Shown: in pieces, positions 1 through 64,000 of the stretch
How the letters are laid out: the number at the start of each line of letters is the position of its first letter
Position numbering within the stretch: position 1 is the stretch's first letter
Source: Rhizobium leguminosarum
GTDB taxonomy: Bacteria; Pseudomonadota; Alphaproteobacteria; Rhizobiales; Rhizobiaceae
Direction: 5' to 3'
NCBI RefSeq assembly: GCF_017876795.1
Contig: NZ_JAGIOR010000002.1
Span: 620,001 to 684,000, forward strand
Length of the DNA: 64,000 nt
Translations under genes and position numbers: made by a program
Notes under the pieces: model-generated
Seen by the model: only the letters and a program-made list of their open reading frames with translations
Databases searched by the model: none
What the model was told of the DNA's origin: nothing

Positions 1-2
1 TT

Positions 3-53
3 ACCGATGATGAGGTCGAGATGTCGCGCGGACTGTTTGTTTCGGCCGGCTAG
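3..53 (+). CDS. Possible 3' end of an upstream gene (partial)
   Basis: From base 3 an open frame reads TDDEVEMSRGLFVSAG and stops at TAG (51-53). Codon use looks rhizobial, so this may be the last 16 codons of a gene entering from the left, on the same strand as the next gene. It is too short for any family assignment and could be chance. Confidence 0.25.
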   Translation, partial: TDDEVEMSRGLFVSAG

Positions 54-118
54 AAATCGAACGTTTCAGACAGGGTGGGCGCCCGTGTTTCGGGTGTCGC
101 GCTTGATCGCTCCGCTCA

Positions 119-132
119 ACTAGTATATTAGT
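119..132. promoter_or_regulatory. Near-palindromic candidate operator
   Basis: ACTAGTATATTAGT is a 14-base near-perfect inverted repeat about 110 bases before the binding-protein gene. Its TA-rich core between TAG/CTA-type arms resembles sites bound by FCD-type GntR regulators, but no such regulator is adjacent, so its role is inferred. Confidence 0.35.
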
Positions 133-242
133 GCGCTTGTGCATTAGGCCGGCTTTCGCAGGAGGAGGCGAGGGCCGCATCACTGGAAATGGGACGAAGA
201 TTCGCTGTAAGGAGCGCCGATGGCGCATGGGAGGAGAACGAA

Positions 243-1763
243 ATGAAACTGCATTTGGTCGCTGCCTGTTTTTCAACCGCGATGATCGGGCTGAGCGCTG
301 GCTCGGCTCACGCTGAAGATGCCAAGAGCAACGTCACTGTCGTGCTTGCCGAGACCGTCGATGTCGTCGAGCCCTGCATGGCGGCACGCCAGGACGTCGG
401 CCGGGTCATTTCCGAAAACGTCAACGAGATGCTGGTCGAATTTGACTACATCAATGGCGGTCTGAAACCCCGCCTGGCGACGGAATGGTCGAAGATCGAC
501 GACGACACCTGGGAGTTCAAGCTGCGCCCGAATGTCAAATGGCACGACGGCAAGCCGTTCACCGCCAAGGACGTCCAGTTCACGATAGAGCGCAACAAGA
601 ACAAGAAGCTCAGCTGTGAGACCGGCGGCAAATATTTCGGTGGCACGGAATTCAGCTTCGAGACGCCGGATGCCAACACGATCCGCATTACGACAAAACC
701 GGCTCAGCCGATTCTTCCGCTGCTGATGACGGTGATGGCCGTGGAGTCGGCCGAGGCGACACCAGCAGACGAATTTACCCGCAAGCCGATCGGTACCGGC
801 CCCTATACGTTCGACAAATGGGATATCGGCCAGTCGATCGTGCTGAAGCGCAATCCGGACTATTGGGGGGAAAAACCCCAGGCAGAACAGGCGACCTATC
901 TGTTCCGCTCCGACAGCGCGGTCGCAGCCGCCATGGTCGATGCCGGCGAAGCCGATATCGTTCCGGCCGTATCGGTGCAGGATGCCACCAACAAGGAAAC
1001 CGATTTCGCTTATCCGAATTCAGAGACGACATCGCTGCGCATCGATACGCGCGCAGCACCCCTCAACGACCGACGCGTACGCGAAGCGATGAACCTCGCC
1101 ATCGATCGTCAGGCAATGCTCGGAACGCTTTTCCCCGAACAGGCGAAGATCGCCACACAGCTCGTCGTACCCACAACGATCGGCTACAATGCCGATATTC
1201 CCGTCTGGCCCTATGATCCCGAAAAAGCAAAGGAACTGGTCAAGGCGGCGAAAGCGGACGGCGTCCCGGTCGATCAGCAGATCCGCATCATCGGCCGCAA
1301 CGGGCAATATCCCAACGCCACCGAAGCGATGGAAGCGATGATGGCCATGCTTCAGGAGGTCGGCTTGAACGTCAAGCTCGACATGTATGACGTTTCCGTG
1401 TGGAACGGCTACTTCGTGGCACCTTTCGTCGCCGATTCCGGTCCGACGCTGACGCAGTCGCAGCACGATAATGCGACCGGCGATCCCGTCTTCACCGCCT
1501 TCGTGAAATACGCGGCCGACGGCTCTCACTCCATGGTTCGGGATCCCGCAGTCGACGCCCTCATCGCCAAGGCGACCTCAGCCACCGGCGACGCGCGCAC
1601 AAAACTCTGGAAGGAGCTTTTCGCCAAGGTGAACACCGAGATCATCGCCGATATCCCGATGTTTCACATGGTCGGTTTCACCCGCGTTTCGCCGCGTCTC
1701 GACTTCAAGCCGACGATCGCGACGAATTCCGAGCTGCAGCTGGCGCAGATCCGCTTCAAGTAA
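243..1763 (+). CDS. ABC transporter substrate-binding protein, family 5 (peptide/opine type)
   Basis: Periplasmic solute-binding protein of the SBP_bac_5 (DppA/OppA) family, 506 residues, the usual length. The chosen ATG follows a strong GGAGGAG ribosome site; an earlier in-frame ATG at 189 has none. Residues 1-24 form a Sec signal peptide ending in AHA. The family signature region around WEFKLRPNVKWHDGKPFTA is present, and the later NPDYWG segment is typical. No permease or ATPase genes follow, so in this window it is an orphan component; partners may lie to the left. The next gene is a dehydrogenase on the same strand 70 bases downstream, suggesting import and oxidation of the same substrate. 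The ligand cannot be read from sequence. Confidence 0.9.
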   Translation: MKLHLVAACFSTAMIGLSAGSAHAEDAKSNVTVVLAETVDVVEPCMAARQDVGRVISENVNEMLVEFDYINGGLKPRLATEWSKIDDDTWEFKLRPNVKWHDGKPFTAKDVQFTIERNKNKKLSCETGGKYFGGTEFSFETPDANTIRITTKPAQPILPLLMTVMAVESAEATPADEFTRKPIGTGPYTFDKWDIGQSIVLKRNPDYWGEKPQAEQATYLFRSDSAVAAAMVDAGEADIVPAVSVQDATNKETDFAYPNSETTSLRIDTRAAPLNDRRVREAMNLAIDRQAMLGTLFPEQAKIATQLVVPTTIGYNADIPVWPYDPEKAKELVKAAKADGVPVDQQIRIIGRNGQYPNATEAMEAMMAMLQEVGLNVKLDMYDVSVWNGYFVAPFVADSGPTLTQSQHDNATGDPVFTAFVKYAADGSHSMVRDPAVDALIAKATSATGDARTKLWKELFAKVNTEIIADIPMFHMVGFTRVSPRLDFKPTIATNSELQLAQIRFK

Positions 1764-1833
1764 GCCGGTTTGCAGATTGAAGCGCGGGCCGCCTTTCCTG
1801 AATGGCCCGCGCTTTCGATGACATGACGGATGG

Positions 1834-2895
1834 ATGCCTATGCCGCTGATTGACCGCATTGCCCTCAGCCAATTCGCCGAAGAGATATTGACCCGCGCCG
1901 GGATGGAGCCCGACAAGGCCGAAACGACAGCCGCCGTCCTGGTGGAAGGCGACATGATCGGCCACGAAACGCATGGCGTCAGCCTTCTGAACTGGTATGT
2001 CGAAGCATTGGAAGACGGTTCGCTGGCGAAATCGGGCAGTTATGAGGTGGTCAATGACCGCGGCGCAGCCTTTGTCTGGGACGGCAAATCCTTGCCCGGC
2101 GCATGGCTGCTGACCAAAGCGATCGACCAGGCCTGCCAACGCGTAAGCGAGCATGGCGTCGTCACCGCCACAATCCGAAACTGCCATCATACCTGCGCTC
2201 TGTCAGCCTTCATGCGGCAGGTTACCGAGCGGGGCCTGATCGTGCAGCTGTCGGTGTCGCATCCGGCGGCAAGCCGCGTCGCGCCCTATGGCGGCACCAA
2301 GCCGCTCCTGACGCCGAACCCGATGGCGGCCGGCTTCCCGACATCTGGGGATCCGATCCTGATCGACGTCTCCGCCTCGATCACCACCACGACGATGACG
2401 CAAAACCTGGCCAAGGCCGGCAAGAAATTCCCCGAAGCCTGGGCGCTCACCGCCGCAGGCGAGCCGACCGATGATCCGCGCGAGGTGACCGAACGCGGCG
2501 GGACGATGATGCCGCTCGGTGGCCAGCTGAAGGGACACAAGGGCTTTGGGCTCGGGCTGATCGTCGAACTGCTGGGGCAGGGGCTTTCCGGCAAGGGACG
2601 GGCGAACGCGCCGCCTGGTGTCTTTTCGCAAAGCGCCTTTCTTCAGGTCATCGACCCCGCCTTTTTCGCCGGGCTGGATGCCTTTACCGAGCAGTCCGAT
2701 TTTCTCGCCTCCGCATGCCGCAGCAACCCTTCCGCGCCGTGGAACAATGGCCCGGTCCGCATGCCGGGTGACAGCGCAGCAAGAAGGCGCCGCGCGGCGT
2801 TGGAAGAGGGCGTGCCGGTCGGCGATGTGCCTTGGGAGAAGCTCTGTAAACATGCCGAGCTTCTTGGCCTGCGCATTCCTGACGTCGCCGCGTGA
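1834..2895 (+). CDS. Ldh-family malate/L-lactate/ureidoglycolate-type dehydrogenase
   Basis: NAD(P)-dependent oxidoreductase of the Ldh_2 (YlbC/AllD/DpkA) family, 353 residues as usual. The N-terminal segment GDMIGHETHGVSLL is the family hallmark with its catalytic His. NCHHTCALSAFM, PNPMAAGFPT and KGHKGFGLGLIVELL (near residues 230-245) are also diagnostic. Family members reduce or oxidise 2-hydroxy/2-keto acids or cyclic imino acids; substrate is not predictable here. It follows the solute-binding protein gene at 70 bases and is probably co-transcribed. An alternative ATG lies two codons downstream at 1840. Confidence 0.88.
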   Translation: MPMPLIDRIALSQFAEEILTRAGMEPDKAETTAAVLVEGDMIGHETHGVSLLNWYVEALEDGSLAKSGSYEVVNDRGAAFVWDGKSLPGAWLLTKAIDQACQRVSEHGVVTATIRNCHHTCALSAFMRQVTERGLIVQLSVSHPAASRVAPYGGTKPLLTPNPMAAGFPTSGDPILIDVSASITTTTMTQNLAKAGKKFPEAWALTAAGEPTDDPREVTERGGTMMPLGGQLKGHKGFGLGLIVELLGQGLSGKGRANAPPGVFSQSAFLQVIDPAFFAGLDAFTEQSDFLASACRSNPSAPWNNGPVRMPGDSAARRRRAALEEGVPVGDVPWEKLCKHAELLGLRIPDVAA

Positions 2896-3017
2896 GGGAC
2901 ACCTCTAAGGCTGTCCTTGCGAGGTCTCCAGCCGAAATGTGGAACAATCTCTATCGTCTCTTGTTACACTGGCCATGAAATGAATGACGCGCAAAGGCAG
3001 GAACAGCTGGAGGTTCC

Positions 3018-3308
3018 ATGAAGCGGAGCATAGGATTTGGTCTGGTTTTTGCCGTTATTCTGACGGGCTGCACGACCGGTGCAGGCGATTACGCGTCGGC
3101 GGGGCTGGCCCCCATTCCCGGCAGCATTACCTATCATGGTCAGCCTCGCACGAAGTTGACGAAATCGCCCGTGGGTTCTTCCTTCCCGCACAGCTTTACA
3201 GATCAATGGGGACGCCAGGTCGAGGAGATTTACATCATCCGGCCTGATCGGAGCTTGCTGATCGCAGAGCGCCACTATCGGCCGGTCTTCTCGCTCGACG
3301 ACGACTAG
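3018..3308 (+). CDS. Small putative lipoprotein
   Basis: 96-residue protein with a classic lipoprotein signal: MKRS, a hydrophobic stretch, then lipobox LTGC with Cys18 as the predicted lipidation site. The rest is hydrophilic and ends in acidic LDDD. No catalytic motif is recognised. The RBS-like GGAGG sits just before the ATG. The stop codon lies within a short RIME-like sequence that runs into the next gene's leader. Confidence 0.7.
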   Translation: MKRSIGFGLVFAVILTGCTTGAGDYASAGLAPIPGSITYHGQPRTKLTKSPVGSSFPHSFTDQWGRQVEEIYIIRPDRSLLIAERHYRPVFSLDDD

Positions 3309-3328
3309 AACAGGATGATTTTAGCCCC
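3305..3328. repeat. Truncated RIME-like arm
   Basis: The sequence beginning CTAGAACAGGATGATTTTAG matches the outer arm of the complete RIME-like copies at 4087-4199 and 63576-63691, but nothing else of the element follows. It spans the lipoprotein stop codon and leads directly into the ribosome site of the next gene. Confidence 0.6.
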
Positions 3329-3347
3329 AGGGGAAGGAGAACTGATC

Positions 3348-3752
3348 GTGCCGCGACGCAAGAGCACTGAGACAACGACCCTCGACACCAAAGGAGCCAA
3401 GATCGGCGAACCGGTTCCGAAAGCCATCATCGATACGAACACGGCCTCGGTCGGCATTCCCCGGCAGCCTGACCAGGGCCTGCGCGAGGAATTGAGCGCG
3501 TTGCGACAGCAAATCGACGCGCTCCAGCAGCAGGTGTTCGATGGTGCCCGATCGTTAAAGGGAGGCGCCCGGAAAGCAATGCGGCAGACGGAAGCGGCTG
3601 TGAAGCTCTATCCGGCCTCGACGCTCTTCCTCGTTGCGGCCGTTGCGGGTGCGTTCGCCTTCGCCGGACGCCGCGCTTCTCTGCGGCGCCATCGCCATGA
3701 ATCGCTGCGCGAGTTGAGGGATCTCTACGACACGATCCGCGAGCGCATCTGA
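3348..3752 (+). CDS. Small coiled-coil, single-pass membrane protein (YqjD/ElaB-like architecture)
   Basis: 134 residues from a GTG start with GGAAGGAG eight bases upstream; an ATG at 3315 would add residues translated from the repeat fragment and is less likely. After a basic N terminus, a heptad-like helix (LREELSALRQQIDALQQQV) leads to a hydrophobic segment (YPASTLFLVAAVAGAFAFAG) and a basic tail. This helix-plus-C-terminal-anchor layout resembles YqjD/ElaB/DUF883 proteins that tether ribosomes or other partners to the inner membrane, but the family assignment is structural resemblance only. A protein of similar layout is encoded at 10328-10834. Confidence 0.65.
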   Translation: MPRRKSTETTTLDTKGAKIGEPVPKAIIDTNTASVGIPRQPDQGLREELSALRQQIDALQQQVFDGARSLKGGARKAMRQTEAAVKLYPASTLFLVAAVAGAFAFAGRRASLRRHRHESLRELRDLYDTIRERI

Positions 3753-3819
3753 CAAGATTTCAGGATTGTCAGCATCGCGATTATGCCCGACACTTGCTCA
3801 TCGAAGCGAGGGCAACTGC

Positions 3820-4068
3820 ATGCTCGACATCATTATACGGAGCGCTCTTGATATTGTTCAGCGTACGGAGCGCCTGATCGAGGCAAGCAAGCAGCTGCTG
3901 AACAGTGAAGACCTTGACGAAGTCGAGGTGTATGAGCTCGATTTCGAGATCGAACGCCTCGGGGATGCGGTTTTCGTCGTCGACGAAGCCATTCGGTCAC
4001 TTGCACGCGCCGTCGAATGCTGGCCGCAGGCCGCCCGGGCCTACGGCATACACAGAACATTGCATTGA
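3820..4068 (+). CDS. Small hypothetical helical protein
   Basis: 82 residues from the ATG beginning MLDIIIRSALDIVQ, after a GAGGGCAAC site; an earlier ATG at 3766 is possible but has no good ribosome site. The protein is acidic and likely all-helical, with no recognised motif. It follows the previous gene by 67 bases on the same strand and is followed within 20 bases by a RIME-like element. Confidence 0.5.
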   Translation: MLDIIIRSALDIVQRTERLIEASKQLLNSEDLDEVEVYELDFEIERLGDAVFVVDEAIRSLARAVECWPQAARAYGIHRTLH

Positions 4069-4086
4069 TGGGCTGTCGCTGCCTGG

Positions 4087-4199
4087 AGGATGATGCCGAA
4101 AAGTGTGAGCGGTTTTCGGACGACATCATCCTCTAACTCTATAATGTAGAACAGGATTCAGATCTTAGGCCGACCCGGCCTAAAATCATCCTGTTCTAG
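4087..4199 (-). repeat. RIME-like mosaic repeat, copy A
   Basis: About 110 bases with two large imperfect palindromes: one around GATGATGCCGAAAAGTGTGAG with its complement CGGACGACATCATCC, the other around TAGAACAGGATTCAG and AATCATCCTGTTCTAG, joined by a CTCTAACTC linker. The whole unit is nearly identical to the reverse complement of 63576-63691. The structure fits the Rhizobium-specific intergenic mosaic element (RIME) family. It begins 19 bases after a stop codon and may fold in transcripts. Confidence 0.85.
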
Positions 4200-4497
4200 G
4201 GGGAGCTGACAATTCACGGAGCCCGTTCCGGACGGGTTTTCGAGCCGCGATCTGCGTGTCACGCCGATGTCACGCGACCATGGAAACAATATGTGCTTGA
4301 TCGGCATGGTTGGGATGAGGCCAAGGTCTCAGACCTAGCGACTGCCGTTCTGATGGCGGGAACCGGCCGCTCTGTTGTTTGATCGATTTTTAAGCGCATT
4401 GGAGACACTCGATGAGGGATGTGCTGCCGACTATCACGCGTGTCCTGAGCCGTGGACGGCTGGGGCGATCCTGCTTTTGTTTCGATGGGGCATCACG
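4200..4497. other. Intergenic stretch with no supported gene
   Basis: About 300 bases between the RIME copy and the small ORF at 4498. A frame open from 4375 runs into the next gene but its first 41 codons have no ribosome site and no protein-like pattern. No terminator, tRNA or operator was recognised. Confidence 0.5.
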
Positions 4498-4728
4498 ATG
4501 ACCTCGAAGTCCTCCGGGCGAAAATCTCAGCCCCACGAATTCATCTTTCAGGTTCACACACGCACGATCGCACAGATCAGATATGACAGCGTCAGCCGAG
4601 TCATGACGGTGGTCTATCACGACGGTCGCTCGACGACGACGACTGGCATACAAGGCCCCGCGATGCTGAGGATTCTCGCCCAGCGTCCGTTGGAGCGCTC
4701 TCCGTTCCTGTTGCAGACGGTCATCTGA
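4498..4728 (+). CDS. Small hypothetical protein, KTSC-like
   Basis: 76 residues from an internal ATG (MTSKSSGRK); the frame stays open upstream to 4375 but that part is not protein-like. The core TIAQIRYDSVSRVMTVVYHDG resembles the short KTSC beta-hairpin domain (I..I.YD....L.V.F..G), though the lysine and serine of that motif are not clearly conserved. Function is unknown. Confidence 0.4.
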   Translation: MTSKSSGRKSQPHEFIFQVHTRTIAQIRYDSVSRVMTVVYHDGRSTTTTGIQGPAMLRILAQRPLERSPFLLQTVI

Positions 4729-4856
4729 CGCGGAAAAGTCGTCCGCCGTCCCTTGTCCGTGTTGCGTGGACAAGGCATCCGCTGGTTAAATCGGCATGAA
4801 CGTGCATCCATTTCCCGCGGGCTGCGTTCATCTCCAGTAGCCAGACCCTGGAGGGA

Positions 4857-5126
4857 ATGCCGATGACCTTTCCACCGCCGAAGTCCGAAGCTCCCGTGCA
4901 ACGCTTCGAAGAACTAACCGATGCAGCGCGCGACGCATTGGAAAGATTGATTGCAGCCGCCAATGAAGCGGGCTGGGCAACCGGAGAGATAACCGCGGCG
5001 CTGCTTAAGGCTGCGCAGTTTCTGAGCGAAGCCAACAAGACAGATCCCGATCCAGCCGACGACCTTGCCATCAGCGATGCTTCCGCCAGGCAAGAGCAGA
5101 TTGGTCATGGTGAGCTGTACGACTAA
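4857..5126 (+). CDS. Small hypothetical protein
   Basis: 89 residues; ATG preceded by GGAGGGA. The chain is acidic and helical (ERFEELTDAARDALERLIAAANEAGWATGEITAALLKAAQFLSEANKTD pattern read in short pieces), typical of small conserved rhizobial proteins without known function. Its stop codon is followed immediately, with no gap, by a palindromic repeat copy that may also act as its terminator. Confidence 0.6.
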   Translation: MPMTFPPPKSEAPVQRFEELTDAARDALERLIAAANEAGWATGEITAALLKAAQFLSEANKTDPDPADDLAISDASARQEQIGHGELYD

Positions 5127-5206
5127 GCATGTCGCGCAAAAGTGCGCAGCGGTTTTGCGGCAACGACATGCGTAAAGACAAAAACCTAAAGCGCGACGCG
5201 CTTTAA
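5127..5206. repeat. Rhizobial palindromic repeat, short copy
   Basis: Starts directly after a stop codon with GCATGTCGCGCAAAAG and its inverted partner GGCAACGACATGC, followed by a second palindrome AAAGCGCGACGCGCTTT. It matches 8896-8997 except that about 20 bases in the second palindrome are missing. The GC-rich hairpins sit between convergent genes and could terminate both. Confidence 0.8.
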
Positions 5207-6285
5207 CCCGGATCTTGCCGACTGATCGTCGCTACGGAGCCGCGCACAACGAGGCGCGTGGTGACGCACAGACGTTCGACGGCAAGCGGGGTGCGTTCGA
5301 TACGGGCGACAAGCCGTTCGCCGGCGAGCTTGCCGAGTTCGTAAACGCGCTGGTCGACGATGGTGATCGGTGGAACGGTGACGCTTGTCCAGTCGGCGTC
5401 CAGAAAAGAGATCATCGAGACATCCTGAGGGATCGACAGGCCGAGCGACTGCACTGACTTGAAAATGCGCAAGCCCACGAGGCTGTCGGATGCCAGCAGC
5501 GCCGTCGGCGGCGATATCTCCGAGAGCAGGCGTTTCATCACGGCATCCGTTTGTTGCTGGTTCGTGGCGCCGAGTCGGATGTAATGGAGAGGGTTCGGCA
5601 AACCCGCCTCGGTGAGAGCGCTCACGAAGCCTTCCATGCGTTCGCGCACCGCGGAATTTGATATCCGCCCAAGATCGGTTAGGCCCTCGTCCTCGGCGTC
5701 CATGGCGGAGATGTAGGCAAGGCGGCGATGTCCTTGGCCGATCAGATACCTTGTCGCGGTGATTGCCGCATCCCGGTCATCCCCGGTCACTGCGTCGACA
5801 TCAAGTTCCGGGATGGCCCGGTCGAACAGAACCAGTGGCACGCCGGCGCGACGGATATGCTGCAGGTGGTCGAGGTGGTCGCAGCGGGCCGGCGTGACGA
5901 TCAGGCCATCGACGCGCTTGCCGATCAGGAGATCGACCGCCGATCTTTCCGCATCGATCTGTTCGCCCGAATTGGCGATGATGACGTTGAAGCCCGCAAG
6001 ACGGGCTGCATCGGTGATTCCGCGCACAGCCAGGCTGAAGAAAGCATTCTCTATGTCGCCGACCACGACGCCGATAATGCCTGAGCGTCCGGTGCTCATG
6101 CTTCGGGCGAGCTCGTTCGGGCGGTATTCGAGCGCGGCGGCCGCCGCCATCACCTGACCCTTGATCTTCTCGCTGACGACGCCATAGCCGCCGAGCACGC
6201 GGGCTGCCGTCGCCTTCGAGACCCTTGCCGCCTTCGCGACGTCGGTAACCGTGACTGAACGTTTCGGGGGAGCGGAATCTTCCAT
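5203..6285 (-). CDS. LacI-family transcriptional regulator
   Basis: 360 residues. The N-terminal LacI helix-turn-helix is clear (VTVTDVAKAARVSKATAARVLGG, residues about 10-32, with the hinge helix PNELARSM near 56), followed by a periplasmic-binding-protein-like effector domain (GIIGVVVGDIENAFFS onward, DGLIV, GVPLVLFDR, PTALLASDS). Normal length for the family. It is divergent from an importer/oxidoreductase operon; two perfect palindromes with the central CCGG typical of LacI-family operators lie in the shared intergenic region, so it probably controls that operon and itself in response to the imported compound. Confidence 0.92.
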   Translation of the reverse strand: MEDSAPPKRSVTVTDVAKAARVSKATAARVLGGYGVVSEKIKGQVMAAAAALEYRPNELARSMSTGRSGIIGVVVGDIENAFFSLAVRGITDAARLAGFNVIIANSGEQIDAERSAVDLLIGKRVDGLIVTPARCDHLDHLQHIRRAGVPLVLFDRAIPELDVDAVTGDDRDAAITATRYLIGQGHRRLAYISAMDAEDEGLTDLGRISNSAVRERMEGFVSALTEAGLPNPLHYIRLGATNQQQTDAVMKRLLSEISPPTALLASDSLVGLRIFKSVQSLGLSIPQDVSMISFLDADWTSVTVPPITIVDQRVYELGKLAGERLVARIERTPLAVERLCVTTRLVVRGSVATISRQDPG

Positions 6286-6344
6286 GGGGCAACACTACAA
6301 GAGTTGTTGACGGCCGGTCAATTGACAGATATCAAATATGCCGT

Positions 6345-6356
6345 GAGACCGGTCTC
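6345..6356. promoter_or_regulatory. Candidate LacI-family operator 1
   Basis: GAGACCGGTCTC is a perfect 12-base palindrome with a CCGG centre, located 60 bases upstream of the LacI-type gene start and about 110 bases upstream of the divergent binding-protein gene. Confidence 0.6.
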
Positions 6357-6363
6357 TTTATAT

Positions 6364-6379
6364 AAGATACCGGTATCTT
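6364..6379. promoter_or_regulatory. Candidate LacI-family operator 2
   Basis: AAGATACCGGTATCTT is a perfect 16-base palindrome. Its centre is 21 bases from the centre of the first palindrome, close to two helical turns, so two regulator dimers could bind the same DNA face. It lies about 85 bases before the divergent importer gene. Confidence 0.65.
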
Positions 6380-6463
6380 GTCCAGCAATCTCTGTCGCAT
6401 GAGCGGCCGGGCGGGACGATAACGAATGCCGACAAGAGCATCCCTTCAGAGCGGAGAACGAAC

Positions 6464-7291
6464 ATGAAACCTTTTGAATCTTTCGCGGCTTTCGCGGCTC
6501 CATTGCGGGCCGGCCTTCTGACATGCCTTCTGGCGATGGGGGCCGGCTCTGCGGCCGCGGCCGACAATCCCTATAGCCTCATCGAGCCCGGGGTGATCAG
6601 CGTCGGCACGATGGGCGATGCCAAGCCCTATACGTTTGCGACGGCGGACGGCCAGTTCACCGGTTTCGATATCGAGCTGTTTCTCGACGTCGTTTCCCGC
6701 CTTGGCATTCCGAAAGACAAGGTGACGTTCACGGGTCAGGAATTCTCGGCACTTCTGCCGTCGGTGGCAAACGAACGGTTCGATGTTGCCGTCGCGGCGA
6801 TCGGAACCACCGAAGCCCGCAAGAAGACCGTCGACTTTTCCGACGGCTATCTTGCCGGTTATCTCTCGGTCTTGACCGCGGATTCCGGCATCAAGGATCC
6901 CGTTGGCCTCAAGGGCAAGCGTCTCGGCGTCGTGCAGGGGACCTTGCAGGAGGTCTATGCGGTCAAGAATTTCGGTGAGACCGATCTCGTGAAATTCCCC
7001 GACAACAATTCGGCCGTCGCCGCCCTCAACAACGGAACGGTCGATGCGCATTTTCTCGACTACGAGGCCGCCAAACAATATGGCGAGCGCTATCCCGCGC
7101 TGAAGGTTGCGGTCAACATCCCGTCCTTCGATGCCCCGGCGGGCTTCGTGATCAGGAAGGGAAACGATGCCTTCCGCACGGCGTTGAACACAGCCCTTCA
7201 CGGTGCGATGCAGGACGGCACCTGGAAGACCCTCTACGAAAAATGGTTCCCGGGCTCGCCGATGCCGGACCAGTATCTTCCCAAGAAGTAA
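6464..7291 (+). CDS. ABC transporter substrate-binding protein, family 3 (polar amino acid type)
   Basis: 275-residue periplasmic binding protein of the SBP_bac_3 family, normal length. Signal peptide through about residue 33 (AAAAD). Core segments [58 protein letters not shown] and [15 protein letters not shown] match the family that binds amino acids, opines and related amines. ATG is preceded by GGAGAACGAAC. It is the first gene of a three-gene importer/oxidase operon divergent from a LacI-type regulator. Confidence 0.92.
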
Positions 7292-7355
7292 GGCCGCAAG
7301 GCGTCCGCTCCGGCGGGCGGTTTCATGCCCGGTATGGGCTTCGATGGGGATCTCG

Positions 7356-8894
7356 ATGAACTGGCTTGAAAATCTGCGCCGCAGCTTCCTCGATTGGGAC
7401 GCCATGGTCGAAGTGCTGCCGAGCATGATCAGCGTCGGCCTGAAGAATACCCTGATCCTGGCTGCCGCGTCGACCGTGCTTGGCGTGGTCATCGGCATGG
7501 CTCTCGCCGTGATGGGCATCTCGCAGTCTCGCTGGCTGCGGCTGCCCGCGCGCACCTACACCGATGTCTTCCGCGGATTGCCGGCAATCGTCACGATCCT
7601 GATCATCGGTCAGGGTTTTGCCCGGATCGGGCGGGAGATCTTCGGTCCGTCGCCATTCCCGCTCGGCATCCTGGCGCTCAGCCTGATCGCAGGGGCCTAT
7701 ATCGGCGAAATCTTCCGATCGGGCATCCAAAGCGTCGAGCGCGGCCAGATGGAAGCCTGCCGGGCGCTCAGCATGAGCTACGGGCAGGGCATGCGGCTGA
7801 TCGTCATCCCGCAAGGCATCCGGCGCGTTCTGCCGGCGCTGGTTAACCAGTTCATCGGAAACGTCAAGGATTCCAGCCTCGTCTATTTCCTCGGATTGCT
7901 CGCCTCCGAGCGGGAGATCTTCCGCGTCGGGCAGGATCAGGCTGTCGTCACCGGCAATCTGTCGCCCTTGTTGCTGGCGGGCCTCTTCTATCTCGTCATC
8001 ACCGTGCCGCTCACCCACTTGGTCAATTACATCGATGCGAGACTGCGCCTGGGAAAACAAGGCCGCGGCGCGGGTGTTGCGAGCGGATTGATCGAGGTGG
8101 GCGAGTTGCAGGCCGCTGCCGGCCCGCCGCCCGCGGCCAAATCGGTCGGGGAGACGAAACCGCGCTTCAAGGGCGGCTCCCTGAACATCCGGGATCTCAG
8201 CATGGCCTATGGCGATCTCGACGTGCTGAAGGGTGTCGATCTCGACATCGCCGCCGGTGCCGTGACCTGCATCATCGGACCTTCCGGCTCGGGCAAATCG
8301 ACGCTGCTGCGCTGCATGAACAGGCTGGTGGAACCGAAAGCCGGTGACATCCTGCTCGATGGCGACAGCATTCTGGCCATGAAACCGGAACGGCTGCGCC
8401 GGAGGGTGGGGATGGCGTTCCAGCACTTCAACCTGTTTCCCGATCACACAGCACTTGAGAACGTCATGCTTTCACTGACGAAGATCAAGAAGATGCCGAG
8501 GCAGGAGGCGCGACGCATCGCCGAGGCGCGTTTGGCCGAGGTCGGTCTTGCCGAGCGCAGGGATCATCGCCCGGCAGGTCTATCGGGCGGGCAGCAGCAG
8601 CGCGTCGCCATCGCGCGTGCTCTTGCCATGGATCCGGAGCTTATCCTGTTCGACGAAGTGACGAGTGCGCTCGATCCCGAGCTGGTCAAGGGCGTTCTCG
8701 ACCTGATGGCGGCTCTCGGTCGCCAGGGCATGACTATGGCCGTCGTGACGCACGAGATGGGATTTGCGCGCAGGGCAGCCGATCAGGTGGTCTTCATGGA
8801 CGAGGGCCGCATCGTCGAAGCCGGCTGCCCGCAGCAGATCTTCGACAATCCCAAAAGCGAGCGGCTGAAGCGCTTCCTTGCGGAAGTCCTCTAA
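7356..8894 (+). CDS. Fused ABC permease/ATPase, polar amino acid type
   Basis: 512 residues joining an inner-membrane HisM/GlnP-type permease (about residues 1-240, several hydrophobic helices, with EAA-type loop EACRALSMSYGQGMRLIVIPQ) to a complete ATPase (about 270-512). The ATPase has Walker A GPSGSGKST near 307, a Q-loop (AFQHFNLFPDHTALENV), signature LSGGQQQRVAIARAL and Walker B LILFDEVTSALD, where V replaces the usual P. Start chosen at ATG after GGGGATCTC; upstream in-frame ATGs lie in the leader or previous gene. One gene thus supplies both translocator halves for the upstream binding protein. The fusion is in one open frame with no sign of error. Confidence 0.9.
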   Translation: MNWLENLRRSFLDWDAMVEVLPSMISVGLKNTLILAAASTVLGVVIGMALAVMGISQSRWLRLPARTYTDVFRGLPAIVTILIIGQGFARIGREIFGPSPFPLGILALSLIAGAYIGEIFRSGIQSVERGQMEACRALSMSYGQGMRLIVIPQGIRRVLPALVNQFIGNVKDSSLVYFLGLLASEREIFRVGQDQAVVTGNLSPLLLAGLFYLVITVPLTHLVNYIDARLRLGKQGRGAGVASGLIEVGELQAAAGPPPAAKSVGETKPRFKGGSLNIRDLSMAYGDLDVLKGVDLDIAAGAVTCIIGPSGSGKSTLLRCMNRLVEPKAGDILLDGDSILAMKPERLRRRVGMAFQHFNLFPDHTALENVMLSLTKIKKMPRQEARRIAEARLAEVGLAERRDHRPAGLSGGQQQRVAIARALAMDPELILFDEVTSALDPELVKGVLDLMAALGRQGMTMAVVTHEMGFARRAADQVVFMDEGRIVEAGCPQQIFDNPKSERLKRFLAEVL

Positions 8895-8895
8895 A

Positions 8896-8997
8896 GCATG
8901 TCGCGCAAAAGTCTGCAGCGGTTTTGCGGCAACGACATGCGCAAAAATAAAGACCTAAAGCGCGAGGAGCGAATCTGAAGATCGCGACGCGCTTCAG
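8896..8997. repeat. Rhizobial palindromic repeat, full copy
   Basis: Begins one base after the stop of the fused transporter gene: GCATGTCGCGCAAAAG with inverted partner CAACGACATGC, then a second palindrome from AAAGCGCGAGGAGCG to CGCGACGCGCTTCAG. Same family as 5127-5206, carrying the middle segment missing there. Confidence 0.8.
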
Positions 8998-9082
8998 CCG
9001 CTGACACGAGACATGCCGCCGCTGGCTCTCACGACGGATGCAATGGAATTCGTTCGACATAGCAGGAAACAAGGTTATCGAC

Positions 9083-10219
9083 ATGAATGCTTCCCCCAAA
9101 CCTTCGAAGGTCGCCGTCATCGGTGGCGGCATATTCGGCGTCTCGACGGCTGTCCATCTCGCTCGCCTGGGGATCGCCACCGTGCTCGTCAGCGACGTGC
9201 CACTTGCCAATGGCGCCTCCGGCCGTTCGCTCGCCTGGCTCAATTCGGCCCGGAAACGCTCCGATGCCTATCACCGGCTGCGCCTCGCCGGCATCGACCG
9301 TTATCGGACCCTTGCTGCCCGGTATTCGGATGCGCCCTGGCTCCGCTTCGATGGCGGCCTGACCTGGGATGCCGATGACGCCGGCAATGAGATCGCCGAG
9401 GTCTTCGACTTCGAGCGCGACCTCGGCTATCACGCGCAATGGTTGGCCCAGGAAAACATTGCCGGCGCGACGCCCGGCGTCGACGCCGGTGCGGTGACGC
9501 CGCAGGGCGCGATCTTCAATCCCGGGGAAGGCTGGGTCGATCTTCCCTCCCTGATTGGCCTTCTCGCGGAGGAATTCCGTTCGCTCGGCGGCGAGGTCGT
9601 GACGGACGCCGGGCGCGCAACGATTGATGTCGAAGGCGCCCGTGTCTGCGGCGTGAGCGCAGCGGACGGCAGGTACTGGGACGCGGAGTCTGTGCTGCTC
9701 GCCGCGGGCGCCGCCGTTCCGGCGATCGTTGCCGAAGCCGGCCAGCATATTGACGATGCAACGCCGGTCGCCCTTCTCGTCAGAACCAAGCCGATCCGCC
9801 ATTCGCTGAAGGCCGTGCTCAACACCCCCCGCGTCGCCATCCGGCCCATGCCCAATGGCGGTTTCGCGCTCGATTCCGCCTGGTCGGAGGAGGAGGTCGG
9901 AGTGAAGCCGGACGGCAGCTATGAAGTCAGACAATCGACACTGGACGGGCTGCTGCGCGAGGCGTCAAAAGTTCTCGAAGGCAATCCGGCGCTCGAGATC
10001 GATGATTATGGGGTCGGCCCGAAGCCCATTCCGGGCGACGGCGAGCCGGTCTTCGGCGAGCTGCAGTCGATCTGGGGTTATTTCGTCGCCTTTAGCCATA
10101 GTGGCGCCACCCTGGGCCTGATCGCCGGCGAACTGCTGGCGGACGAGATCGCCACCGGACGCCGTCATCCGCTGCTGGCGGAGTTTCGGCCCGAACGTTT
10201 CGCTGCGTCGCGACGATGA
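9083..10219 (+). CDS. FAD-dependent oxidoreductase, DAO family
   Basis: 378 residues from the ATG of MNASPKPSKVAVIGGG; an in-frame ATG at 9038 adds 15 unlikely residues. Dinucleotide-binding motif VIGGGIFGVSTAVHLARLG (about residues 11-29), a middle substrate domain, and C-terminal segment IPGDGEPVFGELQ ... GYFVAFSHSGATLG typical of glycine/D-amino acid oxidase-like flavoproteins. It is the third gene after an amino acid-type importer and divergent LacI regulator, so it probably oxidises the imported amine or amino acid. A palindromic repeat separates it from the importer genes by about 190 bases. Confidence 0.88.
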   Translation: MNASPKPSKVAVIGGGIFGVSTAVHLARLGIATVLVSDVPLANGASGRSLAWLNSARKRSDAYHRLRLAGIDRYRTLAARYSDAPWLRFDGGLTWDADDAGNEIAEVFDFERDLGYHAQWLAQENIAGATPGVDAGAVTPQGAIFNPGEGWVDLPSLIGLLAEEFRSLGGEVVTDAGRATIDVEGARVCGVSAADGRYWDAESVLLAAGAAVPAIVAEAGQHIDDATPVALLVRTKPIRHSLKAVLNTPRVAIRPMPNGGFALDSAWSEEEVGVKPDGSYEVRQSTLDGLLREASKVLEGNPALEIDDYGVGPKPIPGDGEPVFGELQSIWGYFVAFSHSGATLGLIAGELLADEIATGRRHPLLAEFRPERFAASRR

Positions 10220-10327
10220 CGGTCGCGGCAGGAGCGGACGTCCGACCGGGCGCCGTTCCCAGCGGCGGGCGATGCATCCTTCTGAGCTGTCGAGCGTTCT
10301 ATCGCCAGGAACAAATGGAGATGCATC

Positions 10328-10834
10328 ATGTTCAAGGACGAACTCGGGGACATCGGCACAAATAGGGATAGGCGTGACGATGCCGGCGCCACACCGGCTG
10401 CCTTCGAAGAGGCAAACGCCAATCCCGATCTCATCAGGCATGAGGGTTTCGCGAGCGAGGCCGAATATCGGGCGTATATTGCGACGCTCGGTGGTCATGT
10501 TCCGGTTGAAGGCGCCTTTGAAGAGCCTCTCCTGGTCTCCGATGATCATGCCCTGGAAGGCCGCCTGCGAGAACTGAGAGAAGAACTCGAAAACCTCCAC
10601 GCTCGCCTTCAGGTGATCCAACATCAGGCTGCAACGGTCGTGGCGGAAAATGTCCGTTGGGCCGATGCAAGCGCCCATGCGCAGCTTGGCAATCAGCCCT
10701 GGCTCAAGCTGGCCGGCGCAATGGCGGCAACATTCGTCGTCACCAGAGGCATGAGGCGACTGCCTCTCGGAACCGTGGCGACGACGGCGCTGCCGTTGGT
10801 CGCGGCCGCGATGAAACGGAAGTCCGCCAGGTGA
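10328..10834 (+). CDS. Hypothetical protein with coiled coil and C-terminal membrane segment
   Basis: 168 residues, ATG preceded by GGAG. Acidic N-terminal half, then a long heptad helix (LEGRLRELREELENLHARLQ), then a hydrophobic glycine/alanine region (LKLAGAMAATFVV ... TVATTALPLVAAAM) and a basic tail KRKSAR. Same layout as the protein at 3348-3752, though not obviously homologous. Function unknown. Confidence 0.65.
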   Translation: MFKDELGDIGTNRDRRDDAGATPAAFEEANANPDLIRHEGFASEAEYRAYIATLGGHVPVEGAFEEPLLVSDDHALEGRLRELREELENLHARLQVIQHQAATVVAENVRWADASAHAQLGNQPWLKLAGAMAATFVVTRGMRRLPLGTVATTALPLVAAAMKRKSAR

Positions 10835-10903
10835 ACGTCATCCTGTAACCAGGACGTCGGGCCCGGCACACGTCTGCTTCAATTGCTCTCTCTCGGTGTC
10901 CGA

Positions 10904-11632
10904 TTAGGCAAATGTAATTTCCGCAAGGAGAGGCAGGTGGTCGGAGGCGACCCTTGTCAGGCGGTTTTCCAGGACGGTCGCATGTTTGACGATGAGATCG
11001 TCGGTGACGAATACGTGGTCGATACGCATCAGCGGGTAGCGGGAGGGAAAGGTCGCTCTCGGCCGGGCCTTTCCTGCGCGCTGGGCATCCTTCAATGTCC
11101 GCGTGGCGAGTCGGTAAGTCGCCGATGCCGGAATAGCGTTGAAGTCGCCGCAAAGGATGGTGGGGAGAGGATCGTCCGCTGTCCCGCGCAGCCAGCCCGA
11201 GCTCAATAGCGTCGACATCTGCCGCCTGCGCTCGCCGCCGCGAAGGCCAAGATGGGTGTTGACGACCAGCAGTTTTCTATCGCCGACCAGTATTTCGACG
11301 GAAAGGGCGCCGCGCTGTTCGCCGATGGATGGCAGCGGCCCGGCCTTGACCGCGCCAGTCGGCAGCGCCGTGATGATAGCATCGCCATACTGCTCTTCCG
11401 CAATAGACAGTGCCGGATGGAAATGAGCCTGCATCTCCAGAAGCGAGGCGATCGTATGAGCTTGGTCGATGCCACCGGTCCTGCGCCTGAGGACATCGAC
11501 CTCCTGAAGAGCGATGATGTCGGCCTCCGCCTCGGCGATGACTGAAGCGATCCGTGCTGGATCGAGCTTGCGTTCGTTGCCGATACAGCTGTGCACGTTA
11601 TAGGTCAGGAGTTTGATTGTTTTTTCCGACAT
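10904..11632 (-). CDS. Endonuclease/exonuclease/phosphatase (EEP) family protein
   Basis: 242 residues from MSEKTIKLLTYN; an ATG 57 bases upstream is possible. All EEP superfamily motifs are present in order: LTYNVHSC, ADIIALQEVD, LLVVNTHLG, TILCGDFNA, RIDHVFV and SDHLPLLAE, giving the metal-binding Asn/Glu and catalytic His/Asp residues of a Mg-dependent phosphodiesterase. No signal peptide, so probably cytoplasmic. It is divergent from the UPF0104 membrane gene, which converges with a phospholipase D-family gene. Neighbours suggest a phospholipid or nucleic acid phosphodiester role. Confidence 0.88.
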   Translation of the reverse strand: MSEKTIKLLTYNVHSCIGNERKLDPARIASVIAEAEADIIALQEVDVLRRRTGGIDQAHTIASLLEMQAHFHPALSIAEEQYGDAIITALPTGAVKAGPLPSIGEQRGALSVEILVGDRKLLVVNTHLGLRGGERRRQMSTLLSSGWLRGTADDPLPTILCGDFNAIPASATYRLATRTLKDAQRAGKARPRATFPSRYPLMRIDHVFVTDDLIVKHATVLENRLTRVASDHLPLLAEITFA

Positions 11633-11748
11633 GGGCCCGCTGAAGCTTGTCCCTTGGGGGACATGGATCTCGTTCCCGGGGGAACACAAAACTCATTTGA
11701 TCGTTCCAGATTATCGAACCATCGCGCTCGCACTCCTGAGGACAATCG

Positions 11749-12711
11749 ATGAGCTTGAAAAGCATGATCTGGAATGGACTGCTGGTTGCTGCCCTTTGTT
11801 TCGCGGTCTTCCTTCTTTACCGAATCTTCCAACAGTACAGCCTCGAGCAGATCGTCCAATCGGTTCGCAGCATACCGTTTTCGAATTTCTGCGTAGCCCT
11901 TCTGTTTGCGGCGGCATCCTATCTATGTCTTGGCTGTTTCGATCTCCTGGCGATCCGTTCGCTCGGCAAATCCTTGCCTTATCCAAAAATTGCTTTGGCT
12001 TCGTTCATCAGCCTGTCACTCGGCCACAATATCGGTTTTGCCGGACTGAGCAGCGGCGCCTTCCGCTATCGTTTTTATTCGCGCTGGGGGCTGACGGCTG
12101 AGGATGTCGCCAAGATCATCCTGTTTTGCGGCGTCACCGTCGGGCTGGGGCTGGTTACGCTTGGCGGCCTAGCAATGATCATCAATCCCGGCGACGCCGG
12201 CCGCCTGCTGCGACTCGATCCAGCCAATGTGCGCATCTTCGGCTTGCTTGCGCTGATCGTGCCGGTCGTCTATGCGGGGCTGGCGTTTTTCATCCGCGGC
12301 AAGTTGCGGCTTTGGCGCCGGTCGTTTCAGTTGCCGCGATTTTCGATTGCGGTCGCGCAAGTTGGGGTGGGCACGATCAACTTCGTGTTCGTTTCCGCCT
12401 GTCTCCACCAGATGCTCTCAGCCTCGGGCGATGTTGCCTTCTTCAGATCGGTAACAGCCTACGTGCTCGCCAACTCGGCAATTCTGGCAACCCATGTTCC
12501 CGGTGGTCTCGGCGTGCTCGAGGCGGCCGTCTCCTATGCCGTGCCGAAGCAAGCATCCATCGGCGCGCTGATCGCCTTCCGCTGCGTCTATTTCTTCATT
12601 CCGCTGGCGCTTGGCACGACGCTACTCGCGATCAGCGAGGTCGTCTTTCGCCGCCGATCACGCGGAGCGAATGAGGCGGCGGATGAGGGCGCCGAGGCCC
12701 AGTCGGTTTAG
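11749..12711 (+). CDS. UPF0104/LPG-synthase-type integral membrane protein (flippase-like)
   Basis: 320 residues, mostly hydrophobic, with about eight membrane helices. It has family segments SLGHNIGFAGLSSGAFRYR and HVPGGLGVLEAAV, typical of the UPF0104 family related to the membrane domain of lysylphosphatidylglycerol synthase MprF, which flips lipids. The soluble aminoacyltransferase domain of MprF is absent. Its 3' end overlaps the convergent phospholipase D-type gene by 54 bases. A lipid-handling role fits both family and neighbour. Confidence 0.85.
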   Translation: MSLKSMIWNGLLVAALCFAVFLLYRIFQQYSLEQIVQSVRSIPFSNFCVALLFAAASYLCLGCFDLLAIRSLGKSLPYPKIALASFISLSLGHNIGFAGLSSGAFRYRFYSRWGLTAEDVAKIILFCGVTVGLGLVTLGGLAMIINPGDAGRLLRLDPANVRIFGLLALIVPVVYAGLAFFIRGKLRLWRRSFQLPRFSIAVAQVGVGTINFVFVSACLHQMLSASGDVAFFRSVTAYVLANSAILATHVPGGLGVLEAAVSYAVPKQASIGALIAFRCVYFFIPLALGTTLLAISEVVFRRRSRGANEAADEGAEAQSV

Positions 12712-14199
12712 CAGGGTGGCGGGCCGACCCGGGTCGAAGAGTGCGGTGCCCATGATCGGCTCTGTGCTGCCGGACATGTCGACGGTGAACTCGCGCAAGC
12801 CGCGGCGCCCATCATTCAGCGTCTCGATCGCCTTTATCACCGATCCGCTTCGAGTGAAGGCCGCAGCAAAGCTCTCAGCCGCCCTTCCAAGGTATTCCGA
12901 AAGCAGACGGTTGCGGAGATCAACGATCCCCTGGCGTTGATCCTCGCCGTCGGCCTCCAAGAGCATATCGCATTCGGTATCAGTTGCTTCCGAGCGGTTA
13001 TTAATGTTGGACGAGCCGATGCGGACCAATTTGTCATCGGCAATTATCAGCTTGGAATGGATGAGCACTTCCAACTCTGCATCCGAAGCCGGCGGGACTC
13101 GCCCGGCGCCGGTGGGCCTGGGTATGATCGACCCCGGAACAACGGGATAGTAGATGCGCAGGCGATGAGCGCGATCTGCGCGTTTGAGGCGACGGATGAC
13201 GCGGTCGCGATTATTGCCCATGACGAGCTTTTCGATCAGCCCGTGAGAGCTGCGCGTACAGATGATGATGACTTCAGGCCCGTCTTCCTCCTCAAGCCGG
13301 GCGGCGATGGCGTCCGCGACCCGGAAGGAGGCGAGGTATTGTGCTTCGATATAAAGTGATCGCTTCGCCCGGGAGATCGCATCAAGTGTCATATCGATGC
13401 CGTCGCTGACGCCGGTCCGCAAGGCCGTCGAGGGTTCTGTCAGCGCGAAGCTTACCGAAATATCTCTGATCGAAACCGGCAGATCATCGGGCCATGCGAA
13501 GGGCCCACTCGCGTCCAATGGCGGGTGGCTTTCGCCGGTGGCGTAGTCCCAGCGCCGCCTGGCGATATCGCCGATCAGCTTTGCCGCGTCGCCCATGACC
13601 ATTGCTTGAACATCGTGCAGGGGGTCATAGTGAACGCCCGCGGGGTCACGTCGCAGTTTGTCTTTGGCCCGGTGGAGCCAGGTGTCCCACCGCCGCGCCG
13701 TCAGATCCATCCCACCGATAAAGGAGACCGCATCGTCGATACAGACCAGTTTCTGGTGATGGCAGCCGCCGAACGCACGGTGAAAATCGAAGCGCAGATC
13801 GATCCGTGCATTCTTCGGGAAATTTTTCTTGCGAAACAGCTGCAGGGACTTGTTCGAATAGAGGGGGCCGAGCGCCCAGACGAGGATGCGTATTTCGAGT
13901 TCGGGATTTTCCGCCGCGAGACCGTGCAGTAGGTCGGCTAGCGTCTCCTTGGATTTATCGGGTTCCATCAGGATGTCGGGATTGAAATCCCATCCGATGA
14001 TCCAGACGGTGCGCCGCGCCTGCCGCAGCGCCCGCGCCAGCTCGGCAAAATAGCTGTTGCCGTTGATCAGGAAGGCCGCCCTCGCGGCACTCCCTTGCAG
14101 GTCAGGGCCACTGCCATCCTGCCTTTTATGGTCGACCAGCGGCGGTAATTTTGCCTGTGTCAGCGTCGGATGATTGAAGACGGTCTCAATTGCGGTCAT
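12658..14199 (-). CDS. Phospholipase D/cardiolipin synthase-family protein
   Basis: 513 residues with two HKD catalytic motifs: H148-x-K150-x4-D155 (HHQKLVCID) and H381-x-K383-x4-D388 (HSKLIIADD followed by GSSNINNRS). Two HKD motifs in one chain give one active site for phosphatidyl transfer or hydrolysis, as in cardiolipin synthases and bacterial PLDs. No clear N-terminal membrane helices are seen, unlike ClsA. Convergent 54-base overlap with the flippase-like gene, and divergent from the DUF763 gene 118 bases away. Membrane phospholipid remodelling is the most likely role; a nuclease role is less likely. Confidence 0.9.
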   Translation of the reverse strand: MTAIETVFNHPTLTQAKLPPLVDHKRQDGSGPDLQGSAARAAFLINGNSYFAELARALRQARRTVWIIGWDFNPDILMEPDKSKETLADLLHGLAAENPELEIRILVWALGPLYSNKSLQLFRKKNFPKNARIDLRFDFHRAFGGCHHQKLVCIDDAVSFIGGMDLTARRWDTWLHRAKDKLRRDPAGVHYDPLHDVQAMVMGDAAKLIGDIARRRWDYATGESHPPLDASGPFAWPDDLPVSIRDISVSFALTEPSTALRTGVSDGIDMTLDAISRAKRSLYIEAQYLASFRVADAIAARLEEEDGPEVIIICTRSSHGLIEKLVMGNNRDRVIRRLKRADRAHRLRIYYPVVPGSIIPRPTGAGRVPPASDAELEVLIHSKLIIADDKLVRIGSSNINNRSEATDTECDMLLEADGEDQRQGIVDLRNRLLSEYLGRAAESFAAAFTRSGSVIKAIETLNDGRRGLREFTVDMSGSTEPIMGTALFDPGRPATLLNRLGLGALIRRLIRSA

Positions 14200-14317
14200 G
14201 ATTGCCTCGGCCTCTAACTGGAAAAAAAACGCTTGGAATATTTTTGGGTTCCGTGCGGTGCCTGAAGAGGCAGCCCGGACTGACGTTGTCCGGCGAGAGA
14301 AAGCGCAGGGAAACCAG

Positions 14318-15565
14318 ATGTCACAACGAGCAGGCAGTGCCGATCTTCCGCTTCACGGGGGACGTGTGCCGCATTGGCTGGGCGACCGGATGACGCGGTT
14401 GGGGGCGCTGATCACCGAGGCGATCGTTCATCACTATGGCCGCGACGAGTTCCTGCGCAGGCTCGCTCACCCCTTCTGGTTTCAGTCCTTCGGCGCCGTC
14501 ATGGGCATGGATTGGCATTCCTCCGGCATCACCACCAGCGTTCTCGGCGCCTTAAAACGCGGGCTGAAGCCGCGCGCCGGCGAGCTCGGCCTGCATGTCT
14601 GCGGCGGCCGTGGCGCGCAGTCACGCAAGACTCCGCAGGAACTCGTCTCAATCGGCGAGCGGGTCGGTCTCGACGGGGAGGGGCTAGCAACGACCAGCCG
14701 CCTCATCGCCAAGGTCGACAGCGCCGCCGTTCAGGACGGCTTCGACCTTTATCTGCACGGCTTCATCGTCGCCGATGACGGCCATTGGGTCGTGGTGCAG
14801 CAAGGCATGAATGGCGACAAGCGGCAGGCCCGACGTTATCACTGGCTGTCGGAAGGGCTGGAGAGCTTCGTCGACTCACCGCACGCGGCCATCGAGGGCA
14901 GGAGTCAGGGCGAGATCGTCAATCTGGCCGACAGGCGCGCTGAGCGTTCTCGGCGTGGCCAGCTCGACCTCCTGGCAACGCTTGGTCCCGACAGGATCGT
15001 CCGCGAGGCCGCAGCGCTGCTGCGCGCCGACGAGCCGGTTCCCCAGCCCTCCGAACAGCCGATGCTGCCGCACCTGGTCATGCCGGTCCATCACGATGTG
15101 CGCGAAAGCGACGTCATTATGCGGCGCCTGCACGGCAATCTGGCCGCGGCCGTTGATCGCGGGCCAGCGGATTTCGAACAACTCCTGCTCGTTCCAGGTG
15201 TCGGTGCTCGCACCGTGAATGCGTTGGCCTTGGTGGCCGAAGTCGTCCACGGCGCGCCTTGCCGTTTTTCCGATCCGGCGCGGTTCTCAATCGCCCACGG
15301 CGGCAAGGACCGCCATCCCTTCCCGGTGCCGCTCAAGGTTTATGACGAGACGATCGCCGTGATGAAATCGGCGGTGCAGAAAGGCAGGCTCGGACGGGAG
15401 GAAGAGTTGCAGGCACTGAAGCGCCTCGATGACCAATCCCGGCAGATGGAACGCTACGTCACCGGCCCAGACCTCAAGGAAATCATCGCCGGCGAATTTC
15501 GCCATTCCGCCGATCTCGGTGGCCGGAGCGTCTTCGGCTGGGAGCCGCCAGCGGAAAAAGATTAG
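14318..15565 (+). CDS. DUF763 domain protein
   Basis: 415 residues from the ATG of MSQRAGSADLPLHGGRVP, which follows CAGGGAA; an open frame from 14174 overlaps the divergent gene and is not protein-like. The N-terminal LPLHGGRVPxWL and DWHSSGITTSVLGALK, the central GFDLYLHGFI, and the C-terminal LLLVPGVGARTVNALALVAEVVHG with KDRHPFPVP are all characteristic of DUF763, a family shared with archaea. The GVGARTVNAL segment resembles a helix-hairpin-helix DNA-binding motif. Biochemical function is unknown. Confidence 0.85.
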   Translation: MSQRAGSADLPLHGGRVPHWLGDRMTRLGALITEAIVHHYGRDEFLRRLAHPFWFQSFGAVMGMDWHSSGITTSVLGALKRGLKPRAGELGLHVCGGRGAQSRKTPQELVSIGERVGLDGEGLATTSRLIAKVDSAAVQDGFDLYLHGFIVADDGHWVVVQQGMNGDKRQARRYHWLSEGLESFVDSPHAAIEGRSQGEIVNLADRRAERSRRGQLDLLATLGPDRIVREAAALLRADEPVPQPSEQPMLPHLVMPVHHDVRESDVIMRRLHGNLAAAVDRGPADFEQLLLVPGVGARTVNALALVAEVVHGAPCRFSDPARFSIAHGGKDRHPFPVPLKVYDETIAVMKSAVQKGRLGREEELQALKRLDDQSRQMERYVTGPDLKEIIAGEFRHSADLGGRSVFGWEPPAEKD

Positions 15566-15568
15566 TTC

Positions 15569-16489
15569 TCAATGGCCGTCGGGCGGGACAGCTTCCGGCG
15601 GAACCGTCTCTTTCAAATTCTTCCGGTGGAAGATGAAGAGCCCGGCAAAGACGATGATTGCAGCGCCGATGATGATTTGCGCATCGGGAATATCGTTGAA
15701 AAAGAGGTAGCCCAGCACGATCGCCCAGAGCAGCAGCGTATATTGCAGCGGCGCAAGCAGCGAGGCCGGCGCGAGCTTCAGCGAGCGGGTGATGAGCAGG
15801 TGCGCGCAGGAGGCGACGACCCCGAGCAATAGCATGCCGGCCCAATCGACGAGCGTTGCCGATTGCCAATGGCCGATGCTCAAGACGATGCCGGCGGTCA
15901 GGGCGGCGATCGTCTGCCATGTCACGAGCGTCGTGTCGCTGGTCGAACGCAGGTAGCGGCTCATCACCAGCGACAGCGCAAAGGCAAGGCTGCCGACAAG
16001 ACCGAAGAGCGACGGAAGCGATAGCATCGCCGTCGACGGGCGCAGCGCGATGACGACACCTGCAAAGCCAAGCAGAACGGCAAGCCAGCGGCGCCAGCCG
16101 ATCTTTTCCCCGAGAAAGAAATGCGAGAGTGCGGCAATGTAGATCGGCCCGGCCATATAAAAGGTCATGACGTCTGCGAGCGGCAGATAGGCGACGGCGG
16201 CGTAAAACAGGGCAACATCGGCGGTCGCCATTGCGACCCGGATGAACTGGAGGCCCTTCTGTTCGACGCGGAACAAGGCCATCGGTCCTTGCCGCGCGAT
16301 CATCGGCCCGAGCACAACGAAAGCGCCGACGGAGCGGATTACCAGCACTTGGCCGACGGCAAAGCTTGCGACCAGCCACTTGCCCATCGCATCGTTCAGC
16401 GCAAAGAGCAGATCGCCGAGCAGCATCAGCACGACGCCGGTCATGATCAGGTTCCCGGCATTGGTCGCGACCGTCTTGGTCTTCATCAT
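15569..16489 (-). CDS. EamA/DMT-family permease
   Basis: 306 residues, ten predicted membrane helices in two EamA repeats, normal for the drug/metabolite transporter superfamily. Segments DLLFALNDAMGKWL, YLPLADVMTFYMAGPIY and the second-repeat QYTLLLWAIVLGYLFFNDIPD are typical. Start taken at ATG with AAGGA six bases upstream; the frame continues open to 16939 but that extension is antisense-like and overlaps the next gene. It converges with the DUF763 gene three bases apart. Substrate unknown. Confidence 0.85.
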   Translation of the reverse strand: MMKTKTVATNAGNLIMTGVVLMLLGDLLFALNDAMGKWLVASFAVGQVLVIRSVGAFVVLGPMIARQGPMALFRVEQKGLQFIRVAMATADVALFYAAVAYLPLADVMTFYMAGPIYIAALSHFFLGEKIGWRRWLAVLLGFAGVVIALRPSTAMLSLPSLFGLVGSLAFALSLVMSRYLRSTSDTTLVTWQTIAALTAGIVLSIGHWQSATLVDWAGMLLLGVVASCAHLLITRSLKLAPASLLAPLQYTLLLWAIVLGYLFFNDIPDAQIIIGAAIIVFAGLFIFHRKNLKETVPPEAVPPDGH

Positions 16490-16805
16490 TGGCATCCTTG
16501 CAAGAAGGGCCGCGCAGGCGCGGCCGAGGTCGGCTTCGGCCTTAAGACAGCCGATGTCAACGGTTAGTTTCGCCGATGATTTTGTTTGATCGCCGTCGTC
16601 GCTGGGGTCGCTCTGCCCCTCGTCAATCAGTCCATGTGCATTGGAGTTTTTCCACCTATCTCCCAGGGGAAGAAGAGAAGCCTTCGTACTCGCCGCGTTG
16701 CCGGACATTTGCGGATACAAATCGGCATGACCTCGGACATATCTCGGATACATGAAAACGGCACCGTCTTGGGGCGTAAATTCAACCCTAAAACGGAGTT
16801 TCCCT

Positions 16806-18089
16806 TTGACGTCCTCCCCTCTTGATATTAACCGGCGCAATTTTCTGGCGGCTGCCGCCATCGCCAGCACCGCAACGATGTTAAAGCCTGCGATGTCATT
16901 TGCTACCGCTGGCGCAGCCGACGAGATTCGACCTTTCAAGGTAAACGTTCACGACAGCGCGATCCAAGAGTTGAAGCAGCGCCTTGCTGCAACGCGATGG
17001 CCAGCCAAGGAAAACGTCGATGACGACTCCCAGGGTGTCCAGCTCGACCGATTTCGCGCCCTCGTGAACTATTGGCAGGACGGTTACGACTGGCGGAAGG
17101 TCGAGGAAAAGCTCAATGCCAATCCGATGTTCATTACCGAAATCGACGGGCTCGATATCCATTTCATCCACGTCCGTTCCAAGCACGAGAACGCGCTGCC
17201 GTTGATCATGACCCACGGCTGGCCGGGTTCGATCCTTGAGATGCTCAAGATCATCGATCCGCTGACAAACCCGACTGCTCATGGCGGCACCGCCGAGGAT
17301 GCCTTCCATCTGGTCGTTCCGTCGATTCCGGGTTTCGGCTTTTCCGGTAAACCGAACGTGCGCGGATGGGGTTCCGACCACATTGGCCGCGTCTGGAGCA
17401 CGCTCATGAACCGGCTCGGATACCAAAAATACGTTTCGCAGGGCGGCGATTGCGGCTCGGTCATCTCACAGCGCATGGCGCATCAGAACGTTCCCGGATT
17501 GCTAGGCATTCACCTCACCATGCCTGCAATCGTCCCGAGCGAAATCGTGCCGATCCTGGCTGCAGGCGCTCCCGCGCCCGCGGAGCTTGACGGGGAGGAG
17601 CGAGCTTGTTTCGATAGGCTGGCGATCTTCTACCGAGATAGCGCTGCCTATGCGCAAATGATGGTCACGCGTCCGCAGACCATCGGCTATTCGTTGGTAG
17701 ATTCGCCGGTCGGAATGGCGGCTTGGATGTACGACAAGTTTGCTGAATGGACATATAGCGACAAGCAGCCGGAGAAGGTCCTGACGCGCGACGAGATGCT
17801 CGACGACATTTCGCTTTATTGGTTCACGGAGACCGGTGCGTCGGCTGCGCAAATCTACTGGGAAGACCATACCAACAACTTCAATGCCCTCGACAAGATC
17901 CCGACGTTGCCGGTGGCGGTCAGCGTCTTCCCAGGGGAAATCTATCAAGCTCCGAGGTCGTGGACTGAGCGAGCCTACGGCAACCTGATCTATTTCAACG
18001 AAGTTGATAACGGCGGACATTTCGCCGCTTGGGAACAGCCCGCGATCTTCACCAACGAAGTTCGGGCGGCGTTCCGTTCGCTACGCTAA
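16806..18089 (+). CDS. Exported epoxide hydrolase (EHN-type alpha/beta hydrolase)
   Basis: 427 residues from a TTG codon with ACGGAG upstream; an in-frame ATG at 16752 lacks a ribosome site. A Tat-like signal (NRRNFLAAAAIASTA) leads into the EHN domain (IRPFKVNVHDSAIQELKQRLAATRWP, about residues 40-150) and a hydrolase fold with oxyanion HGWPGS, nucleophile elbow GGDCGS (Asp), EDHTNNF and C-terminal NGGHFAAWEQP with catalytic His. Matches bacterial microsomal-type epoxide hydrolases; converts epoxides to diols. The Tat signal suggests a folded, periplasmic protein. Confidence 0.9.
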   Translation: MTSSPLDINRRNFLAAAAIASTATMLKPAMSFATAGAADEIRPFKVNVHDSAIQELKQRLAATRWPAKENVDDDSQGVQLDRFRALVNYWQDGYDWRKVEEKLNANPMFITEIDGLDIHFIHVRSKHENALPLIMTHGWPGSILEMLKIIDPLTNPTAHGGTAEDAFHLVVPSIPGFGFSGKPNVRGWGSDHIGRVWSTLMNRLGYQKYVSQGGDCGSVISQRMAHQNVPGLLGIHLTMPAIVPSEIVPILAAGAPAPAELDGEERACFDRLAIFYRDSAAYAQMMVTRPQTIGYSLVDSPVGMAAWMYDKFAEWTYSDKQPEKVLTRDEMLDDISLYWFTETGASAAQIYWEDHTNNFNALDKIPTLPVAVSVFPGEIYQAPRSWTERAYGNLIYFNEVDNGGHFAAWEQPAIFTNEVRAAFRSLR

Positions 18090-18224
18090 GATGAGCGCTT
18101 GATGGCCGTCGCCATTGCGGCGGCCGTCTCCTTCAGCCGCAAGCGAGCGCATCGTCCGATATCCAGTCTGAGTTCTATTTCAAGCACTTTGCGTTGTCGG
18201 CAGGTGTCGTGGTAGGAACTGGGT

Positions 18225-18547
18225 ATGAACTCACTAAGCGATCTAGATTGCCAAGCCTGCGGTGCGTGTTGCTCTTTCTCGGCTGATTGGCCAAGATTTT
18301 CCACGGAAAGTGACGCCGCTCTCGATTTGCTGCCGCCGCGCTTCATCGCGGCAGATGAGACGGGAATGCGTTGTAGTGGGTCGCGTTGCGATGCATTGTC
18401 GGGTCGGGTCGGGTCGGTTTTGAGACATCTTGTCTCGTCTACGATATTCGGCCTGTTGTTTGTCGCGAATGCGTTCCCGGAGATGCTGCCTGCCTGATGG
18501 CGCGTGACGCCTTCGGATTGACGGCGCCGCATCAGATCCTTGGGTAG
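18225..18547 (+). pseudogene. YkgJ-type cysteine cluster protein, frameshifted by a GTCGG repeat
   Basis: The first frame encodes CQACGACCSFSADWPRF and GMRCSGSRCDALSGRVG, the N-terminal part of a CxxCxxCC zinc/iron-chelating YkgJ-type protein. It then shifts at four tandem GTCGG units (18398-18417). The missing C-terminal part continues in another frame as FETSCLVYDIRPVVCREC ... CLMARDAFGL and stops at 18545-18547. Three units instead of four would restore one 105-residue frame. The current first frame ends at 18497 with a non-homologous tail. Either a pseudogene, a phase-variable gene, or a sequencing error. Confidence 0.8.
18398..18417 (+). repeat. Tandem pentanucleotide (GTCGG)4
   Basis: Four perfect 5-base units inside a coding region. 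Because five is not a multiple of three, each unit gained or lost shifts the frame of the surrounding cysteine cluster gene. Confidence 0.9.
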
Positions 18548-18597
18548 GCCAGCGCTTAAACAGGGCGCAAATCCATAGTTCTGCGTTGAAGCGCGCT

Positions 18598-19167
18598 TTA
18601 GCGCAGCTTCTCAACGGCGATGGCGAGACACGTCTTGAACGCGGCAAGGTCGGTATAGAGTGCATCCCGAGGCGCGTCACCAACGATGAGGACGCCGCCG
18701 CGCCGCTCGATACCCGCATGCAGCATCAGATTGTCGGCCAGGCCGAAATCCTCGACCGCAACGCCGTTCGGGTCTCGCAGTCGACCTTCGGCATCATAGG
18801 CGACGGCCCCACCATAAAGATCGCTCACGCGTCCGCTGTGATCCCGGGCCACATTCGTGTAGGCGAATACCGGCTTACCACTTGCGCACATGAAGCCGAG
18901 CTCGAAGGCCGTCCCGGTATCGGCGGCAATGCCACGAAAGGGCGTCAGATTGGCTATGATGGCGTCAGCCTCCATCATCATCTTTTCGTCGACCGCGTTT
19001 ATCGCGGCTGCGCGCTCGCGCTTCGAGTTCGTGTGAGGGATTTCCAGATCACCGGGCGAGAGCGGGAGAAGTCCCGCCTCGCGGGCAAGCGCTGCCTTCC
19101 GGTCGAGCATTTCACGGGCGTTTGGAAGGAAGACTTCAGGACCGGCCAGATAAACTTTTTTTGTCAT
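18598..19167 (-). CDS. Nucleoside 2-deoxyribosyltransferase-like protein
   Basis: 189 residues from MTKKVYLAGPEVF, whose ATG follows GAGGTG; an in-frame ATG 57 bases upstream is less likely. Segments KVYLAGPEVFLPNA, ADAIIANLTPFRG, AADTGTAFELGFM (catalytic Glu in FELGF) and GRPVFAY-type strand match the nucleoside 2-deoxyribosyltransferase family, which transfers deoxyribose between bases in nucleotide salvage. A C-terminal segment VEDFGLADNLML is typical of the COG3613 branch. Cytoplasmic, monocistronic. Confidence 0.85.
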   Translation of the reverse strand: MTKKVYLAGPEVFLPNAREMLDRKAALAREAGLLPLSPGDLEIPHTNSKRERAAAINAVDEKMMMEADAIIANLTPFRGIAADTGTAFELGFMCASGKPVFAYTNVARDHSGRVSDLYGGAVAYDAEGRLRDPNGVAVEDFGLADNLMLHAGIERRGGVLIVGDAPRDALYTDLAAFKTCLAIAVEKLR

Positions 19168-19414
19168 AGATGAATTGCACCTCAATGGGATGGGCTCGGA
19201 ATACGTCCCTAGCTGTAGAGCCAAGAAGGATCACAATCCAGTGGACGAGAACCCGCCTACGCCGCGCAGCGTGTACCAATCAGATCGTTCGCTGATGGAA
19301 TTTTCGCGAAGCATGTTGGTCCGGCCGACCGCTCTTCATAGGACCAAAGCCCTATGCTGGAACGAGCCCGCGCAGATGACGTTCAGCCGATAGCCGAGAG
19401 CTGAGGAGATGTCG

Positions 19415-19657
19415 ATGCGCCGCGATTTTTGGGACCAGCCCGTTGAGGTCATCATTGGGGATGGCGACCACCTTAAGAGTATCCGCAGCAGCAGGGACGC
19501 GCTCGCATATCTCATGACCTGTTGGCCGCGTAAGAAAGCAGCGTCCTTCGCCGTCGCGAAGAGGATCTGCACGGACGCCGTCGATGGGCGGGCCGATTCA
19601 TCGGCGGCCGCATCGGCATTCAAAGTTGCGGCGAAAGAAGCTGGCGTCCTTCATTAG
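19415..19657 (+). CDS. DUF982 domain protein
   Basis: 80 residues from the second ATG, correctly spaced from GAGGAG (the ATG at 19409 touches it). The pattern FWDQPVEVIIGDGDHLKSI, SRDALAYLMTCWP, and AAASAFKVAAKEAGV is the DUF982 signature, a small family abundant on rhizobial replicons and of unknown function. Confidence 0.85.
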   Translation: MRRDFWDQPVEVIIGDGDHLKSIRSSRDALAYLMTCWPRKKAASFAVAKRICTDAVDGRADSSAAASAFKVAAKEAGVLH

Positions 19658-19667
19658 TTGCAAGGAA

Positions 19668-19967
19668 ATCGATCCAGCATGCCTCCACCGGCCGCAGGAG
19701 GTGCTGCCGGGCGCGGAATACCAAAGTGACGAGGATCTGATTCGTCGCGTCGGCGATATCGCCACAACGATCTTCCATCCGGTCGGCACCTGTAAGATGG
19801 GCAGTGGCACGATGGCGGTCGTCGATTCGCAATTGCGGGTGCATGGGCTGGCGAATCTGCGGGTCGTCGATGCGTCGGTCATGCCGACGATCGTCTCGGG
19901 CAATACCAACTCGCCGGTGATCATGATTGCCGAGAAGGCCGCCGAAAGTATCCTGTCAGGGCAATAG
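19668..19967 (+). pseudogene. GMC oxidoreductase, C-terminal remnant
   Basis: Only the last 100 residues of a glucose-methanol-choline oxidoreductase remain: PQEVLPGAEYQSDEDLIRRVG, the active-site FHPVGTCKMG with its catalytic His, VVDASVMPTIVSGNTNSP with the conserved Asn, and IMIAEKAA. The FAD-binding N-terminal 400 residues are absent; the DUF982 gene occupies the upstream DNA. There is also a short internal loss after KMG. Not expected to be functional. Confidence 0.85.
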
Positions 19968-20102
19968 CTCTTGGCATTGTCTGAAGTGTATGCGCGAAAC
20001 ACCTTGCCGTTCCGGTAGCCCAAAACGACACGTGCAGCGCTTGATTACAGTCGCGACAGCCTATCGCGCCAAGGCATTCCTGCCTGCGGACTGTGACGAC
20101 GA

Positions 20103-20129
20103 GCCCAACCCGCTTAACGCGGGCTGGGC
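20103..20129 (-). terminator. Hairpin downstream of the cold shock gene
   Basis: GCCCAACCCGC and GCGGGCTGGGC pair (one mismatch) around a TTAAC loop, 17 bases past the cold shock gene's stop. No strong T-tract follows, so termination is probable but not certain. Confidence 0.5.
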
Positions 20130-20145
20130 AATATTCGACTTTCAA

Positions 20146-20349
20146 TCAGAGGGTTGAGACGTTCTCAGCCTTTGATTTTCCGGTCTTGCGATCCTGTCCG
20201 ACGTCAAAGCTGACCTTGTCGCCTTCGCGGAGCGAGCCGCCGCGCTGCAGCGCAGACACGTGCACGAACACGTCTTGTCCGCCATCCTCAGGGGTAATGA
20301 AGCCGAAGCCCTTGTCGTCATTGAAGAATTTAACCGTACCTGTCGGCAT
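20146..20349 (-). CDS. Cold shock protein (CspA family)
   Basis: 67-residue single CSD protein, standard length. RNA-binding motifs RNP1 (KGFGFI, residues 13-18) and RNP2 (VFVHV, 27-31) are intact, with [22 protein letters not shown] at the N terminus and ALQRGG in the loop. Acts as an RNA chaperone in the cytoplasm. A longer open frame upstream to 20420 lies in what is probably the 5' leader. Confidence 0.95.
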
Positions 20350-20459
20350 GAGATAACTATTCCTTGTGTCATTCGTCGATTTGCGAAAGCGAAACTATAC
20401 CGCCGACGCTTCTCTATCAACCTTCATGCCGATGACGCAATTCAAAAGCAGCGAAGGCA

Positions 20460-21008
20460 CTAGCTTCGTTGAAGGTCAATCAGGCTCGTGACAACCGATC
20501 GACCTGTGGCGGGATCGGTATCGACGGTCGTGAGGCGCATGCCCGACGCTCCAATCTTTTTGATCGTCATCTGCGCACGTCGATCGCCATTTACCTCCTT
20601 CGCCCACTTTATCGCAAGGTTTATGGCATCTCCGCTGCGCTTCCCGCCAAGACCCGCGGTCCCGGTTCCCGCCCCAACATAGGAGCCGGTGTAGCTGTCA
20701 CCGCTCGCCTTGAGATTGGCGCTGATGATGCGGGAAAAAACCATGAGGCTGGTGCAGCGCCCGTTGAGTGCGAGGGAACTCGCGTTTGTGTCCGACGTGA
20801 AGCGGCAAGTGACTTTGAGGGTGGGTGCATTTGTCCGCACTTTCACCGTCCCTTTACCGCTCCAATTTCCCGCAAGTGTTTTCAGGAAGGCTGATTCGTC
20901 GGCATGGGCATCGGCGCCCAAGACCGCCGACCCGGTCGCAATGGCGATGGAGCATGCAATGACCTGGATTATGTGAGTAGTTTTCTGCCCGTGGGACATC
21001 AGCATCAC
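20460..21008 (-). CDS. Hypothetical exported protein
   Basis: 182 residues with a signal peptide (hydrophobic IIQVIACSIAIATGSAVLG, cleavage near AHA-DE at about 36). The mature part starts FLKTLAGNWSGKGTVKVRT, a lipocalin-like 'NWSG.G' opening, followed by many short beta-type segments (LALNGRC, GDSYTGSYVGAG, MTIKKIGASGMRLTTVD). Reads as a small periplasmic beta-barrel protein of unknown ligand. A start two codons downstream is also possible. Confidence 0.65.
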   Translation of the reverse strand: MMLMSHGQKTTHIIQVIACSIAIATGSAVLGADAHADESAFLKTLAGNWSGKGTVKVRTNAPTLKVTCRFTSDTNASSLALNGRCTSLMVFSRIISANLKASGDSYTGSYVGAGTGTAGLGGKRSGDAINLAIKWAKEVNGDRRAQMTIKKIGASGMRLTTVDTDPATGRSVVTSLIDLQRS

Positions 21009-21312
21009 GACGCTCAGTTAATCGAGGAGAAGTGTGGTCATATAATCGCTCGGCGGTGATTTGGTTCCGTGTGGGAGGGCACCCAGGCTTGCAACATACC
21101 TCCTGTTGCGAACGTGGTATGCGCACACGCATGTCAACAGGATCGACGTAGAAATGCTGCTCAAGCGTGCAAAAAGGGATTGCGAATCCTTCGCATCAGG
21201 TTGTAGATCTGGATCACGCAGTGGGATTATGCAAGCCGATCAGAATGACGCCACCTCCGCTCGTTCGTCATCGGTCGCTGCATGAAGCTTTACCGGCGCG
21301 CGGCGCTGTCAC
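21009..21312. other. Intergenic stretch without recognisable features
   Basis: About 300 bases between two divergent hypothetical genes. It probably holds both promoters, but no clear -35/-10 pair, operator or repeat was recognised. Confidence 0.5.
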
Positions 21313-22425
21313 ATGAGGGGTCCAACGCCATTGTCTTCGCTTGTTCTCCCCAGTCGTCCGCTTTCATTGGCGCGTAACGTCATTTCCACGCCGAACGCCT
21401 ACTTCTGGTCAACGCCCATTATCCTGGCATTGGCTGTCTTTCTATTCGTCTCGGAAGCACCGGGCGTGATCCGCGATTTCCAGATCAGCCAGAACCCTTT
21501 GGTACTCGAAGATGGTGACGTGCAAAACGGGAAATGCACGACACGCAAGGCAGTCTTCACCGACTGCGAGGCGCGCCTCGTCTACAGCTACGGTGGACGA
21601 AACTACGACACCGAGGTCGAGGTCATGTTCGTCGATTTCCATAGCGGCGACTATGAAACCGGTCTTGTGATCTCCGCCGATCATCCCGAACTCGCGACGA
21701 TGAGCCTCGGTCTGGACATGCTCTGGAACAGGATCATCACCCTCACTTTGTTTGTGGTCCTGCTTGGCGGCATGAGCCTGGGGATGATTTTTCTCGGCAT
21801 CCGCATTTGGCGGGTCAAGGGCCAATTGCGCCGTCCGGCCAGGCTGATCCCGGTCCCGGTCGAGATCAGCGCATTCGACCGCAAGCGCGGCGTCCTTTCC
21901 ATCACCTACAATGACAAGATTGCCGCCGACAAAACCGGGCGATCGGCTTACACGCGGATGAAGAGCGGACAGGAGCCTCTGATTGTCGGTGAAGCCAATG
22001 GCAAGGCGATCGGACTGGCTGTCAGGCATGGCAATACAGCGCTGCCAGTGCTTCTGGACGATCGTCTGCAGCGGGTCGAGCTTACGGATGCCGAGCGCAC
22101 CGCAGCTCTTGCACCCTTGGCGCATCAGCAAGCAGGCGATCAGGGTGTGCCGGTGCTGATCGAAGAAGCCAAAAGAACGGTATCGATCTGGAAGCGGCTG
22201 CAGCTTTTCTTCGGTGTGTTGCTTCTGATCGTCGTCGGTGTGGGCGGCTTCTGGCTTTGGTATGTCACAACGTCCTCGACGCAATTCCAATCGCCTGGCA
22301 TGGACATCAACAATCTCATGCCGGCGCCGTTAAACGAGTGGGGATGCGAGCAACTAAAGAAGCGGTTTGGTCAGGATCGTGCACCGTTCGGTTGCGTCGC
22401 CGCCGATTACACGAGCTGGAAGTAA
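21313..22425 (+). CDS. Hypothetical membrane protein, DUF3592-like layout
   Basis: 370 residues with three membrane helices: TPIILALAVFLFVSE near 40, ITLTLFVVLLGGMSLGMIFLG near 145, and LFFGVLLLIVVGVGGFWLWYV near 305. Between the first two lies a short extracytoplasmic domain with a Cys pair (GKCTTRKAVFTDCEARLVYSY) and YDTEVEV; this arrangement resembles DUF3592 proteins. The cytoplasmic domain has two similar halves. Short C-terminal domain with paired Cys (WGCEQL, FGCVA). The family is not certain and the function is unknown. Confidence 0.6.
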   Translation: MRGPTPLSSLVLPSRPLSLARNVISTPNAYFWSTPIILALAVFLFVSEAPGVIRDFQISQNPLVLEDGDVQNGKCTTRKAVFTDCEARLVYSYGGRNYDTEVEVMFVDFHSGDYETGLVISADHPELATMSLGLDMLWNRIITLTLFVVLLGGMSLGMIFLGIRIWRVKGQLRRPARLIPVPVEISAFDRKRGVLSITYNDKIAADKTGRSAYTRMKSGQEPLIVGEANGKAIGLAVRHGNTALPVLLDDRLQRVELTDAERTAALAPLAHQQAGDQGVPVLIEEAKRTVSIWKRLQLFFGVLLLIVVGVGGFWLWYVTTSSTQFQSPGMDINNLMPAPLNEWGCEQLKKRFGQDRAPFGCVAADYTSWK

Positions 22426-22513
22426 AAACGGCCTGCGCAGCCGATGCCTATCGTTTGATAGGGAACGCCTGATAGCAGCCTTTGCATCGCGAAGCGCACG
22501 AAATCGCGGCGCA

Positions 22514-23120
22514 TCATCCGGGTTTCCGTGCGTAAAACGTGTTCCACGCTTCGTTGTTACGACCCATGCGGTATGCGTCCCACTCAAGATCCATGCCGGC
22601 GGCCTTGATGCACAACGCGAAGTCGTCACGGCGCCAGTAGGTCAGGTGGTAGGCACCGCTCGTCTCCCCGTCGCCATCACGCATTGTCACCAGGAAGACG
22701 CCTCCGGGGCGCAGCGCGGCGACGATCTTTTCAATGACTTGGCCGGTCTGGTCGCGAGGCACGTAGATGAGGACACAGAGAGCGATCACAGCGTCATAGG
22801 GGCCGCGGAGGTCGTCGGTGATGACGTTGAGGAACTCGCCCTGCTTGCCGCGCCGCCTGCAGTTCGAGAAACCGTTGCGTGGCATCGGTTCGCCTTACCA
22901 AAACATCCTGTGTCTCAAGGAAATCCGCATCCCATCCGGGGCCTGATCCGATCTCAAGGACCCGGCCGCCTTTGCCGGCGGCGACCGCGACCTGGCGCAA
23001 CGCCGCCTCCAGGCTGGGCGAGGGAAACGGACCAACGATGCGACTATAATCATCGGCACAATTTTCATAGGAATCGATCGCGCGTTGGGTGCCGGCCAAG
23101 GTGGCGGAAGAAATGGGCAT
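22514..23120 (-). pseudogene. Class I SAM-dependent methyltransferase, frameshifted
   Basis: Translation from 23120 gives a methyltransferase N-terminal half with motif I (GRVLEIGSGPGWDADFLE) up to QRFLELQAAR. The C-terminal half continues in another frame (KQGEFLNVITDDLRGPYDAVIALCVLIYV, LRPGGVFLVTMRDG, WRRDDF) and stops at 22514. The shift lies at about 22847-22857 in a GC-rich run reading GCGGCGCGGC on the coding strand; restoring two bases (one CG) joins the halves into a protein of about 200 residues. Probably a recent inactivation or a sequencing error. Confidence 0.8.
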
Positions 23121-23153
23121 TTTGATCTCCGAATAATGGAATACTAACGCCGC

Positions 23154-23510
23154 TCAGCCCTTCATATCACCATGCTCAGCGTAAGGCCGCGTAATAAGCC
23201 CGAGCGGCAGCGGATCCAATGCCGCCATTCGTTCGCACGTCTCAACGGCTTCGGAAACGCGGCCGACGGCGAGCAAGGCGCGGCACAAAGGCGACCCCAC
23301 GATCGCCCCAATATACCGAGCCTAGCCGAATTCGACGGTCCGCGCAAAGATCGCCGGTCCGACTTCGATGATCTGGGCGTAATCTCCAATCTCAAGCAGG
23401 GCCTGCAGCAGAGCTGCCCCCGCCAGCACTTCGACCCGGCCGATGGAGGCTTGCCCGGCGCGCTTAGCCACGCTCCAAAAACCATCGACGCGAGAACTGT
23501 CCGAGGCCAT
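23154..23510 (-). pseudogene. Helical-repeat (TPR-like) protein remnant with in-frame stop
   Basis: One frame reads RVEVLAGAALLQALLEIGDYAQIIEVGPAIFARTVEFG, an amber stop (23322-23324), then without shifting frame ARYIGAIVGSPLCRALLAVGRVSEAVETCERMAALDPLPL to a TGA at 23154. The paired helices resemble tetratricopeptide repeats of a larger regulator or cyclase, but the parent family is not identified. Upstream the frame runs antisense to the hydrolase remnant, so the N-terminal part is lost. Confidence 0.55.
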
Positions 23511-23540
23511 GTCCACGGATGCCGCGACGATCAGTGCCTC

Positions 23541-23885
23541 GATACGGTTACCCAGATGATCGCCGGTTCTGCGTACCCTTATAACGAACGGCTTGCGCGC
23601 GCCTTTGTCGAACGGGACGTCAGGCGGGCGAAAAGCTTCGTCAGTGCCACCAATCATTTCATGCTGTGGGGCGGCCAGACCTTGAAGGGAAAATTGGCTG
23701 AACCGGCCACGCCCCTGCTTGTCATACACGGAACGGCTGAGCCGATATATCCGGTTGAGCACGGCGAACTGCTGGCGCAAACCGTCAAGGCAGCGAAGCT
23801 TGTTTGGCTCGAAGGTGGCGGTCACGAAATTCATCGCTATGATTGGGAAAAGATCGTTTCTGCTATCGACGCCCACTTGCAGTGA
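23541..23885 (+). pseudogene. Alpha/beta hydrolase, C-terminal remnant
   Basis: The last 115 residues of an alpha/beta hydrolase survive: AYPYNERLARAFVERDVRRA, LAEPATPLLVIHGTAEPIYP with the acid-residue strand, and LVWLEGGGHEIHRYDW with the catalytic His. The nucleophile domain is missing and upstream sequence in this frame is not hydrolase-like. Not expected to be active. Confidence 0.7.
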
Positions 23886-23917
23886 CGCGAGAGGGGCGGA
23901 GACGTGCCGATCGATGG

Positions 23918-24027
23918 CTACGCCCTTCCGTACATCCGGCTCGCGCGCAGCAAGCGTTGCGAATAGGGATGTTCGACCGCGCCTCTTCGCGATGCCTCGA
24001 TATCGACCTCGACGATCTCGCCCGCTT
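23918..24027 (-). pseudogene. Duplicated 3' end of an oligopeptide ABC ATPase gene
   Basis: Encodes the tail RLLRASRMYGRA with its stop plus about 24 preceding codons, almost identical to the 3' end of the intact ATPase gene at 27646-27758, in the same orientation. A three-base deletion and a few substitutions distinguish the copies. The rest of the ATPase gene is absent here. Confidence 0.85.
23925..24027. repeat. Direct repeat, left copy
   Basis: About 103 bases matching 27653-27758 from CTTCCGTACATCCGGCTCGC to GATCTCGCCCGCTT. The two copies bracket the DedA/methyltransferase/two-component module. Confidence 0.85.
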
Positions 24028-24095
24028 TGGCAACGCGCCGTTAAGCGGGATGCTCGCCGCCCACTCTACGAACTATCCGTTGCTCGGTCTGAGGC

Positions 24096-24707
24096 TTATG
24101 TTCGCGCCGTCCGCTGCCTCTGCATGAGCCATCGCGTGCTGCCTGCAACCACGATTTCAACGGCCACAAGCGCCAAGGACAAGAGAACGCCTGTCTTGAC
24201 CGGATCATGGGCGGCTCCGCGCAACACGAATCCGGTGGTCAGGAAGAAGGTGTTATAGGTTGTGATCCCGATCGCCGAGGCGACGAGAAAACAATCGGCG
24301 CGCAGCTTAAGCACGCCGGCCGGCAACGACAGGTAAAGCCTCGCCACAGGGATTATTTGGCCACAGAGAGAGACAGCGAAGTGATTTCGGCGATAGGCAT
24401 TGGCAAGATGCCGATAACGTTCGAGGGGTAGAAAGACGAACCTCCCGTATTTGTCGACCGCCTGAGTGACACGCTCTTCTCCAAGAGAGCGACCGAACGT
24501 GTAGACACATGCTGTCCCAATCAACGAACCGCTGGACGTAGCGACAATGACGGCAGCCAGCTCCAGGATCGTCGACGTGGCGGAGCCGAAGATCAGCAGC
24601 ATGAGATAGGAGGGTACGATGGGTATGGTCTTTTCGAACACAGCCGCGGCGAACATGCCCAAGACGCCAAATTGAACGACGAAGGGCAACAGCTCCGATG
24701 AGCTCAT
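24096..24707 (-). CDS. DedA/SNARE-associated (VTT) family membrane protein
   Basis: 203 residues, four to five membrane helices. It has the family's FEKTIPIVPSYLMLLIFG opening, an amphipathic re-entrant segment YRRNHFAVSLCGQIIPVARLYLSLPAGVLKL with the conserved Arg, and YNTFFLTTGFVLRG. DedA proteins recycle or flip lipid carriers such as undecaprenyl phosphate or phospholipids at the inner membrane. Its ATG overlaps the stop of the upstream methyltransferase gene (ATGA), so the two are translationally coupled. Confidence 0.88.
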   Translation of the reverse strand: MSSSELLPFVVQFGVLGMFAAAVFEKTIPIVPSYLMLLIFGSATSTILELAAVIVATSSGSLIGTACVYTFGRSLGEERVTQAVDKYGRFVFLPLERYRHLANAYRRNHFAVSLCGQIIPVARLYLSLPAGVLKLRADCFLVASAIGITTYNTFFLTTGFVLRGAAHDPVKTGVLLSLALVAVEIVVAGSTRWLMQRQRTART

Positions 24708-25285
24708 GCCATCATCTCCTCAGCACGCCGCGTAATGCGATAGACCGCTGCGGGTGGAAGGTTGAGATAAGCTCGTCCCAGGCGTTTGGCCTCAAGACCG
24801 AGTTCCGCAAGTATGGACTTGTGCACCGGACAGGCAGCCCCATAGGTGAACAGGAAGAGCTCGCCGCCGGACCTTAAACAGGAGAAGGCGCCTTTCATGA
24901 TACTGGCGACCCTTTGATGCGACATGTTTAGCAGTCCCAGGCCGCAGATGATTGTGCCAACCGGAATGTCGGACAATGTCAGCCGGTTCAGTTGCTCTGC
25001 ATTCATTTCCAACAGCCGGGCGCGGGGAAACCGCGCTTCCAGACGCCTTGCGAACTCCGGACTGCACTCGATCAGAGTAAGGTTTTCTTCCCGGACGCCG
25101 CGTTCGATCAGGGCCCGCGTGAATGCGCCCGTTCCTGGTCCAAGTTCCAGAACCTTACCCGTCCGCGCCGTAATGTCCCTTGTTATCAATGACGCCAAGG
25201 CGCGGCCGGACGGTGCAATGGCCGCCACACTGCGCGGATTGCGAAACCATTCGCCAAGGAACAGAGAAATATCAGTGATACCCAT
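24704..25285 (-). CDS. SAM-dependent methyltransferase, phospholipid N-methyltransferase-like
   Basis: 193 residues. SAM motif I KVLELGPGTGAFTRALIERG (45-63), with LTLIECSPEFARRLEARFP and IPVGTIICGLGLLNMS in order; the N-terminal FLGEWFRNPRSVAAIAPSGRALA is typical of the rRNA-dimethyladenosine-like PmtA group that methylates phosphatidylethanolamine in rhizobia and relatives. Whether this is a true PmtA or a paralogue with another target cannot be told. Operon with DedA, divergent from a two-component system 266 bases away. Confidence 0.85.
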   Translation of the reverse strand: MGITDISLFLGEWFRNPRSVAAIAPSGRALASLITRDITARTGKVLELGPGTGAFTRALIERGVREENLTLIECSPEFARRLEARFPRARLLEMNAEQLNRLTLSDIPVGTIICGLGLLNMSHQRVASIMKGAFSCLRSGGELFLFTYGAACPVHKSILAELGLEAKRLGRAYLNLPPAAVYRITRRAEEMMA

Positions 25286-25551
25286 GCCGCGCTCCGTTCG
25301 TTTCGGAAGGAAATGGCAAGAAGATGCGTATTTTTAGGGTGTACATCATTGTTGATCCGGGTCACGGCATAGACTGAATGCGGAAAGCGTTTGCGCCTCA
25401 TACATAGCTAATGTCAGTTTTACATGTCGGCAGTCTGTCGCAGCCCGAGTTGGCCAGAATTTCGGAAAAACCGGACTTATGTTTCTCGTGCAAGGTTGCC
25501 GACATGGAGCGCCCGTAAGAAGATAAGCCGTTCCAACGAGGTAGGTTCGTC

Positions 25552-26226
25552 TTGAGAGTATTATTGGTTGAAGATGAGCCTGAGATGGCATCTGCGCTGC
25601 GTGACGCGCTTGCAGGTAGCGGCATGGTTCTCGATCATGCGACCAGTCTTGCCGACGCTGAGGTGATCACTGCGCCCGGCCTGCATGACGTGCTTATTCT
25701 CGACCGGCAACTCTCCGATGGCGAAGGACTGTCTCTGATTCCGAAGTTGCGCGCCAAAGGAAACCTTGTGCCAGTACTTGTCCTGACCGCCCGGGCGGAG
25801 CTAACCGACCGTGTCGAGGGCCTCGAGCAAGGCGCGGACGACTATCTGACCAAGCCCTTCGCATTAGAGGAGCTTGTGGCGCGGCTTCGAGCCCTCATGC
25901 GCCGACCGGCTACGATGCAGCGCGACATTGTGACGATCGGCCGGCTCTCTTATGACCACTTCAATCACGAGGCCAGGGTCGGCGACAACGCGATCGAGTT
26001 GACACGCCGAGAATTGCTCGTCCTCGAAGCACTGTTACGCCGCCTCGGCCGTATGGTGCCGCGGTCGTCGTTGATGGAAGCCGTCTTCGCAATCGATGAC
26101 GAGGTGCAGCCGAACGCACTCGACACCCAGGTTTCCCGCCTTCGCAGAAAACTTGCGGATGCGGACAGCGGTGTCATCGTCAACGGTGTCAGGGGAGTGG
26201 GCTATCTGTTGAGGGAGGAACCATGA
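25552..26226 (+). CDS. OmpR-family response regulator
   Basis: 224 residues from a TTG start (reads MRVLLVEDEPEMASAL) with GAGGTAGG upstream. Receiver domain with acidic pocket EDE, phosphoacceptor Asp51 (VLILDRQLSDGE), Thr in LTARAE, Lys in TKPFALEELVARLRALMRR; C-terminal winged helix with ELTRREL, LLEALLRRLGRMVPRSSLMEAVF and LDTQVSRLRRKL. Its stop overlaps the kinase start (ATGA). A DNA-binding activator or repressor, most simply of the divergent methyltransferase/DedA operon. Confidence 0.92.
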   Translation: MRVLLVEDEPEMASALRDALAGSGMVLDHATSLADAEVITAPGLHDVLILDRQLSDGEGLSLIPKLRAKGNLVPVLVLTARAELTDRVEGLEQGADDYLTKPFALEELVARLRALMRRPATMQRDIVTIGRLSYDHFNHEARVGDNAIELTRRELLVLEALLRRLGRMVPRSSLMEAVFAIDDEVQPNALDTQVSRLRRKLADADSGVIVNGVRGVGYLLREEP

Positions 26227-27608
26227 GCCTCGTCAGGCCCCGATCTCTGCGGTGGCGATTGGTCATGCATATCACAACCGCGCAGATCGTGATGCTGGTG
26301 GTGATCTTCGTGGGCATGTTCGCCACGCTCGCGTTCCTCTGGTACTTCGGATACATCAATCACGGGGTCAATGACAGGACGACACCCGAAGTGGTGCGCA
26401 ATGCGATTCGACGCCGCCCCGACGGAAAGCTGTTCATCTCCCCCACGCAGGAACTGGTCCAACTCAGATCGCAGATCCCCAATCTCTGGTTTCTGGTTCG
26501 AGATGCGAACGGACAGCAACTGACGGAAGGCAGCGTCCCAATGGAGGTCATCTCTGCGGTGCCGGCGTTGGATGTCATCACATATGCCGATCTGATCCAG
26601 AATTTCGAGAAGGACGCATTGCCGCTCGCGACAGTCCACTGGGAGGAAACACCTGCTGGGCGGGTTAAGATCATGTCGGGCGCGCAGGGACATGTCACCA
26701 TTGCCCAGATACTCGAGTCGAGCCAAGGTCTCCTGACGGTAATGACGATATTGATCCCCATCACCGCGGTTGCAACGTTCCTTGTGACGCCGTTCGTCGT
26801 CCGTCGCGCACTGAAAGGCCTCGACCACGCGGCCGAAGAGACGAAGAAGATCGATATCCATCGGAGCGGCACGAGATTGTCCGCCAGCGGCGTGCCGCTC
26901 GAGATTCTGCCCTTCGTCGATGCCGTCAACGAAGCGCTTACCAGGCTCGACAAGGGATATACGGGCCACAGGAGGTTTTTGACCGATGCGGCCCACGAGC
27001 TCCGCACTCCAATCGCTATCTTGACGACGCGCCTTTCCGGGCTTCCGTCAGGGCCGCTGAAGGTCCGCCTACTGGAGGATGCTGCCAGGCTGACCGCACT
27101 GACGGGCCAGCTTCTCGACTTGCAACGTCTGGAACAGCAGATGGTCGCGTTTACAGCTGTCGACCTGGTGGGCCTTGCCGAGCGCGTCGTCATCGACCTT
27201 GCGCCGCTGGCCTTCGGTGCCGGATACGAAATGCTCTTCGAGCCGGAGGGCGACAAAATATTGGTGTCCGGCGACGAGACGTCCATCGAGCGCGCGCTGA
27301 CAAACCTCGTCCAAAACGCCATTAACTACGGCGGCAGACAGGGAACGATCAGCGTCCGCGTCTCCGCAGCCGGATGGCTGGAGGTCTGTGACGAGGGCAA
27401 GGGAGTTCCAGAGCCGGAGCGAGAACAGATTTTCGAGGCCTTCCATCGCCGCCGGCACGATGGTCGTGGGGTTGGCCTCGGCCTCGATCTCGTCCAGAAG
27501 ATTATGCGCCTGCATGGGGGACGCGTCGAAGTCCGGCCCGGTACCGGTACAGGCGCCTGCTTCCGTCTGACCTTCCCGCTTATACCACCGGCCAGGCCGT
27601 TGCCGTAA
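26223..27608 (+). CDS. Sensor histidine kinase (QseC/PmrB-type layout)
   Basis: 461 residues. Two membrane helices (TAQIVMLVVIFVGMFATLAFLWYFG near 25, LTVMTILIPITAVATFLVTPFVV near 180) enclose a periplasmic sensor domain of about 130 residues. The cytoplasmic part has HAMP-like sequence, HisKA with AAHELRTPIAIL (His about 258) and HATPase with N box LTNLVQNAINYGG, G1 VCDEGKGVP, and G2 GVGLGLDLVQKIMRLHGG. Partner of the overlapping response regulator. The signal is unknown; envelope lipids or cationic stress are plausible from the divergent genes. Confidence 0.92.
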   Translation: MSLVRPRSLRWRLVMHITTAQIVMLVVIFVGMFATLAFLWYFGYINHGVNDRTTPEVVRNAIRRRPDGKLFISPTQELVQLRSQIPNLWFLVRDANGQQLTEGSVPMEVISAVPALDVITYADLIQNFEKDALPLATVHWEETPAGRVKIMSGAQGHVTIAQILESSQGLLTVMTILIPITAVATFLVTPFVVRRALKGLDHAAEETKKIDIHRSGTRLSASGVPLEILPFVDAVNEALTRLDKGYTGHRRFLTDAAHELRTPIAILTTRLSGLPSGPLKVRLLEDAARLTALTGQLLDLQRLEQQMVAFTAVDLVGLAERVVIDLAPLAFGAGYEMLFEPEGDKILVSGDETSIERALTNLVQNAINYGGRQGTISVRVSAAGWLEVCDEGKGVPEPEREQIFEAFHRRRHDGRGVGLGLDLVQKIMRLHGGRVEVRPGTGTGACFRLTFPLIPPARPLP

Positions 27609-27645
27609 CCTGATCTCAAAGGCGAGAATCCACAGCTGTCGCCAG

Positions 27646-28389
27646 CTATGCTCTTCCGTACATCCGGCTCGCACGCAGCAAGCGTTGCGAATAGGGATGT
27701 TCGACCGCGCCTCTTCGCAATGCCTCGATATCGACCTGTTCGACGATCTCGCCCGCTTCCATGATGGCGACGCGGCTGCACATGTGGGAGACGACGGCGA
27801 GATCGTGGCTGACGAGCAGATAGGTAAGGCCGCGCTCGGCGCGCAGATCCTGCAGCAGGTTGAGGATTTCGGCCTGGACCGACACATCGAGCGCCGATAT
27901 CGGTTCATCGAGAAGCAGAACATCAGGGTTCAGCATGAGGGCGCGGGCGATCGCCACGCGCTGGCGCTGCCCGCCGGAAAGCTGATGTGGAAATCTATAG
28001 CTCAGCGCCGGATCGAGGCCGACCGATCTCAGCACCGCGTTCACATCGACGGAGTTGGTATCCAGTTCCTGGTTGCGAAGCGGCTCCTTCAGCTGCGAGC
28101 GGATAGTCTTGCGCGGATGGAGCGATCCATAGGGGTCCTGGAACACCATCTGCACCCGGCGGTAGAACGGCCGGCTGCGCTGCCGGTCCAGCGTCTCGCC
28201 ATGGAGTTCGATGCGACCGTCATAATTGGCGTTGAGGCCGGACAAAGCTCTAAGAACCGTCGACTTTCCGCAACCGGACTCGCCGACCAGGCCGAACGCC
28301 GTACCCTTCTCGACGGTGAGGTTTACATCTCTGACAACCGGCCGCTGGCCGTGTCCGAAACGGATGGTGAGATTGTCTATTCTGATCAC
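27646..28389 (-). CDS. Oligopeptide-type ABC transporter ATPase (OppF/DppF-like)
   Basis: 247 residues with Walker A GESGCGKST, Q-loop MVFQDPYGSLHPRKTI, signature LSGGQRQRVAIARAL, Walker B VLLLDEPISALDVS and switch His in LVSHDLAVV. Last gene of a nine-gene minus-strand operon; overlaps the preceding ATPase gene by four bases. It is slightly shorter than typical OppF, lacking a long C-terminal extension with a Cys cluster. Its 3' end is duplicated at 23918-24027. Confidence 0.93.
   Translation of the reverse strand: MIRIDNLTIRFGHGQRPVVRDVNLTVEKGTAFGLVGESGCGKSTVLRALSGLNANYDGRIELHGETLDRQRSRPFYRRVQMVFQDPYGSLHPRKTIRSQLKEPLRNQELDTNSVDVNAVLRSVGLDPALSYRFPHQLSGGQRQRVAIARALMLNPDVLLLDEPISALDVSVQAEILNLLQDLRAERGLTYLLVSHDLAVVSHMCSRVAIMEAGEIVEQVDIEALRRGAVEHPYSQRLLRASRMYGRA
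27653..27758. repeat. Direct repeat, right copy (within ATPase gene)
   Basis: Matches 23925-24027 in the same orientation with a three-base length difference. This copy is the native 3' end of the intact ATPase gene. Confidence 0.85.
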
Positions 28390-29243
28390 CGCGGCGGCTC
28401 CAGTGCGAGGTCGTCAAGCCAGGCGGGATCCCGCTTCAGGATCGGCAGCCGGGAAGGGGGATTGTCGATCGTCGGCAGGGATGCCAGCAACCCCTGGGTA
28501 TAGGGATGTCTGGCCTTGTCGAGATCGCGCGCCTCGAGCACCTCCACGACGCGGCCGGCATACATGATGAGGACGCGGTCGCAGAAATTCCTGATGAGAT
28601 TGAGATCGTGACTGATGAAGATCAGGCCGAGATTGCGGCGTGCGACGAGTTCGTCGAGCAGGGCCAGGATTTCAAGCCTGACCGTCACGTCGAGCGCCGA
28701 TGTCGGCTCGTCGGCGATCAGCACTTCGGGCTCGGCAATCAGCATCATGGCGATCATCACACGCTGGCCCATACCGCCCGATATCTCGTGCGGATAGAGG
28801 CGGGCGACACGCTTGGCATCGCGGATCTGGACGGCTTCGAGCATGTCGAGTGCTTGGGCGTGGGTTTTTGCCTTGCTGACCTTTGGATGATGGAAGCTGT
28901 AGGTTTCGGCGATCTGTTCGCCGATCCGCATGACCGGATTGAGCGAATATTTCGGGTCCTGCAGGATCAGGCCGATCCGCCGCCCCCTGATCGTCATCAT
29001 CCTCCGCTCGTCTGCCTTGAGGAGGTCGACGTCGCGAAAAGCCATCCGCTCGGCTCGGACGATCGCGGTCGGCGGCAGCAGCTTCATGATCGCCCGGCCG
29101 ACGGTCGATTTTCCCGATCCGGACTCGCCGACGATGCCGAGTTTTTCCTGCCCGAGTGCAAAACTGACGCCCCGCACCGCGCGCATGTGCCCGCCGCCAT
29201 AGGCGATTTCGAGGTTACGAATATCGATCAGGGGCTCTGTCAT
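28386..29243 (-). CDS. Oligopeptide-type ABC transporter ATPase (OppD/DppD-like)
   Basis: 285 residues with Walker [11 protein letters not shown]-loop [14 protein letters not shown], signature [15 protein letters not shown], Walker [15 protein letters not shown], and the C-terminal [23 protein letters not shown] typical of OppD/DppD. Overlaps both neighbours by four bases, indicating translational coupling. Partner of the OppF-like ATPase in powering the two permeases upstream. Confidence 0.93.
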
Positions 29244-30175
29244 TCCGAACCTCTTGGATCAAGAACATCGCGAAGCGCATCGCCGACGAGGTTAAAGGCG
29301 AGGCTGACGAGCGCAATGGCAATGCCGGGCGCGGCGATCACCCACGGGCTATCGAGCATGAATTCACGGCCGCTGGCGGCCATCGAGCCCCATTCCGGCC
29401 AGGGCGGCTGCGCACCGAGGCCGAGAAAGCCGAGACCGGCGGCAGTGATGATGATGCCGGCCATGTTGAGGGTGACACGGACGATCACCGAGGGGATGCA
29501 CATCGGCAGGATGTGGCGGATGATGATCGCAAGTGATGTCGCGCCCTGCAGCCGCACGGCGGCAATATAATCCGCCTTGCGAAGGCTGAGCGTCTCGGCG
29601 CGTGCCAGGCGGGCGATCGGCGGCCAGGCCGTCAGCGAGATCGCGATGATCGCGTTGGTGATGCCGGGGCCGAGCGCTGCGGCAAAACCCAGCGCCAGCA
29701 CCAACCCAGGGAAAGACAGGAAAATATCGGTAATGCGCATGAGGATTTCATCGACGATGCCGCTGAAATAGCTTGAGACGGTGCCGATCAGCAGGCCGAG
29801 CGGTGCAACGATGATCGTCACCAGCATGATGATGTAGAGGGTTGTGCGGGCGCCGTAGATCACCCGAGCAAAGACGTCGCGGCCGAAATTGTCGGTACCG
29901 AGAAGATGAGCTGCCGAGGGCGGCGCCAGCCGCCCGGCCATATCCTGCACGATCGGATCGTAGCTTGTCAGCAGAGGGGCTGCCGTCGCCACCACACTCA
30001 AGAGCACGACGATGAAGAGGCCTGCCAGGCCAAGCGGGTGCAGGCTGAACTTAAGCCAGCCCTGATGGATCTGCTGCGTCGACGACTGAAACCAGCCCTG
30101 AGGCTCCGGCGCCAGCAGCCACTTGCGAAAGCCGCCGGCATTGGCGCTGTTTGCGTTTTCGGTGGAGATCGTCAT
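29240..30175 (-). CDS. Oligopeptide-type ABC permease (OppC/DppC-like)
   Basis: 311 residues from ATG (MTISTENANS); an in-frame TTG gives eight more residues. Hydrophobic N-terminal helix (LAGLFIVVLLSVVATAAPLL), the DppC LLGTDNFGRDVFARVIYGARTTL segment, and the ATPase-contacting EAA loop (ADYIAAVRLQGATSLAIIIRHILP). Five to six membrane helices. Overlaps the upstream permease gene slightly. Forms the inner-membrane channel with the OppB-like subunit. Confidence 0.92.
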   Translation of the reverse strand: MTISTENANSANAGGFRKWLLAPEPQGWFQSSTQQIHQGWLKFSLHPLGLAGLFIVVLLSVVATAAPLLTSYDPIVQDMAGRLAPPSAAHLLGTDNFGRDVFARVIYGARTTLYIIMLVTIIVAPLGLLIGTVSSYFSGIVDEILMRITDIFLSFPGLVLALGFAAALGPGITNAIIAISLTAWPPIARLARAETLSLRKADYIAAVRLQGATSLAIIIRHILPMCIPSVIVRVTLNMAGIIITAAGLGFLGLGAQPPWPEWGSMAASGREFMLDSPWVIAAPGIAIALVSLAFNLVGDALRDVLDPRGSE

Positions 30176-30179
30176 GGCG

Positions 30180-31277
30180 TCACCGTGTTCTCGGATCAAG
30201 AATGCGATAGAGGAAGTCCGACAGGATATTGATGGTCAGGAAGACGGCGCCGATCGTCAGCACCGAACCCATCACGACGTTCATGTCGTTCATCTGCAGC
30301 CCGCGGGTGAGATATTGGCCGAGCCCGGGCCAGCCGAAGACCGTCTCGATCAGCACCGCGCCCTCGAGCAGCCCGCCGAAGGTCAGCGCCAGGATCGTCA
30401 GGAGCTGCACGCGAATGTTCCTGAACGCATGGCGCCAGACGACCTTGCGGGTGCCGAGCCCCTTTGCCCGCGCAGTGATGATATATTCCTGGCTGAGCTG
30501 CTCCAGCATGAAGCTTCGTGACATGCGGCTGATATAGGCGACGGAATAATAGCCGAGGATTGACGCCGGCAGGATGATGTGGCCGACCGCATTCTGAAAC
30601 ACTTCCCATTGCTGCTGGATTGCCGCGTCGATCAGGAGAAAGCCGGTCATCGGCGTGACGAGGCCCTCGTAGAAGACGTCGATCCGGCCCGATGCGCCGA
30701 CCAGCTTGAGCTTGGCGTAGAAGACAAAGAGCGCCATCAGCCCGGTCCAGAAAATCGGGATGGAGTGGCCGGCGAGGGCGATGATCCGGGCAATGTGATC
30801 GATGATCGTTCCGCGTCTGACGGCAGCCGTGACGCCCAAGGGAATGCCGATAATGGCGCCGATGATCATGGCGATGATCGCAAGCTCGATCGTCGCGGGA
30901 AAGATCATCATGAGATCGGTGAGGATCGGCTGGCCGGTCGTCGCCGACGTGCCGAGGTCGCCTGTGGCGATCTTCCCGACATAAGATAGGAACTGCATCC
31001 AGATCGGTTGCCCAAGCCCCAACTCGTTATAGACCCGATCATAAACCTCCTTGCTGACTTCCGGCCCGGTGATTGATAGTACCGGGTCGGCGGGAAGCAG
31101 GCGACCCATCGAAAAGGTCAGGAAGAGCAGGCCGAGCAGCGTGGTGACAACAGCCACCACGCGCCCCGTCAGACGTCGAAGCAGGCTCGTCAAGGGGTGC
31201 GGGGCCGCATCGGCAAACCCGCCCGCCTGAGAATGACGGCTGCTCTCCTGCTTCGATGTCAGATCGGCGCTCGCCAC
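30180..31277 (-). CDS. Oligopeptide-type ABC permease (OppB/DppB-like)
   Basis: 365 residues. The first helix (VVAVVTTLLGLLFLTFSMGRLLPADPV) carries the family opening, preceded by an N-terminal extension of about 35 hydrophilic residues. EAA loop segment QEYIITARAKGLGTRKVVWRHAFRNIRVQLLT and terminal VFGWPGLGQYLTRGLQMNDMNVVMGSVL are characteristic. It starts five bases after the binding-protein gene ends. Confidence 0.92.
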   Translation of the reverse strand: MASADLTSKQESSRHSQAGGFADAAPHPLTSLLRRLTGRVVAVVTTLLGLLFLTFSMGRLLPADPVLSITGPEVSKEVYDRVYNELGLGQPIWMQFLSYVGKIATGDLGTSATTGQPILTDLMMIFPATIELAIIAMIIGAIIGIPLGVTAAVRRGTIIDHIARIIALAGHSIPIFWTGLMALFVFYAKLKLVGASGRIDVFYEGLVTPMTGFLLIDAAIQQQWEVFQNAVGHIILPASILGYYSVAYISRMSRSFMLEQLSQEYIITARAKGLGTRKVVWRHAFRNIRVQLLTILALTFGGLLEGAVLIETVFGWPGLGQYLTRGLQMNDMNVVMGSVLTIGAVFLTINILSDFLYRILDPRTR

Positions 31278-31282
31278 GCGCT

Positions 31283-32869
31283 CTACTCCTTGGTCACGTC
31301 ATGCCAGCGCGTCGACCAGGTCGTATGCCCGTGATAGCCTTTGACGTTGGCGCGCATGACATAGGGGTCGGTTCGCTGGAAGAAGATGACGAGCGGGGCG
31401 GCCATGTCGGCGTAAATGCCATCCATCTTCTTGAAGATATCGGTGCGCTTGGCCGTATCGCGCTCCTTCATCGATTGATCGATGAGCGAATTGAGGTCGT
31501 CCATCTTCATGCCTGTGCGCCAGAGATAATAGCTGCCGAGCCGCGCCTCGTCGCTATTGTCGGGGTTGAAGGCATATTGTGTGGCGACGGCGAAGGGATC
31601 GGGAAGGCGGGCGCCGGAATTGCCGAGCAGCACTTCGAATTTGCGCTCGCGGAAGGCGGGCGTGAACTCGCCGGGCACGAGATCGAGATCGAGCCCTGCG
31701 GCCCGGGCGCTTGCCTGCAGTGCTTCGGCGAAGGGCAAGGTCGCGGCCCCCGACGGATTGAGCACCTTCTTCAAGCCGTTGGGATATCCGGCCTCCGCCA
31801 GCAGCTGCTTGGCTTTGGCGGGATCGTAATCATAGCGGACGTCAGCCTGCTCGGGAGCGCCGATCATGCCGCGCGGGATCATCGACTGCCAGGGAAAGCC
31901 CGTATACCGCATGATGTTGCCGGAGATCGCCTTCCAGTCGAAGGCGTGCTGGAAGGCCTCGCGGACCTTCGGCTTTTGCAGGTCCGGGTCTTTCTGGTTG
32001 AGGGCGATGTAATAAAAACCGAGACCCGGGACGTTCTCGATCACCATATCCTTCTTGGTGGCGAGCGCATCGAGATCGCCGCTTGCCACATACTGGCCGA
32101 CATCGACGTCGCCCGCTTCGAGCTGCAGCCGGAGATTGCCGGATTCCGGGATGTGGCGGGCGACGACGCGGGCCATGGCCGGCTTGCCGCCCCAATATTT
32201 CGGTTGTGCATTAAAGATCGCCACGTCGTTCGGCCGCCATTGCGCCAGGCTGAACGGCCCGCTGCCGGCGGAATTGGCCGAAAGCCAGGCGCCGCCGAAA
32301 TCGGCGTTCGCCTCATGCGACAGCACCGTCTTCTTGTCGACGATGCCGATCGACGAGCCGGCCAGCGAATAGAGCACCAGATCGGTATTCACGGTCTGCG
32401 GCAGTTCGATCTCCAGCGTATGCTCGTCCTTGGCCCGAACGAGCTTTTCGACATTGTCTGGTGTGAAGCCCCAGAGCGCGACGTCGGTGGAGCCGACCTG
32501 GCCCATCTTGATGACGCGCTGGATCGACCAGGCCGCATCCTCGGCAGTCACCTTGTTGCCGCTCTGGAAAACGGCGTCGTCGCGCAAGGTGAGCGTGATG
32601 ATCTTGCCGTCTGGCGAGACGCTCCATTGCGTCGCAAGCATCGGCTTCAGCGTCTTGAGGTCATCCGACGATAGCTGCACGAGGTTGTCGTAAAGATTGG
32701 AAATCAGTTCGGAAACCGTGCGCGCGTTATTCTGGGCCGGATCGAGCGTCCGGATACCGGTGAGATTGGTGCCGATCACCAGCATATTGGGCGGCGATGC
32801 CGCGAAGGCAGGCTGCGTCGTTACTAGGGCACCGGTAATTGCGATCGTTGTCAGTAGCTGTTTCAGCAT
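31283..32869 (-). CDS. ABC transporter substrate-binding protein, family 5
   Basis: 528 residues from the ATG after GGGAGG; an upstream ATG at 32884 lacks this spacing. Signal peptide LLTTIAITGALVTTQPAFA. SBP_bac_5 features include LRTLDPAQNNARTV-type opening, LATQWSVSPDGKIITLTLRDDAVFQSGNKVTAEDAAWSI and the LAEAGYPNGLKKV segment. It lies between the sugar-acid enzyme genes and the matching permeases, so despite the 'peptide' family the ligand is probably a sugar acid or its oligomer. Confidence 0.92.
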   Translation of the reverse strand: MLKQLLTTIAITGALVTTQPAFAASPPNMLVIGTNLTGIRTLDPAQNNARTVSELISNLYDNLVQLSSDDLKTLKPMLATQWSVSPDGKIITLTLRDDAVFQSGNKVTAEDAAWSIQRVIKMGQVGSTDVALWGFTPDNVEKLVRAKDEHTLEIELPQTVNTDLVLYSLAGSSIGIVDKKTVLSHEANADFGGAWLSANSAGSGPFSLAQWRPNDVAIFNAQPKYWGGKPAMARVVARHIPESGNLRLQLEAGDVDVGQYVASGDLDALATKKDMVIENVPGLGFYYIALNQKDPDLQKPKVREAFQHAFDWKAISGNIMRYTGFPWQSMIPRGMIGAPEQADVRYDYDPAKAKQLLAEAGYPNGLKKVLNPSGAATLPFAEALQASARAAGLDLDLVPGEFTPAFRERKFEVLLGNSGARLPDPFAVATQYAFNPDNSDEARLGSYYLWRTGMKMDDLNSLIDQSMKERDTAKRTDIFKKMDGIYADMAAPLVIFFQRTDPYVMRANVKGYHGHTTWSTRWHDVTKE

Positions 32870-32911
32870 CTCTAGACCTCCCAATCCTGTTGTTTGCGGA
32901 AATAGTCGAAT

Positions 32912-33865
32912 TCAGCCGGCCGCCTTGGCAGATTGCTGCCGGTCCGGATCAATTTGAATGGTGCCGTCGGCCTCCCAGCCTCGAAGCAACCGATGAAGTT
33001 CCTCGCGATCATTTTGGTCGAGCAGCGGCAATCCCGGCACGCGCACGGGACCGACATCGAGGCCGGAATAGGTGACGGCTTCTTTGACGACCGTCACGTT
33101 CGCACCGTTGCGGAATTTGGTCCGCATCCGCTCGAATGGTTCGAGCCGGTCGACGATCGCCCGTGCCGCGGCGAAATCGCCTTGTTCGAGCGCGGCATGG
33201 ACGGCAAGCGAAAGCTGCGGCGCAACGTTGACGAGGCCTGAGGTGAAGCCGCGCGCGCCGGCCGCGGTAAATGTCGGGGCCCAGCTTTCCGCCAGACCGC
33301 AGACGAACAGCGCCCCGGCCGGATCGGCTGCGGGGATCGCTCTCGACAGCAGCATCAGATCCGTCGTCGCAAACTTGATGCCGGCAATATTGCCGTGGTT
33401 GGCGAGACGGACGATATCGTCGACACCGAAACCCTCGGCTCTGACATAGGCGATGAGCGGCAGGGTGGAAGCATCCGCAAGATTGCAGAAATAGCCGATC
33501 TGGGCCGATGGTGCTGCGAAAGGATCGACGGGTTGATGCGACATGACGGCGGAGGCGCCGATCGAAGCCGCATCCCTCGCCATGTCGATCGCCTCGCGCA
33601 GCGAGCGGCCGATGGCCGCAGTCACCGGCGCCCGGCCGCTAACGCCTGAAACCGCTGCCTCGTGGACGATCCGGATCTCTTGCGGGGTCAGGGCGTAAAA
33701 CTCGCCGGTATTGCCGGCAGCGACGATGTTGTGAATGCCCGCTGCCGCCACTCGCGCATAGACCTTGGCCGTGATCGCAGGTTCGACTTCGCCTTTGCCG
33801 TCATAGGCCGTGACGGGAACGCCCGACACGCCGGTAAGCGCCTTGCGCATGATCGCGATGCTCAT
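32912..33865 (-). CDS. DHDPS/NAL-family aldolase or dehydratase (5-keto-4-deoxyglucarate dehydratase candidate)
   Basis: 317-residue TIM-barrel enzyme of the dihydrodipicolinate synthase superfamily. It keeps the carboxylate-binding GNTGE (51-55), Tyr140 and Schiff-base Lys164 (GIKFATTD). Together with adjacent uronate dehydrogenase and lactonase genes it fits the step that removes water and CO2 from 5-keto-4-deoxyglucarate to give 2-ketoglutarate semialdehyde, as in Agrobacterium KdgD. Other family reactions (KDG aldolase, hydroxyproline-pathway HPC deaminase) remain possible. Confidence 0.85.
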   Translation of the reverse strand: MSIAIMRKALTGVSGVPVTAYDGKGEVEPAITAKVYARVAAAGIHNIVAAGNTGEFYALTPQEIRIVHEAAVSGVSGRAPVTAAIGRSLREAIDMARDAASIGASAVMSHQPVDPFAAPSAQIGYFCNLADASTLPLIAYVRAEGFGVDDIVRLANHGNIAGIKFATTDLMLLSRAIPAADPAGALFVCGLAESWAPTFTAAGARGFTSGLVNVAPQLSLAVHAALEQGDFAAARAIVDRLEPFERMRTKFRNGANVTVVKEAVTYSGLDVGPVRVPGLPLLDQNDREELHRLLRGWEADGTIQIDPDRQQSAKAAG

Positions 33866-33899
33866 TTTTCTTCCCCGTTAGTTTCCATCCAGATGATCG

Positions 33900-34775
33900 T
33901 CATCCGAAGCGGTAGGGCGGCATGCCCTCCGCGTCCACATCAAAGGCGATGACCATGCCGGCCTCGAAACGTCCGCTGCGGTCCGTCGACAGGCTGGTGA
34001 CGAAGAGGGTGCTGAGATCGGGTCCGCCGAAACACGGCATGGTCGGTGCTGCGACCGGCAGAATGTAAATCTCGACGATTTCGCCTTCGGGCGATATCCG
34101 GTTGAGGCGACCGGCGGAGACGCCGGCGCTCCAGTAAAACCCGTCGCGATCGGTTGCCGCCCCGTCCGGTCGCCCCTCATCTTCGGTGAAGCTGCGAAGG
34201 CGACGTCCTTCACCGAGACTGCCCGTCTCAAGATCGAAGTCGAATGCCTGCAGGAAACATTGCCGGCTGTCGGAGTGATACATCCGCCTTCCGTCCGGCG
34301 ACCAGGCGAGTCCGTTGGAGCTCGTCAGGCCCGTTGCGACAGTGCGCGTGCTGCCATCGACGCCGACGCGGAAAAGTGCTGCGTCATTTACCTGCGGCTT
34401 GGCTTCGCTGATGGAGCCGACCCAGAAGTGGCCGTCGGGGCCGACCTTGCCATCGTTGAGGCGGCCATTCATATCGCGCCCGACCGGGTCGCAGAGAAAC
34501 TCGATTTTTCCCGAGACGGGATCGAAGAGATGGACACCCGTCTGGAGGCCAACGACGATCCTGTTGTCGCGGCACAGCCCGAGGCTGCCGATCGCCGCCG
34601 GCATGTCGAAGCGGTCGATCTTTCCTTGCGAGGAAAGCCGGACGACCGCCGACGCCAGGATATCGACCAGCCACAGCGTGCCGGTCTCATCGTCCCATAC
34701 TGGCGATTCACCGACCGTCAGCGATTGCTCGACCACGGAACGAACTTGCGGGCGGACGATCCGAGGCGCTGTCAT
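33900..34775 (-). CDS. SMP-30/gluconolactonase-family lactonase
   Basis: 291-residue six-bladed beta-propeller. Metal ligands are recognisable: Glu23 (GESPVW), Asn107/Asp108 (RLNDGKV), Asn154 (SSNGLAWSPDG) and Asp204 (RPDGAATD). The family opens sugar lactones. Its ATG overlaps the stop of the uronate dehydrogenase gene (four bases), which makes an aldarolactone, so hydrolysis of that lactone is the natural role. Confidence 0.9.
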   Translation of the reverse strand: MTAPRIVRPQVRSVVEQSLTVGESPVWDDETGTLWLVDILASAVVRLSSQGKIDRFDMPAAIGSLGLCRDNRIVVGLQTGVHLFDPVSGKIEFLCDPVGRDMNGRLNDGKVGPDGHFWVGSISEAKPQVNDAALFRVGVDGSTRTVATGLTSSNGLAWSPDGRRMYHSDSRQCFLQAFDFDLETGSLGEGRRLRSFTEDEGRPDGAATDRDGFYWSAGVSAGRLNRISPEGEIVEIYILPVAAPTMPCFGGPDLSTLFVTSLSTDRSGRFEAGMVIAFDVDAEGMPPYRFG

Positions 34776-35602
34776 TCAGCCGCCTCCAGGCTCTTGGCCA
34801 AGCCTTCGGCGTCACGCATGCGGATGGTGCCGTCGTGATTGATCTCGCAGAACCCGCCACCCTGGAACGCTAGTGCGACCGGTCCTTCGGATCCCTGTTC
34901 GATGCGGGCGTGCTCGCGCGGCCGGTCCTGTGGCCGGTAGCCGAGCCGCGTTGCCAGATCGTTATCCCACCATTTCTCGTCGGTATCGGAAACGCCGTAG
35001 ACGACCGTCGCGGCGATCAGCGGGTGGGACAGCCCGATTCGCACCAGTTGCGCGAGATCTCGCGCGCTGATCCAGATCGCAACCGAACGCTCGCTGTTGG
35101 GGTAGGTGCCGGCATTGCCGATACGGATGGAAAGGGAGCGAATGCCCGACGTGTCGTAGTAAAGCCCCGCCACCAGTTCGCCCCAGCATTTGGAAAGTCC
35201 ATAAGGGCTGTCGGGGCGCATGGGATCGAGCGGCGATATGATTTCGTCACGGGGATAGAAGCCGGTCGCATGGTTGCTCGATGCATAGACGACCCTAGGG
35301 ATTTTGTTGATCCGTGCCGCTTCGTAAAGGTTGTAGGTTCCAAGCACATTTGCGTGCAGAATGGCGTTCATGTCGATGCCGCTTGCGATGCCCGCGAGAT
35401 GAACGACGCCGTCGATATCCTTCAGCGCAGCCGTTGCTTCGTCGAGCTTTGTAAGGTCGGCTCTTACGAACGTCTCGTTTCCGCCGAGCTCAGCCGGTTC
35501 CTGCAGATCGATCAGGCTGACGTGCTCGACATGCGAGCGAAGGAGCGGGCGCAGCAGGGTTCCTACACGTCCGGCAGCACCCGTCACAGCGATCCGTTTC
35601 AT
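34772..35602 (-). CDS. udh: Uronate dehydrogenase-like NAD-dependent epimerase/dehydratase family protein
   Basis: 276 residues from MKRIAVTGAAGRVG, with GGGAGG before the ATG (an ATG at 35617 lacks it). Rossmann motif GAAGRVG at 8-14, VVYASSNHATGFYP (107-117) and YGLSK with Tyr134/Lys138. These and the NLYEAAR and WWDN segments closely resemble Agrobacterium/Pseudomonas uronate dehydrogenase, which oxidises galacturonate or glucuronate to the aldarolactone using NAD. The gene is followed by a lactonase overlapping by four bases, supporting this assignment. Confidence 0.85.
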   Translation of the reverse strand: MKRIAVTGAAGRVGTLLRPLLRSHVEHVSLIDLQEPAELGGNETFVRADLTKLDEATAALKDIDGVVHLAGIASGIDMNAILHANVLGTYNLYEAARINKIPRVVYASSNHATGFYPRDEIISPLDPMRPDSPYGLSKCWGELVAGLYYDTSGIRSLSIRIGNAGTYPNSERSVAIWISARDLAQLVRIGLSHPLIAATVVYGVSDTDEKWWDNDLATRLGYRPQDRPREHARIEQGSEGPVALAFQGGGFCEINHDGTIRMRDAEGLAKSLEAAE

Positions 35603-35623
35603 CGTTCTTCCTCCCATTCTCGC

Positions 35624-36337
35624 TCAAACGCCCTGGAACATGCGGGCGCGGGCATTCAGTATGTGTTTCTTCATTGCATCGTGAGCATCGGTTTCCCGCC
35701 GTGCGAAGATCGCCTCCACGATCACCGCGTGCTCGTCCTGGACGCTGCGGATCTGCTCCGGCGTCCGTTTCAGGCTCAAGCTTCGCGTCACGGAATGCCC
35801 GATGGCGAAATGCGGCCTGAACCATTCGCGAATGGTAATGTGGAACTGGTTGCCGGTCGCCATGGCGATTGCATCATGCAGAGCCTGGTCCTCCTCGGCG
35901 CCAAGCTCACCGTTGCGCAGGCATTGCTCGATCGAAAGAAGCGCTGACGTTATCCGTTCCCTGTCGGCCGGCTGCCAGTTTCGGGCGGCAAGCTCAGCAG
36001 CCTCGGCTTCGAGGCCGGCGCGGAATTCGAAAAACCGCTGGACATCGGCGAGCGATCCGACCGGCACCATTTTCAGCATCGACGAATCCGGTCTTTGCCG
36101 GACATAGGAGCCGGAGCCCTTGCGCGAGACGACCAGACCATCGGCTCTCAAACGTTCGAGCGCTTCGCGTACAACGGGTCTCGAAGCGCCGAAATCGGCG
36201 GCAAGCTTCGTCTCCGACGGCAGCCGTTCGTTCACCGGAAAATTGCCGTCGGCGATCATCCCCACGATCTTCTCGTAGATGATGTCGCTGAAGCGCGTTG
36301 CGCCTCTGTTCGAAACGGCGTCGGCCGCGAATGTCAT
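35624..36337 (-). CDS. GntR-family regulator, FadR/FCD subfamily
   Basis: 237 residues. GntR winged helix at about 13-80 (IYEKIVGMIADGNFPVNERLPSETKLAADFGASRPVVREALERLRADGLVVSRKGSGSYV) and an all-helical FCD effector domain with metal/ligand His residues (ALHDAIAMATGN, HVGR-type later segment replaced by DEHAVIVEAIFARRETDAHDAMKKHI). First gene of the minus-strand uronate operon and divergent from the second importer operon; likely a repressor released by a sugar acid, similar in kind to ExuR/UxuR. Confidence 0.9.
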   Translation of the reverse strand: MTFAADAVSNRGATRFSDIIYEKIVGMIADGNFPVNERLPSETKLAADFGASRPVVREALERLRADGLVVSRKGSGSYVRQRPDSSMLKMVPVGSLADVQRFFEFRAGLEAEAAELAARNWQPADRERITSALLSIEQCLRNGELGAEEDQALHDAIAMATGNQFHITIREWFRPHFAIGHSVTRSLSLKRTPEQIRSVQDEHAVIVEAIFARRETDAHDAMKKHILNARARMFQGV

Positions 36338-36493
36338 GATCGTCCTTTTCGCTGAACGCTGTGGGCTCTTGCTGTCGCCGGCATCATATCTCCATGGCAG
36401 CGCACAGCTTCTAACAGATTGCCGTCTTTTGTTCGCTGTAGCCTTGTTTTCAGGGCAGGCAGTTCAAGTTTTGACGCTGTATCGCTACAAAAT

Positions 36494-36523
36494 TTGTAAT
36501 TATCTGTCAACTCTTGTAATCAT
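36494..36523. promoter_or_regulatory. Two direct TTGTAATYAT boxes, 20-base period
   Basis: TTGTAATTAT (36494-36503) and TTGTAATCAT (36514-36523) lie in the same orientation exactly 20 bases apart in the 301-base divergent region between the GntR gene and the binding-protein gene. The two-turn spacing suggests paired regulator or polymerase contacts. The remainder of 36338-36638 shows no other recognised element. Confidence 0.4.
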
Positions 36524-36638
36524 TTGGGAACGTGTCTATGGTTCGGGCGTCGCGCCGAGGAGGGCGCAGGCGGTGGGTCGGGAGCCCGCCGCATCCGCCG
36601 GTACAAAAGCTGCGCCGGCCTAAAAACGGAGGAACTCG

Positions 36639-38579
36639 ATGCCTAATGAAATACTGTCGCGTGGCGTTACCCGCCGCGCCGTGCTTGGCGGCATGGCCGG
36701 TGTCGCAGCGCTATCCGTCGCTGGTCGCGTCTCCGCCGCCGCAGGCGGTGAAGCACCCGCACTTGCACAGCTTGTGAAAGATGGAAAACTGCCGCCGCTC
36801 GCCGAACGCCTGCCGAAGAAGCCGATGGTCGTCAAGCCGTTCGAAAAGGTCGGCACCTATGGCGGCTCGCTGCGCCGGGGTCTGCGCGGTTCATCCGACC
36901 ATAACGGCATTCTGCGCATGGTCGGCAACCAGAGCCTGGTGCGCTGGAACCTCGAGTTTACCGCTGTGGAGCCGAACCTTGCCGAGCGCTGGGAAGTCAG
37001 CGACGACGCGACGCAATTCACCTTCCATCTCATCGAAGGCGTGCGCTGGTCCGACGGTCATCCCTTTACGGCCGATGACGTCGTTTTCGCGATCGAAGAC
37101 TGCGTCAAGAATACCGAGCTCTACAGCTCGACACCGGCGCAGCTTGCTGTCGCCGGCAAGCCGGTGACCGTCGAAAAAATCGACGACCATACGGTTAAGT
37201 TCACTTTTGCGGCGGCCAACGCGCTTTACCTGGAAAACCTCGCCACGCCGCTTGGTCAGCATCCGACTCTCTTTCCAAAGCACTACTGCAGCCAGTTCCT
37301 GCCGAAATATAATCCCAATATCGAGGCCGATGCGAAGAAAGCCGGCGTTACCAGCTGGACGGAGCTGTTTCGCAGCCGTTGCGGCGACATCGAGATCCCG
37401 TCGCGATGGGGCAATGTCGACAAGCCGACGCTCGATCCATGGGTGGTCAAGGAGCCCTATGCCGGCGGCGCGACACGTGTCGTCATGGCCCGCAATCCTT
37501 ATTTCTGGCAGGTCGATACCGAGGGCAATCAGCTTCCCTACATCGACGAGATCAACTTCGGCATCTCGCAGGACGTCGAATCGCTGATGCTGAATGTCAT
37601 CTCGGGCAAGATCGACATCCAGGAGCGCCATATCAGCGTGCTTGCCAACAAGCCGACGCTGTCCAAGAACATGGAAAAAGGCGACTATCGACTGCTGACG
37701 CTGGTGCCCTCGGCCTCGCAACAATGCCAGATCTATTTCAATATCACCCACAAAGATCCTGCCATGCGCAAGATGTTTGCCGACAAGTCATTCCGGCAGG
37801 CGTTGTCGATCGGCATCAATCGCCCGGAGCTCATCGATATCGTCTATTTCGGTCAGAGTGAGCCCTATCAGGCCGGGCCGCGTCCGACCCATCCGTGGTA
37901 TCACGAGAAATACGCGCGCCAATTCACCGAATTTGACGCCGACAAGGCAGGCGCAATGCTCGATCAGGCCGGCTACAAGAAAGGCGGCGACGGTTTCCGC
38001 CTCCGGCCCGACGGCCAGAAGGTGTTCTTCTCGATCGACGTCATTCCGACGCTCTATCCCGATCTGGTCGATGCGCTCGAACTGGTCAAGACGCATTGGG
38101 CACAGATCGGCATCGACATGAAGGTCAATACCATCGAGCGGGCGCTTTATTACACCCGCGGCGACGACAATGCCCATGATGCGCAGGTGTGGCCAGGCCC
38201 CGGCGGTCTCGATCCGATGCTCGATCCGCGCGATTTCTTCGCCTTCCATCCGCAGGGTTCGCGTTACGCCATTCCGTGGACGCTATGGTACACCTCCAAC
38301 GGTGCGCGCGGCGAAGAACCCCCGGAAAGCCAGAAGAAGCGCATGAAGCTCTTCGACGAGGCGCGTTCGACGGCCGATCTCGACAAGCGCGGTGCGGTCA
38401 TGAAGCAGATCTTCGATATCGCCGCGGAGGAATTCGAGACCGTTGGGCTTTGCCTTGCCGTCGGCGGCTTCGGCATCATCCGCAACAATCTCCGGAACGT
38501 TCCAGAGAAGCAGCCGGATAGCTGGTCCTGGCCCAATCCGGGGCCTGCGCTGCCGCAGCAATTCACCTTCACGAGCTGA
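36639..38579 (+). CDS. ABC transporter substrate-binding protein, family 5, Tat-exported
   Basis: 646 residues, long for the family. A twin-arginine signal (SRGVTRRAVLGGMAGVAALSVAGRVSA) precedes an SBP_bac_5 domain with LAERWEVSDDATQFTFHLIEGVRWSDGHPFTADDVVFAI, ARNPYFWQVD and LLDQAGYKKG-like segments. The GGAGG ribosome site is ten bases before ATG. Heads a six-gene operon containing its own permeases, ATPase fusion, and two sugar-acid dehydratase-type enzymes. Tat export suggests folding before export. Confidence 0.92.
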   Translation: MPNEILSRGVTRRAVLGGMAGVAALSVAGRVSAAAGGEAPALAQLVKDGKLPPLAERLPKKPMVVKPFEKVGTYGGSLRRGLRGSSDHNGILRMVGNQSLVRWNLEFTAVEPNLAERWEVSDDATQFTFHLIEGVRWSDGHPFTADDVVFAIEDCVKNTELYSSTPAQLAVAGKPVTVEKIDDHTVKFTFAAANALYLENLATPLGQHPTLFPKHYCSQFLPKYNPNIEADAKKAGVTSWTELFRSRCGDIEIPSRWGNVDKPTLDPWVVKEPYAGGATRVVMARNPYFWQVDTEGNQLPYIDEINFGISQDVESLMLNVISGKIDIQERHISVLANKPTLSKNMEKGDYRLLTLVPSASQQCQIYFNITHKDPAMRKMFADKSFRQALSIGINRPELIDIVYFGQSEPYQAGPRPTHPWYHEKYARQFTEFDADKAGAMLDQAGYKKGGDGFRLRPDGQKVFFSIDVIPTLYPDLVDALELVKTHWAQIGIDMKVNTIERALYYTRGDDNAHDAQVWPGPGGLDPMLDPRDFFAFHPQGSRYAIPWTLWYTSNGARGEEPPESQKKRMKLFDEARSTADLDKRGAVMKQIFDIAAEEFETVGLCLAVGGFGIIRNNLRNVPEKQPDSWSWPNPGPALPQQFTFTS

Positions 38580-38702
38580 TTTGGATCTCCGGCGCCGTGC
38601 CTGACGGTACGGCGCTTTCTTTCAGTTCGCCCTCCGAGATGCCTTGCCGGCCCTGGCGGCTGACAAGGCCCGGAAGGCGGCGTTCAATGCAAGAGGCGCC
38701 CC

Positions 38703-39689
38703 ATGCTGGTCTTCATCGCCAAACGCTTCCTATGGATGATTCCATCGCTTTTTGCCGTCAGCTTTCTCGCTTTCGTGCTGATCCAGCTGCCGCCGGGCGA
38801 TTACGTCACCACCTATATAGCGACGTTGGCAGCCTCCAACGAGATCGTCGATCAGAACACGGCGGCGCAATTGCGCGAGCGTTTCGGCCTCGGCGATCCG
38901 CTGCTCGTCCAATATTTCAAATGGATATGGGGCATCCTCTCGCGCGGCGATTTCGGCATTTCCTTCGAATGGCAGCAGCCGGTCTCGGACCTGATCTGGG
39001 AACGCATGGCGCTGACGCTTGTTCTGGCCCTGTCGACATTGATCGCCACTTGGGCGATCGCCCTGCCGATCGGCGTCTATTCGGCCGTGCGCAAATATTC
39101 GATCGGGGACTATTTCTTCACCGCCTTCACCTTTTTTGGCCTGGCCGTCCCGTCCTTCCTGTTGGCGCTGGTGCTGATGTATGTCGCGGCGGTCGAATTC
39201 GGACAGGATGTCGGCGGGCTGTTTTCGCCCGAATACGAGAACGCGTCCTGGAGCTTCGCCAAGATGATCGATCTCTTCTCGCATCTCTGGCTTCCGGTCA
39301 TCATTCTTGCCGTCTCCTCGACCGCGAGCCTCATCCGCGTCATGCGCGCGAACATGCTCGATGAACTGCCGAAGCCTTACGTGACGACCGCAAGGGCAAA
39401 AGGTCTCTCAGAGTTTCGGCTGCTGATGAAGTACCCAATGATGATCGCGCTCAATCCGTTCATCTCGACCATTGCCTGGCTGCTGCCCAACCTCATTTCC
39501 GGTTCGGTCGTCGTCGCCATCGTCCTCAACCTGCCGACGGCAGCCCCCTTGCTGCTGCAGGCGCTGATGGCCCAGGACATGTATCTGGCGGGCGCCTTCG
39601 TTCTGCTGATCTGCGCGCTGACGCTGATAGGCTCTCTGATCAGCGACATCCTGCTAGCACTGGTCGATCCCCGCATCCGGTTGGAATAG
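38703..39689 (+). CDS. Peptide-type ABC permease (DppB-like)
   Basis: 328 residues. DppB opening (FIAKRFLWMIPSLFAVSFLAFVLIQLPPGDYV), EAA loop KPYVTTARAKGLSEFRLLMKYPMMIALNPF, about six membrane helices. The C-terminal segment LPTAAPLLLQALMAQDMYLAGAFVLLICALTLIG is typical. The ATG is preceded by GAGGCGCCCC. The 123 bases before it show no other gene. Confidence 0.92.
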   Translation: MLVFIAKRFLWMIPSLFAVSFLAFVLIQLPPGDYVTTYIATLAASNEIVDQNTAAQLRERFGLGDPLLVQYFKWIWGILSRGDFGISFEWQQPVSDLIWERMALTLVLALSTLIATWAIALPIGVYSAVRKYSIGDYFFTAFTFFGLAVPSFLLALVLMYVAAVEFGQDVGGLFSPEYENASWSFAKMIDLFSHLWLPVIILAVSSTASLIRVMRANMLDELPKPYVTTARAKGLSEFRLLMKYPMMIALNPFISTIAWLLPNLISGSVVVAIVLNLPTAAPLLLQALMAQDMYLAGAFVLLICALTLIGSLISDILLALVDPRIRLE

Positions 39690-39698
39690 GAGCCTCAC

Positions 39699-40820
39699 GT
39701 GGCTGACATCACCGCTACAAATATTCAGCCGGATCGCGCCGCCGTCGCATCGCAGTGGCAGCTCATCTGGTGGGCTTTCCGCCGCCACCGGCTGGCCATG
39801 GTGGCGCTCGTCGTCACCGTGATGATGTATATCGTTGCCCTGGTTCCCGGTTTCTTCGCCATCAACGATCCGAACCTGCAAAATGCGCGGGCGACCTTTC
39901 ACCCACCGCAGAAATTGCATCTGATCGATACGCAGAACGGCTTCTCCTTCGGCCCGCATTATTACCCGATGAAGCTGACCCGCGATCCGGAAACACTGGC
40001 CGCCATCTTCAAGGAAGACACGACAAAGCGTGTCGACGTCCAATTCTTCGGGCGCGGCTATGAGTATTCGGTGTTCGGCCTGTTCAAATCAAACATCCAT
40101 CTGATCGCCTCGCCCGACAAGACCACGCCGCTGCTTCTCTTCGGCGCCGACAGGCTCGGGCGTGACGTTTTCAGCCGAACGGTGCAAGGCTCGCAGGTTT
40201 CCCTGTCGATCGGCCTCGTCGGCGTCTTCTTCTCACTCATGCTCGGTATCGTGCTCGGCGGTATCTCGGGGTATTACGGCGGCCGCATCGATTTCTTCAT
40301 GCAGCGCGTGATCGATTTCGTGCTGTCCCTGCCGACGATACCGATCTGGCTCGCCATGGCCGCGGCCCTGCCACAGGATTGGCCAGCGACGCTGCAATAT
40401 ATGATGATCACGATCATCCTGTCGCTGACAGGCTGGGCGCAGCTTGCCCGGGTCGTTCGCGGCCGCTTCCTGTCGCTGCGCACCGAGGAATTCGTCGCCG
40501 CCGCGAGACTCGACGGCGTTCGCGAAAGACGCATCATTTTTCGCCACATGCTGCCGAGCTTTGCCAGCCACATCATCGCGTCGATCACGCTTGCTGTGCC
40601 GGCGATGATCCTTGCTGAAACCTCCCTTTCCTTCCTGGGGCTCGGCCTGCAGCCGCCGACCATCTCCTGGGGCGTGCTTTTGCGCGAGGCCCAGAACATC
40701 CGCTCGATCGCGACCGCGCCATGGCTCTTCATGCCGGGCTGCGCCGTCGTGGTCGCCGTGATGGCGCTTAACCTTCTCGGCGACGGCCTGCGCGATGCGG
40801 CCGATCCATACAACAAATGA
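39699..40820 (+). CDS. Peptide-type ABC permease (DppC-like)
   Basis: 373 residues from a GTG start with AGGAGC upstream, nine bases after the previous stop. First membrane helix at about 30-50, then a periplasmic insertion of about 80 residues longer than in standard DppC, then LLLFGADRLGRDVFSRTVQGSQVSLSIG and EAA loop EEFVAAARLDGVRERRIIFRHMLPSF. Pairs with the upstream DppB-like subunit. Confidence 0.92.
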   Translation: MADITATNIQPDRAAVASQWQLIWWAFRRHRLAMVALVVTVMMYIVALVPGFFAINDPNLQNARATFHPPQKLHLIDTQNGFSFGPHYYPMKLTRDPETLAAIFKEDTTKRVDVQFFGRGYEYSVFGLFKSNIHLIASPDKTTPLLLFGADRLGRDVFSRTVQGSQVSLSIGLVGVFFSLMLGIVLGGISGYYGGRIDFFMQRVIDFVLSLPTIPIWLAMAAALPQDWPATLQYMMITIILSLTGWAQLARVVRGRFLSLRTEEFVAAARLDGVRERRIIFRHMLPSFASHIIASITLAVPAMILAETSLSFLGLGLQPPTISWGVLLREAQNIRSIATAPWLFMPGCAVVVAVMALNLLGDGLRDAADPYNK

Positions 40821-40827
40821 GGCCGGC

Positions 40828-42549
40828 ATGACCGATATCGTTCCCCTCGCCGGCACGCCGCTGCTCCAGGTGAAAAACCTGACCGTCGAATTTCCACTGC
40901 GGACCGGCATCTTTCGCGCTGTCAGCGATCTGTCTTTCTCGATCGAACCGGGCAAGACCCTTTGTGTCGTCGGCGAAAGCGGATCCGGCAAGTCGGTGAC
41001 GGCGCGTTCGATCCTGCAGATCGTCGACGCGCCTGGCCGCATATCCGGCGGATCGATCATCTTGAATGATCAAAACGGCGGCTCGACCGATCTGACCAGC
41101 CTCAATCCGCGCGGGCGCCAGATCCGGGCGATCCGTGGCCGCGACATCGCCATGATCTTCCAGGAGCCGATGTCGTCGCTGTCGCCGATCCACACGGTCG
41201 GCAACCAGATCGTCGAGGCGCTTCGCCTCCACACCAGGATGAGCAAGGCAGAGGCGCGCGCTGAGGCCATATCGCTGCTCAAGCAGGTCGAGATTCCCTC
41301 GCCGGAAAAGGCGCTGGACCGGTATGCGTTTCAATATTCCGGCGGGATGCGCCAGCGCGCGATGATTGCCATGGCGCTCGCCTGCAAACCGCAGCTCCTG
41401 ATCGCCGACGAGCCGACCACGGCCCTCGACGTGACGACGCAGGCCGAAATTCTCGACCTGACCGCTCGCCTGCAAAAGGCCAACGGAATGGCCGTTCTGT
41501 TCATCACGCATGACATGGGTGTCGTGGCGCAGATCGCCGACGATGTGCTCGTGATGCATAACGGCGTCGCCAAGGAATATGCGCCAGTCGAGCAGATCTT
41601 TCATGCGCCGCAAGACGACTATACCCGCATGCTGATCGGCTCGGTGCTGAAGCTGGAGCAGAAGGCCGAAATCCGCCTGGCGCGCGCGCCGCTCGACAGG
41701 ACAAAAGCGCCGATCCTCGAACTGCGCAACGTCTCGATGAATTTCGGTGAGGTGAAGGCGCTGGACGATGTATCCATTTCGCTGCTGCCGGGCGAGACCC
41801 TCGGCATCGTCGGCGAGAGTGGATCCGGCAAAACGACAATGGGTCGCTCGATCATGCGGCTGCTCGATCCGACTGCCGGCGAAATCCTCTATCGCCGCGC
41901 CGACGGCGACATCATCGATCTCGCGACGGCAAAAGGTCCCACATTGGCCGCCGCGCGCCGCGAATTGCGTATGGTGTTTCAGGATCCTTTCGGCTCCCTC
42001 AATCCACGCATGACCGTCTCCCAGATCATCGGCGAGCCGCTGCTCGTCAACGGCGTCGCCAAGGGGCGGGCGCTGGAGGAGCGGGTTTGTCACCTCATGG
42101 AGCAGGTGGGCCTCGATCCAAGGGCGCGCGAGCGCTACCCGCACGCATTCTCCGGTGGTCAGCGCCAACGCATCGGCATTGCCCGCGCCATCACGCTCAA
42201 TCCGCGCGTGATCGTCGCGGATGAGGCAACCTCGGCGCTCGACGTCTCTGTGCGCTCGCAGGTGCTTGACCTCCTGATGCGCCTGCAGGACGAACTCGGC
42301 CTTGCCTATATCTTCATCAGCCATGATATCGGCGTCATCCGCTACATGTGCGACCGTGTCGGCGTCATGTACAAAGGCCAGCTCGTCGAAATCGGCGAGG
42401 CGGAGAAGGTCTGCCGCACACCCGAGCACGCCTACACGCAGGCGCTGATATCGGCGATCCCACGTCCCGATCCGCGTGACCGCGATCATTCCAGGCGTTT
42501 CCGCTACGTCGCGCCCGATAATCTCAGGAATGGAAGTTCTCAGAGATGA
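40828..42549 (+). CDS. Fused double ABC ATPase (DppD-DppF type)
   Basis: 573 residues containing two complete ATPase domains in one chain: first with [23 protein letters not shown] and LLIADEPTTALDVT; second (from about 290) with GESGSGKTT, FSGGQRQRIGIARAI and VIVADEATSALDVS (Ala in place of the usual Pro). This equals a DppD and a DppF joined, as in GsiA/YejF-type transporters. Start ATG is eight bases after the permease stop; an earlier ATG at 40795 overlaps the permease gene. The next gene's ATG overlaps its stop. Confidence 0.93.
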   Translation: MTDIVPLAGTPLLQVKNLTVEFPLRTGIFRAVSDLSFSIEPGKTLCVVGESGSGKSVTARSILQIVDAPGRISGGSIILNDQNGGSTDLTSLNPRGRQIRAIRGRDIAMIFQEPMSSLSPIHTVGNQIVEALRLHTRMSKAEARAEAISLLKQVEIPSPEKALDRYAFQYSGGMRQRAMIAMALACKPQLLIADEPTTALDVTTQAEILDLTARLQKANGMAVLFITHDMGVVAQIADDVLVMHNGVAKEYAPVEQIFHAPQDDYTRMLIGSVLKLEQKAEIRLARAPLDRTKAPILELRNVSMNFGEVKALDDVSISLLPGETLGIVGESGSGKTTMGRSIMRLLDPTAGEILYRRADGDIIDLATAKGPTLAAARRELRMVFQDPFGSLNPRMTVSQIIGEPLLVNGVAKGRALEERVCHLMEQVGLDPRARERYPHAFSGGQRQRIGIARAITLNPRVIVADEATSALDVSVRSQVLDLLMRLQDELGLAYIFISHDIGVIRYMCDRVGVMYKGQLVEIGEAEKVCRTPEHAYTQALISAIPRPDPRDRDHSRRFRYVAPDNLRNGSSQR

Positions 42550-43754
42550 AAATCACCGGGATCCGCACTTTTCTCATGCATGTCGGCCAGCCAGATCCCT
42601 CGAACTGGGCTTCCGATCAGCGTTCCGGCGGCGCCTCCAAGCAGTTTGGAGGCACCAGAAACTGGCTCTTTCTGAAGATCGATACCGACGAGGGTATCAC
42701 CGGCATCGGTGAATGCTCGGGCTGGCCGCGTGTCGTCGAGACCGCGATCCATGATCTTGCGCCCCTCCTCATCGGCGAAGATCCAGCCCATATCGAACGG
42801 CTGTGGCAGAAGATGCATATCGCCATGATGGGCCATGGCATGCTCGGAACTGTCGGAGGCGGTGCGATGACCGGCATCGACATGGCCCTATGGGACATCA
42901 AGGGCAAGGCGCTTGGCGTACCTGTCTGGATGCTGCTCGGCGGCAAGGTGCGCGACCGGATACCGATCTATTCGCATGCGAATACGCCCGAGCGGGCGCT
43001 TGCCCTCAAGGACCGCGGCATAAAGGCGATCAAGTGCGGCGGGGTCTCCGACCCGGTCCGCAAGGTCGCGGCGCTGCGCGACGCCGTCGGAGACGACATG
43101 GACATTGCCATCGACCTGCATGGGCCACCGTGGCTGACGCCTGCGGATGCCTGCCGGCTGGTGCGGGCGCTCGAACCCTATGAGCTGATGTGGGTGGAAG
43201 ATCCGATCGCGCCGGAGAATATCGACGGCTACCGTCGCATCCGCGACGCAGCTCATGTGCCGCTTGCGGCCGGCGAGCGCTCGGCGACCATCTTTGGCGA
43301 GCGCGAACTCATCGAGAAGGAACTGGTCGACGTGATCCAGCCGGACACTGGCCGGGCCGGCGGCATCACCCAGATGAAGAAGATCGCCGCGATGGCCGAA
43401 GCCCATCATATCCAGATGGCGCCGCATTCCGGCTCGCTTGGGCCGGTGGCGGAATATGCGGCCTTGCATTTGCTTGCGGCAATCCCGAACGCTCTCATTC
43501 TCGAGCGCCTCGACGACGACTGGGACGGCCGCCGCCAGACGATCGTGCCGCATCCTCAACAGGTCGACGGCTTGATCGCCGTTCCCGATGGCCCAGGACT
43601 TGGCTGCGATATCGACGAAGCCTTCGTTGCGCGTTTCCCGAGTGCCGGCAACGTCTCGGTACCGGAAGCTGCCGGCGTCTATAATCCCGGAACCAACAAC
43701 GAGCACGTCTACGTGCAGACGCGCGTGGCGCGTCGCAACTATTTCAATCGCTAG
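42546..43754 (+). CDS. Mandelate racemase/enolase-superfamily sugar-acid dehydratase or cycloisomerase
   Basis: 402-residue enzyme with the enolase-superfamily fold: N-terminal capping domain (about 1-125), then the barrel with Lys160/Lys163 (GIKAIKCGG), metal ligands Asp190 (IDLHGP), Glu218 (WVEDP) and Glu244 (AGER), and His294 (APHSGSLGP) as general acid/base. Such enzymes dehydrate or isomerise aldonates/aldarates; galactarolactone cycloisomerase belongs to this superfamily and would complete the uronate route of the divergent operon. Four-base overlap with the ATPase gene. Confidence 0.87.
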   Translation: MKITGIRTFLMHVGQPDPSNWASDQRSGGASKQFGGTRNWLFLKIDTDEGITGIGECSGWPRVVETAIHDLAPLLIGEDPAHIERLWQKMHIAMMGHGMLGTVGGGAMTGIDMALWDIKGKALGVPVWMLLGGKVRDRIPIYSHANTPERALALKDRGIKAIKCGGVSDPVRKVAALRDAVGDDMDIAIDLHGPPWLTPADACRLVRALEPYELMWVEDPIAPENIDGYRRIRDAAHVPLAAGERSATIFGERELIEKELVDVIQPDTGRAGGITQMKKIAAMAEAHHIQMAPHSGSLGPVAEYAALHLLAAIPNALILERLDDDWDGRRQTIVPHPQQVDGLIAVPDGPGLGCDIDEAFVARFPSAGNVSVPEAAGVYNPGTNNEHVYVQTRVARRNYFNR

Positions 43755-43763
43755 AAGGACAGA

Positions 43764-44954
43764 ATGATGAAGATCGACCGCATGCGGGTTTTCATGACCC
43801 GCGACAAGGACCGTCCGCGCGTGATCGTCGCGCTCGATACAGATGATGGGCTGACGGGCTGGGGCGAATGCTACAATCACGGGCCCGACAAGGCGCTTCC
43901 ACCGCTGCTCGATTATCTCTACGGATTTCTGTCCGGCCAGGATCCGACTCGCGTCGAGTATCTGGTCAATCTGCTGGTCCAGCAGAGCCGGTTCCCGCCG
44001 GGCGCGCTTGGCCTTGCCGCGATCTCTGCGCTCGATCATTGCCTGTGGGACCTTGCGGCCAAGGCGGCGAATGTCCCGGTCTACAAGCTGCTCGGTGGCG
44101 AGGTGCGTGACCGCATCAAGGTCTATGCCGGGGTCTATACCGCTCCCGATGCGCCGGCGGCCCGCGATGAGTTCGATCGCCTGAAGGAGGGATGGGGGTT
44201 CACTGCCTTCAAGCTCAGCCCCTGGCGGATCGACATGCACGCCAATCGCTGGGGCAATGTCGTGAAGGCCTCGGCGGATTATTTCCGCTCGCTTCGCGAA
44301 ACGGTCAACGACGAATACGAGATCGCCTTCGACGCGCATGCGAAGATTTTCGAGCCGGTCGCTGCTCGCCAGCTCGGCAATGCATTGGCCCCCTACGACC
44401 CGCTGTTTTTCGAGGAGCCGCTACGGCCAGAAAACATCGAGGCCTGGGGCGATTTGAAACAGGGCCTTAACTGCACGCTGGCGACCGGCGAGTCGCTCTA
44501 CAACAGGAACGAGTTCCTGCGGCTGCTGCAGGTCAAGGGCGCCGACCTCATCCAGCCGGATATCTGCGTCGTCGGCGGCATCAGCGAAATGCGCCGCATT
44601 GCCACGCTGGCCGAAGCCTTCTTCGTCGGCGTCGCCCCGCACAACCCGATGGGGCCGCTGGCAACGGCGGTCAACGTGCATTTTTCAGCGGCGGCGCAGA
44701 ATTTCCGCATCCTTGAATACCGGCTGCCGAAGGGCCAGGCCTATGTCTATGGCGGTAACGATATCGAGAAGCGGGAAGGGGAAACCCGTTACATCGTCGA
44801 TCCCTATCTGCCGAAGGACGGCTATCTCGAACTGCGCCCGGATCGGCCCGGCTGGGGCGTCGAGATGGACGAGAAGGCAATGGAGCAGGAAGGCTATATC
44901 CACTGGCAGCGGCGCGTGCCGAAGCGGCCGGACGGTTCTTACGCCTTCGCTTAA
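43764..44954 (+). CDS. Mandelate racemase/enolase-superfamily enzyme, galactonate dehydratase-like
   Basis: 396 residues. Capping domain with TDDGLTGWGECYNHGPDKA and ALDHCLWDLAAKAANVPVYKLLGG, barrel with Asp190/His192 (FDAHAKIFEP), Glu217 region (FFEEPLRPEN), Glu243 (TGESLYNR) and His293 (APHNPMGPLAT). The DxH pair and HNPxGP motif resemble the D-galactonate/gluconate dehydratase group. Nine bases downstream of the previous gene and last in the operon. Two distinct superfamily members together suggest two substrates or two successive steps. Confidence 0.87.
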   Translation: MMKIDRMRVFMTRDKDRPRVIVALDTDDGLTGWGECYNHGPDKALPPLLDYLYGFLSGQDPTRVEYLVNLLVQQSRFPPGALGLAAISALDHCLWDLAAKAANVPVYKLLGGEVRDRIKVYAGVYTAPDAPAARDEFDRLKEGWGFTAFKLSPWRIDMHANRWGNVVKASADYFRSLRETVNDEYEIAFDAHAKIFEPVAARQLGNALAPYDPLFFEEPLRPENIEAWGDLKQGLNCTLATGESLYNRNEFLRLLQVKGADLIQPDICVVGGISEMRRIATLAEAFFVGVAPHNPMGPLATAVNVHFSAAAQNFRILEYRLPKGQAYVYGGNDIEKREGETRYIVDPYLPKDGYLELRPDRPGWGVEMDEKAMEQEGYIHWQRRVPKRPDGSYAFA

Positions 44955-44971
44955 AGACCTCTCTAAAACAA

Positions 44972-45007
44972 GGAACTGGCTGCTCCCGCATGGGAGCGGC
45001 CAGTTCC
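44972..45007. terminator. Bidirectional hairpin terminator
   Basis: A perfect-looking stem pairs GGAACTGGC-T-GCTCCC with GGGAGC-G-GCCAGTTCC around a GCAT loop (one internal mismatch), between the 3' ends of convergent genes. An A-rich run on the left (T-rich on the minus strand) favours termination of the flavoprotein gene; CTTTAAG follows on the plus side. Confidence 0.8.
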
Positions 45008-45020
45008 CTTTAAGCGCTCT

Positions 45021-45593
45021 CTAGGCGTCTTTCGGCAGCACTGAGCGAACCCTTGCGATGAAGACATGGAAGTCCCGCATGAAAGTGCGAAGGAAATCGG
45101 CGGTGGTGTCGTTCGTGACCTCGCCGTCATCAGTGATCAGCCCCGGCGTGAACTGGATGTACGCTTCCGGGGCATTCATCTGGGGAGAGTTGCAAAAGCT
45201 CAGCACGCTGCGCAAATTCTGCTGGGCGACTGCTGTGCCTATAGCGCCCGGCGACGTGCCGATAACCGCTGACGGCTTGCGTGTGAACGAGTTGGTGCCG
45301 TAGGGGCGGCTCGCCCAGTCGATTGCATTTTTCAGCCCGCCGGGTATGGATCGATTGTATTCGGGCGTGACGAACAGCACGGCGTCGACGGCGGCGATTG
45401 CCGCCTTGAATGCCTTGCCGGCCGGAGGGTAGTCGGCGTCATAGTCGTAGCTGTAAAGCGGCAGATCCTTGAAGGATATCTCCGACATTTCAAGTTCCGG
45501 CGGAGCGAACCGCACCAACGCCTTGGCGAGCTTGCGATTGATCGAGCCCTTGGCGAGGCTGCCGATGAGATAGCCTACTTTATGCGTGGTCAT
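45021..45593 (-). CDS. NADPH-dependent FMN reductase-family flavoprotein
   Basis: 190 residues from MTTHKVGYLIGSLAKGSINRKLAKAL, with GGAGA before the ATG (a frame from 45635 is longer). Flavodoxin-like fold with FMN phosphate loop GSLAKGSINRK, FVTPEYNRSIPGGLKNAIDW and GTSPGAIGTAVAQQNLR typical of ChrR/YieF/azoreductase-type quinone or chromate reductases. Divided by 85 bases from a nitroreductase on the same strand, suggesting a redox operon. Confidence 0.9.
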   Translation of the reverse strand: MTTHKVGYLIGSLAKGSINRKLAKALVRFAPPELEMSEISFKDLPLYSYDYDADYPPAGKAFKAAIAAVDAVLFVTPEYNRSIPGGLKNAIDWASRPYGTNSFTRKPSAVIGTSPGAIGTAVAQQNLRSVLSFCNSPQMNAPEAYIQFTPGLITDDGEVTNDTTADFLRTFMRDFHVFIARVRSVLPKDA

Positions 45594-45677
45594 GGCGTTC
45601 TCCAATTCTCGCATGATGAAGAGTATCATGCGCAAGAACCATAAAAAGGGTCTCTTGTCTCCTTCGAGCGCAAGTCA

Positions 45678-46346
45678 CTAATCGCCGACGAAAGTGACCG
45701 TCTCGGCGAGCGGGGCGCGGCCCGTATGGCCAGAACTTGCCGCGGTGTCCTCGTACCCGATCGACATGCCGCAGAAGAGGATGAGCCCGTCCGGGGGTGA
45801 CAGGACCTCCGCGACCGTCTCGCGAACCTGTGACCACGCCATCTGCGGACAGCTGTGCAGTCCTTCGGCGCGGAGCAGCAGCATGACGGTCTGCAGATAC
45901 ATGCCGACGTCGGCCCATTGGGGTAGGCCCAGGTCACGGTCGATGTAGCAGAACAGGGCGGCGGGCGCGCCGAAGCAGTTCCAGTTGGCGATTGCTGCCC
46001 GCTGGCGCGCCTCCCAGTCCTCGCGCGCAATGCCGAGCGCGCTGTACCGCTCCTTGCCGAAGGCGGATCTGCGCTCCCCGTACGGGGACTTCAGCGCGGG
46101 CGGGTACATCTCGTACTGCCGTTTGTCCCAGGGGTCGCCGTGGGCCACGCGCTCGACGGCCGATGTCTTGAGCTCGGCAAGCGTCGCGCCGGTCATCACG
46201 TAGGTATTCCACGGCTGGATGTTCGATCCCGACGGCGACCAAGCTGCGGCGGACAGCACGCGCTCAAGTATCTCCCTGGCCACAGGCTTATCTTTGAATC
46301 CGCGCACCGACCGTCGGCTAGTGACTGCCTCATATACGTCCATCAT
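45678..46346 (-). CDS. Nitroreductase-family protein
   Basis: 222 residues; ATG after AGGAGG. FMN-binding SRRSVRGFKDKPV (about 10-22), SAAAWSPSGSNIQPWNTYVMTG, and C-terminal LSPPDGLILFCGMSIGYED match the nitroreductase family (BluB/NfsB-like fold) that reduces nitro or quinone compounds with NAD(P)H. Upstream lies a palindrome that may be an operator; an ArsR regulator gene is next on the same strand. Confidence 0.9.
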   Translation of the reverse strand: MMDVYEAVTSRRSVRGFKDKPVAREILERVLSAAAWSPSGSNIQPWNTYVMTGATLAELKTSAVERVAHGDPWDKRQYEMYPPALKSPYGERRSAFGKERYSALGIAREDWEARQRAAIANWNCFGAPAALFCYIDRDLGLPQWADVGMYLQTVMLLLRAEGLHSCPQMAWSQVRETVAEVLSPPDGLILFCGMSIGYEDTAASSGHTGRAPLAETVTFVGD

Positions 46347-46381
46347 CGCCTCCTGCTGACCGTTCTGTTCCTGATGTGATT

Positions 46382-46412
46382 GATTATCTCCATTCGCAAT
46401 GGAGGCGTAATC
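46382..46412. promoter_or_regulatory. Candidate operator upstream of nitroreductase
   Basis: CTCCATT-CGC-AATGGAG forms a perfect 7-base inverted repeat (46388-46404) flanked by GATTA and TAATC arms, about 40 bases upstream of the nitroreductase start. An ArsR-type regulator encoded 170 bases away is an obvious candidate binder. Confidence 0.5.
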
Positions 46413-46582
46413 ACACCCTGGTCTAGGAGGCGTACATCAAACGTCCATCAGGGATCGATGTGTCGGAGGGGAATGTCGGCGAAGCACCGCAAGAATCCCG
46501 CGCCACTGCATCCCGGCCTTGCCTACACGATCATCCTCAGCAGAACCGGAGACCAATCACGAGCGGCAAGAGCAAGGCTTCG

Positions 46583-46936
46583 TCATTTCGCCATGTGCCC
46601 GACGCGTTCTACTGGGGAGCCACCGCACGATCCGAAGATGTCGGCGAGCGTATCGAGCATCGTCCTGGCTGCGCTGGATTGAAGTGAATAATAGATCGTC
46701 TGCGCAGCCCTTCGTGTCTGCACGAGTCCTTGTTCTCGAAGAATTGCCAGATGCTGGGATGTCGAAGATTGGCTCAATCCCACTTCGTCAGCCAGGACGG
46801 TCACGGACACTTCTCCCTCGGTCAACAGATGCAGAATGTGAAGCCGTTTGGCGTTCCCCATGGCCGACAAGAAGTTTGCTTCGATGTCGAAGGCGTTGGT
46901 TTCAGGGGAAGGCGCGGCTGGCGATCGATTGTTCAG
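46583..46936 (-). CDS. ArsR-family transcriptional regulator, possible CTG start
   Basis: Winged-helix ArsR core SAMGNAKRLHILHLLTEGEVSVTVLADEVGLSQSSTSQHLAILREQGLVQTRR is complete; no metal-binding Cys motif is visible in helix 3, so it may sense redox or another signal. The first ATG (46861) or TTG (46870) would start inside the first helix with no ribosome site. A CTG at 46936, six bases after a perfect AAAGGAG and in frame, gives 117 residues with a natural N-terminal tail (NNRSPAAPSPETNAFDIEANFL). No ATG or GTG lies between the upstream stop and that CTG. Confidence 0.8.
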   Translation of the reverse strand: MNNRSPAAPSPETNAFDIEANFLSAMGNAKRLHILHLLTEGEVSVTVLADEVGLSQSSTSQHLAILREQGLVQTRRAAQTIYYSLQSSAARTMLDTLADIFGSCGGSPVERVGHMAK

Positions 46937-47141
46937 CGTGATCTCCTTTATGAATCTAAGCTGGGCATGAGGTCATATCCCTGAGCTTTAATTTAGAGAT
47001 AACGCATGGGTGCCAAGGCGAAACCCATTGCCGGCGCCGCGCCGTCTTTTTCAACGCGAATCGGATACGGCGCGCATCAAATGGATAGGCAACTGACGTT
47101 TGAGGCCGGCATTCCTAGCCATGGGAAAGCGCCAGGCAAAA

Positions 47142-47836
47142 CTAACGCGAGCCAGCCTGCCGCATTTGCGCCGGCAGCGTCTCCCAGGCCCGGATCAGTT
47201 CGCCGATCGAGGCGGCCTCCATCTTGTGCATGACGTTGCTGCGATGCAGCTTGACCGTCACTTCGCTGATGCCGAGATCGAAGGCGATCTGCTTGTTGAG
47301 GCAAGTCCGCGCGCCACTTCATGCAGAACTTCGCGCTCGCGTTGCGTCAGCGTCTCCAGGCGTTTGACATTGCGTTTGGCGATTGCGGCTTCGGCCCGTC
47401 GTTCGGCATCCATCGCAATGGCCGCGGTGATGGCGTCGAGCAGCGTCTGGTCCCGTACCGGCTTGGTGAGAAAATCCACAGCACCCGCCTTCATCGCCTG
47501 GACGGTCATCGGAATGTCGCCGTGGCCGGTTAGAAAAATGATCGGTTTGGAAATGCCGTTTTCGGCCAGATGGCTCTGCAAGTGAAGGCCGCTTGCTCCG
47601 GGCATGCGCACATCGAGGATCAGGCAGCCGGGGTTTTCCAAGATATCGGCATCAAGTAATTCGCGGGTCGAGGCAAAACTGACCGACTGAAAGCCCGCCG
47701 ACAGGATCAACTCCGACAGCGCCTCGCGAACCGACGCGTCGTCATCGACGATAATGACGAGTGGCTGATCCTCTTCATATTGGCACTGCAATGATAACGG
47801 CGCCGATCTCCGCAGCAACGGCTGGTCAACTCTCAT
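47142..47836 (-). pseudogene. FixJ-type response regulator, frameshifted in the HTH
   Basis: Begins MRVDQPLLRR one base after the preceding stop, with GGAGGG upstream. Receiver domain intact (VIIVDDDASVREAL, phosphoacceptor in LILDVRMPG, FLTGHGDIPM, KPVRDQTLL). The LuxR-type HTH starts TLTQREREVLHEVARGL, then the frame shifts at about 47296-47305; the remainder NKQIAFDLGISEVTVKLHRSNVMHKMEAASIGELIRAW continues in another frame to TAG at 47142. As read, the shifted ORF ends at 47258 without a DNA-binding helix. One base lost or two gained explains it. Confidence 0.85.
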
Positions 47837-47837
47837 G

Positions 47838-48860
47838 TTACCCTCCATCTCTCGATTGGTGTAAAGCATTGTCGATAGCCGCCAGTAGGGCCTGGGCATC
47901 GAAGGGCTTGCGGAAGAATCCACTGCCTCCCTGGGCGCGGCCCTGATCCGCTATCTCGTGGCGGCCCGTGATCAGGAACACCGGCAACTCGGGACGTGAT
48001 TTTCTCACCAGGTCCCGAAGCTCGAAGCCGTCGATGCCGGGCATGCCGATATCGGTGATGAGCACATCAAGGTCCGACAGCCCGCTAACGAGCAGCGAGC
48101 CCGCCGACGGGAAGCCGCGGGCCACATAACCCGCTGATTCCAGAAGGTCGCCCATCGATTCCAGCAGTCTTGGATCGTCATCGACAATTGCGACGACATG
48201 TCTTGTCTCGTCCATGTTCAATTCCCCCCCCACTCGGCGCGAGTGGGTAATCGGTATTTCCAATTTCTCCGCGATCCGCACGAGATCGGCGAGCGACGCC
48301 GCCGCCATTTTTTGCATCACATTTCTTCTATGGATCTGCAGCGTAACTTCGCTGATCCCCAATTCGGCTGCTGCCTGCTTGTTGAGAAGACCGCTGACCA
48401 CGAGCGGCAGCACCTCGCGCTCGCGGGGCGTTAGGTCGAGATAGTGTCGTTTCAGCATATCGAGTTCGGCGCGTCCCGATCGCTTTTCCCGATCCTCGGC
48501 GAGTGCTGCATGGATTGCCGCCAGCAGATCCGCGTCACTGAACGGTTTGGTCAGAAAATCCACCGCGCCGTGCTTGATCGCGCGCACGGAGGAGGGAATA
48601 TCGCCGTGCCCGGTAATGAAGACGATCGGCGGATGGTCCCTGTCGGCGATCTGCCTCTGCAGGTCGAGGCCGTTGATGTCAGGCAGTTCGATATCGAGGA
48701 TGAGGCAGGCGGGCACGTCAGGCTTGTCCGCTTTCACGTAGTCGCCGGCCGATTCGAAGGCGACGGCACGCATGCCGTGCGCATCCATGAGCTCACCGAG
48801 CGCTTCGCGGATGCGTTCATCGTCATCGACGATGAAGACGATATGGTCGTCGGCTGTCAT
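47838..48860 (-). CDS. REC-HTH-REC fusion response regulator joined by a G8 tract
   Basis: 340 residues: FixJ-type receiver (VDDDERIREAL, Asp in LILDIELPDING, TGHGDIPSSV, KPF), LuxR HTH (LTPREREVLPLVVSGLLNKQAAAELGISEVTLQIHRRNVMQKM, about 145-190), then a second receiver (VAIVDDDPRLLESM, Asp in LITDIGMPGIDG). The join is GTGGGGGGGGAATTGAACATG; with seven Gs the first protein would end at TGA right after the tract and the second would start at the ATG at 48215. So the fusion may be an indel of two separate genes. It overlaps the kinase stop by four bases. Confidence 0.85.
   Translation of the reverse strand: MTADDHIVFIVDDDERIREALGELMDAHGMRAVAFESAGDYVKADKPDVPACLILDIELPDINGLDLQRQIADRDHPPIVFITGHGDIPSSVRAIKHGAVDFLTKPFSDADLLAAIHAALAEDREKRSGRAELDMLKRHYLDLTPREREVLPLVVSGLLNKQAAAELGISEVTLQIHRRNVMQKMAAASLADLVRIAEKLEIPITHSRRVGGELNMDETRHVVAIVDDDPRLLESMGDLLESAGYVARGFPSAGSLLVSGLSDLDVLITDIGMPGIDGFELRDLVRKSRPELPVFLITGRHEIADQGRAQGGSGFFRKPFDAQALLAAIDNALHQSRDGG
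48224..48231 (-). repeat. Homopolymeric G8 tract controlling gene fusion
   Basis: Eight Gs on the coding strand at the HTH/second-receiver junction. Loss of one G creates a stop codon (AAT TGA) and leaves the second receiver with its own ATG eight bases downstream, the tract then serving as part of its ribosome site. Confidence 0.75.
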
Positions 48861-51800
48861 GACGCCGCCTTTGTTTCAATGGGCAATGTGAAGATCAACG
48901 TTGCTCCGTGCGGATTGTTCTTCTCTGCCCACAACCGTCCACCGTGCAGTTCGACGATCGAGCGGCAGATCGCCAGACCCATGCCCATGCCGTTTTCCTT
49001 GGTCGTGAAGAACGGCTCGAACATCTTCTCGGGAAACTCGATCCCCTGGCCACGATCGCTGATCTCGGTCTGAACGGCATTTCCCATATGGCGCACGCGC
49101 ATTCCGATCACCCTGTCGCCGGCGACGGTCTCCATCGCCTCGATACCGTTGCGGACGAGATTGATCAGAACCTGCTGGATCTGGATACGATCGATGGCGA
49201 TGAGCGGCAGGTTCCCATCGACGTCCACGTCCATCCTGGCGCGCCGCCGGGCCGCTTCGTCGGCCATGAGGTTGCGCGCTTCGTCGATGACGCCGGAGAG
49301 CGTCACGTACACCCTTCTGTCTGCGGATTGCTTGAACAGGGCGCGGATGCGGCTGACGACATCCGCCGCCGAGTTGGCGTCCCGGATGATGCGCTCAACC
49401 GTTCTCTGCGCCCGCTCCATATTCGGGGGCTCTGCCATCAGCCAGCGCTGGCAGGCATGCGAGTTTGCGACGACGGCGGCAAGCGGCTGGTTCACCTCAT
49501 GGGCGATGGAGGCTGAAAGCTCGGCAAGGCTCGCCACCTGGCTCGCCCGTGCAAGGCCTTCCCGCGCCTGCCGGAGATCCACCTCCGTTCGAACCTCACT
49601 GTCGATATCAAGGCAGATGACATTCCACTGGACGATGACGCCTTCGGCATTGCGCATCGGTGCTGCACGCGTCTCGACCCACCGATATTCGCCATCGAAC
49701 CGCCGCAGACGATGCCGGCGCGCATAGGGCTCGCCGGTGGACAATGAATGGGCATAATTCTCTTTGACCCCAGCCACGTCGTCGGGATGAACGCCGGCAT
49801 CGAGTGTGCCGTCCAGCCGGGTTTTTCCCGTTCCATCAAGCTCTTCGAGCTTATACCCCAGGAAATCGCGAAGCTGAGGATTGCGGTATACCGGTTCCCC
49901 ATCGGGTGCTGCGCAATCGATCATCGCCGGCAGTGTTTCGACGATCTGCCAGAGGGAACGTTCCCTCTCGCGCAACTCTTCCTCTATGCGCAACTGATCG
50001 TCGATATCATGCGTCAGGCCGTACCATTGAATGATCCGTCCGCTTTCGTCCCTCAGTGGTTCGGCGCTGCCTCTGACCCAGCGGTAGACGCCATCGGCGC
50101 GTCGCAGGCGATACTGTTTCGAGAAGCGCTCGCCGGTCGCGAAGGAATGCTTCAGCGCCTCGGCTAGGCTTTCCGCATCGTCGGGATGAATGGCGGCTTC
50201 GATGATGGCGGACAGCCGGTTCATGCCGGGCTTGCCCGTGTCTGCAATATCGGGGCCGAGAAAATTGATCAGCCGCTTGTTGAAAAAGGTCGGTTCGCCC
50301 TCTGCATTCAGGCGCCAGAGAAGGCTCGGAACGATGTCGACGAGCTGTGACAGCTCCCGTTCCCGCTCACGCAGGGCCTGTTGCGCACGCATCTCGTCAT
50401 CGATGTCGATCGCAGCCGCGTACCATTGCACGATCGCTCCATTCTGATCCCGCAACGGCTCTGCGCGGCCTTCCATCCAGCGATATTCGCCGTCCGCCCA
50501 ACGCCGGCGATATCGTATCGTGTAGGGCTCGCCGGTCGCAAGCGCATGGGCGAGTATCTCCCGCATGCGCGGTCCATCTTCTGGATGCACGGTTGCCCCG
50601 ATGATCGCCGCCGAGCGGCTGATATCAGGCGTGTCCCAGGCTGCGACGTCATCCACTGCGCGGCGACAAACAAGGTGAGACTCATCCTGATCGTCGCGCT
50701 ATAATCCACTCCAATGGATTGCAGGGTGCGCTTGCTGAAGAAGGTCGGTTTGCCGTCGGGCGCCATGCGGGCGATGTGCACCGGGACCATGTCCACGAGC
50801 TGCGACAGTTCGCGCTCGCGGTCACGCAAGGCCTCCAGCGCACGCACCTCCTCATCGATATCGAGAGAAACGCCGTACCATTGCACTACCCTTCCGTCGT
50901 CGTCGTGCCGGGGTTCGACCCTGCACTCCGCCCAGCGGTAGACGCCGTCCTTTTCGCGCCAGCGAAACCGCATCGCGGTGCCGCCGCCGCTTTCGAAACA
51001 ATCCTGCAGCGTGCGCTGGACGTCGGGCGCGTCTTCGGGATGGATCAGCTGCTGCAGCAGCTCTTCGATGCGCGGCTCGCCGAGGGCGTCGAAATTGGCG
51101 ATGACGGCGCGGAAATGGTCCTGATAGCGTTTGTTGAAATAGACCGATCCACCCGCCGGCTCCACGCTCCAGACGCGAACCGGCACCGCGTCGATCATCT
51201 GCCGCAACGTTCGCTCGCTCTGGCGCACCGCTTCTTCCGCACGGACGTGATCGTCGATGTCGTGGCAAAGGCCATACCACTGGACGATGCTGCCGGCCTG
51301 ATCCCGCATCGGCTCGGCGCGGCTCGACATCCAATGATAGACACCGTCGGCGCGGCGTAGCCGATACCGCATGGCGAAGTTTTCGCCGGTGGCGAGGCAT
51401 TGGGTGAGCGCCTGGGTGAAGCCGCCTGCATCATCGGGATGAATGACCGCCTCCAACAGGCTCATGCCGGGCCTCTCCGAATCCGCGACATCGAAACCGA
51501 GGAAGTCGACCATCCGTCGGTTGAAGAAGGTCGGTTCGCCCTGGGGTGTCAGACGCCAGACGTGGCTTGGAACCATGTCGACAAGCTGCGAGAGCTCCTG
51601 CTCCCGCTCGCGCAGCGTCTCCACGCTTTGGCGCAATGTCAGCACGGCCAGCTGGTGTTGCCGGGATATGGCGGCAACGATCAGCGCCGAAAATGCCGAG
51701 ATGGCCAGAAAGAGCTGCAGCATGATCTGCTTGTGTTTCTGGGACTCGGGATCGCCGGCGAACTGACCGGTGCCTGTTATCGTGAAGATGGCCGTAATGA

Positions 51801-52623
51801 GGGCGAGGAGAGCCAGCGATATGGCGGCGCCCTTGAATTCGAACCGGACTGCGGCCCAAAGAAGGGGCGGCATGATGATGTAGGCGAAGGGAAGGTAGCC
51901 GCTGAGAGACAGAGCGGCGACACCGAGAAAAATCAGTCCAAGGACGCAAGCCTCCACCCATTGCGCGGCCGAGAGCCGAGTCTTGCCGCGCCAGTTGTGG
52001 ACCACGGCGAGCGCCAGCGGCGCGACGATCAGGACGCCGGTTGCGTCACCGATCCACCAGAGAGGCCATGCCGTCACGAAGGATTGCGACTGGATGCCAA
52101 ACCAGGCAAGCGTCGCACTTCCCACCGTCGCACTCACGACTGGCGCAATTCCGGCGCCCAGCACGACGAATGCGAGAACTTCCTGCAAGGTTTCCAGCTG
52201 CGCCGGCCGCTTCAAGGTCCGATTGATCAGCCATGCCGCGACCACCGCTTCAAGAGCGTTGCCGACATAGATCAGGAAGGCCGCAGGCAGTGGACTGTGG
52301 AACCAGAGGACATTGCTGAACAGCTCTGCCAGGCAGCCCCCCAGTATCCACCATGGCCAACTGCGCCTGGAGGCGAGGATGAGCGTAGCGATGAAAAGCC
52401 CGCCCGGAGGCCAGATGGAAATACCCGTTCCCGGCACGATCGCGAGCAACTGGGCGAAGCCGCAGGCGAGCACATAGGCGACAATAAAAAGCATGAGATA
52501 GAGGAATCGGGGGCGGTGCGACCAGACGCTCATCATCAACCGTTCCTGCCGGACGGAAAAAGCCGGGGGATCGTCAGCATTTAGTGCAGCACTCGTTTTC
52601 GATGTCGGGATCGGCGAGCTCAT
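48857..52623 (-). pseudogene. MASE1-multi-PAS hybrid-type sensor histidine kinase, frameshifted
   Basis: N-terminal MASE1 membrane domain (about eight helices; PGTGISIWPPGGLFIATLIL), then repeated PAS/PAC units each with a 'HPDD...YR.RRADG.YRW' core (at least five), ending in a FixL-like kinase: SLAELSASIAHEVNQPLAAVVANSHACQRWL, N box QQVLINLVRNGIEAM, G1 ISDRGQGIEF, and FFTTKENGMGMGLAICRSIVELHGG. The frame breaks near 50698: one frame reads to TLQSIGVDYS and another resumes at DDQDESHLVCRRAVDDVAAW. Restoring one base gives a single protein of about 1,255 residues. Start at ATG 52623 is uncertain; an ATG at 52536 after AGGAA is also possible. Confidence 0.85.
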
Positions 52624-52876
52624 GATCGAACCGTAACCCCGTGGAACCACAGCCGCAACTCATGGAAATCCATGCATTGCGCGGAGAGGTAGCGTTGCGC
52701 CGGGGCTGCCCTTCGGCGCGAACGAGGAACCGAAGGACTGCTCCCGTTCCACCGGGGCATCCTAAACCTTGGGTCTGCTCCGCTATACCTGAGGCTAAGG
52801 CCCCAAGCCTCACGCATGATGGAAGGGGTTTGACTTTCCGGTCATTGTCGATCCAATCGATCGCGAGGATGCTGAC

Positions 52877-53629
52877 ATGAAAATTACCGTGGTGGGAGCA
52901 AGCGGTCTAATCGGAACGCGGCTCAGCGAAAGCCTGCGCCGGTCGGGCCACGAGGTCACGGCCGCATCCCTGTCGCTTGGCGTCGATACGGTTACCGGCA
53001 AAGGTCTCGAGGCAGCTATAGCAGGAAACGACGTCATCGTGGATGTGACCAATGCCGCATCCTTCGGCGATAGCACGGCACTCGATTTCTTCAAGGCGTC
53101 GACGAAGAATTTGCTCGCGGCTGCGGCGGACGCCGGCGTCGGGCATTATCTCGCCCTCTCCGTCGTCGGCACGCCCCGGCTCGTGGAAAGCGACTATTTT
53201 CGTGCGAAAATGGTGCAGGAAAATCTTATCCGGGCTTCAAATCGCCCCTATACGATCCTCCGCTCCACGCAGTTTTACGAGTTCATCAATGGATTGATCG
53301 ACATCGGTGCGCAGGGCGACGTCTTTCGACTGCCGCCGGCATTGATGAGGCCGGTCGCAGCCGGGGAGGTCGCCAGCTTCCTGGCCGAATTGACCCTCGC
53401 AGTTCCTTTGGGCGGTATTGTCGAAATCGGCGGCCCGGAGCAATTCGGTGTCGATGACGTCGCGCGGATCTATCTCGCTGCCAACGAAGACGAGCGACAA
53501 GTGATAACGGATCCGTCCACATTGTATTTTGGTGTCGAATTGACCGATGACACGCTGCTTCCAAACGCAGCCGCGCGGGTGGCGGCCGAGACGCTCTCCG
53601 ACTGGCTCTACCAATCGATGGCGGATTAG
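52877..53629 (+). CDS. NmrA/SDR-like NAD(P)-binding protein
   Basis: 250 residues. Rossmann motif VVGASGLIGTRLSESLRRSGHEV (about 4-26), GNDVIVDVTN, LALSVVGTPRLVESDYFRAKMVQENLI with Tyr-x-x-x-Lys (YFRAK), and YTILRSTQFYEFINGL typical of atypical SDRs of the NmrA/YtfG type (NAD(P)H sensing or quinone reduction). The 226-base upstream region has no recognised element. Confidence 0.82.
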   Translation: MKITVVGASGLIGTRLSESLRRSGHEVTAASLSLGVDTVTGKGLEAAIAGNDVIVDVTNAASFGDSTALDFFKASTKNLLAAAADAGVGHYLALSVVGTPRLVESDYFRAKMVQENLIRASNRPYTILRSTQFYEFINGLIDIGAQGDVFRLPPALMRPVAAGEVASFLAELTLAVPLGGIVEIGGPEQFGVDDVARIYLAANEDERQVITDPSTLYFGVELTDDTLLPNAAARVAAETLSDWLYQSMAD

Positions 53630-53851
53630 TTCTTCCGGCGACCAGCTTCACTCGCCGATAGCGGAATTCACGCCGAAATTCGTTGAGACCCCTGAACTTC
53701 CGAGCGACCTCGTCTATCGCCGCCATCGCTGGGCGACCGTCTTTGGAAGTTTCTTACCATCAAGCGAAGTCGACGTTATCTCGTGAACACGGGGAAATCT
53801 TCAAATCAAAGTGAACATGGATGTTGAGGCTTGTCTTCGTGAATAATAGTG

Positions 53852-53857
53852 TATAAT
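53852..53857 (+). promoter_or_regulatory. Perfect TATAAT -10 element
   Basis: TATAAT lies 32 bases before the alpha/beta hydrolase start, in an AT-rich stretch unusual for this replicon. A weak TTGTCT (53831-53836) sits 15 bases upstream, short of the ideal spacing. Confidence 0.45.
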
Positions 53858-53888
53858 TTAATCGCACACGATATAAAGGAGCTTGACG

Positions 53889-54659
53889 ATGTTTAAGATG
53901 TTTGCCGTCGCCGCTGTGATCACCGCAGCTGGCCTTTCCAATGTCCACGCAGCCGAAAAGCCGACGGTTGTACTTGTTCATGGCGCATTTGCCGATGCCT
54001 CCAGTTGGAATGGGGTGATCACACGTTTGGAAAAGGATGGATATCCGGTGGTGGCGGTCGCTAATCCGCTTCGAAGCGTCACCTCCGATGGCGATTACGT
54101 GCGCAAAGTGGTCGCCGGATTGAAGACGGACGTTGTTCTCGTCGGTCACTCCTACGGTGGCGCAGTCATCAACGAGGCAGCAGCACAAAGCGCGAACGTT
54201 AAATCGCTCGTCTTCGTCGCGGCCTTCGCGCCCGATGTTGGGGAAACGGCGCTCGCGCTTTCAGGTAAGTTTCCGGGAAGCACGCTCGCACCCACCCTTG
54301 CCGAACCCGTGCCGCTGGAAGGTGGAGTAAAGGACCTGTACATCAAGCAGGGCGAGTTTCACGATCAATTCGCCGCCGATGTATCTAAGGCGGAGGGCAG
54401 GCTGATGGCCGCAACACAGCGTCCGATCACGGACAAGGCTCTTGGCGAGGCTTCGACTTCGGCGAGCTGGAAGAATATCCCTTCCTGGTTCGTTTACGGC
54501 GATGCGGATAAAAACATACCGCCGGCAGCGCTTGCATGGATGGCGGAAAGAGCGGGCTCGAAAGAGACGATTGTGGTTAAAGGCGCATCGCACGTCGTAA
54601 TGGTCTCTTATCCCGATAAAGTTGCGAAGGTCATCGAAGACGCTGCGTCCAACAAATAA
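53889..54659 (+). CDS. Exported alpha/beta hydrolase
   Basis: 256 residues from the ATG six bases after AAGGAG. Signal peptide MFKMFAVAAVITAAGLSNVHA. Hydrolase fold with oxyanion HGAFADASSWNGV, nucleophile elbow GHSYGG (Ser), PSWFVYGDADKNIPP with the acid residue, and GASHVVMVSYP with the catalytic His. The family includes esterases, AttM-like lactonases and haloperoxidase-like hydrolases; substrate is unknown. Short AT-rich leader with a strong -10. Confidence 0.88.
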   Translation: MFKMFAVAAVITAAGLSNVHAAEKPTVVLVHGAFADASSWNGVITRLEKDGYPVVAVANPLRSVTSDGDYVRKVVAGLKTDVVLVGHSYGGAVINEAAAQSANVKSLVFVAAFAPDVGETALALSGKFPGSTLAPTLAEPVPLEGGVKDLYIKQGEFHDQFAADVSKAEGRLMAATQRPITDKALGEASTSASWKNIPSWFVYGDADKNIPPAALAWMAERAGSKETIVVKGASHVVMVSYPDKVAKVIEDAASNK

Positions 54660-55009
54660 GCGGTACGGTTCCACGACCGGATCAACATTGGTCCGGTCGT
54701 GGTGTGACGAAAGCTTATAGTCGAACCGGCCAGAGCTTCCGATGGGCCTCTGGTGATCAGCGGTAACAACGACCTGAACGATGACGGACAATAGGCGGAT
54801 AGAGGTTTTCCGTCTGCCGGTGGCCTCGAATAAAATTCGATGAATTCATGTGCATAACGAGGGCATTGGCCTTGCTCGTCTGCAACTCGGGTGGGCGCAA
54901 ATTCCCGCCGATTGGTTCGCGAAACCGCCATGTTCCCGCGGCCGTTTCGCATGCCTCGACCTGCCTTTTGGTTAAGCATTTGTAATTCGGTCACGAATCG
55001 CGGCATATG
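54660..55009. other. Upstream region of repABC
   Basis: About 350 bases between the hydrolase and the inverted repeat before repA. It should contain the repA promoter and possibly partition sites, but no copy of the GTTnnnnGCnnnnAAC partition consensus known for repABC plasmids was found here by eye. A near-palindrome GGTTCGCGAAACC is present around 54916. Confidence 0.4.
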
Positions 55010-55054
55010 ATAACTGCGCAACTGGGGCGCTTTCGTTCAAAATTGCGCAGTTAT
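55010..55054. promoter_or_regulatory. 12-base inverted repeat upstream of repA (candidate RepA operator)
   Basis: ATAACTGCGCAA (55010-55021) and TTGCGCAGTTAT (55043-55054) are perfect inverted repeats 21 bases apart, ending 14 bases before the repA start. In characterised repABC plasmids RepA with RepB represses its own operon from a symmetrical operator at this position, so this is the expected autoregulatory site. Confidence 0.7.
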
Positions 55055-55068
55055 TTGGGAGACAGATC

Positions 55069-56262
55069 ATGCAGCCGAGTCTTGCTCTTCAGGACGATCA
55101 AGAGCATCTCCCTTCGCTTCTGGCAACAGATGCGAAGGAGTTGTCCTATCAACTTCAGCAGCATCAGGCAAAAATCTTCCCGCCGCTTTCCCAGAAAACC
55201 ATCAGAACATTTTCGCCGGCGGAAGCTGCGGCCTTCATCGGCATCGGCGAAGGTTATCTCCGGCAGGTGGCTGCCGATGGCCATGGGCCCGATCCGCTGG
55301 CAAACGGACGGCGGCTCTATAGCGCAACGGATATGGATCGGATTCGCCGGGTTCTTGACGAGCGAAACGGAACGCCGAAATATGTACCGGCCCGCAGGCC
55401 GGGAGAGAAGCTCCAGATCGTCTCCGTCATGAACTTCAAAGGCGGCTCGGGCAAGACCACGACCGCAGCCCATCTGGCACAGTTCATGGCGCTCAGGGGT
55501 TACCGCGTGCTCGCCGTCGACCTCGACCCGCAAGCCTCCTTGTCCGCCTTGTTCGGTCATCAGCCGGAGTTCGACGTCGGAGAGGGCGAAACCATATACG
55601 GCGCGATCCGATATCACGATCCGCGCCCTATCGCCGACATTGTGCGCGCCACCTACACGCCCAATCTGCATCTCATTCCGGGAAACCTCGAATTGATGGA
55701 ATTCGAGCACGAAACCCCGAAGGCGATGACGTCGGGCACGGCGGAAACGATGTTCTTTGCCCGAATCGGCGAGGTCCTGACGGAGATCGAAAGTCTTTAC
55801 GACGTCGTGGTTATCGACTGCCCGCCGCAGCTGGGGTTCCTGACGATGTCGGCGCTCTGCGCGGCAACCTCGGTGTTGATCACCGTTCACCCGCAGATGC
55901 TTGACGTCATGTCGATGTCGCAGTTTCTGACGATGACGAGTGAGCTGATGTCGGTCGTCGAGAAGGCCGGCGGGCGCACCAGCTACGACTGGATGCGCTA
56001 TCTCGTGACGCGGTTCGAACCGAATGACGGGCCGCAGAGCCAGATGACCGGCTTCATGCGGGCGATCTTCGGCAACCGAATGTTCCACAACGCCATGGTG
56101 AAGTCGACAGCGGTCGCCGACGCCGGCGTCACCAAGCAGACACTCTACGAAGTCGAGCGGTCGCAGTTCACACGCGGAACCTATGATCGGGCGCTCGAAT
56201 CGCTCAACCTCGTGAATGGCGAGATCGAAGCGCATCTTCGCTCGACCTGGGGAAGGAAATAG
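55069..56262 (+). CDS. repA: Plasmid partition protein RepA (ParA-type ATPase)
   Basis: 397 residues, standard for RepA. N-terminal HTH-like region (FSPAEAAAFIGIGEGYLRQVAADG), deviant Walker A KGGSGKTTT (124-132), A' LAVDLDPQASLSALFG, B VVIDCPPQLGFLTMSAL and RHIQ-type C-terminal segments (VKSTAVADAG). Acts with RepB to segregate the replicon and represses repABC transcription. First gene of the operon; repB follows after three bases. Confidence 0.97.
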   Translation: MQPSLALQDDQEHLPSLLATDAKELSYQLQQHQAKIFPPLSQKTIRTFSPAEAAAFIGIGEGYLRQVAADGHGPDPLANGRRLYSATDMDRIRRVLDERNGTPKYVPARRPGEKLQIVSVMNFKGGSGKTTTAAHLAQFMALRGYRVLAVDLDPQASLSALFGHQPEFDVGEGETIYGAIRYHDPRPIADIVRATYTPNLHLIPGNLELMEFEHETPKAMTSGTAETMFFARIGEVLTEIESLYDVVVIDCPPQLGFLTMSALCAATSVLITVHPQMLDVMSMSQFLTMTSELMSVVEKAGGRTSYDWMRYLVTRFEPNDGPQSQMTGFMRAIFGNRMFHNAMVKSTAVADAGVTKQTLYEVERSQFTRGTYDRALESLNLVNGEIEAHLRSTWGRK

Positions 56263-56265
56263 TAG

Positions 56266-57282
56266 ATGGCGCGCAAGAACCTCATCGAAATCTCCGCTCC
56301 GAGCCCGGCAAGAGCTGAGCCGGCAAGGGTTGAAGCGGTCCTACCGCGCGACAATCGTCCGATCGCCGGGTTCGTGCCGCAGGAGCGCAGCGCGGCGCCA
56401 GTCGGCGGCATTACCAAGACGCTTGGCAATATTACGGAGAAAATGGAGCGGGCGAGTGAGCTGGAACGGCAGCTCGCCGCTGGCCAAACCATTGTCGAGC
56501 TCGATCCCGGCCTGATCGACGCCTCCTTCGTCAGCGATCGATTGGCGATCGACGCGGCCGAACTCGCGCAGCTTGTCGAGCAGATCCGCGAGCACGGTCA
56601 GCAGGTTCCGATCCTCGTCCGTCCACATCCCGAAACCAAGGGACGTTATCAGGTTGCCTACGGCCATCGTCGCCTGGCCGCCACTCGGGAAATCGGCACC
56701 AGGGTGCGGGCGGTCGTCCGCGATCTCACGGACGGTCAACTGGTCGTCAGCCAGGGGCAGGAAAACAGCGCTCGAACCAATCTTTCCTACATCGAGCGCG
56801 CGCTCTTCGCATCGAGGCTCGAAGAACGGAGCTTCGGCCGCGATGTGATCATGGCGGCGCTCGGCGTCGATAAGGCGGCGCTGTCGAGAATGCTGATCGT
56901 CATACGGCAGGTCCCCCTCGATCTCGTCAACGCCATCGGCGCGGCGCCCGATATCGGTCGCCGGCGGTGGCTGGAACTGGGCGAGCGGCTTGAAGGTGCC
57001 GACATCGAGAAAATCATCGCCGAGTTGTCCGCGGACGACGCTCGAAAAATCTCAAGCGACGAGCGGTTTCACCGGGCACTTGTGCTGGCAACCAAGCGGA
57101 CGGCGGCGCCGAAACCGGCGATTGCCCAAACCCAGGTTAGCGGCGTGCCGGTGATGATCAAAAAGACAGCGTCCGGTGCGACCTTCGTCTTTGACGGCAA
57201 GACCGCACCCGGTTTCGATCAGTTCGTCCAGGAAAGGCTGAAGGGCCTGTTCCAGGAGTTCAACAAGGACAGAGGAGCGTAG
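56266..57282 (+). CDS. repB: Plasmid partition protein RepB (ParB-type)
   Basis: 338 residues. ParB/Srx core LVEQIREHGQQVPILVRPHP and YQVAYGHRRLAATREIG, arginine-patch-like QGQENSARTNLSYIERALFA, then HTH FGRDVIMAALGVDKAALSRMLIVIRQVP (about 190-220) that binds parS. C-terminal dimerisation region FDQFVQERLKGLFQEF. Works with RepA in segregation and in operon repression. Confidence 0.97.
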   Translation: MARKNLIEISAPSPARAEPARVEAVLPRDNRPIAGFVPQERSAAPVGGITKTLGNITEKMERASELERQLAAGQTIVELDPGLIDASFVSDRLAIDAAELAQLVEQIREHGQQVPILVRPHPETKGRYQVAYGHRRLAATREIGTRVRAVVRDLTDGQLVVSQGQENSARTNLSYIERALFASRLEERSFGRDVIMAALGVDKAALSRMLIVIRQVPLDLVNAIGAAPDIGRRRWLELGERLEGADIEKIIAELSADDARKISSDERFHRALVLATKRTAAPKPAIAQTQVSGVPVMIKKTASGATFVFDGKTAPGFDQFVQERLKGLFQEFNKDRGA

Positions 57283-57292
57283 CGCGCAAAAG

Positions 57293-57342
57293 AAAAAGGC
57301 CCCCAACGACGGCGTCGTGGAAGCCCTTCTCAGATCTTAAGC
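57293..57342 (-). ncRNA. Counter-transcribed antisense RNA (ctRNA) in the repB-repC gap
   Basis: On the minus strand a promoter TTGACT (57377-57372), 17 bases, GATTCT (57354-57349) is followed by about 50 bases ending in a strong hairpin (GGGCTTCCACGAC with GTCGTTGGGGGCC) and a T-rich run at about 57293-57297. Position and structure match the incompatibility antisense RNA that limits repC translation in repABC replicons. Confidence 0.7.
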
Positions 57343-57387
57343 ACATCGAGAATCGCATTTCCACGAATCACAGTCAAGCGTCTTAGG

Positions 57388-57400
57388 CACCAAATTGGTG
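57388..57400. promoter_or_regulatory. Palindrome in the repC leader
   Basis: CACCAAATTGGTG is a perfect 13-base palindrome 36 bases before the repC start. In the mRNA it could form one arm of the leader structure that the antisense RNA controls. Confidence 0.45.
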
Positions 57401-57436
57401 GATGGTTTTCTTTTGCCTGAACGAAGGTGAAGGCAA

Positions 57437-58741
57437 ATGGAGAGTGGATATGTGACGACGCCCTTCGGGCGGCGGCCGATGTCGCTTGGCATGCTGGCAA
57501 GTCAGCAATTGGCCGAGACCATCGAGCCGGGAATGAAACGCAGCAAGTGGAAGCTGTTCAGGGCGATCTGCGAGGCGCGGCCAGCGCTCGGCGTGACCGA
57601 TCGGGCGCTGACGGTGCTCGACGCGCTTTTGACCTTCTACCCCGATGATGAAATCTCCGAGGAGAAGGGCTTGATCGTCTTCCCGTCGAATGCGCAGCTT
57701 TCGCTCCGCGCCCGCGGAATGACGCCGGCAACGCTGCGGCGGCATCTGGCGGTTCTGGTCGAGGCCGGTCTGATCCTGCGCAAGGACAGCCCGAATGGAA
57801 AGCGCTATGCCCGCCGCGACAGGGCAGGGGCCATCGGCGAAGCCTTCGGCTTCAGCATCGCGCCGCTGCTCGCACGTGCGGTCGAGATCGAAAGCCTGGC
57901 CGCCCAAGCGGTCGCCGATCGGGATTTACTCAGAGCTATCAGGGAGCGCCTGACGATCTGCCGGCGCGATATTTCCAAGCTGATTTCAACGGCCATCGAC
58001 GAAGCGGTTCCCGGCGACTGGGAGCAGATGACGATGATGTTTCGCGCGCTTGTCGCCAGAATTTCGCGCGTGGCGACGACCGAAAACCTGGCTTCATTGC
58101 TTGATGAGATGGGCCTGCTGCGCGACGAAGCCGTCAACCTGCTGGAAAGGCATGTTAAAAGACAAAAAATAGACGCCAATGAGTCTCAGATTGAGCGTCA
58201 CAAACAGAATTCAAATACCGACTCCAACTATGAACTTGAACCAAGCTTCGAAACGAAGCAGGGCGAAAAGGCAGCGACAAACAACGAGGGGACGGCCGAA
58301 CCGCCGGGTGAGCAAAGGCCAAGGCCGCTCAAGCCGTCGGCTGGAATGGTCGGCAAGGTCTCAGATGCTGCTATTCCGCTGTCCGGCCCAAGCCTGAAGT
58401 CCTTCCCGCTCGCCCTCGTTCTGCAGGCCTGCCCCCAAATCCTCGACTATGGGCCGGGCGGAACCATCGGCAACTGGCGAGATCTGATGTCGGCTGCCGT
58501 CATTGTGCGCTCGATGCTCGGCGTCAGTCCTTCGGCCTATGAGGAAGCCTGCTTAGGTATGGGGCCGGAAAATGCTGCGACGGTGATCGCCTGCATCCTG
58601 GAGAAGGGAGGGCATATCAATTCTCCCGGGGGTTATCTCAGAGATCTGACCCGAAGGACAGAGCGGGGCGAGTTTGCAATCGGCCCGATGCTGATGGCGC
58701 TCGTGCGGGCAGGCGGGCCGATTGCACGACATGTCGGTTGA
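57437..58741 (+). CDS. repC: Plasmid replication initiator RepC
   Basis: 434 residues, normal length. N-terminal domain TTPFGRRPMSLGMLA, FRAICEARPALGVTDRALTVLDALLTFYP, LSLRARGMTPATLRRHLAVLVEAGLILRKDSPNGKRYARR is the conserved DNA-binding part; DILSL-like later segments and C-terminal INSPGGYLRDLTRRTERGEF are also typical. A markedly AT-richer stretch at about 58150-58260 inside the gene agrees with known placement of the replication origin within repC. Leader of 154 bases carries the antisense RNA. Confidence 0.97.
   Translation: MESGYVTTPFGRRPMSLGMLASQQLAETIEPGMKRSKWKLFRAICEARPALGVTDRALTVLDALLTFYPDDEISEEKGLIVFPSNAQLSLRARGMTPATLRRHLAVLVEAGLILRKDSPNGKRYARRDRAGAIGEAFGFSIAPLLARAVEIESLAAQAVADRDLLRAIRERLTICRRDISKLISTAIDEAVPGDWEQMTMMFRALVARISRVATTENLASLLDEMGLLRDEAVNLLERHVKRQKIDANESQIERHKQNSNTDSNYELEPSFETKQGEKAATNNEGTAEPPGEQRPRPLKPSAGMVGKVSDAAIPLSGPSLKSFPLALVLQACPQILDYGPGGTIGNWRDLMSAAVIVRSMLGVSPSAYEEACLGMGPENAATVIACILEKGGHINSPGGYLRDLTRRTERGEFAIGPMLMALVRAGGPIARHVG
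58150..58260. other. AT-rich segment within repC (candidate origin)
   Basis: Locally AT-rich sequence (for example GTTAAAAGACAAAAAATAG and ACAGAATTCAAATACC) in an otherwise GC-rich gene. For several repABC plasmids the origin has been mapped inside repC to such a stretch; assignment here is by analogy. Confidence 0.5.
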
Positions 58742-58817
58742 TGCAAGATGTAATCACCTCTTTACAACTAACATGTCACTCTGCTACGCCTGAGCTCAAT
58801 AATCGGGAGGGATATAT

Positions 58818-59702
58818 TTGACCCAGAAATTCGGGCTGTCAGTCGCTCTCGCCACGCCGTTCGACGGCAATGGCGATATCGCGATCGATGTTATGGTCGC
58901 GCAGGCAAGGCGGTGCCTTGCTGCGGGATGCTCCAGCGTCACGCTGTTCGGGACGACGGGTGAAGGCTCCTCGATTGGAAGCCGGGAACGTGATCGCGTT
59001 TTCGCGACTTTCCTCGATGCCGGGATCGCGGCAAAAAACATTATCGTCGGCGTGCTGGTCGACGCCGCCGAGGATGCGGCGATGCAGGCCGATCATGCTC
59101 TTTCCAAGGGTGTTCGTAATATCCTTCTTGCCCCGCCGTCCTATTTCAAGAACGTCACCGACGACGGTGTCTTCCAATGGTTTTCAGCGGTATTCGCCAT
59201 GCTGGGAGACAAGGCGCGCGACATCATCGTCTACAACCTTCCTTCGCTCACCATGGTTCCGCTGACCGTGTCGCTGATCGGACGGCTGCGGACCGCCTTC
59301 CCCAATATCGTGACAGGCGTCAAGGATTCTTCCGGCGACTGGCCGTATACCGAAAGCCTGCTCAAGGCGCATGGCGATCTCATCATCCTGGTGGGTGATG
59401 AACGGCATCTCGCCAAGGGCGTGCGGCTCGGCGGCCAGGGGGCAATCTCCGGGATGGCGAATTTTGTACCCCGCGACGTCAAGCTGATGGCCGAAGAAGG
59501 CAAGGACGACTCCCGCATCGAGGGTTTCGTGGCCGAACTGCTGAAATATCCTGTTGTCCCGGCCGTGAAGGCAATGGTGGCGCACGTGATGTCGGAGGAG
59601 ATCTGGCTTGCGGTTCGTCCACCGCTCGGTTCAATATCCGGCGAAGCGCAGGCGCAACTCGTTATGGCTTTCGACAAGCTTTTCCAGTCGAAAACGGCGT
59701 AG
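58818..59702 (+). CDS. DHDPS/NAL-family aldolase
   Basis: 294 residues from a TTG start seven bases after GGAGG. TIM-barrel enzyme with TTGEG (46-50), Tyr139 (VYNLPS) and Schiff-base Lys169 (GVKDSSGD). Class I aldolases of this family cleave or form 2-keto-3-deoxy acids, dihydrodipicolinate or N-acetylneuraminate. Next to a sugar importer and a GntR regulator, a KDG-type or related sugar-acid aldolase is more likely than lysine biosynthesis. It is only distantly similar to the DHDPS-family protein at 32912-33865. Confidence 0.87.
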   Translation: MTQKFGLSVALATPFDGNGDIAIDVMVAQARRCLAAGCSSVTLFGTTGEGSSIGSRERDRVFATFLDAGIAAKNIIVGVLVDAAEDAAMQADHALSKGVRNILLAPPSYFKNVTDDGVFQWFSAVFAMLGDKARDIIVYNLPSLTMVPLTVSLIGRLRTAFPNIVTGVKDSSGDWPYTESLLKAHGDLIILVGDERHLAKGVRLGGQGAISGMANFVPRDVKLMAEEGKDDSRIEGFVAELLKYPVVPAVKAMVAHVMSEEIWLAVRPPLGSISGEAQAQLVMAFDKLFQSKTA

Positions 59703-59727
59703 GTCAGGCATGTTACGGGAAGAGGCG

Positions 59728-60387
59728 ATGGACGGAATGGACGAGCAGCCGACACTCCGGGAAAAGGCGTATGAAAGCTTCACGCGCCACCTTCTTGCGC
59801 GTGACGTGCGCCCCGGCCAGTTCGTTTCGCAGCGCCGCCTCGTGGAGCTGACCGGGCTGACACTTGGCGCCATCCGTGAGCTCATCCCCAGGCTCGAAGC
59901 CGAAGGGCTGATCAAGACCGTGCCGCAGCGGGGGTTGCAGATCGCTCACATCGATCTCAATCTCATCCGCGAGGCGTTCCAGCTACGGGTGTTCCTGGAG
60001 AAAGAGGCCGTGGCACTCTTCACCCGCTCTGCGTCGGACGAGACGGTCGCCAAGCTTTTGAAGCAGCATCGCGATATCGCCGACGCCATTCGAGGCGGTG
60101 ATGGCTCGCACGAATTGGAACTGCACGCGCAGGCCGTCGATTGGGGCATGCATGACGCTTTTATCGATGCGCTTGGCAATACCATCATTTCGAACGCCTA
60201 CCGGGTAAACTCGATCAAGATGCGCCTGATCAGTCAGGATCGTTTTCGCATCGACGGTCACGTCGGACCTGTCATGGGTGAGCACCTGAAGGTGCTCGAG
60301 GCGATCGAACGGCGATCGGCGGAGGACGCCGTCAACAGCCTTGTCGCACACATCAACGGTGCAAGGGATCGTGCGCTGAGGATATAA
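59728..60387 (+). CDS. GntR-family regulator (FCD subfamily)
   Basis: 219 residues from ATG after GGGAAGAGG (other in-frame ATGs at 59710 and 59737). Compact winged helix (LREKAYESFTRHLLARDVRPGQFVSQRRLVELTGLTLGAIRELIPRLEAEGLIKTVPQRGLQI) and FCD domain with REAFQLRVFLEKEAV and the His pair in GEHLKVLEAIERRSAEDAVNSLVAHI that usually binds a metal or acid ligand. Lies between the aldolase and importer genes, same strand. Confidence 0.88.
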   Translation: MDGMDEQPTLREKAYESFTRHLLARDVRPGQFVSQRRLVELTGLTLGAIRELIPRLEAEGLIKTVPQRGLQIAHIDLNLIREAFQLRVFLEKEAVALFTRSASDETVAKLLKQHRDIADAIRGGDGSHELELHAQAVDWGMHDAFIDALGNTIISNAYRVNSIKMRLISQDRFRIDGHVGPVMGEHLKVLEAIERRSAEDAVNSLVAHINGARDRALRI

Positions 60388-60442
60388 TCGGGAATAATCA
60401 GCCGAAGGTGAGGAGATCGCCGGCAAAAGGAGGAGGAATAAC

Positions 60443-61771
60443 ATGCCATCATTTGTGAATCCGACGAGACGTGGCTTTCTGGCGGGTACGGCCGCTTTCG
60501 GGGCGAGCAGCATGCTCGGCATGCGCTCGGCATCGGCTGTCGTCGACTGGAAGCGCTTCGCCGGCACCACGCTCGAGGTCAACCTGGTCAAGAGCCCGCG
60601 CAGCGAAATACTCCTGAAGTACCTGTCCGAATTCGAGGAGCTCACCGGCATCAAGGTCAATGCCGAAGCGACGCCCGAACAACAGCAGCGTCAGAAGACG
60701 ACCATCGAGCTCAGCTCCGGCAAGCCAAGCTTCGACGTCGTGCACATGAGCTATCACGTCCAGAAGAGACAGTTCGAAAAGGGCGGTTGGCTTGCCGATA
60801 TCAGCGGTTTTCTCATGGATTCGTCCCTGACCGATCCGTCGCTCACGGAAAGCGATTTCGCCGAAGCCGGCCTGACCTTCGCCAAGGATTCTGGCGGCGT
60901 TCTGCGCTCGCTTCCGTTCTCGGTCGATTACTGGATCATCTACTGGAACAAGGCGCTATTCGAGAAGAAGGGGCTTTCCTATCCGACGACGTTCGAAGAA
61001 CTGGCAAGCGCCGCCGAGACACTCACCGATCCGTCGACCAATACCTACGGCTTCGTCGCCCGCGGTCTGAAGAACGCCAATACGCCGGTCTGGACGTCGC
61101 TGCTGCTCGGTTATGGTTCGAGCCCGCTCGGCCCTGATGGGAAGCTTCGCACGACGTCGCCAGAGGCGGTCGATGCGGCCAAGCTTTACCAGAAACTGAT
61201 GACCAAGACCGCCCCTCCCGGCGTCTCCGGCTTCAATTGGGCCGAGGCGCAGTCGGCCTTTCTGCAGGGCAAGATCGGCATGTGGCTGGACGGCGTCGGT
61301 TTTGCCCCGCCGATCGAGAATCCGGAAAAGTCGCGCGTCGTCGGCCAGGTCGGTTACGGTATCATGCCGAAAGGCCCGAAGGCACAGGCCGCAGGCACCT
61401 TCGGCGATGGCCTTGGTGTCGTTGCGGCAAGCAAGAACAAGGAAGCAGCCTACCTCTTCTGCCAATGGGCGATTTCCCATGACATGGGCGCACGCCTGCT
61501 GCAGGCCGGCGCCGGCGTACCTTTCCGCCAGTCGATCCTCGCGGATGCCAAAGTTCGCGAAGGTGTCAAGATGCCGCCCGCCTGGCTTGATGCGGTTGCC
61601 GGTTCCGGCAAGATCTCGCAGCTCGCGCTGCCGGTGATCATTCCGGTCACCGAGTTCCGCGACATCTATGGTGTCGGTCTTACCAACATGATCGGCGGCG
61701 CCGATCCAGAGACCGAACTCAAGGCCGCAACGGCACAGTTCGAACCCGTCCTGGCGAAGAGCGAGGGATAA
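60443..61771 (+). CDS. ABC transporter substrate-binding protein, family 1 (sugar type)
   Basis: 442 residues, ATG after AAAGGAGGAGG (very strong site). Tat-type signal (TRRGFLAGTAAFGASSML). SBP_bac_1 features: FEELTGIKVNAEATPEQQQRQKTTIELSSGKPSFDVVHM, LPFSVDYWIIYWNKALFEKKGLSYPTTFEEL, and GKIGMWLDGVGFA. Binds a mono- or oligosaccharide in the periplasm. The stop overlaps the next ATG by one base. Confidence 0.93.
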   Translation: MPSFVNPTRRGFLAGTAAFGASSMLGMRSASAVVDWKRFAGTTLEVNLVKSPRSEILLKYLSEFEELTGIKVNAEATPEQQQRQKTTIELSSGKPSFDVVHMSYHVQKRQFEKGGWLADISGFLMDSSLTDPSLTESDFAEAGLTFAKDSGGVLRSLPFSVDYWIIYWNKALFEKKGLSYPTTFEELASAAETLTDPSTNTYGFVARGLKNANTPVWTSLLLGYGSSPLGPDGKLRTTSPEAVDAAKLYQKLMTKTAPPGVSGFNWAEAQSAFLQGKIGMWLDGVGFAPPIENPEKSRVVGQVGYGIMPKGPKAQAAGTFGDGLGVVAASKNKEAAYLFCQWAISHDMGARLLQAGAGVPFRQSILADAKVREGVKMPPAWLDAVAGSGKISQLALPVIIPVTEFRDIYGVGLTNMIGGADPETELKAATAQFEPVLAKSEG

Positions 61772-62712
61772 TGGCCTCGGCAAGCATCGAAACGGCTGCA
61801 GCAGCCAAGGCCGCCTCGAAGGGAAGGAGCAACGCGGGTCGCGTTGCTCCCAACTACTGGCCGTTCGTCATTCCGGCGCTGATCGTCATTGCGGCCGTCA
61901 TCGTTTTTCCTTGGGTGTTTACCCTTTGGATGAGCGTTAACAGCTGGACGCTTGGCCAGTCTCAAGTCTTTGCAGGACTGGACAATTATGCCCGCCTGGC
62001 CGTGGACATCCGCTTCTGGGAGTCGCTCTGGCATACGGTGCTCTACACCACGCTCTCCGTGGTGGCGCCGCTTTTTCTAGGGACGCTCGCCGCGTTGATT
62101 TTCGATACGCAATTTCCGCTCCGCGGTCTTCTACGCGGCATATTCGTGATGCCGATGATGGCGACACCTGTCGCCATCGCCCTCGTCTGGACGATGATGT
62201 TCCACCCGCAGCTCGGCGTCCTCAATTATCTTCTATCCTTGATCGGCATCGGCCCGCAGGAGTGGATCTATAATCAGACCAGCGTCATCCCCTCGCTGGT
62301 GCTGGTCGAGACATGGCAATGGACTCCGCTTATCATGCTGATCGTGCTCGGCGGTCTGGCGGCAGTTCCGCGCGAGCCCTATGAAAGCGCCGAAATCGAC
62401 GGAGCCAATGTCTGGCAGAAATTCCGCTATCTGACGCTGCCGATGATCGCGCCATTCCTGATGATTGCCGTGATCATCCGCAGCATCGATGCGGTGAAAA
62501 GTTTCGATATCATTTATGCCATGACCCAGGGCGGGCCGGGCACGGCGTCGGAGACGATCAATATCTATCTCTACAACACCGCTTTCGCCTATTACGATAT
62601 CGGCTATGGCTCCGCCATGGCAGTGGTCTTCTTCGTCCTCATCGTCCTGCTCTCCTTCGTCCTTTTGATGCTCCGGCAGCGTGCGAACTGGTCAGACGGG
62701 GAGGCACGCTGA
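61771..62712 (+). CDS. Sugar ABC permease (MalF/UgpA type)
   Basis: 313 residues with six membrane helices. First helix FVIPALIVIAAVIVFPWVFTLWMSV after a 30-residue cytoplasmic tail; EAA loop EPYESAEIDGANVWQKFRYLTLPMIAPF and terminal VFFVLIVLLSFVLLMLRQR. Overlaps both neighbours by one base (TAATG and TGATG), so the three importer genes are co-translated. Confidence 0.93.
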   Translation: MASASIETAAAAKAASKGRSNAGRVAPNYWPFVIPALIVIAAVIVFPWVFTLWMSVNSWTLGQSQVFAGLDNYARLAVDIRFWESLWHTVLYTTLSVVAPLFLGTLAALIFDTQFPLRGLLRGIFVMPMMATPVAIALVWTMMFHPQLGVLNYLLSLIGIGPQEWIYNQTSVIPSLVLVETWQWTPLIMLIVLGGLAAVPREPYESAEIDGANVWQKFRYLTLPMIAPFLMIAVIIRSIDAVKSFDIIYAMTQGGPGTASETINIYLYNTAFAYYDIGYGSAMAVVFFVLIVLLSFVLLMLRQRANWSDGEAR

Positions 62713-63527
62713 TGAAGCGCAGAACGCTCGATCGCATCGGACTGCTGTTTGTTGCGCTTGTGATGATATCGCCGGTCGTCCTGTTCTTCCTCTGGATGAT
62801 CTCACTGTCGCTGAAATATGAAATCGACAGCGGTGCCTATCCGCCGATCTTCATTCCTGAACGTTTCGCCTGGTCGAACTATCTGAAGGTCTTCGAGGAG
62901 AACAACTTCTTCCTCTATCTGTGGAATTCGGTGGTGGTGACGGGTGCCGCAACGCTTCTGGCACTGCTTATCGGCGTGCCGGCCGGATATGGAATCGCGC
63001 GCTTGAAGGCCGAGAAGTCGGCGATGGTCATCATGATCGCGCGTATGACGCCGGGCCTTTCCTTCCTGATTCCGCTCTTCCTGCTATTCCAGTGGTTGAA
63101 CCTGCTTGGCACGCTCCTGCCGCAGATCATCATCCATCTCGTCGTCACAGTGCCGATCGTCGTGTGGATCATGATCGGCTATTTCGAGACGACGCCGGTG
63201 GAACTGGAAGAGGCCGCCAGCATCGACGGTGCGACGCCGTGGCAGATTTTCCGCCTGGTCGCTTTGCCGATCGCCAAGCCCGGCATTGTCGTCGCCTTCA
63301 TCCTGTCGGTCATCTTCTCCTGGAATAACTTCGTCTTCGGCATCGTGCTCGCCAGTCGCGAGACCCGCACGCTGCCGGTTGCGGTCTACAACATGCTCTC
63401 GTTCGAACAGGTCAGTTGGGGGCCGCTAGCTGCGGCGGCGTTGATCGTCACTTTGCCCGTGCTGATATTGACGGTGTTTGCGCAACGGCAGATCGTGGCG
63501 GGGTTGACGGCCGGAGCCGTCAAGTGA
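62712..63527 (+). CDS. Sugar ABC permease (MalG/UgpE type)
   Basis: 271 residues with six membrane helices. FVALVMISPVVLFFLWMISLSLK, GVPAGYGIARLKAEKSAM, and EAA loop VELEEAASIDGATPWQIFRLVALPIAKPGI define the MalG-type subunit. No ATPase gene follows inside the window; it may be encoded beyond the PfkB kinase or elsewhere. Confidence 0.93.
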   Translation: MKRRTLDRIGLLFVALVMISPVVLFFLWMISLSLKYEIDSGAYPPIFIPERFAWSNYLKVFEENNFFLYLWNSVVVTGAATLLALLIGVPAGYGIARLKAEKSAMVIMIARMTPGLSFLIPLFLLFQWLNLLGTLLPQIIIHLVVTVPIVVWIMIGYFETTPVELEEAASIDGATPWQIFRLVALPIAKPGIVVAFILSVIFSWNNFVFGIVLASRETRTLPVAVYNMLSFEQVSWGPLAAAALIVTLPVLILTVFAQRQIVAGLTAGAVK

Positions 63528-63575
63528 GCAGGTGAGACGACGGTTTTGACGACTTCTTCTGCCTTCGACGCCTGC

Positions 63576-63691
63576 TAGAACAGGACGATTTTAGGCCGGT
63601 CGGCCTAGAATCTGAATCCTGTTCTAAATTAGAGAGTTAGAGCATGATGTCGTCCGAAAACCGCTCACACTTTTCGGCATCATGCTCTAGT
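63576..63691 (+). repeat. RIME-like mosaic repeat, copy B
   Basis: About 115 bases starting CTAGAACAGGACGATTTTAG, with the two palindromes joined by the AGAGAGTTAGAG linker and ending CATCATGCTCTAG. Nearly identical to the reverse complement of copy A at 4087-4199. It sits between the permease gene and the kinase start, ending only 16 bases before the kinase's probable start codon. Confidence 0.88.
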
Positions 63692-63706
63692 CCGGCGCGC
63701 AGCGTT

Positions 63707-64000
63707 TTGTGTGTCGGCGCTGCGGTCCTGGACACGCTGTTTCGTGTGCGCTCGTTACCGACCGGCCAGGGAAAGATCCTCCCCTATGATATGCTGCAGG
63801 TCGCGGAGGGTATGGCGTCAAGCGCGGCCTTTGCGGTCGCTCGGCTGGGTGGCAATGCCAGCCTCTGGGGTGCGGTCGGTGATGATGCCACCGGCGAACG
63901 CATCATTGCTGACCTCAGCAACAGCGGCATAGACACGAGCGGCATGGTCCGTGTGGCAGGCGCCCGCTCGGCGGTCTCGATGATCCTTGTCGATGATCAG
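63707..64000 (+). CDS. PfkB-family carbohydrate kinase (partial, runs off the window)
   Basis: The first 98 residues read LCVGAAVLDTLFRVRSLPTGQGK, MASSAAFAVARLGGNASLWGAVGDDATGERI and SGIDTSGMVRVAGARSAVSMILVD, the N-terminal half of a ribokinase/PfkB sugar kinase with GGN (48-50) and GDD (58-60). No ATG lies in frame; TTG at 63707 is the best start. It would phosphorylate the imported sugar or a keto-deoxy acid. The RIME copy immediately upstream may have replaced the original leader. Confidence 0.85.
   Translation, partial: MCVGAAVLDTLFRVRSLPTGQGKILPYDMLQVAEGMASSAAFAVARLGGNASLWGAVGDDATGERIIADLSNSGIDTSGMVRVAGARSAVSMILVDDQ

Follow-up and report, generated by a model that had tools for sequence, protein, structure and literature searches.

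The window, which is the whole 64,000-nucleotide stretch of Rhizobium leguminosarum DNA that we analysed, contains a small gene of the YkgJ type whose coding sequence is divided between two reading frames. On the plus strand, an ATG at 18225, preceded at a distance of 7 nt by AGGA (18214..18217, plus strand), which we read from the sequence as a putative ribosome-binding site, opens an N-terminal frame (18225..18497) that carries the motifs CQACGACC and MRCSGSRC, has counterparts in relatives and, in the list of open reading frames, runs to a stop at 18497. Of the 90 amino acids in this ORF, 63 are native and the following 27 are out of frame. The C-terminal half of the same gene (TSCLVYDIRPVVCRECVPGDAAC, with four cysteines), recognized from its ORF and from a codon-anchored comparison with relatives, reads TSCLVYDIRPVVCREC... 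and is open in the other frame at 18386..18547 on the plus strand, with the last stop upstream of it at 18374. At the point where the two frames part lies a (GTCGG)4 tract (18398..18417, plus strand), a 100% perfect repeat, which we characterized by means of the sequence itself, the relatives, a count across the genus, and a chance model. An earlier note on this DNA had claimed that the YkgJ-type frame breaks exactly at this tract and that the five-base unit decides the frame, and both claims held: the N-terminal frame goes on to 18497, the C-terminal half continues in the other frame to 18547, and the excess over the eight relatives compared is exactly 5 nt. The tract is, as in phase-variable genes, a tandem repeat within a coding region whose unit count sets the frame; the gene, as pseudogenes do, has a broken frame where its orthologues in the syntenic position are intact.

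The assignment to a YkgJ-type cysteine-cluster family was confirmed by the homologues. PF03692 is present in 45 of the 46 relatives found, and 70% of the N-terminal ORF, used as query, aligns at 95% identity with a protein of Rhizobium sp. CCGE 510 carrying this domain; the database of the protein homologue search was clustered at 90%, so that intact alleles of the same species are not distinguishable in it. Neither half of the gene, taken alone, gave a Pfam match at E ≤ 0.001, and a search of the whole genome for PF03692 returned one gene, on contig C1, with the window locus absent from the result. Like the members of the YkgJ or CxxCxxCC family (PF03692), the window gene keeps the cysteines of its nearest relatives; unlike them, it is out of frame, CxxCxxCC and the downstream cysteines being present as residues but spread over two frames instead of one, and the last four cysteines are thus missing from the product. 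The gene is flanked upstream by an epoxide hydrolase gene (EHN plus alpha/beta hydrolase; 16752..18089, plus strand) and downstream by a nucleoside 2-deoxyribosyltransferase gene (18598..19167, minus strand). The block of epoxide hydrolase, ykgJ, and nucleoside deoxyribosyltransferase is common to the window and plasmid p1 of Rhizobium sp. NZLR1, in the same order, and ykgJ and the transferase are present in the same order in C104.

We chose the eight closest relatives (R. phaseoli JHI366, NZLR1, CCGE 510, R. redzepovicii, C104, WSM2304, CF080, and R. acidisoli), which represent seven distinct sequences, and compared them with the window codon by codon. Between two conserved codon blocks the window has 26 nt and the relatives 21 nt (8/8), or three unit-lengths, which agrees with the statement in the earlier note that three units join the two parts of the gene. 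These 21 nt code for Leu-Ser-Gly-Arg-Val-Gly-Phe/Val/Leu, with Ala for Ser in NZLR1. Three perfect GTCGG units together with read-through in a single frame were found in two of the eight, R. leguminosarum WSM2304 and R. acidisoli, whose allele is one slip away from the window state. In the other six the repeat is interrupted, the first unit or more being altered (GTCAG, GGCAG, GTCCG and so on), and the purity of the repeat is not kept across relatives as it would be in a phase-variable gene. Between species, the unit count amounts to one four-unit allele, that of the window, versus three unit-lengths in all eight compared relatives. Because a conserved Ser-Gly-Arg-Val-Gly stretch has codons that spell the tract and the tract's purity is lost in six of eight relatives, the repeat is a by-product of the codons.

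With the tract excluded, dN between the window gene and seven relatives is 0.03-0.04 and dS 0.25-0.49, and the eighth relative (L012; dN 0.09, dS 0.47) stands farther away; dN and dS between the window and its relatives fall inside the range seen between intact genes. The resulting dN/dS of about 0.06-0.13 against the seven relatives, over 91 codons, which are few, is also as between intact genes. Since codon constraint in the window gene resembles that of intact genes, the break would be recent, or a sequence error, or the gene would sometimes be used.

A wider spacing census covered 122 loci, equivalent to 107 distinct stretches, with the window's own locus (L001) included and a 60-base match (L008) omitted. 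The loci were drawn from the best 80 of 166 matches, from genus genomes, where not every place with a DNA match contributed a locus, and from 8 plasmid stretches out of 74 matching records; a locus passed when a single alignment spanned residues 50-76. By this measure, the frame stays unbroken across the tract region in 120 of the 122 loci; the two that break it are the window's own locus and R. leguminosarum Ta6k. In thirteen of the 120, the alignment was marked as having a stop close to its C-terminal end, and we read these stops as normal gene ends. As the census looks at residues 50-76 only, breaks elsewhere in the gene pass, for example that in RCAM0610. At the match in RCAM0626 no gene is listed, and one tblastn match there extends over residues 1-84 of a query of 106 residues. 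Variation among homologues by whole unit lengths was considered and rejected, Ta6k differing by a one-base change where the window has its tract and RCAM0610 by a two-base change further upstream. The (GTCGG)4 tract itself was found in 1 of 148 genus genomes, the window's own. A DNA match to ykgJ was found in 40 of the 148, indicating that ykgJ is an accessory, patchily distributed gene.

We censused period-5 tracts over 464 kb of the 939-kb contig (positions 1-400000 of contig C2 plus the window), and (GTCGG)4 was the sole one of at least 15 bp. A simulation with an order-3 Markov model of the contig (12 × 464 kb) gave tracts of at least 15 bp 1.5 times per 464 kb and tracts of at least 20 bp 0 times in all 12 sets; the window tract is longer than chance. 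No other (GTCGG)3 was found in the genome outside this tract, and a family of GTCGG-controlled genes was rejected for that reason.

These observations bear on slipped-strand phase variation, which the earlier note had put forward and in which the (GTCGG)n tract would gain and lose units at a high rate so that some cells make intact protein. A 5-nt unit in a coding frame would give ON and OFF states by unit count, the tract exceeds its chance length, and codon constraint is still visible in the gene. There is also a precedent in hsdM of Haemophilus influenzae, which carries (GACGA)4 (Zaleski et al. 2005, as reported in an excerpt of PMC2651432). Like the window gene, hsdM has four 5-nt copies in its coding region, and one unit sets the frame; the excerpt describes its four-to-three change as about as frequent as the changes in tetranucleotide tracts of much greater length and places the threshold for pentanucleotides at three or more units, so that four units would in principle be long enough. 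Unlike the window gene, however, hsdM has a unit count that differs between strains (one, two, or four) and a rate of change that has been measured, whereas the window offers one off-length allele. Four units also fall below the penta-repeat cut-off of PhasomeIt, which is five or more units according to an excerpt of PMC6321876. Moreover, the only other out-of-frame length at the site among the 122 loci is the one-base change of Ta6k, repeat purity is lost in most of the close relatives, and the genome lacks a second (GTCGG)3. Among the papers listed in searches for phase variation in rhizobia and alphaproteobacteria, no title names such a gene, and neither do the openings of the rhizobial abstracts, which says little about the literature as a whole. 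Given a four-unit tract in a single genome, its interruption in close relatives, and the presence of other breaks in the 64 kb, the claim of slipped-strand phase variation was not borne out, and we consider it improbable. A reversible switch of low frequency, in which the codon choice for Ser-Gly-Arg-Val-Gly would be a slippage hotspot turning the cysteine-cluster protein off and on, seems to us marginally more doubtful still.

The other breaks were detected by comparison with NZLR1, which offered 65 genes: 53 were matched (one in part), and the other 12 were either missing or aligned over less than 30%. A net frame change was found in 4 of 52 near-full-length genes: ykgJ (+5); a SAM-dependent methyltransferase gene (22514..23120, minus strand; -2), which has lost one GC of GCGCGC and whose frame, intact in NZLR1 and R. 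acidisoli, is broken; a response-regulator gene (47143..47836, minus strand; +2), which has an insertion in its C-terminal part and whose counterparts in NZLR1, N324, and R. acidisoli are open; and a second response-regulator gene (+1, in a G run). As controls, two 50-kb stretches of NZLR1 were compared with 400 kb elsewhere on the contig. Of the 39 genes offered from one stretch, 34 had an orthologue there, and 1 of these 34, repC, had a net frame change, of one base; of the 53 genes from the other, 0 had an orthologue. The change in repC (contig C2, about 285831-287128, L143) lies near the 3' end relative to the repC of NZLR1 and is either natural C-terminal variation or a sequence error.

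Both affected response regulators belong to a phosphorelay operon (47143-52650, minus strand) that consists of a PAS-domain kinase and three response regulators, one with the +2 and another with the +1 change. At 48213-48241 (minus strand), a G8 run at the end of a response-regulator gene puts it in one frame with the response regulator that follows, giving an ORF of 340 aa (47838-48860). The run is G7 in 15 of 16 matching genus genomes and G6, with overlapping genes, in C104, and the two genes are annotated separately in NZLR1, N324, and R. acidisoli. Where N324 and R. acidisoli encode the kinase in a single 3.6-kb gene, the window has two ORFs that overlap and that, compared with N324, contain inserted sequence; the kinase of NZLR1 carries a one-base loss of its own. 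The operon looks decayed.

Whole genes are missing as well. The window lacks the pyridoxamine-oxidase gene of NZLR1 and a block of about 11 kb for sugar transport that NZLR1 has, and most of the AAA ATPase gene found there is gone too. At the junction 19653-19687, where NZLR1 has about 11 kb more (a sugar ABC transporter, an aldo/keto reductase, a glycerol-3-phosphate dehydrogenase, and a kinase), the window keeps the 3' end of a GMC oxidoreductase gene as a remnant. At 23193-23548 there is a 356-bp remnant of the AAA ATPase gene, the full gene of 2880 nt lying by the methyltransferase gene in NZLR1 and R. acidisoli. Because the other frame breaks and the gene losses share the 64-kb window, this segment looks like one that is losing genes (gene erosion), with some chance of residual sequence errors. 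A mismatch-repair mutator was rejected: MutS and MutL are open and above the cut-off, and a mismatch-repair defect is therefore no explanation for the several indels.

Several frame breaks in one assembly, those in 4 of 52 genes against NZLR1 and that in repC in the control stretch, could also mean that the break in ykgJ is an assembly or base-calling error and that the true sequence has three units. For RCAM0610, only 458 features are listed over the 1.2 Mb of the record with the broken ykgJ, a sign that frame breaks of this kind can be errors. Yet of the four changes in the window (+5, -2, +2, and +1) only one affects a homopolymer, the 20-bp tract should lie within the span of ordinary reads, and the genome was scored as 100% complete and 1% contaminated. 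We regard an error at the tract as unlikely, if less so than reversible switching.

A further possibility is that ribosomal or transcriptional slippage restores the frame and the four-unit gene still gives full protein. Slipping back by one base would lead into the C-terminal frame, and the tract is followed by a T4 run. The N-terminal ORF, however, contains no in-frame X-XXY-YYZ heptamer, on which ground rescue by a slippery heptamer was rejected; its homopolymers of at least four bases are two T4 runs only, and the eight compared relatives have no need of a slippage site. Frame rescue of this sort appears to us very improbable.

We conclude that a recent frameshift in this lineage by duplication of one repeat unit is the best explanation, and we put its probability at roughly 60%. 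In the three-unit ground state, the codons for Ser-Gly-Arg-Val-Gly would happen to spell a near-perfect pentanucleotide repeat; a base change that made the repeat perfect would have made slippage likelier; and replication slippage would then have duplicated one GTCGG unit. With the five extra bases the reading frame changes from residue 64 on and the four C-terminal cysteines are lost, leaving a product that is very probably inactive, and we infer that the four-unit state is stable rather than switching. That related strains have an unbroken gene favours an ordinary recent loss mutation, or a sequence error, over a switch. The earlier note had named a fixed loss and an assembly error as its alternatives, and with the four-unit tract confined to one genome and other breaks nearby, we hold these to be more likely than phase variation.

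Slippage frameshifts and early pseudogenes at short tandem repeats are an ordinary phenomenon. The window gene resembles them in having one extra unit in one genome while its relatives with three unit-lengths are intact; it differs in that it shows no further decay. If mixed unit counts were present in one culture, the gene would provide an example of translational phase variation in rhizobia. If slippage alone accounts for the tract, the locus would be another gene loss on a large rhizobial replicon, one with a clear molecular cause in codons that spell a repeat.
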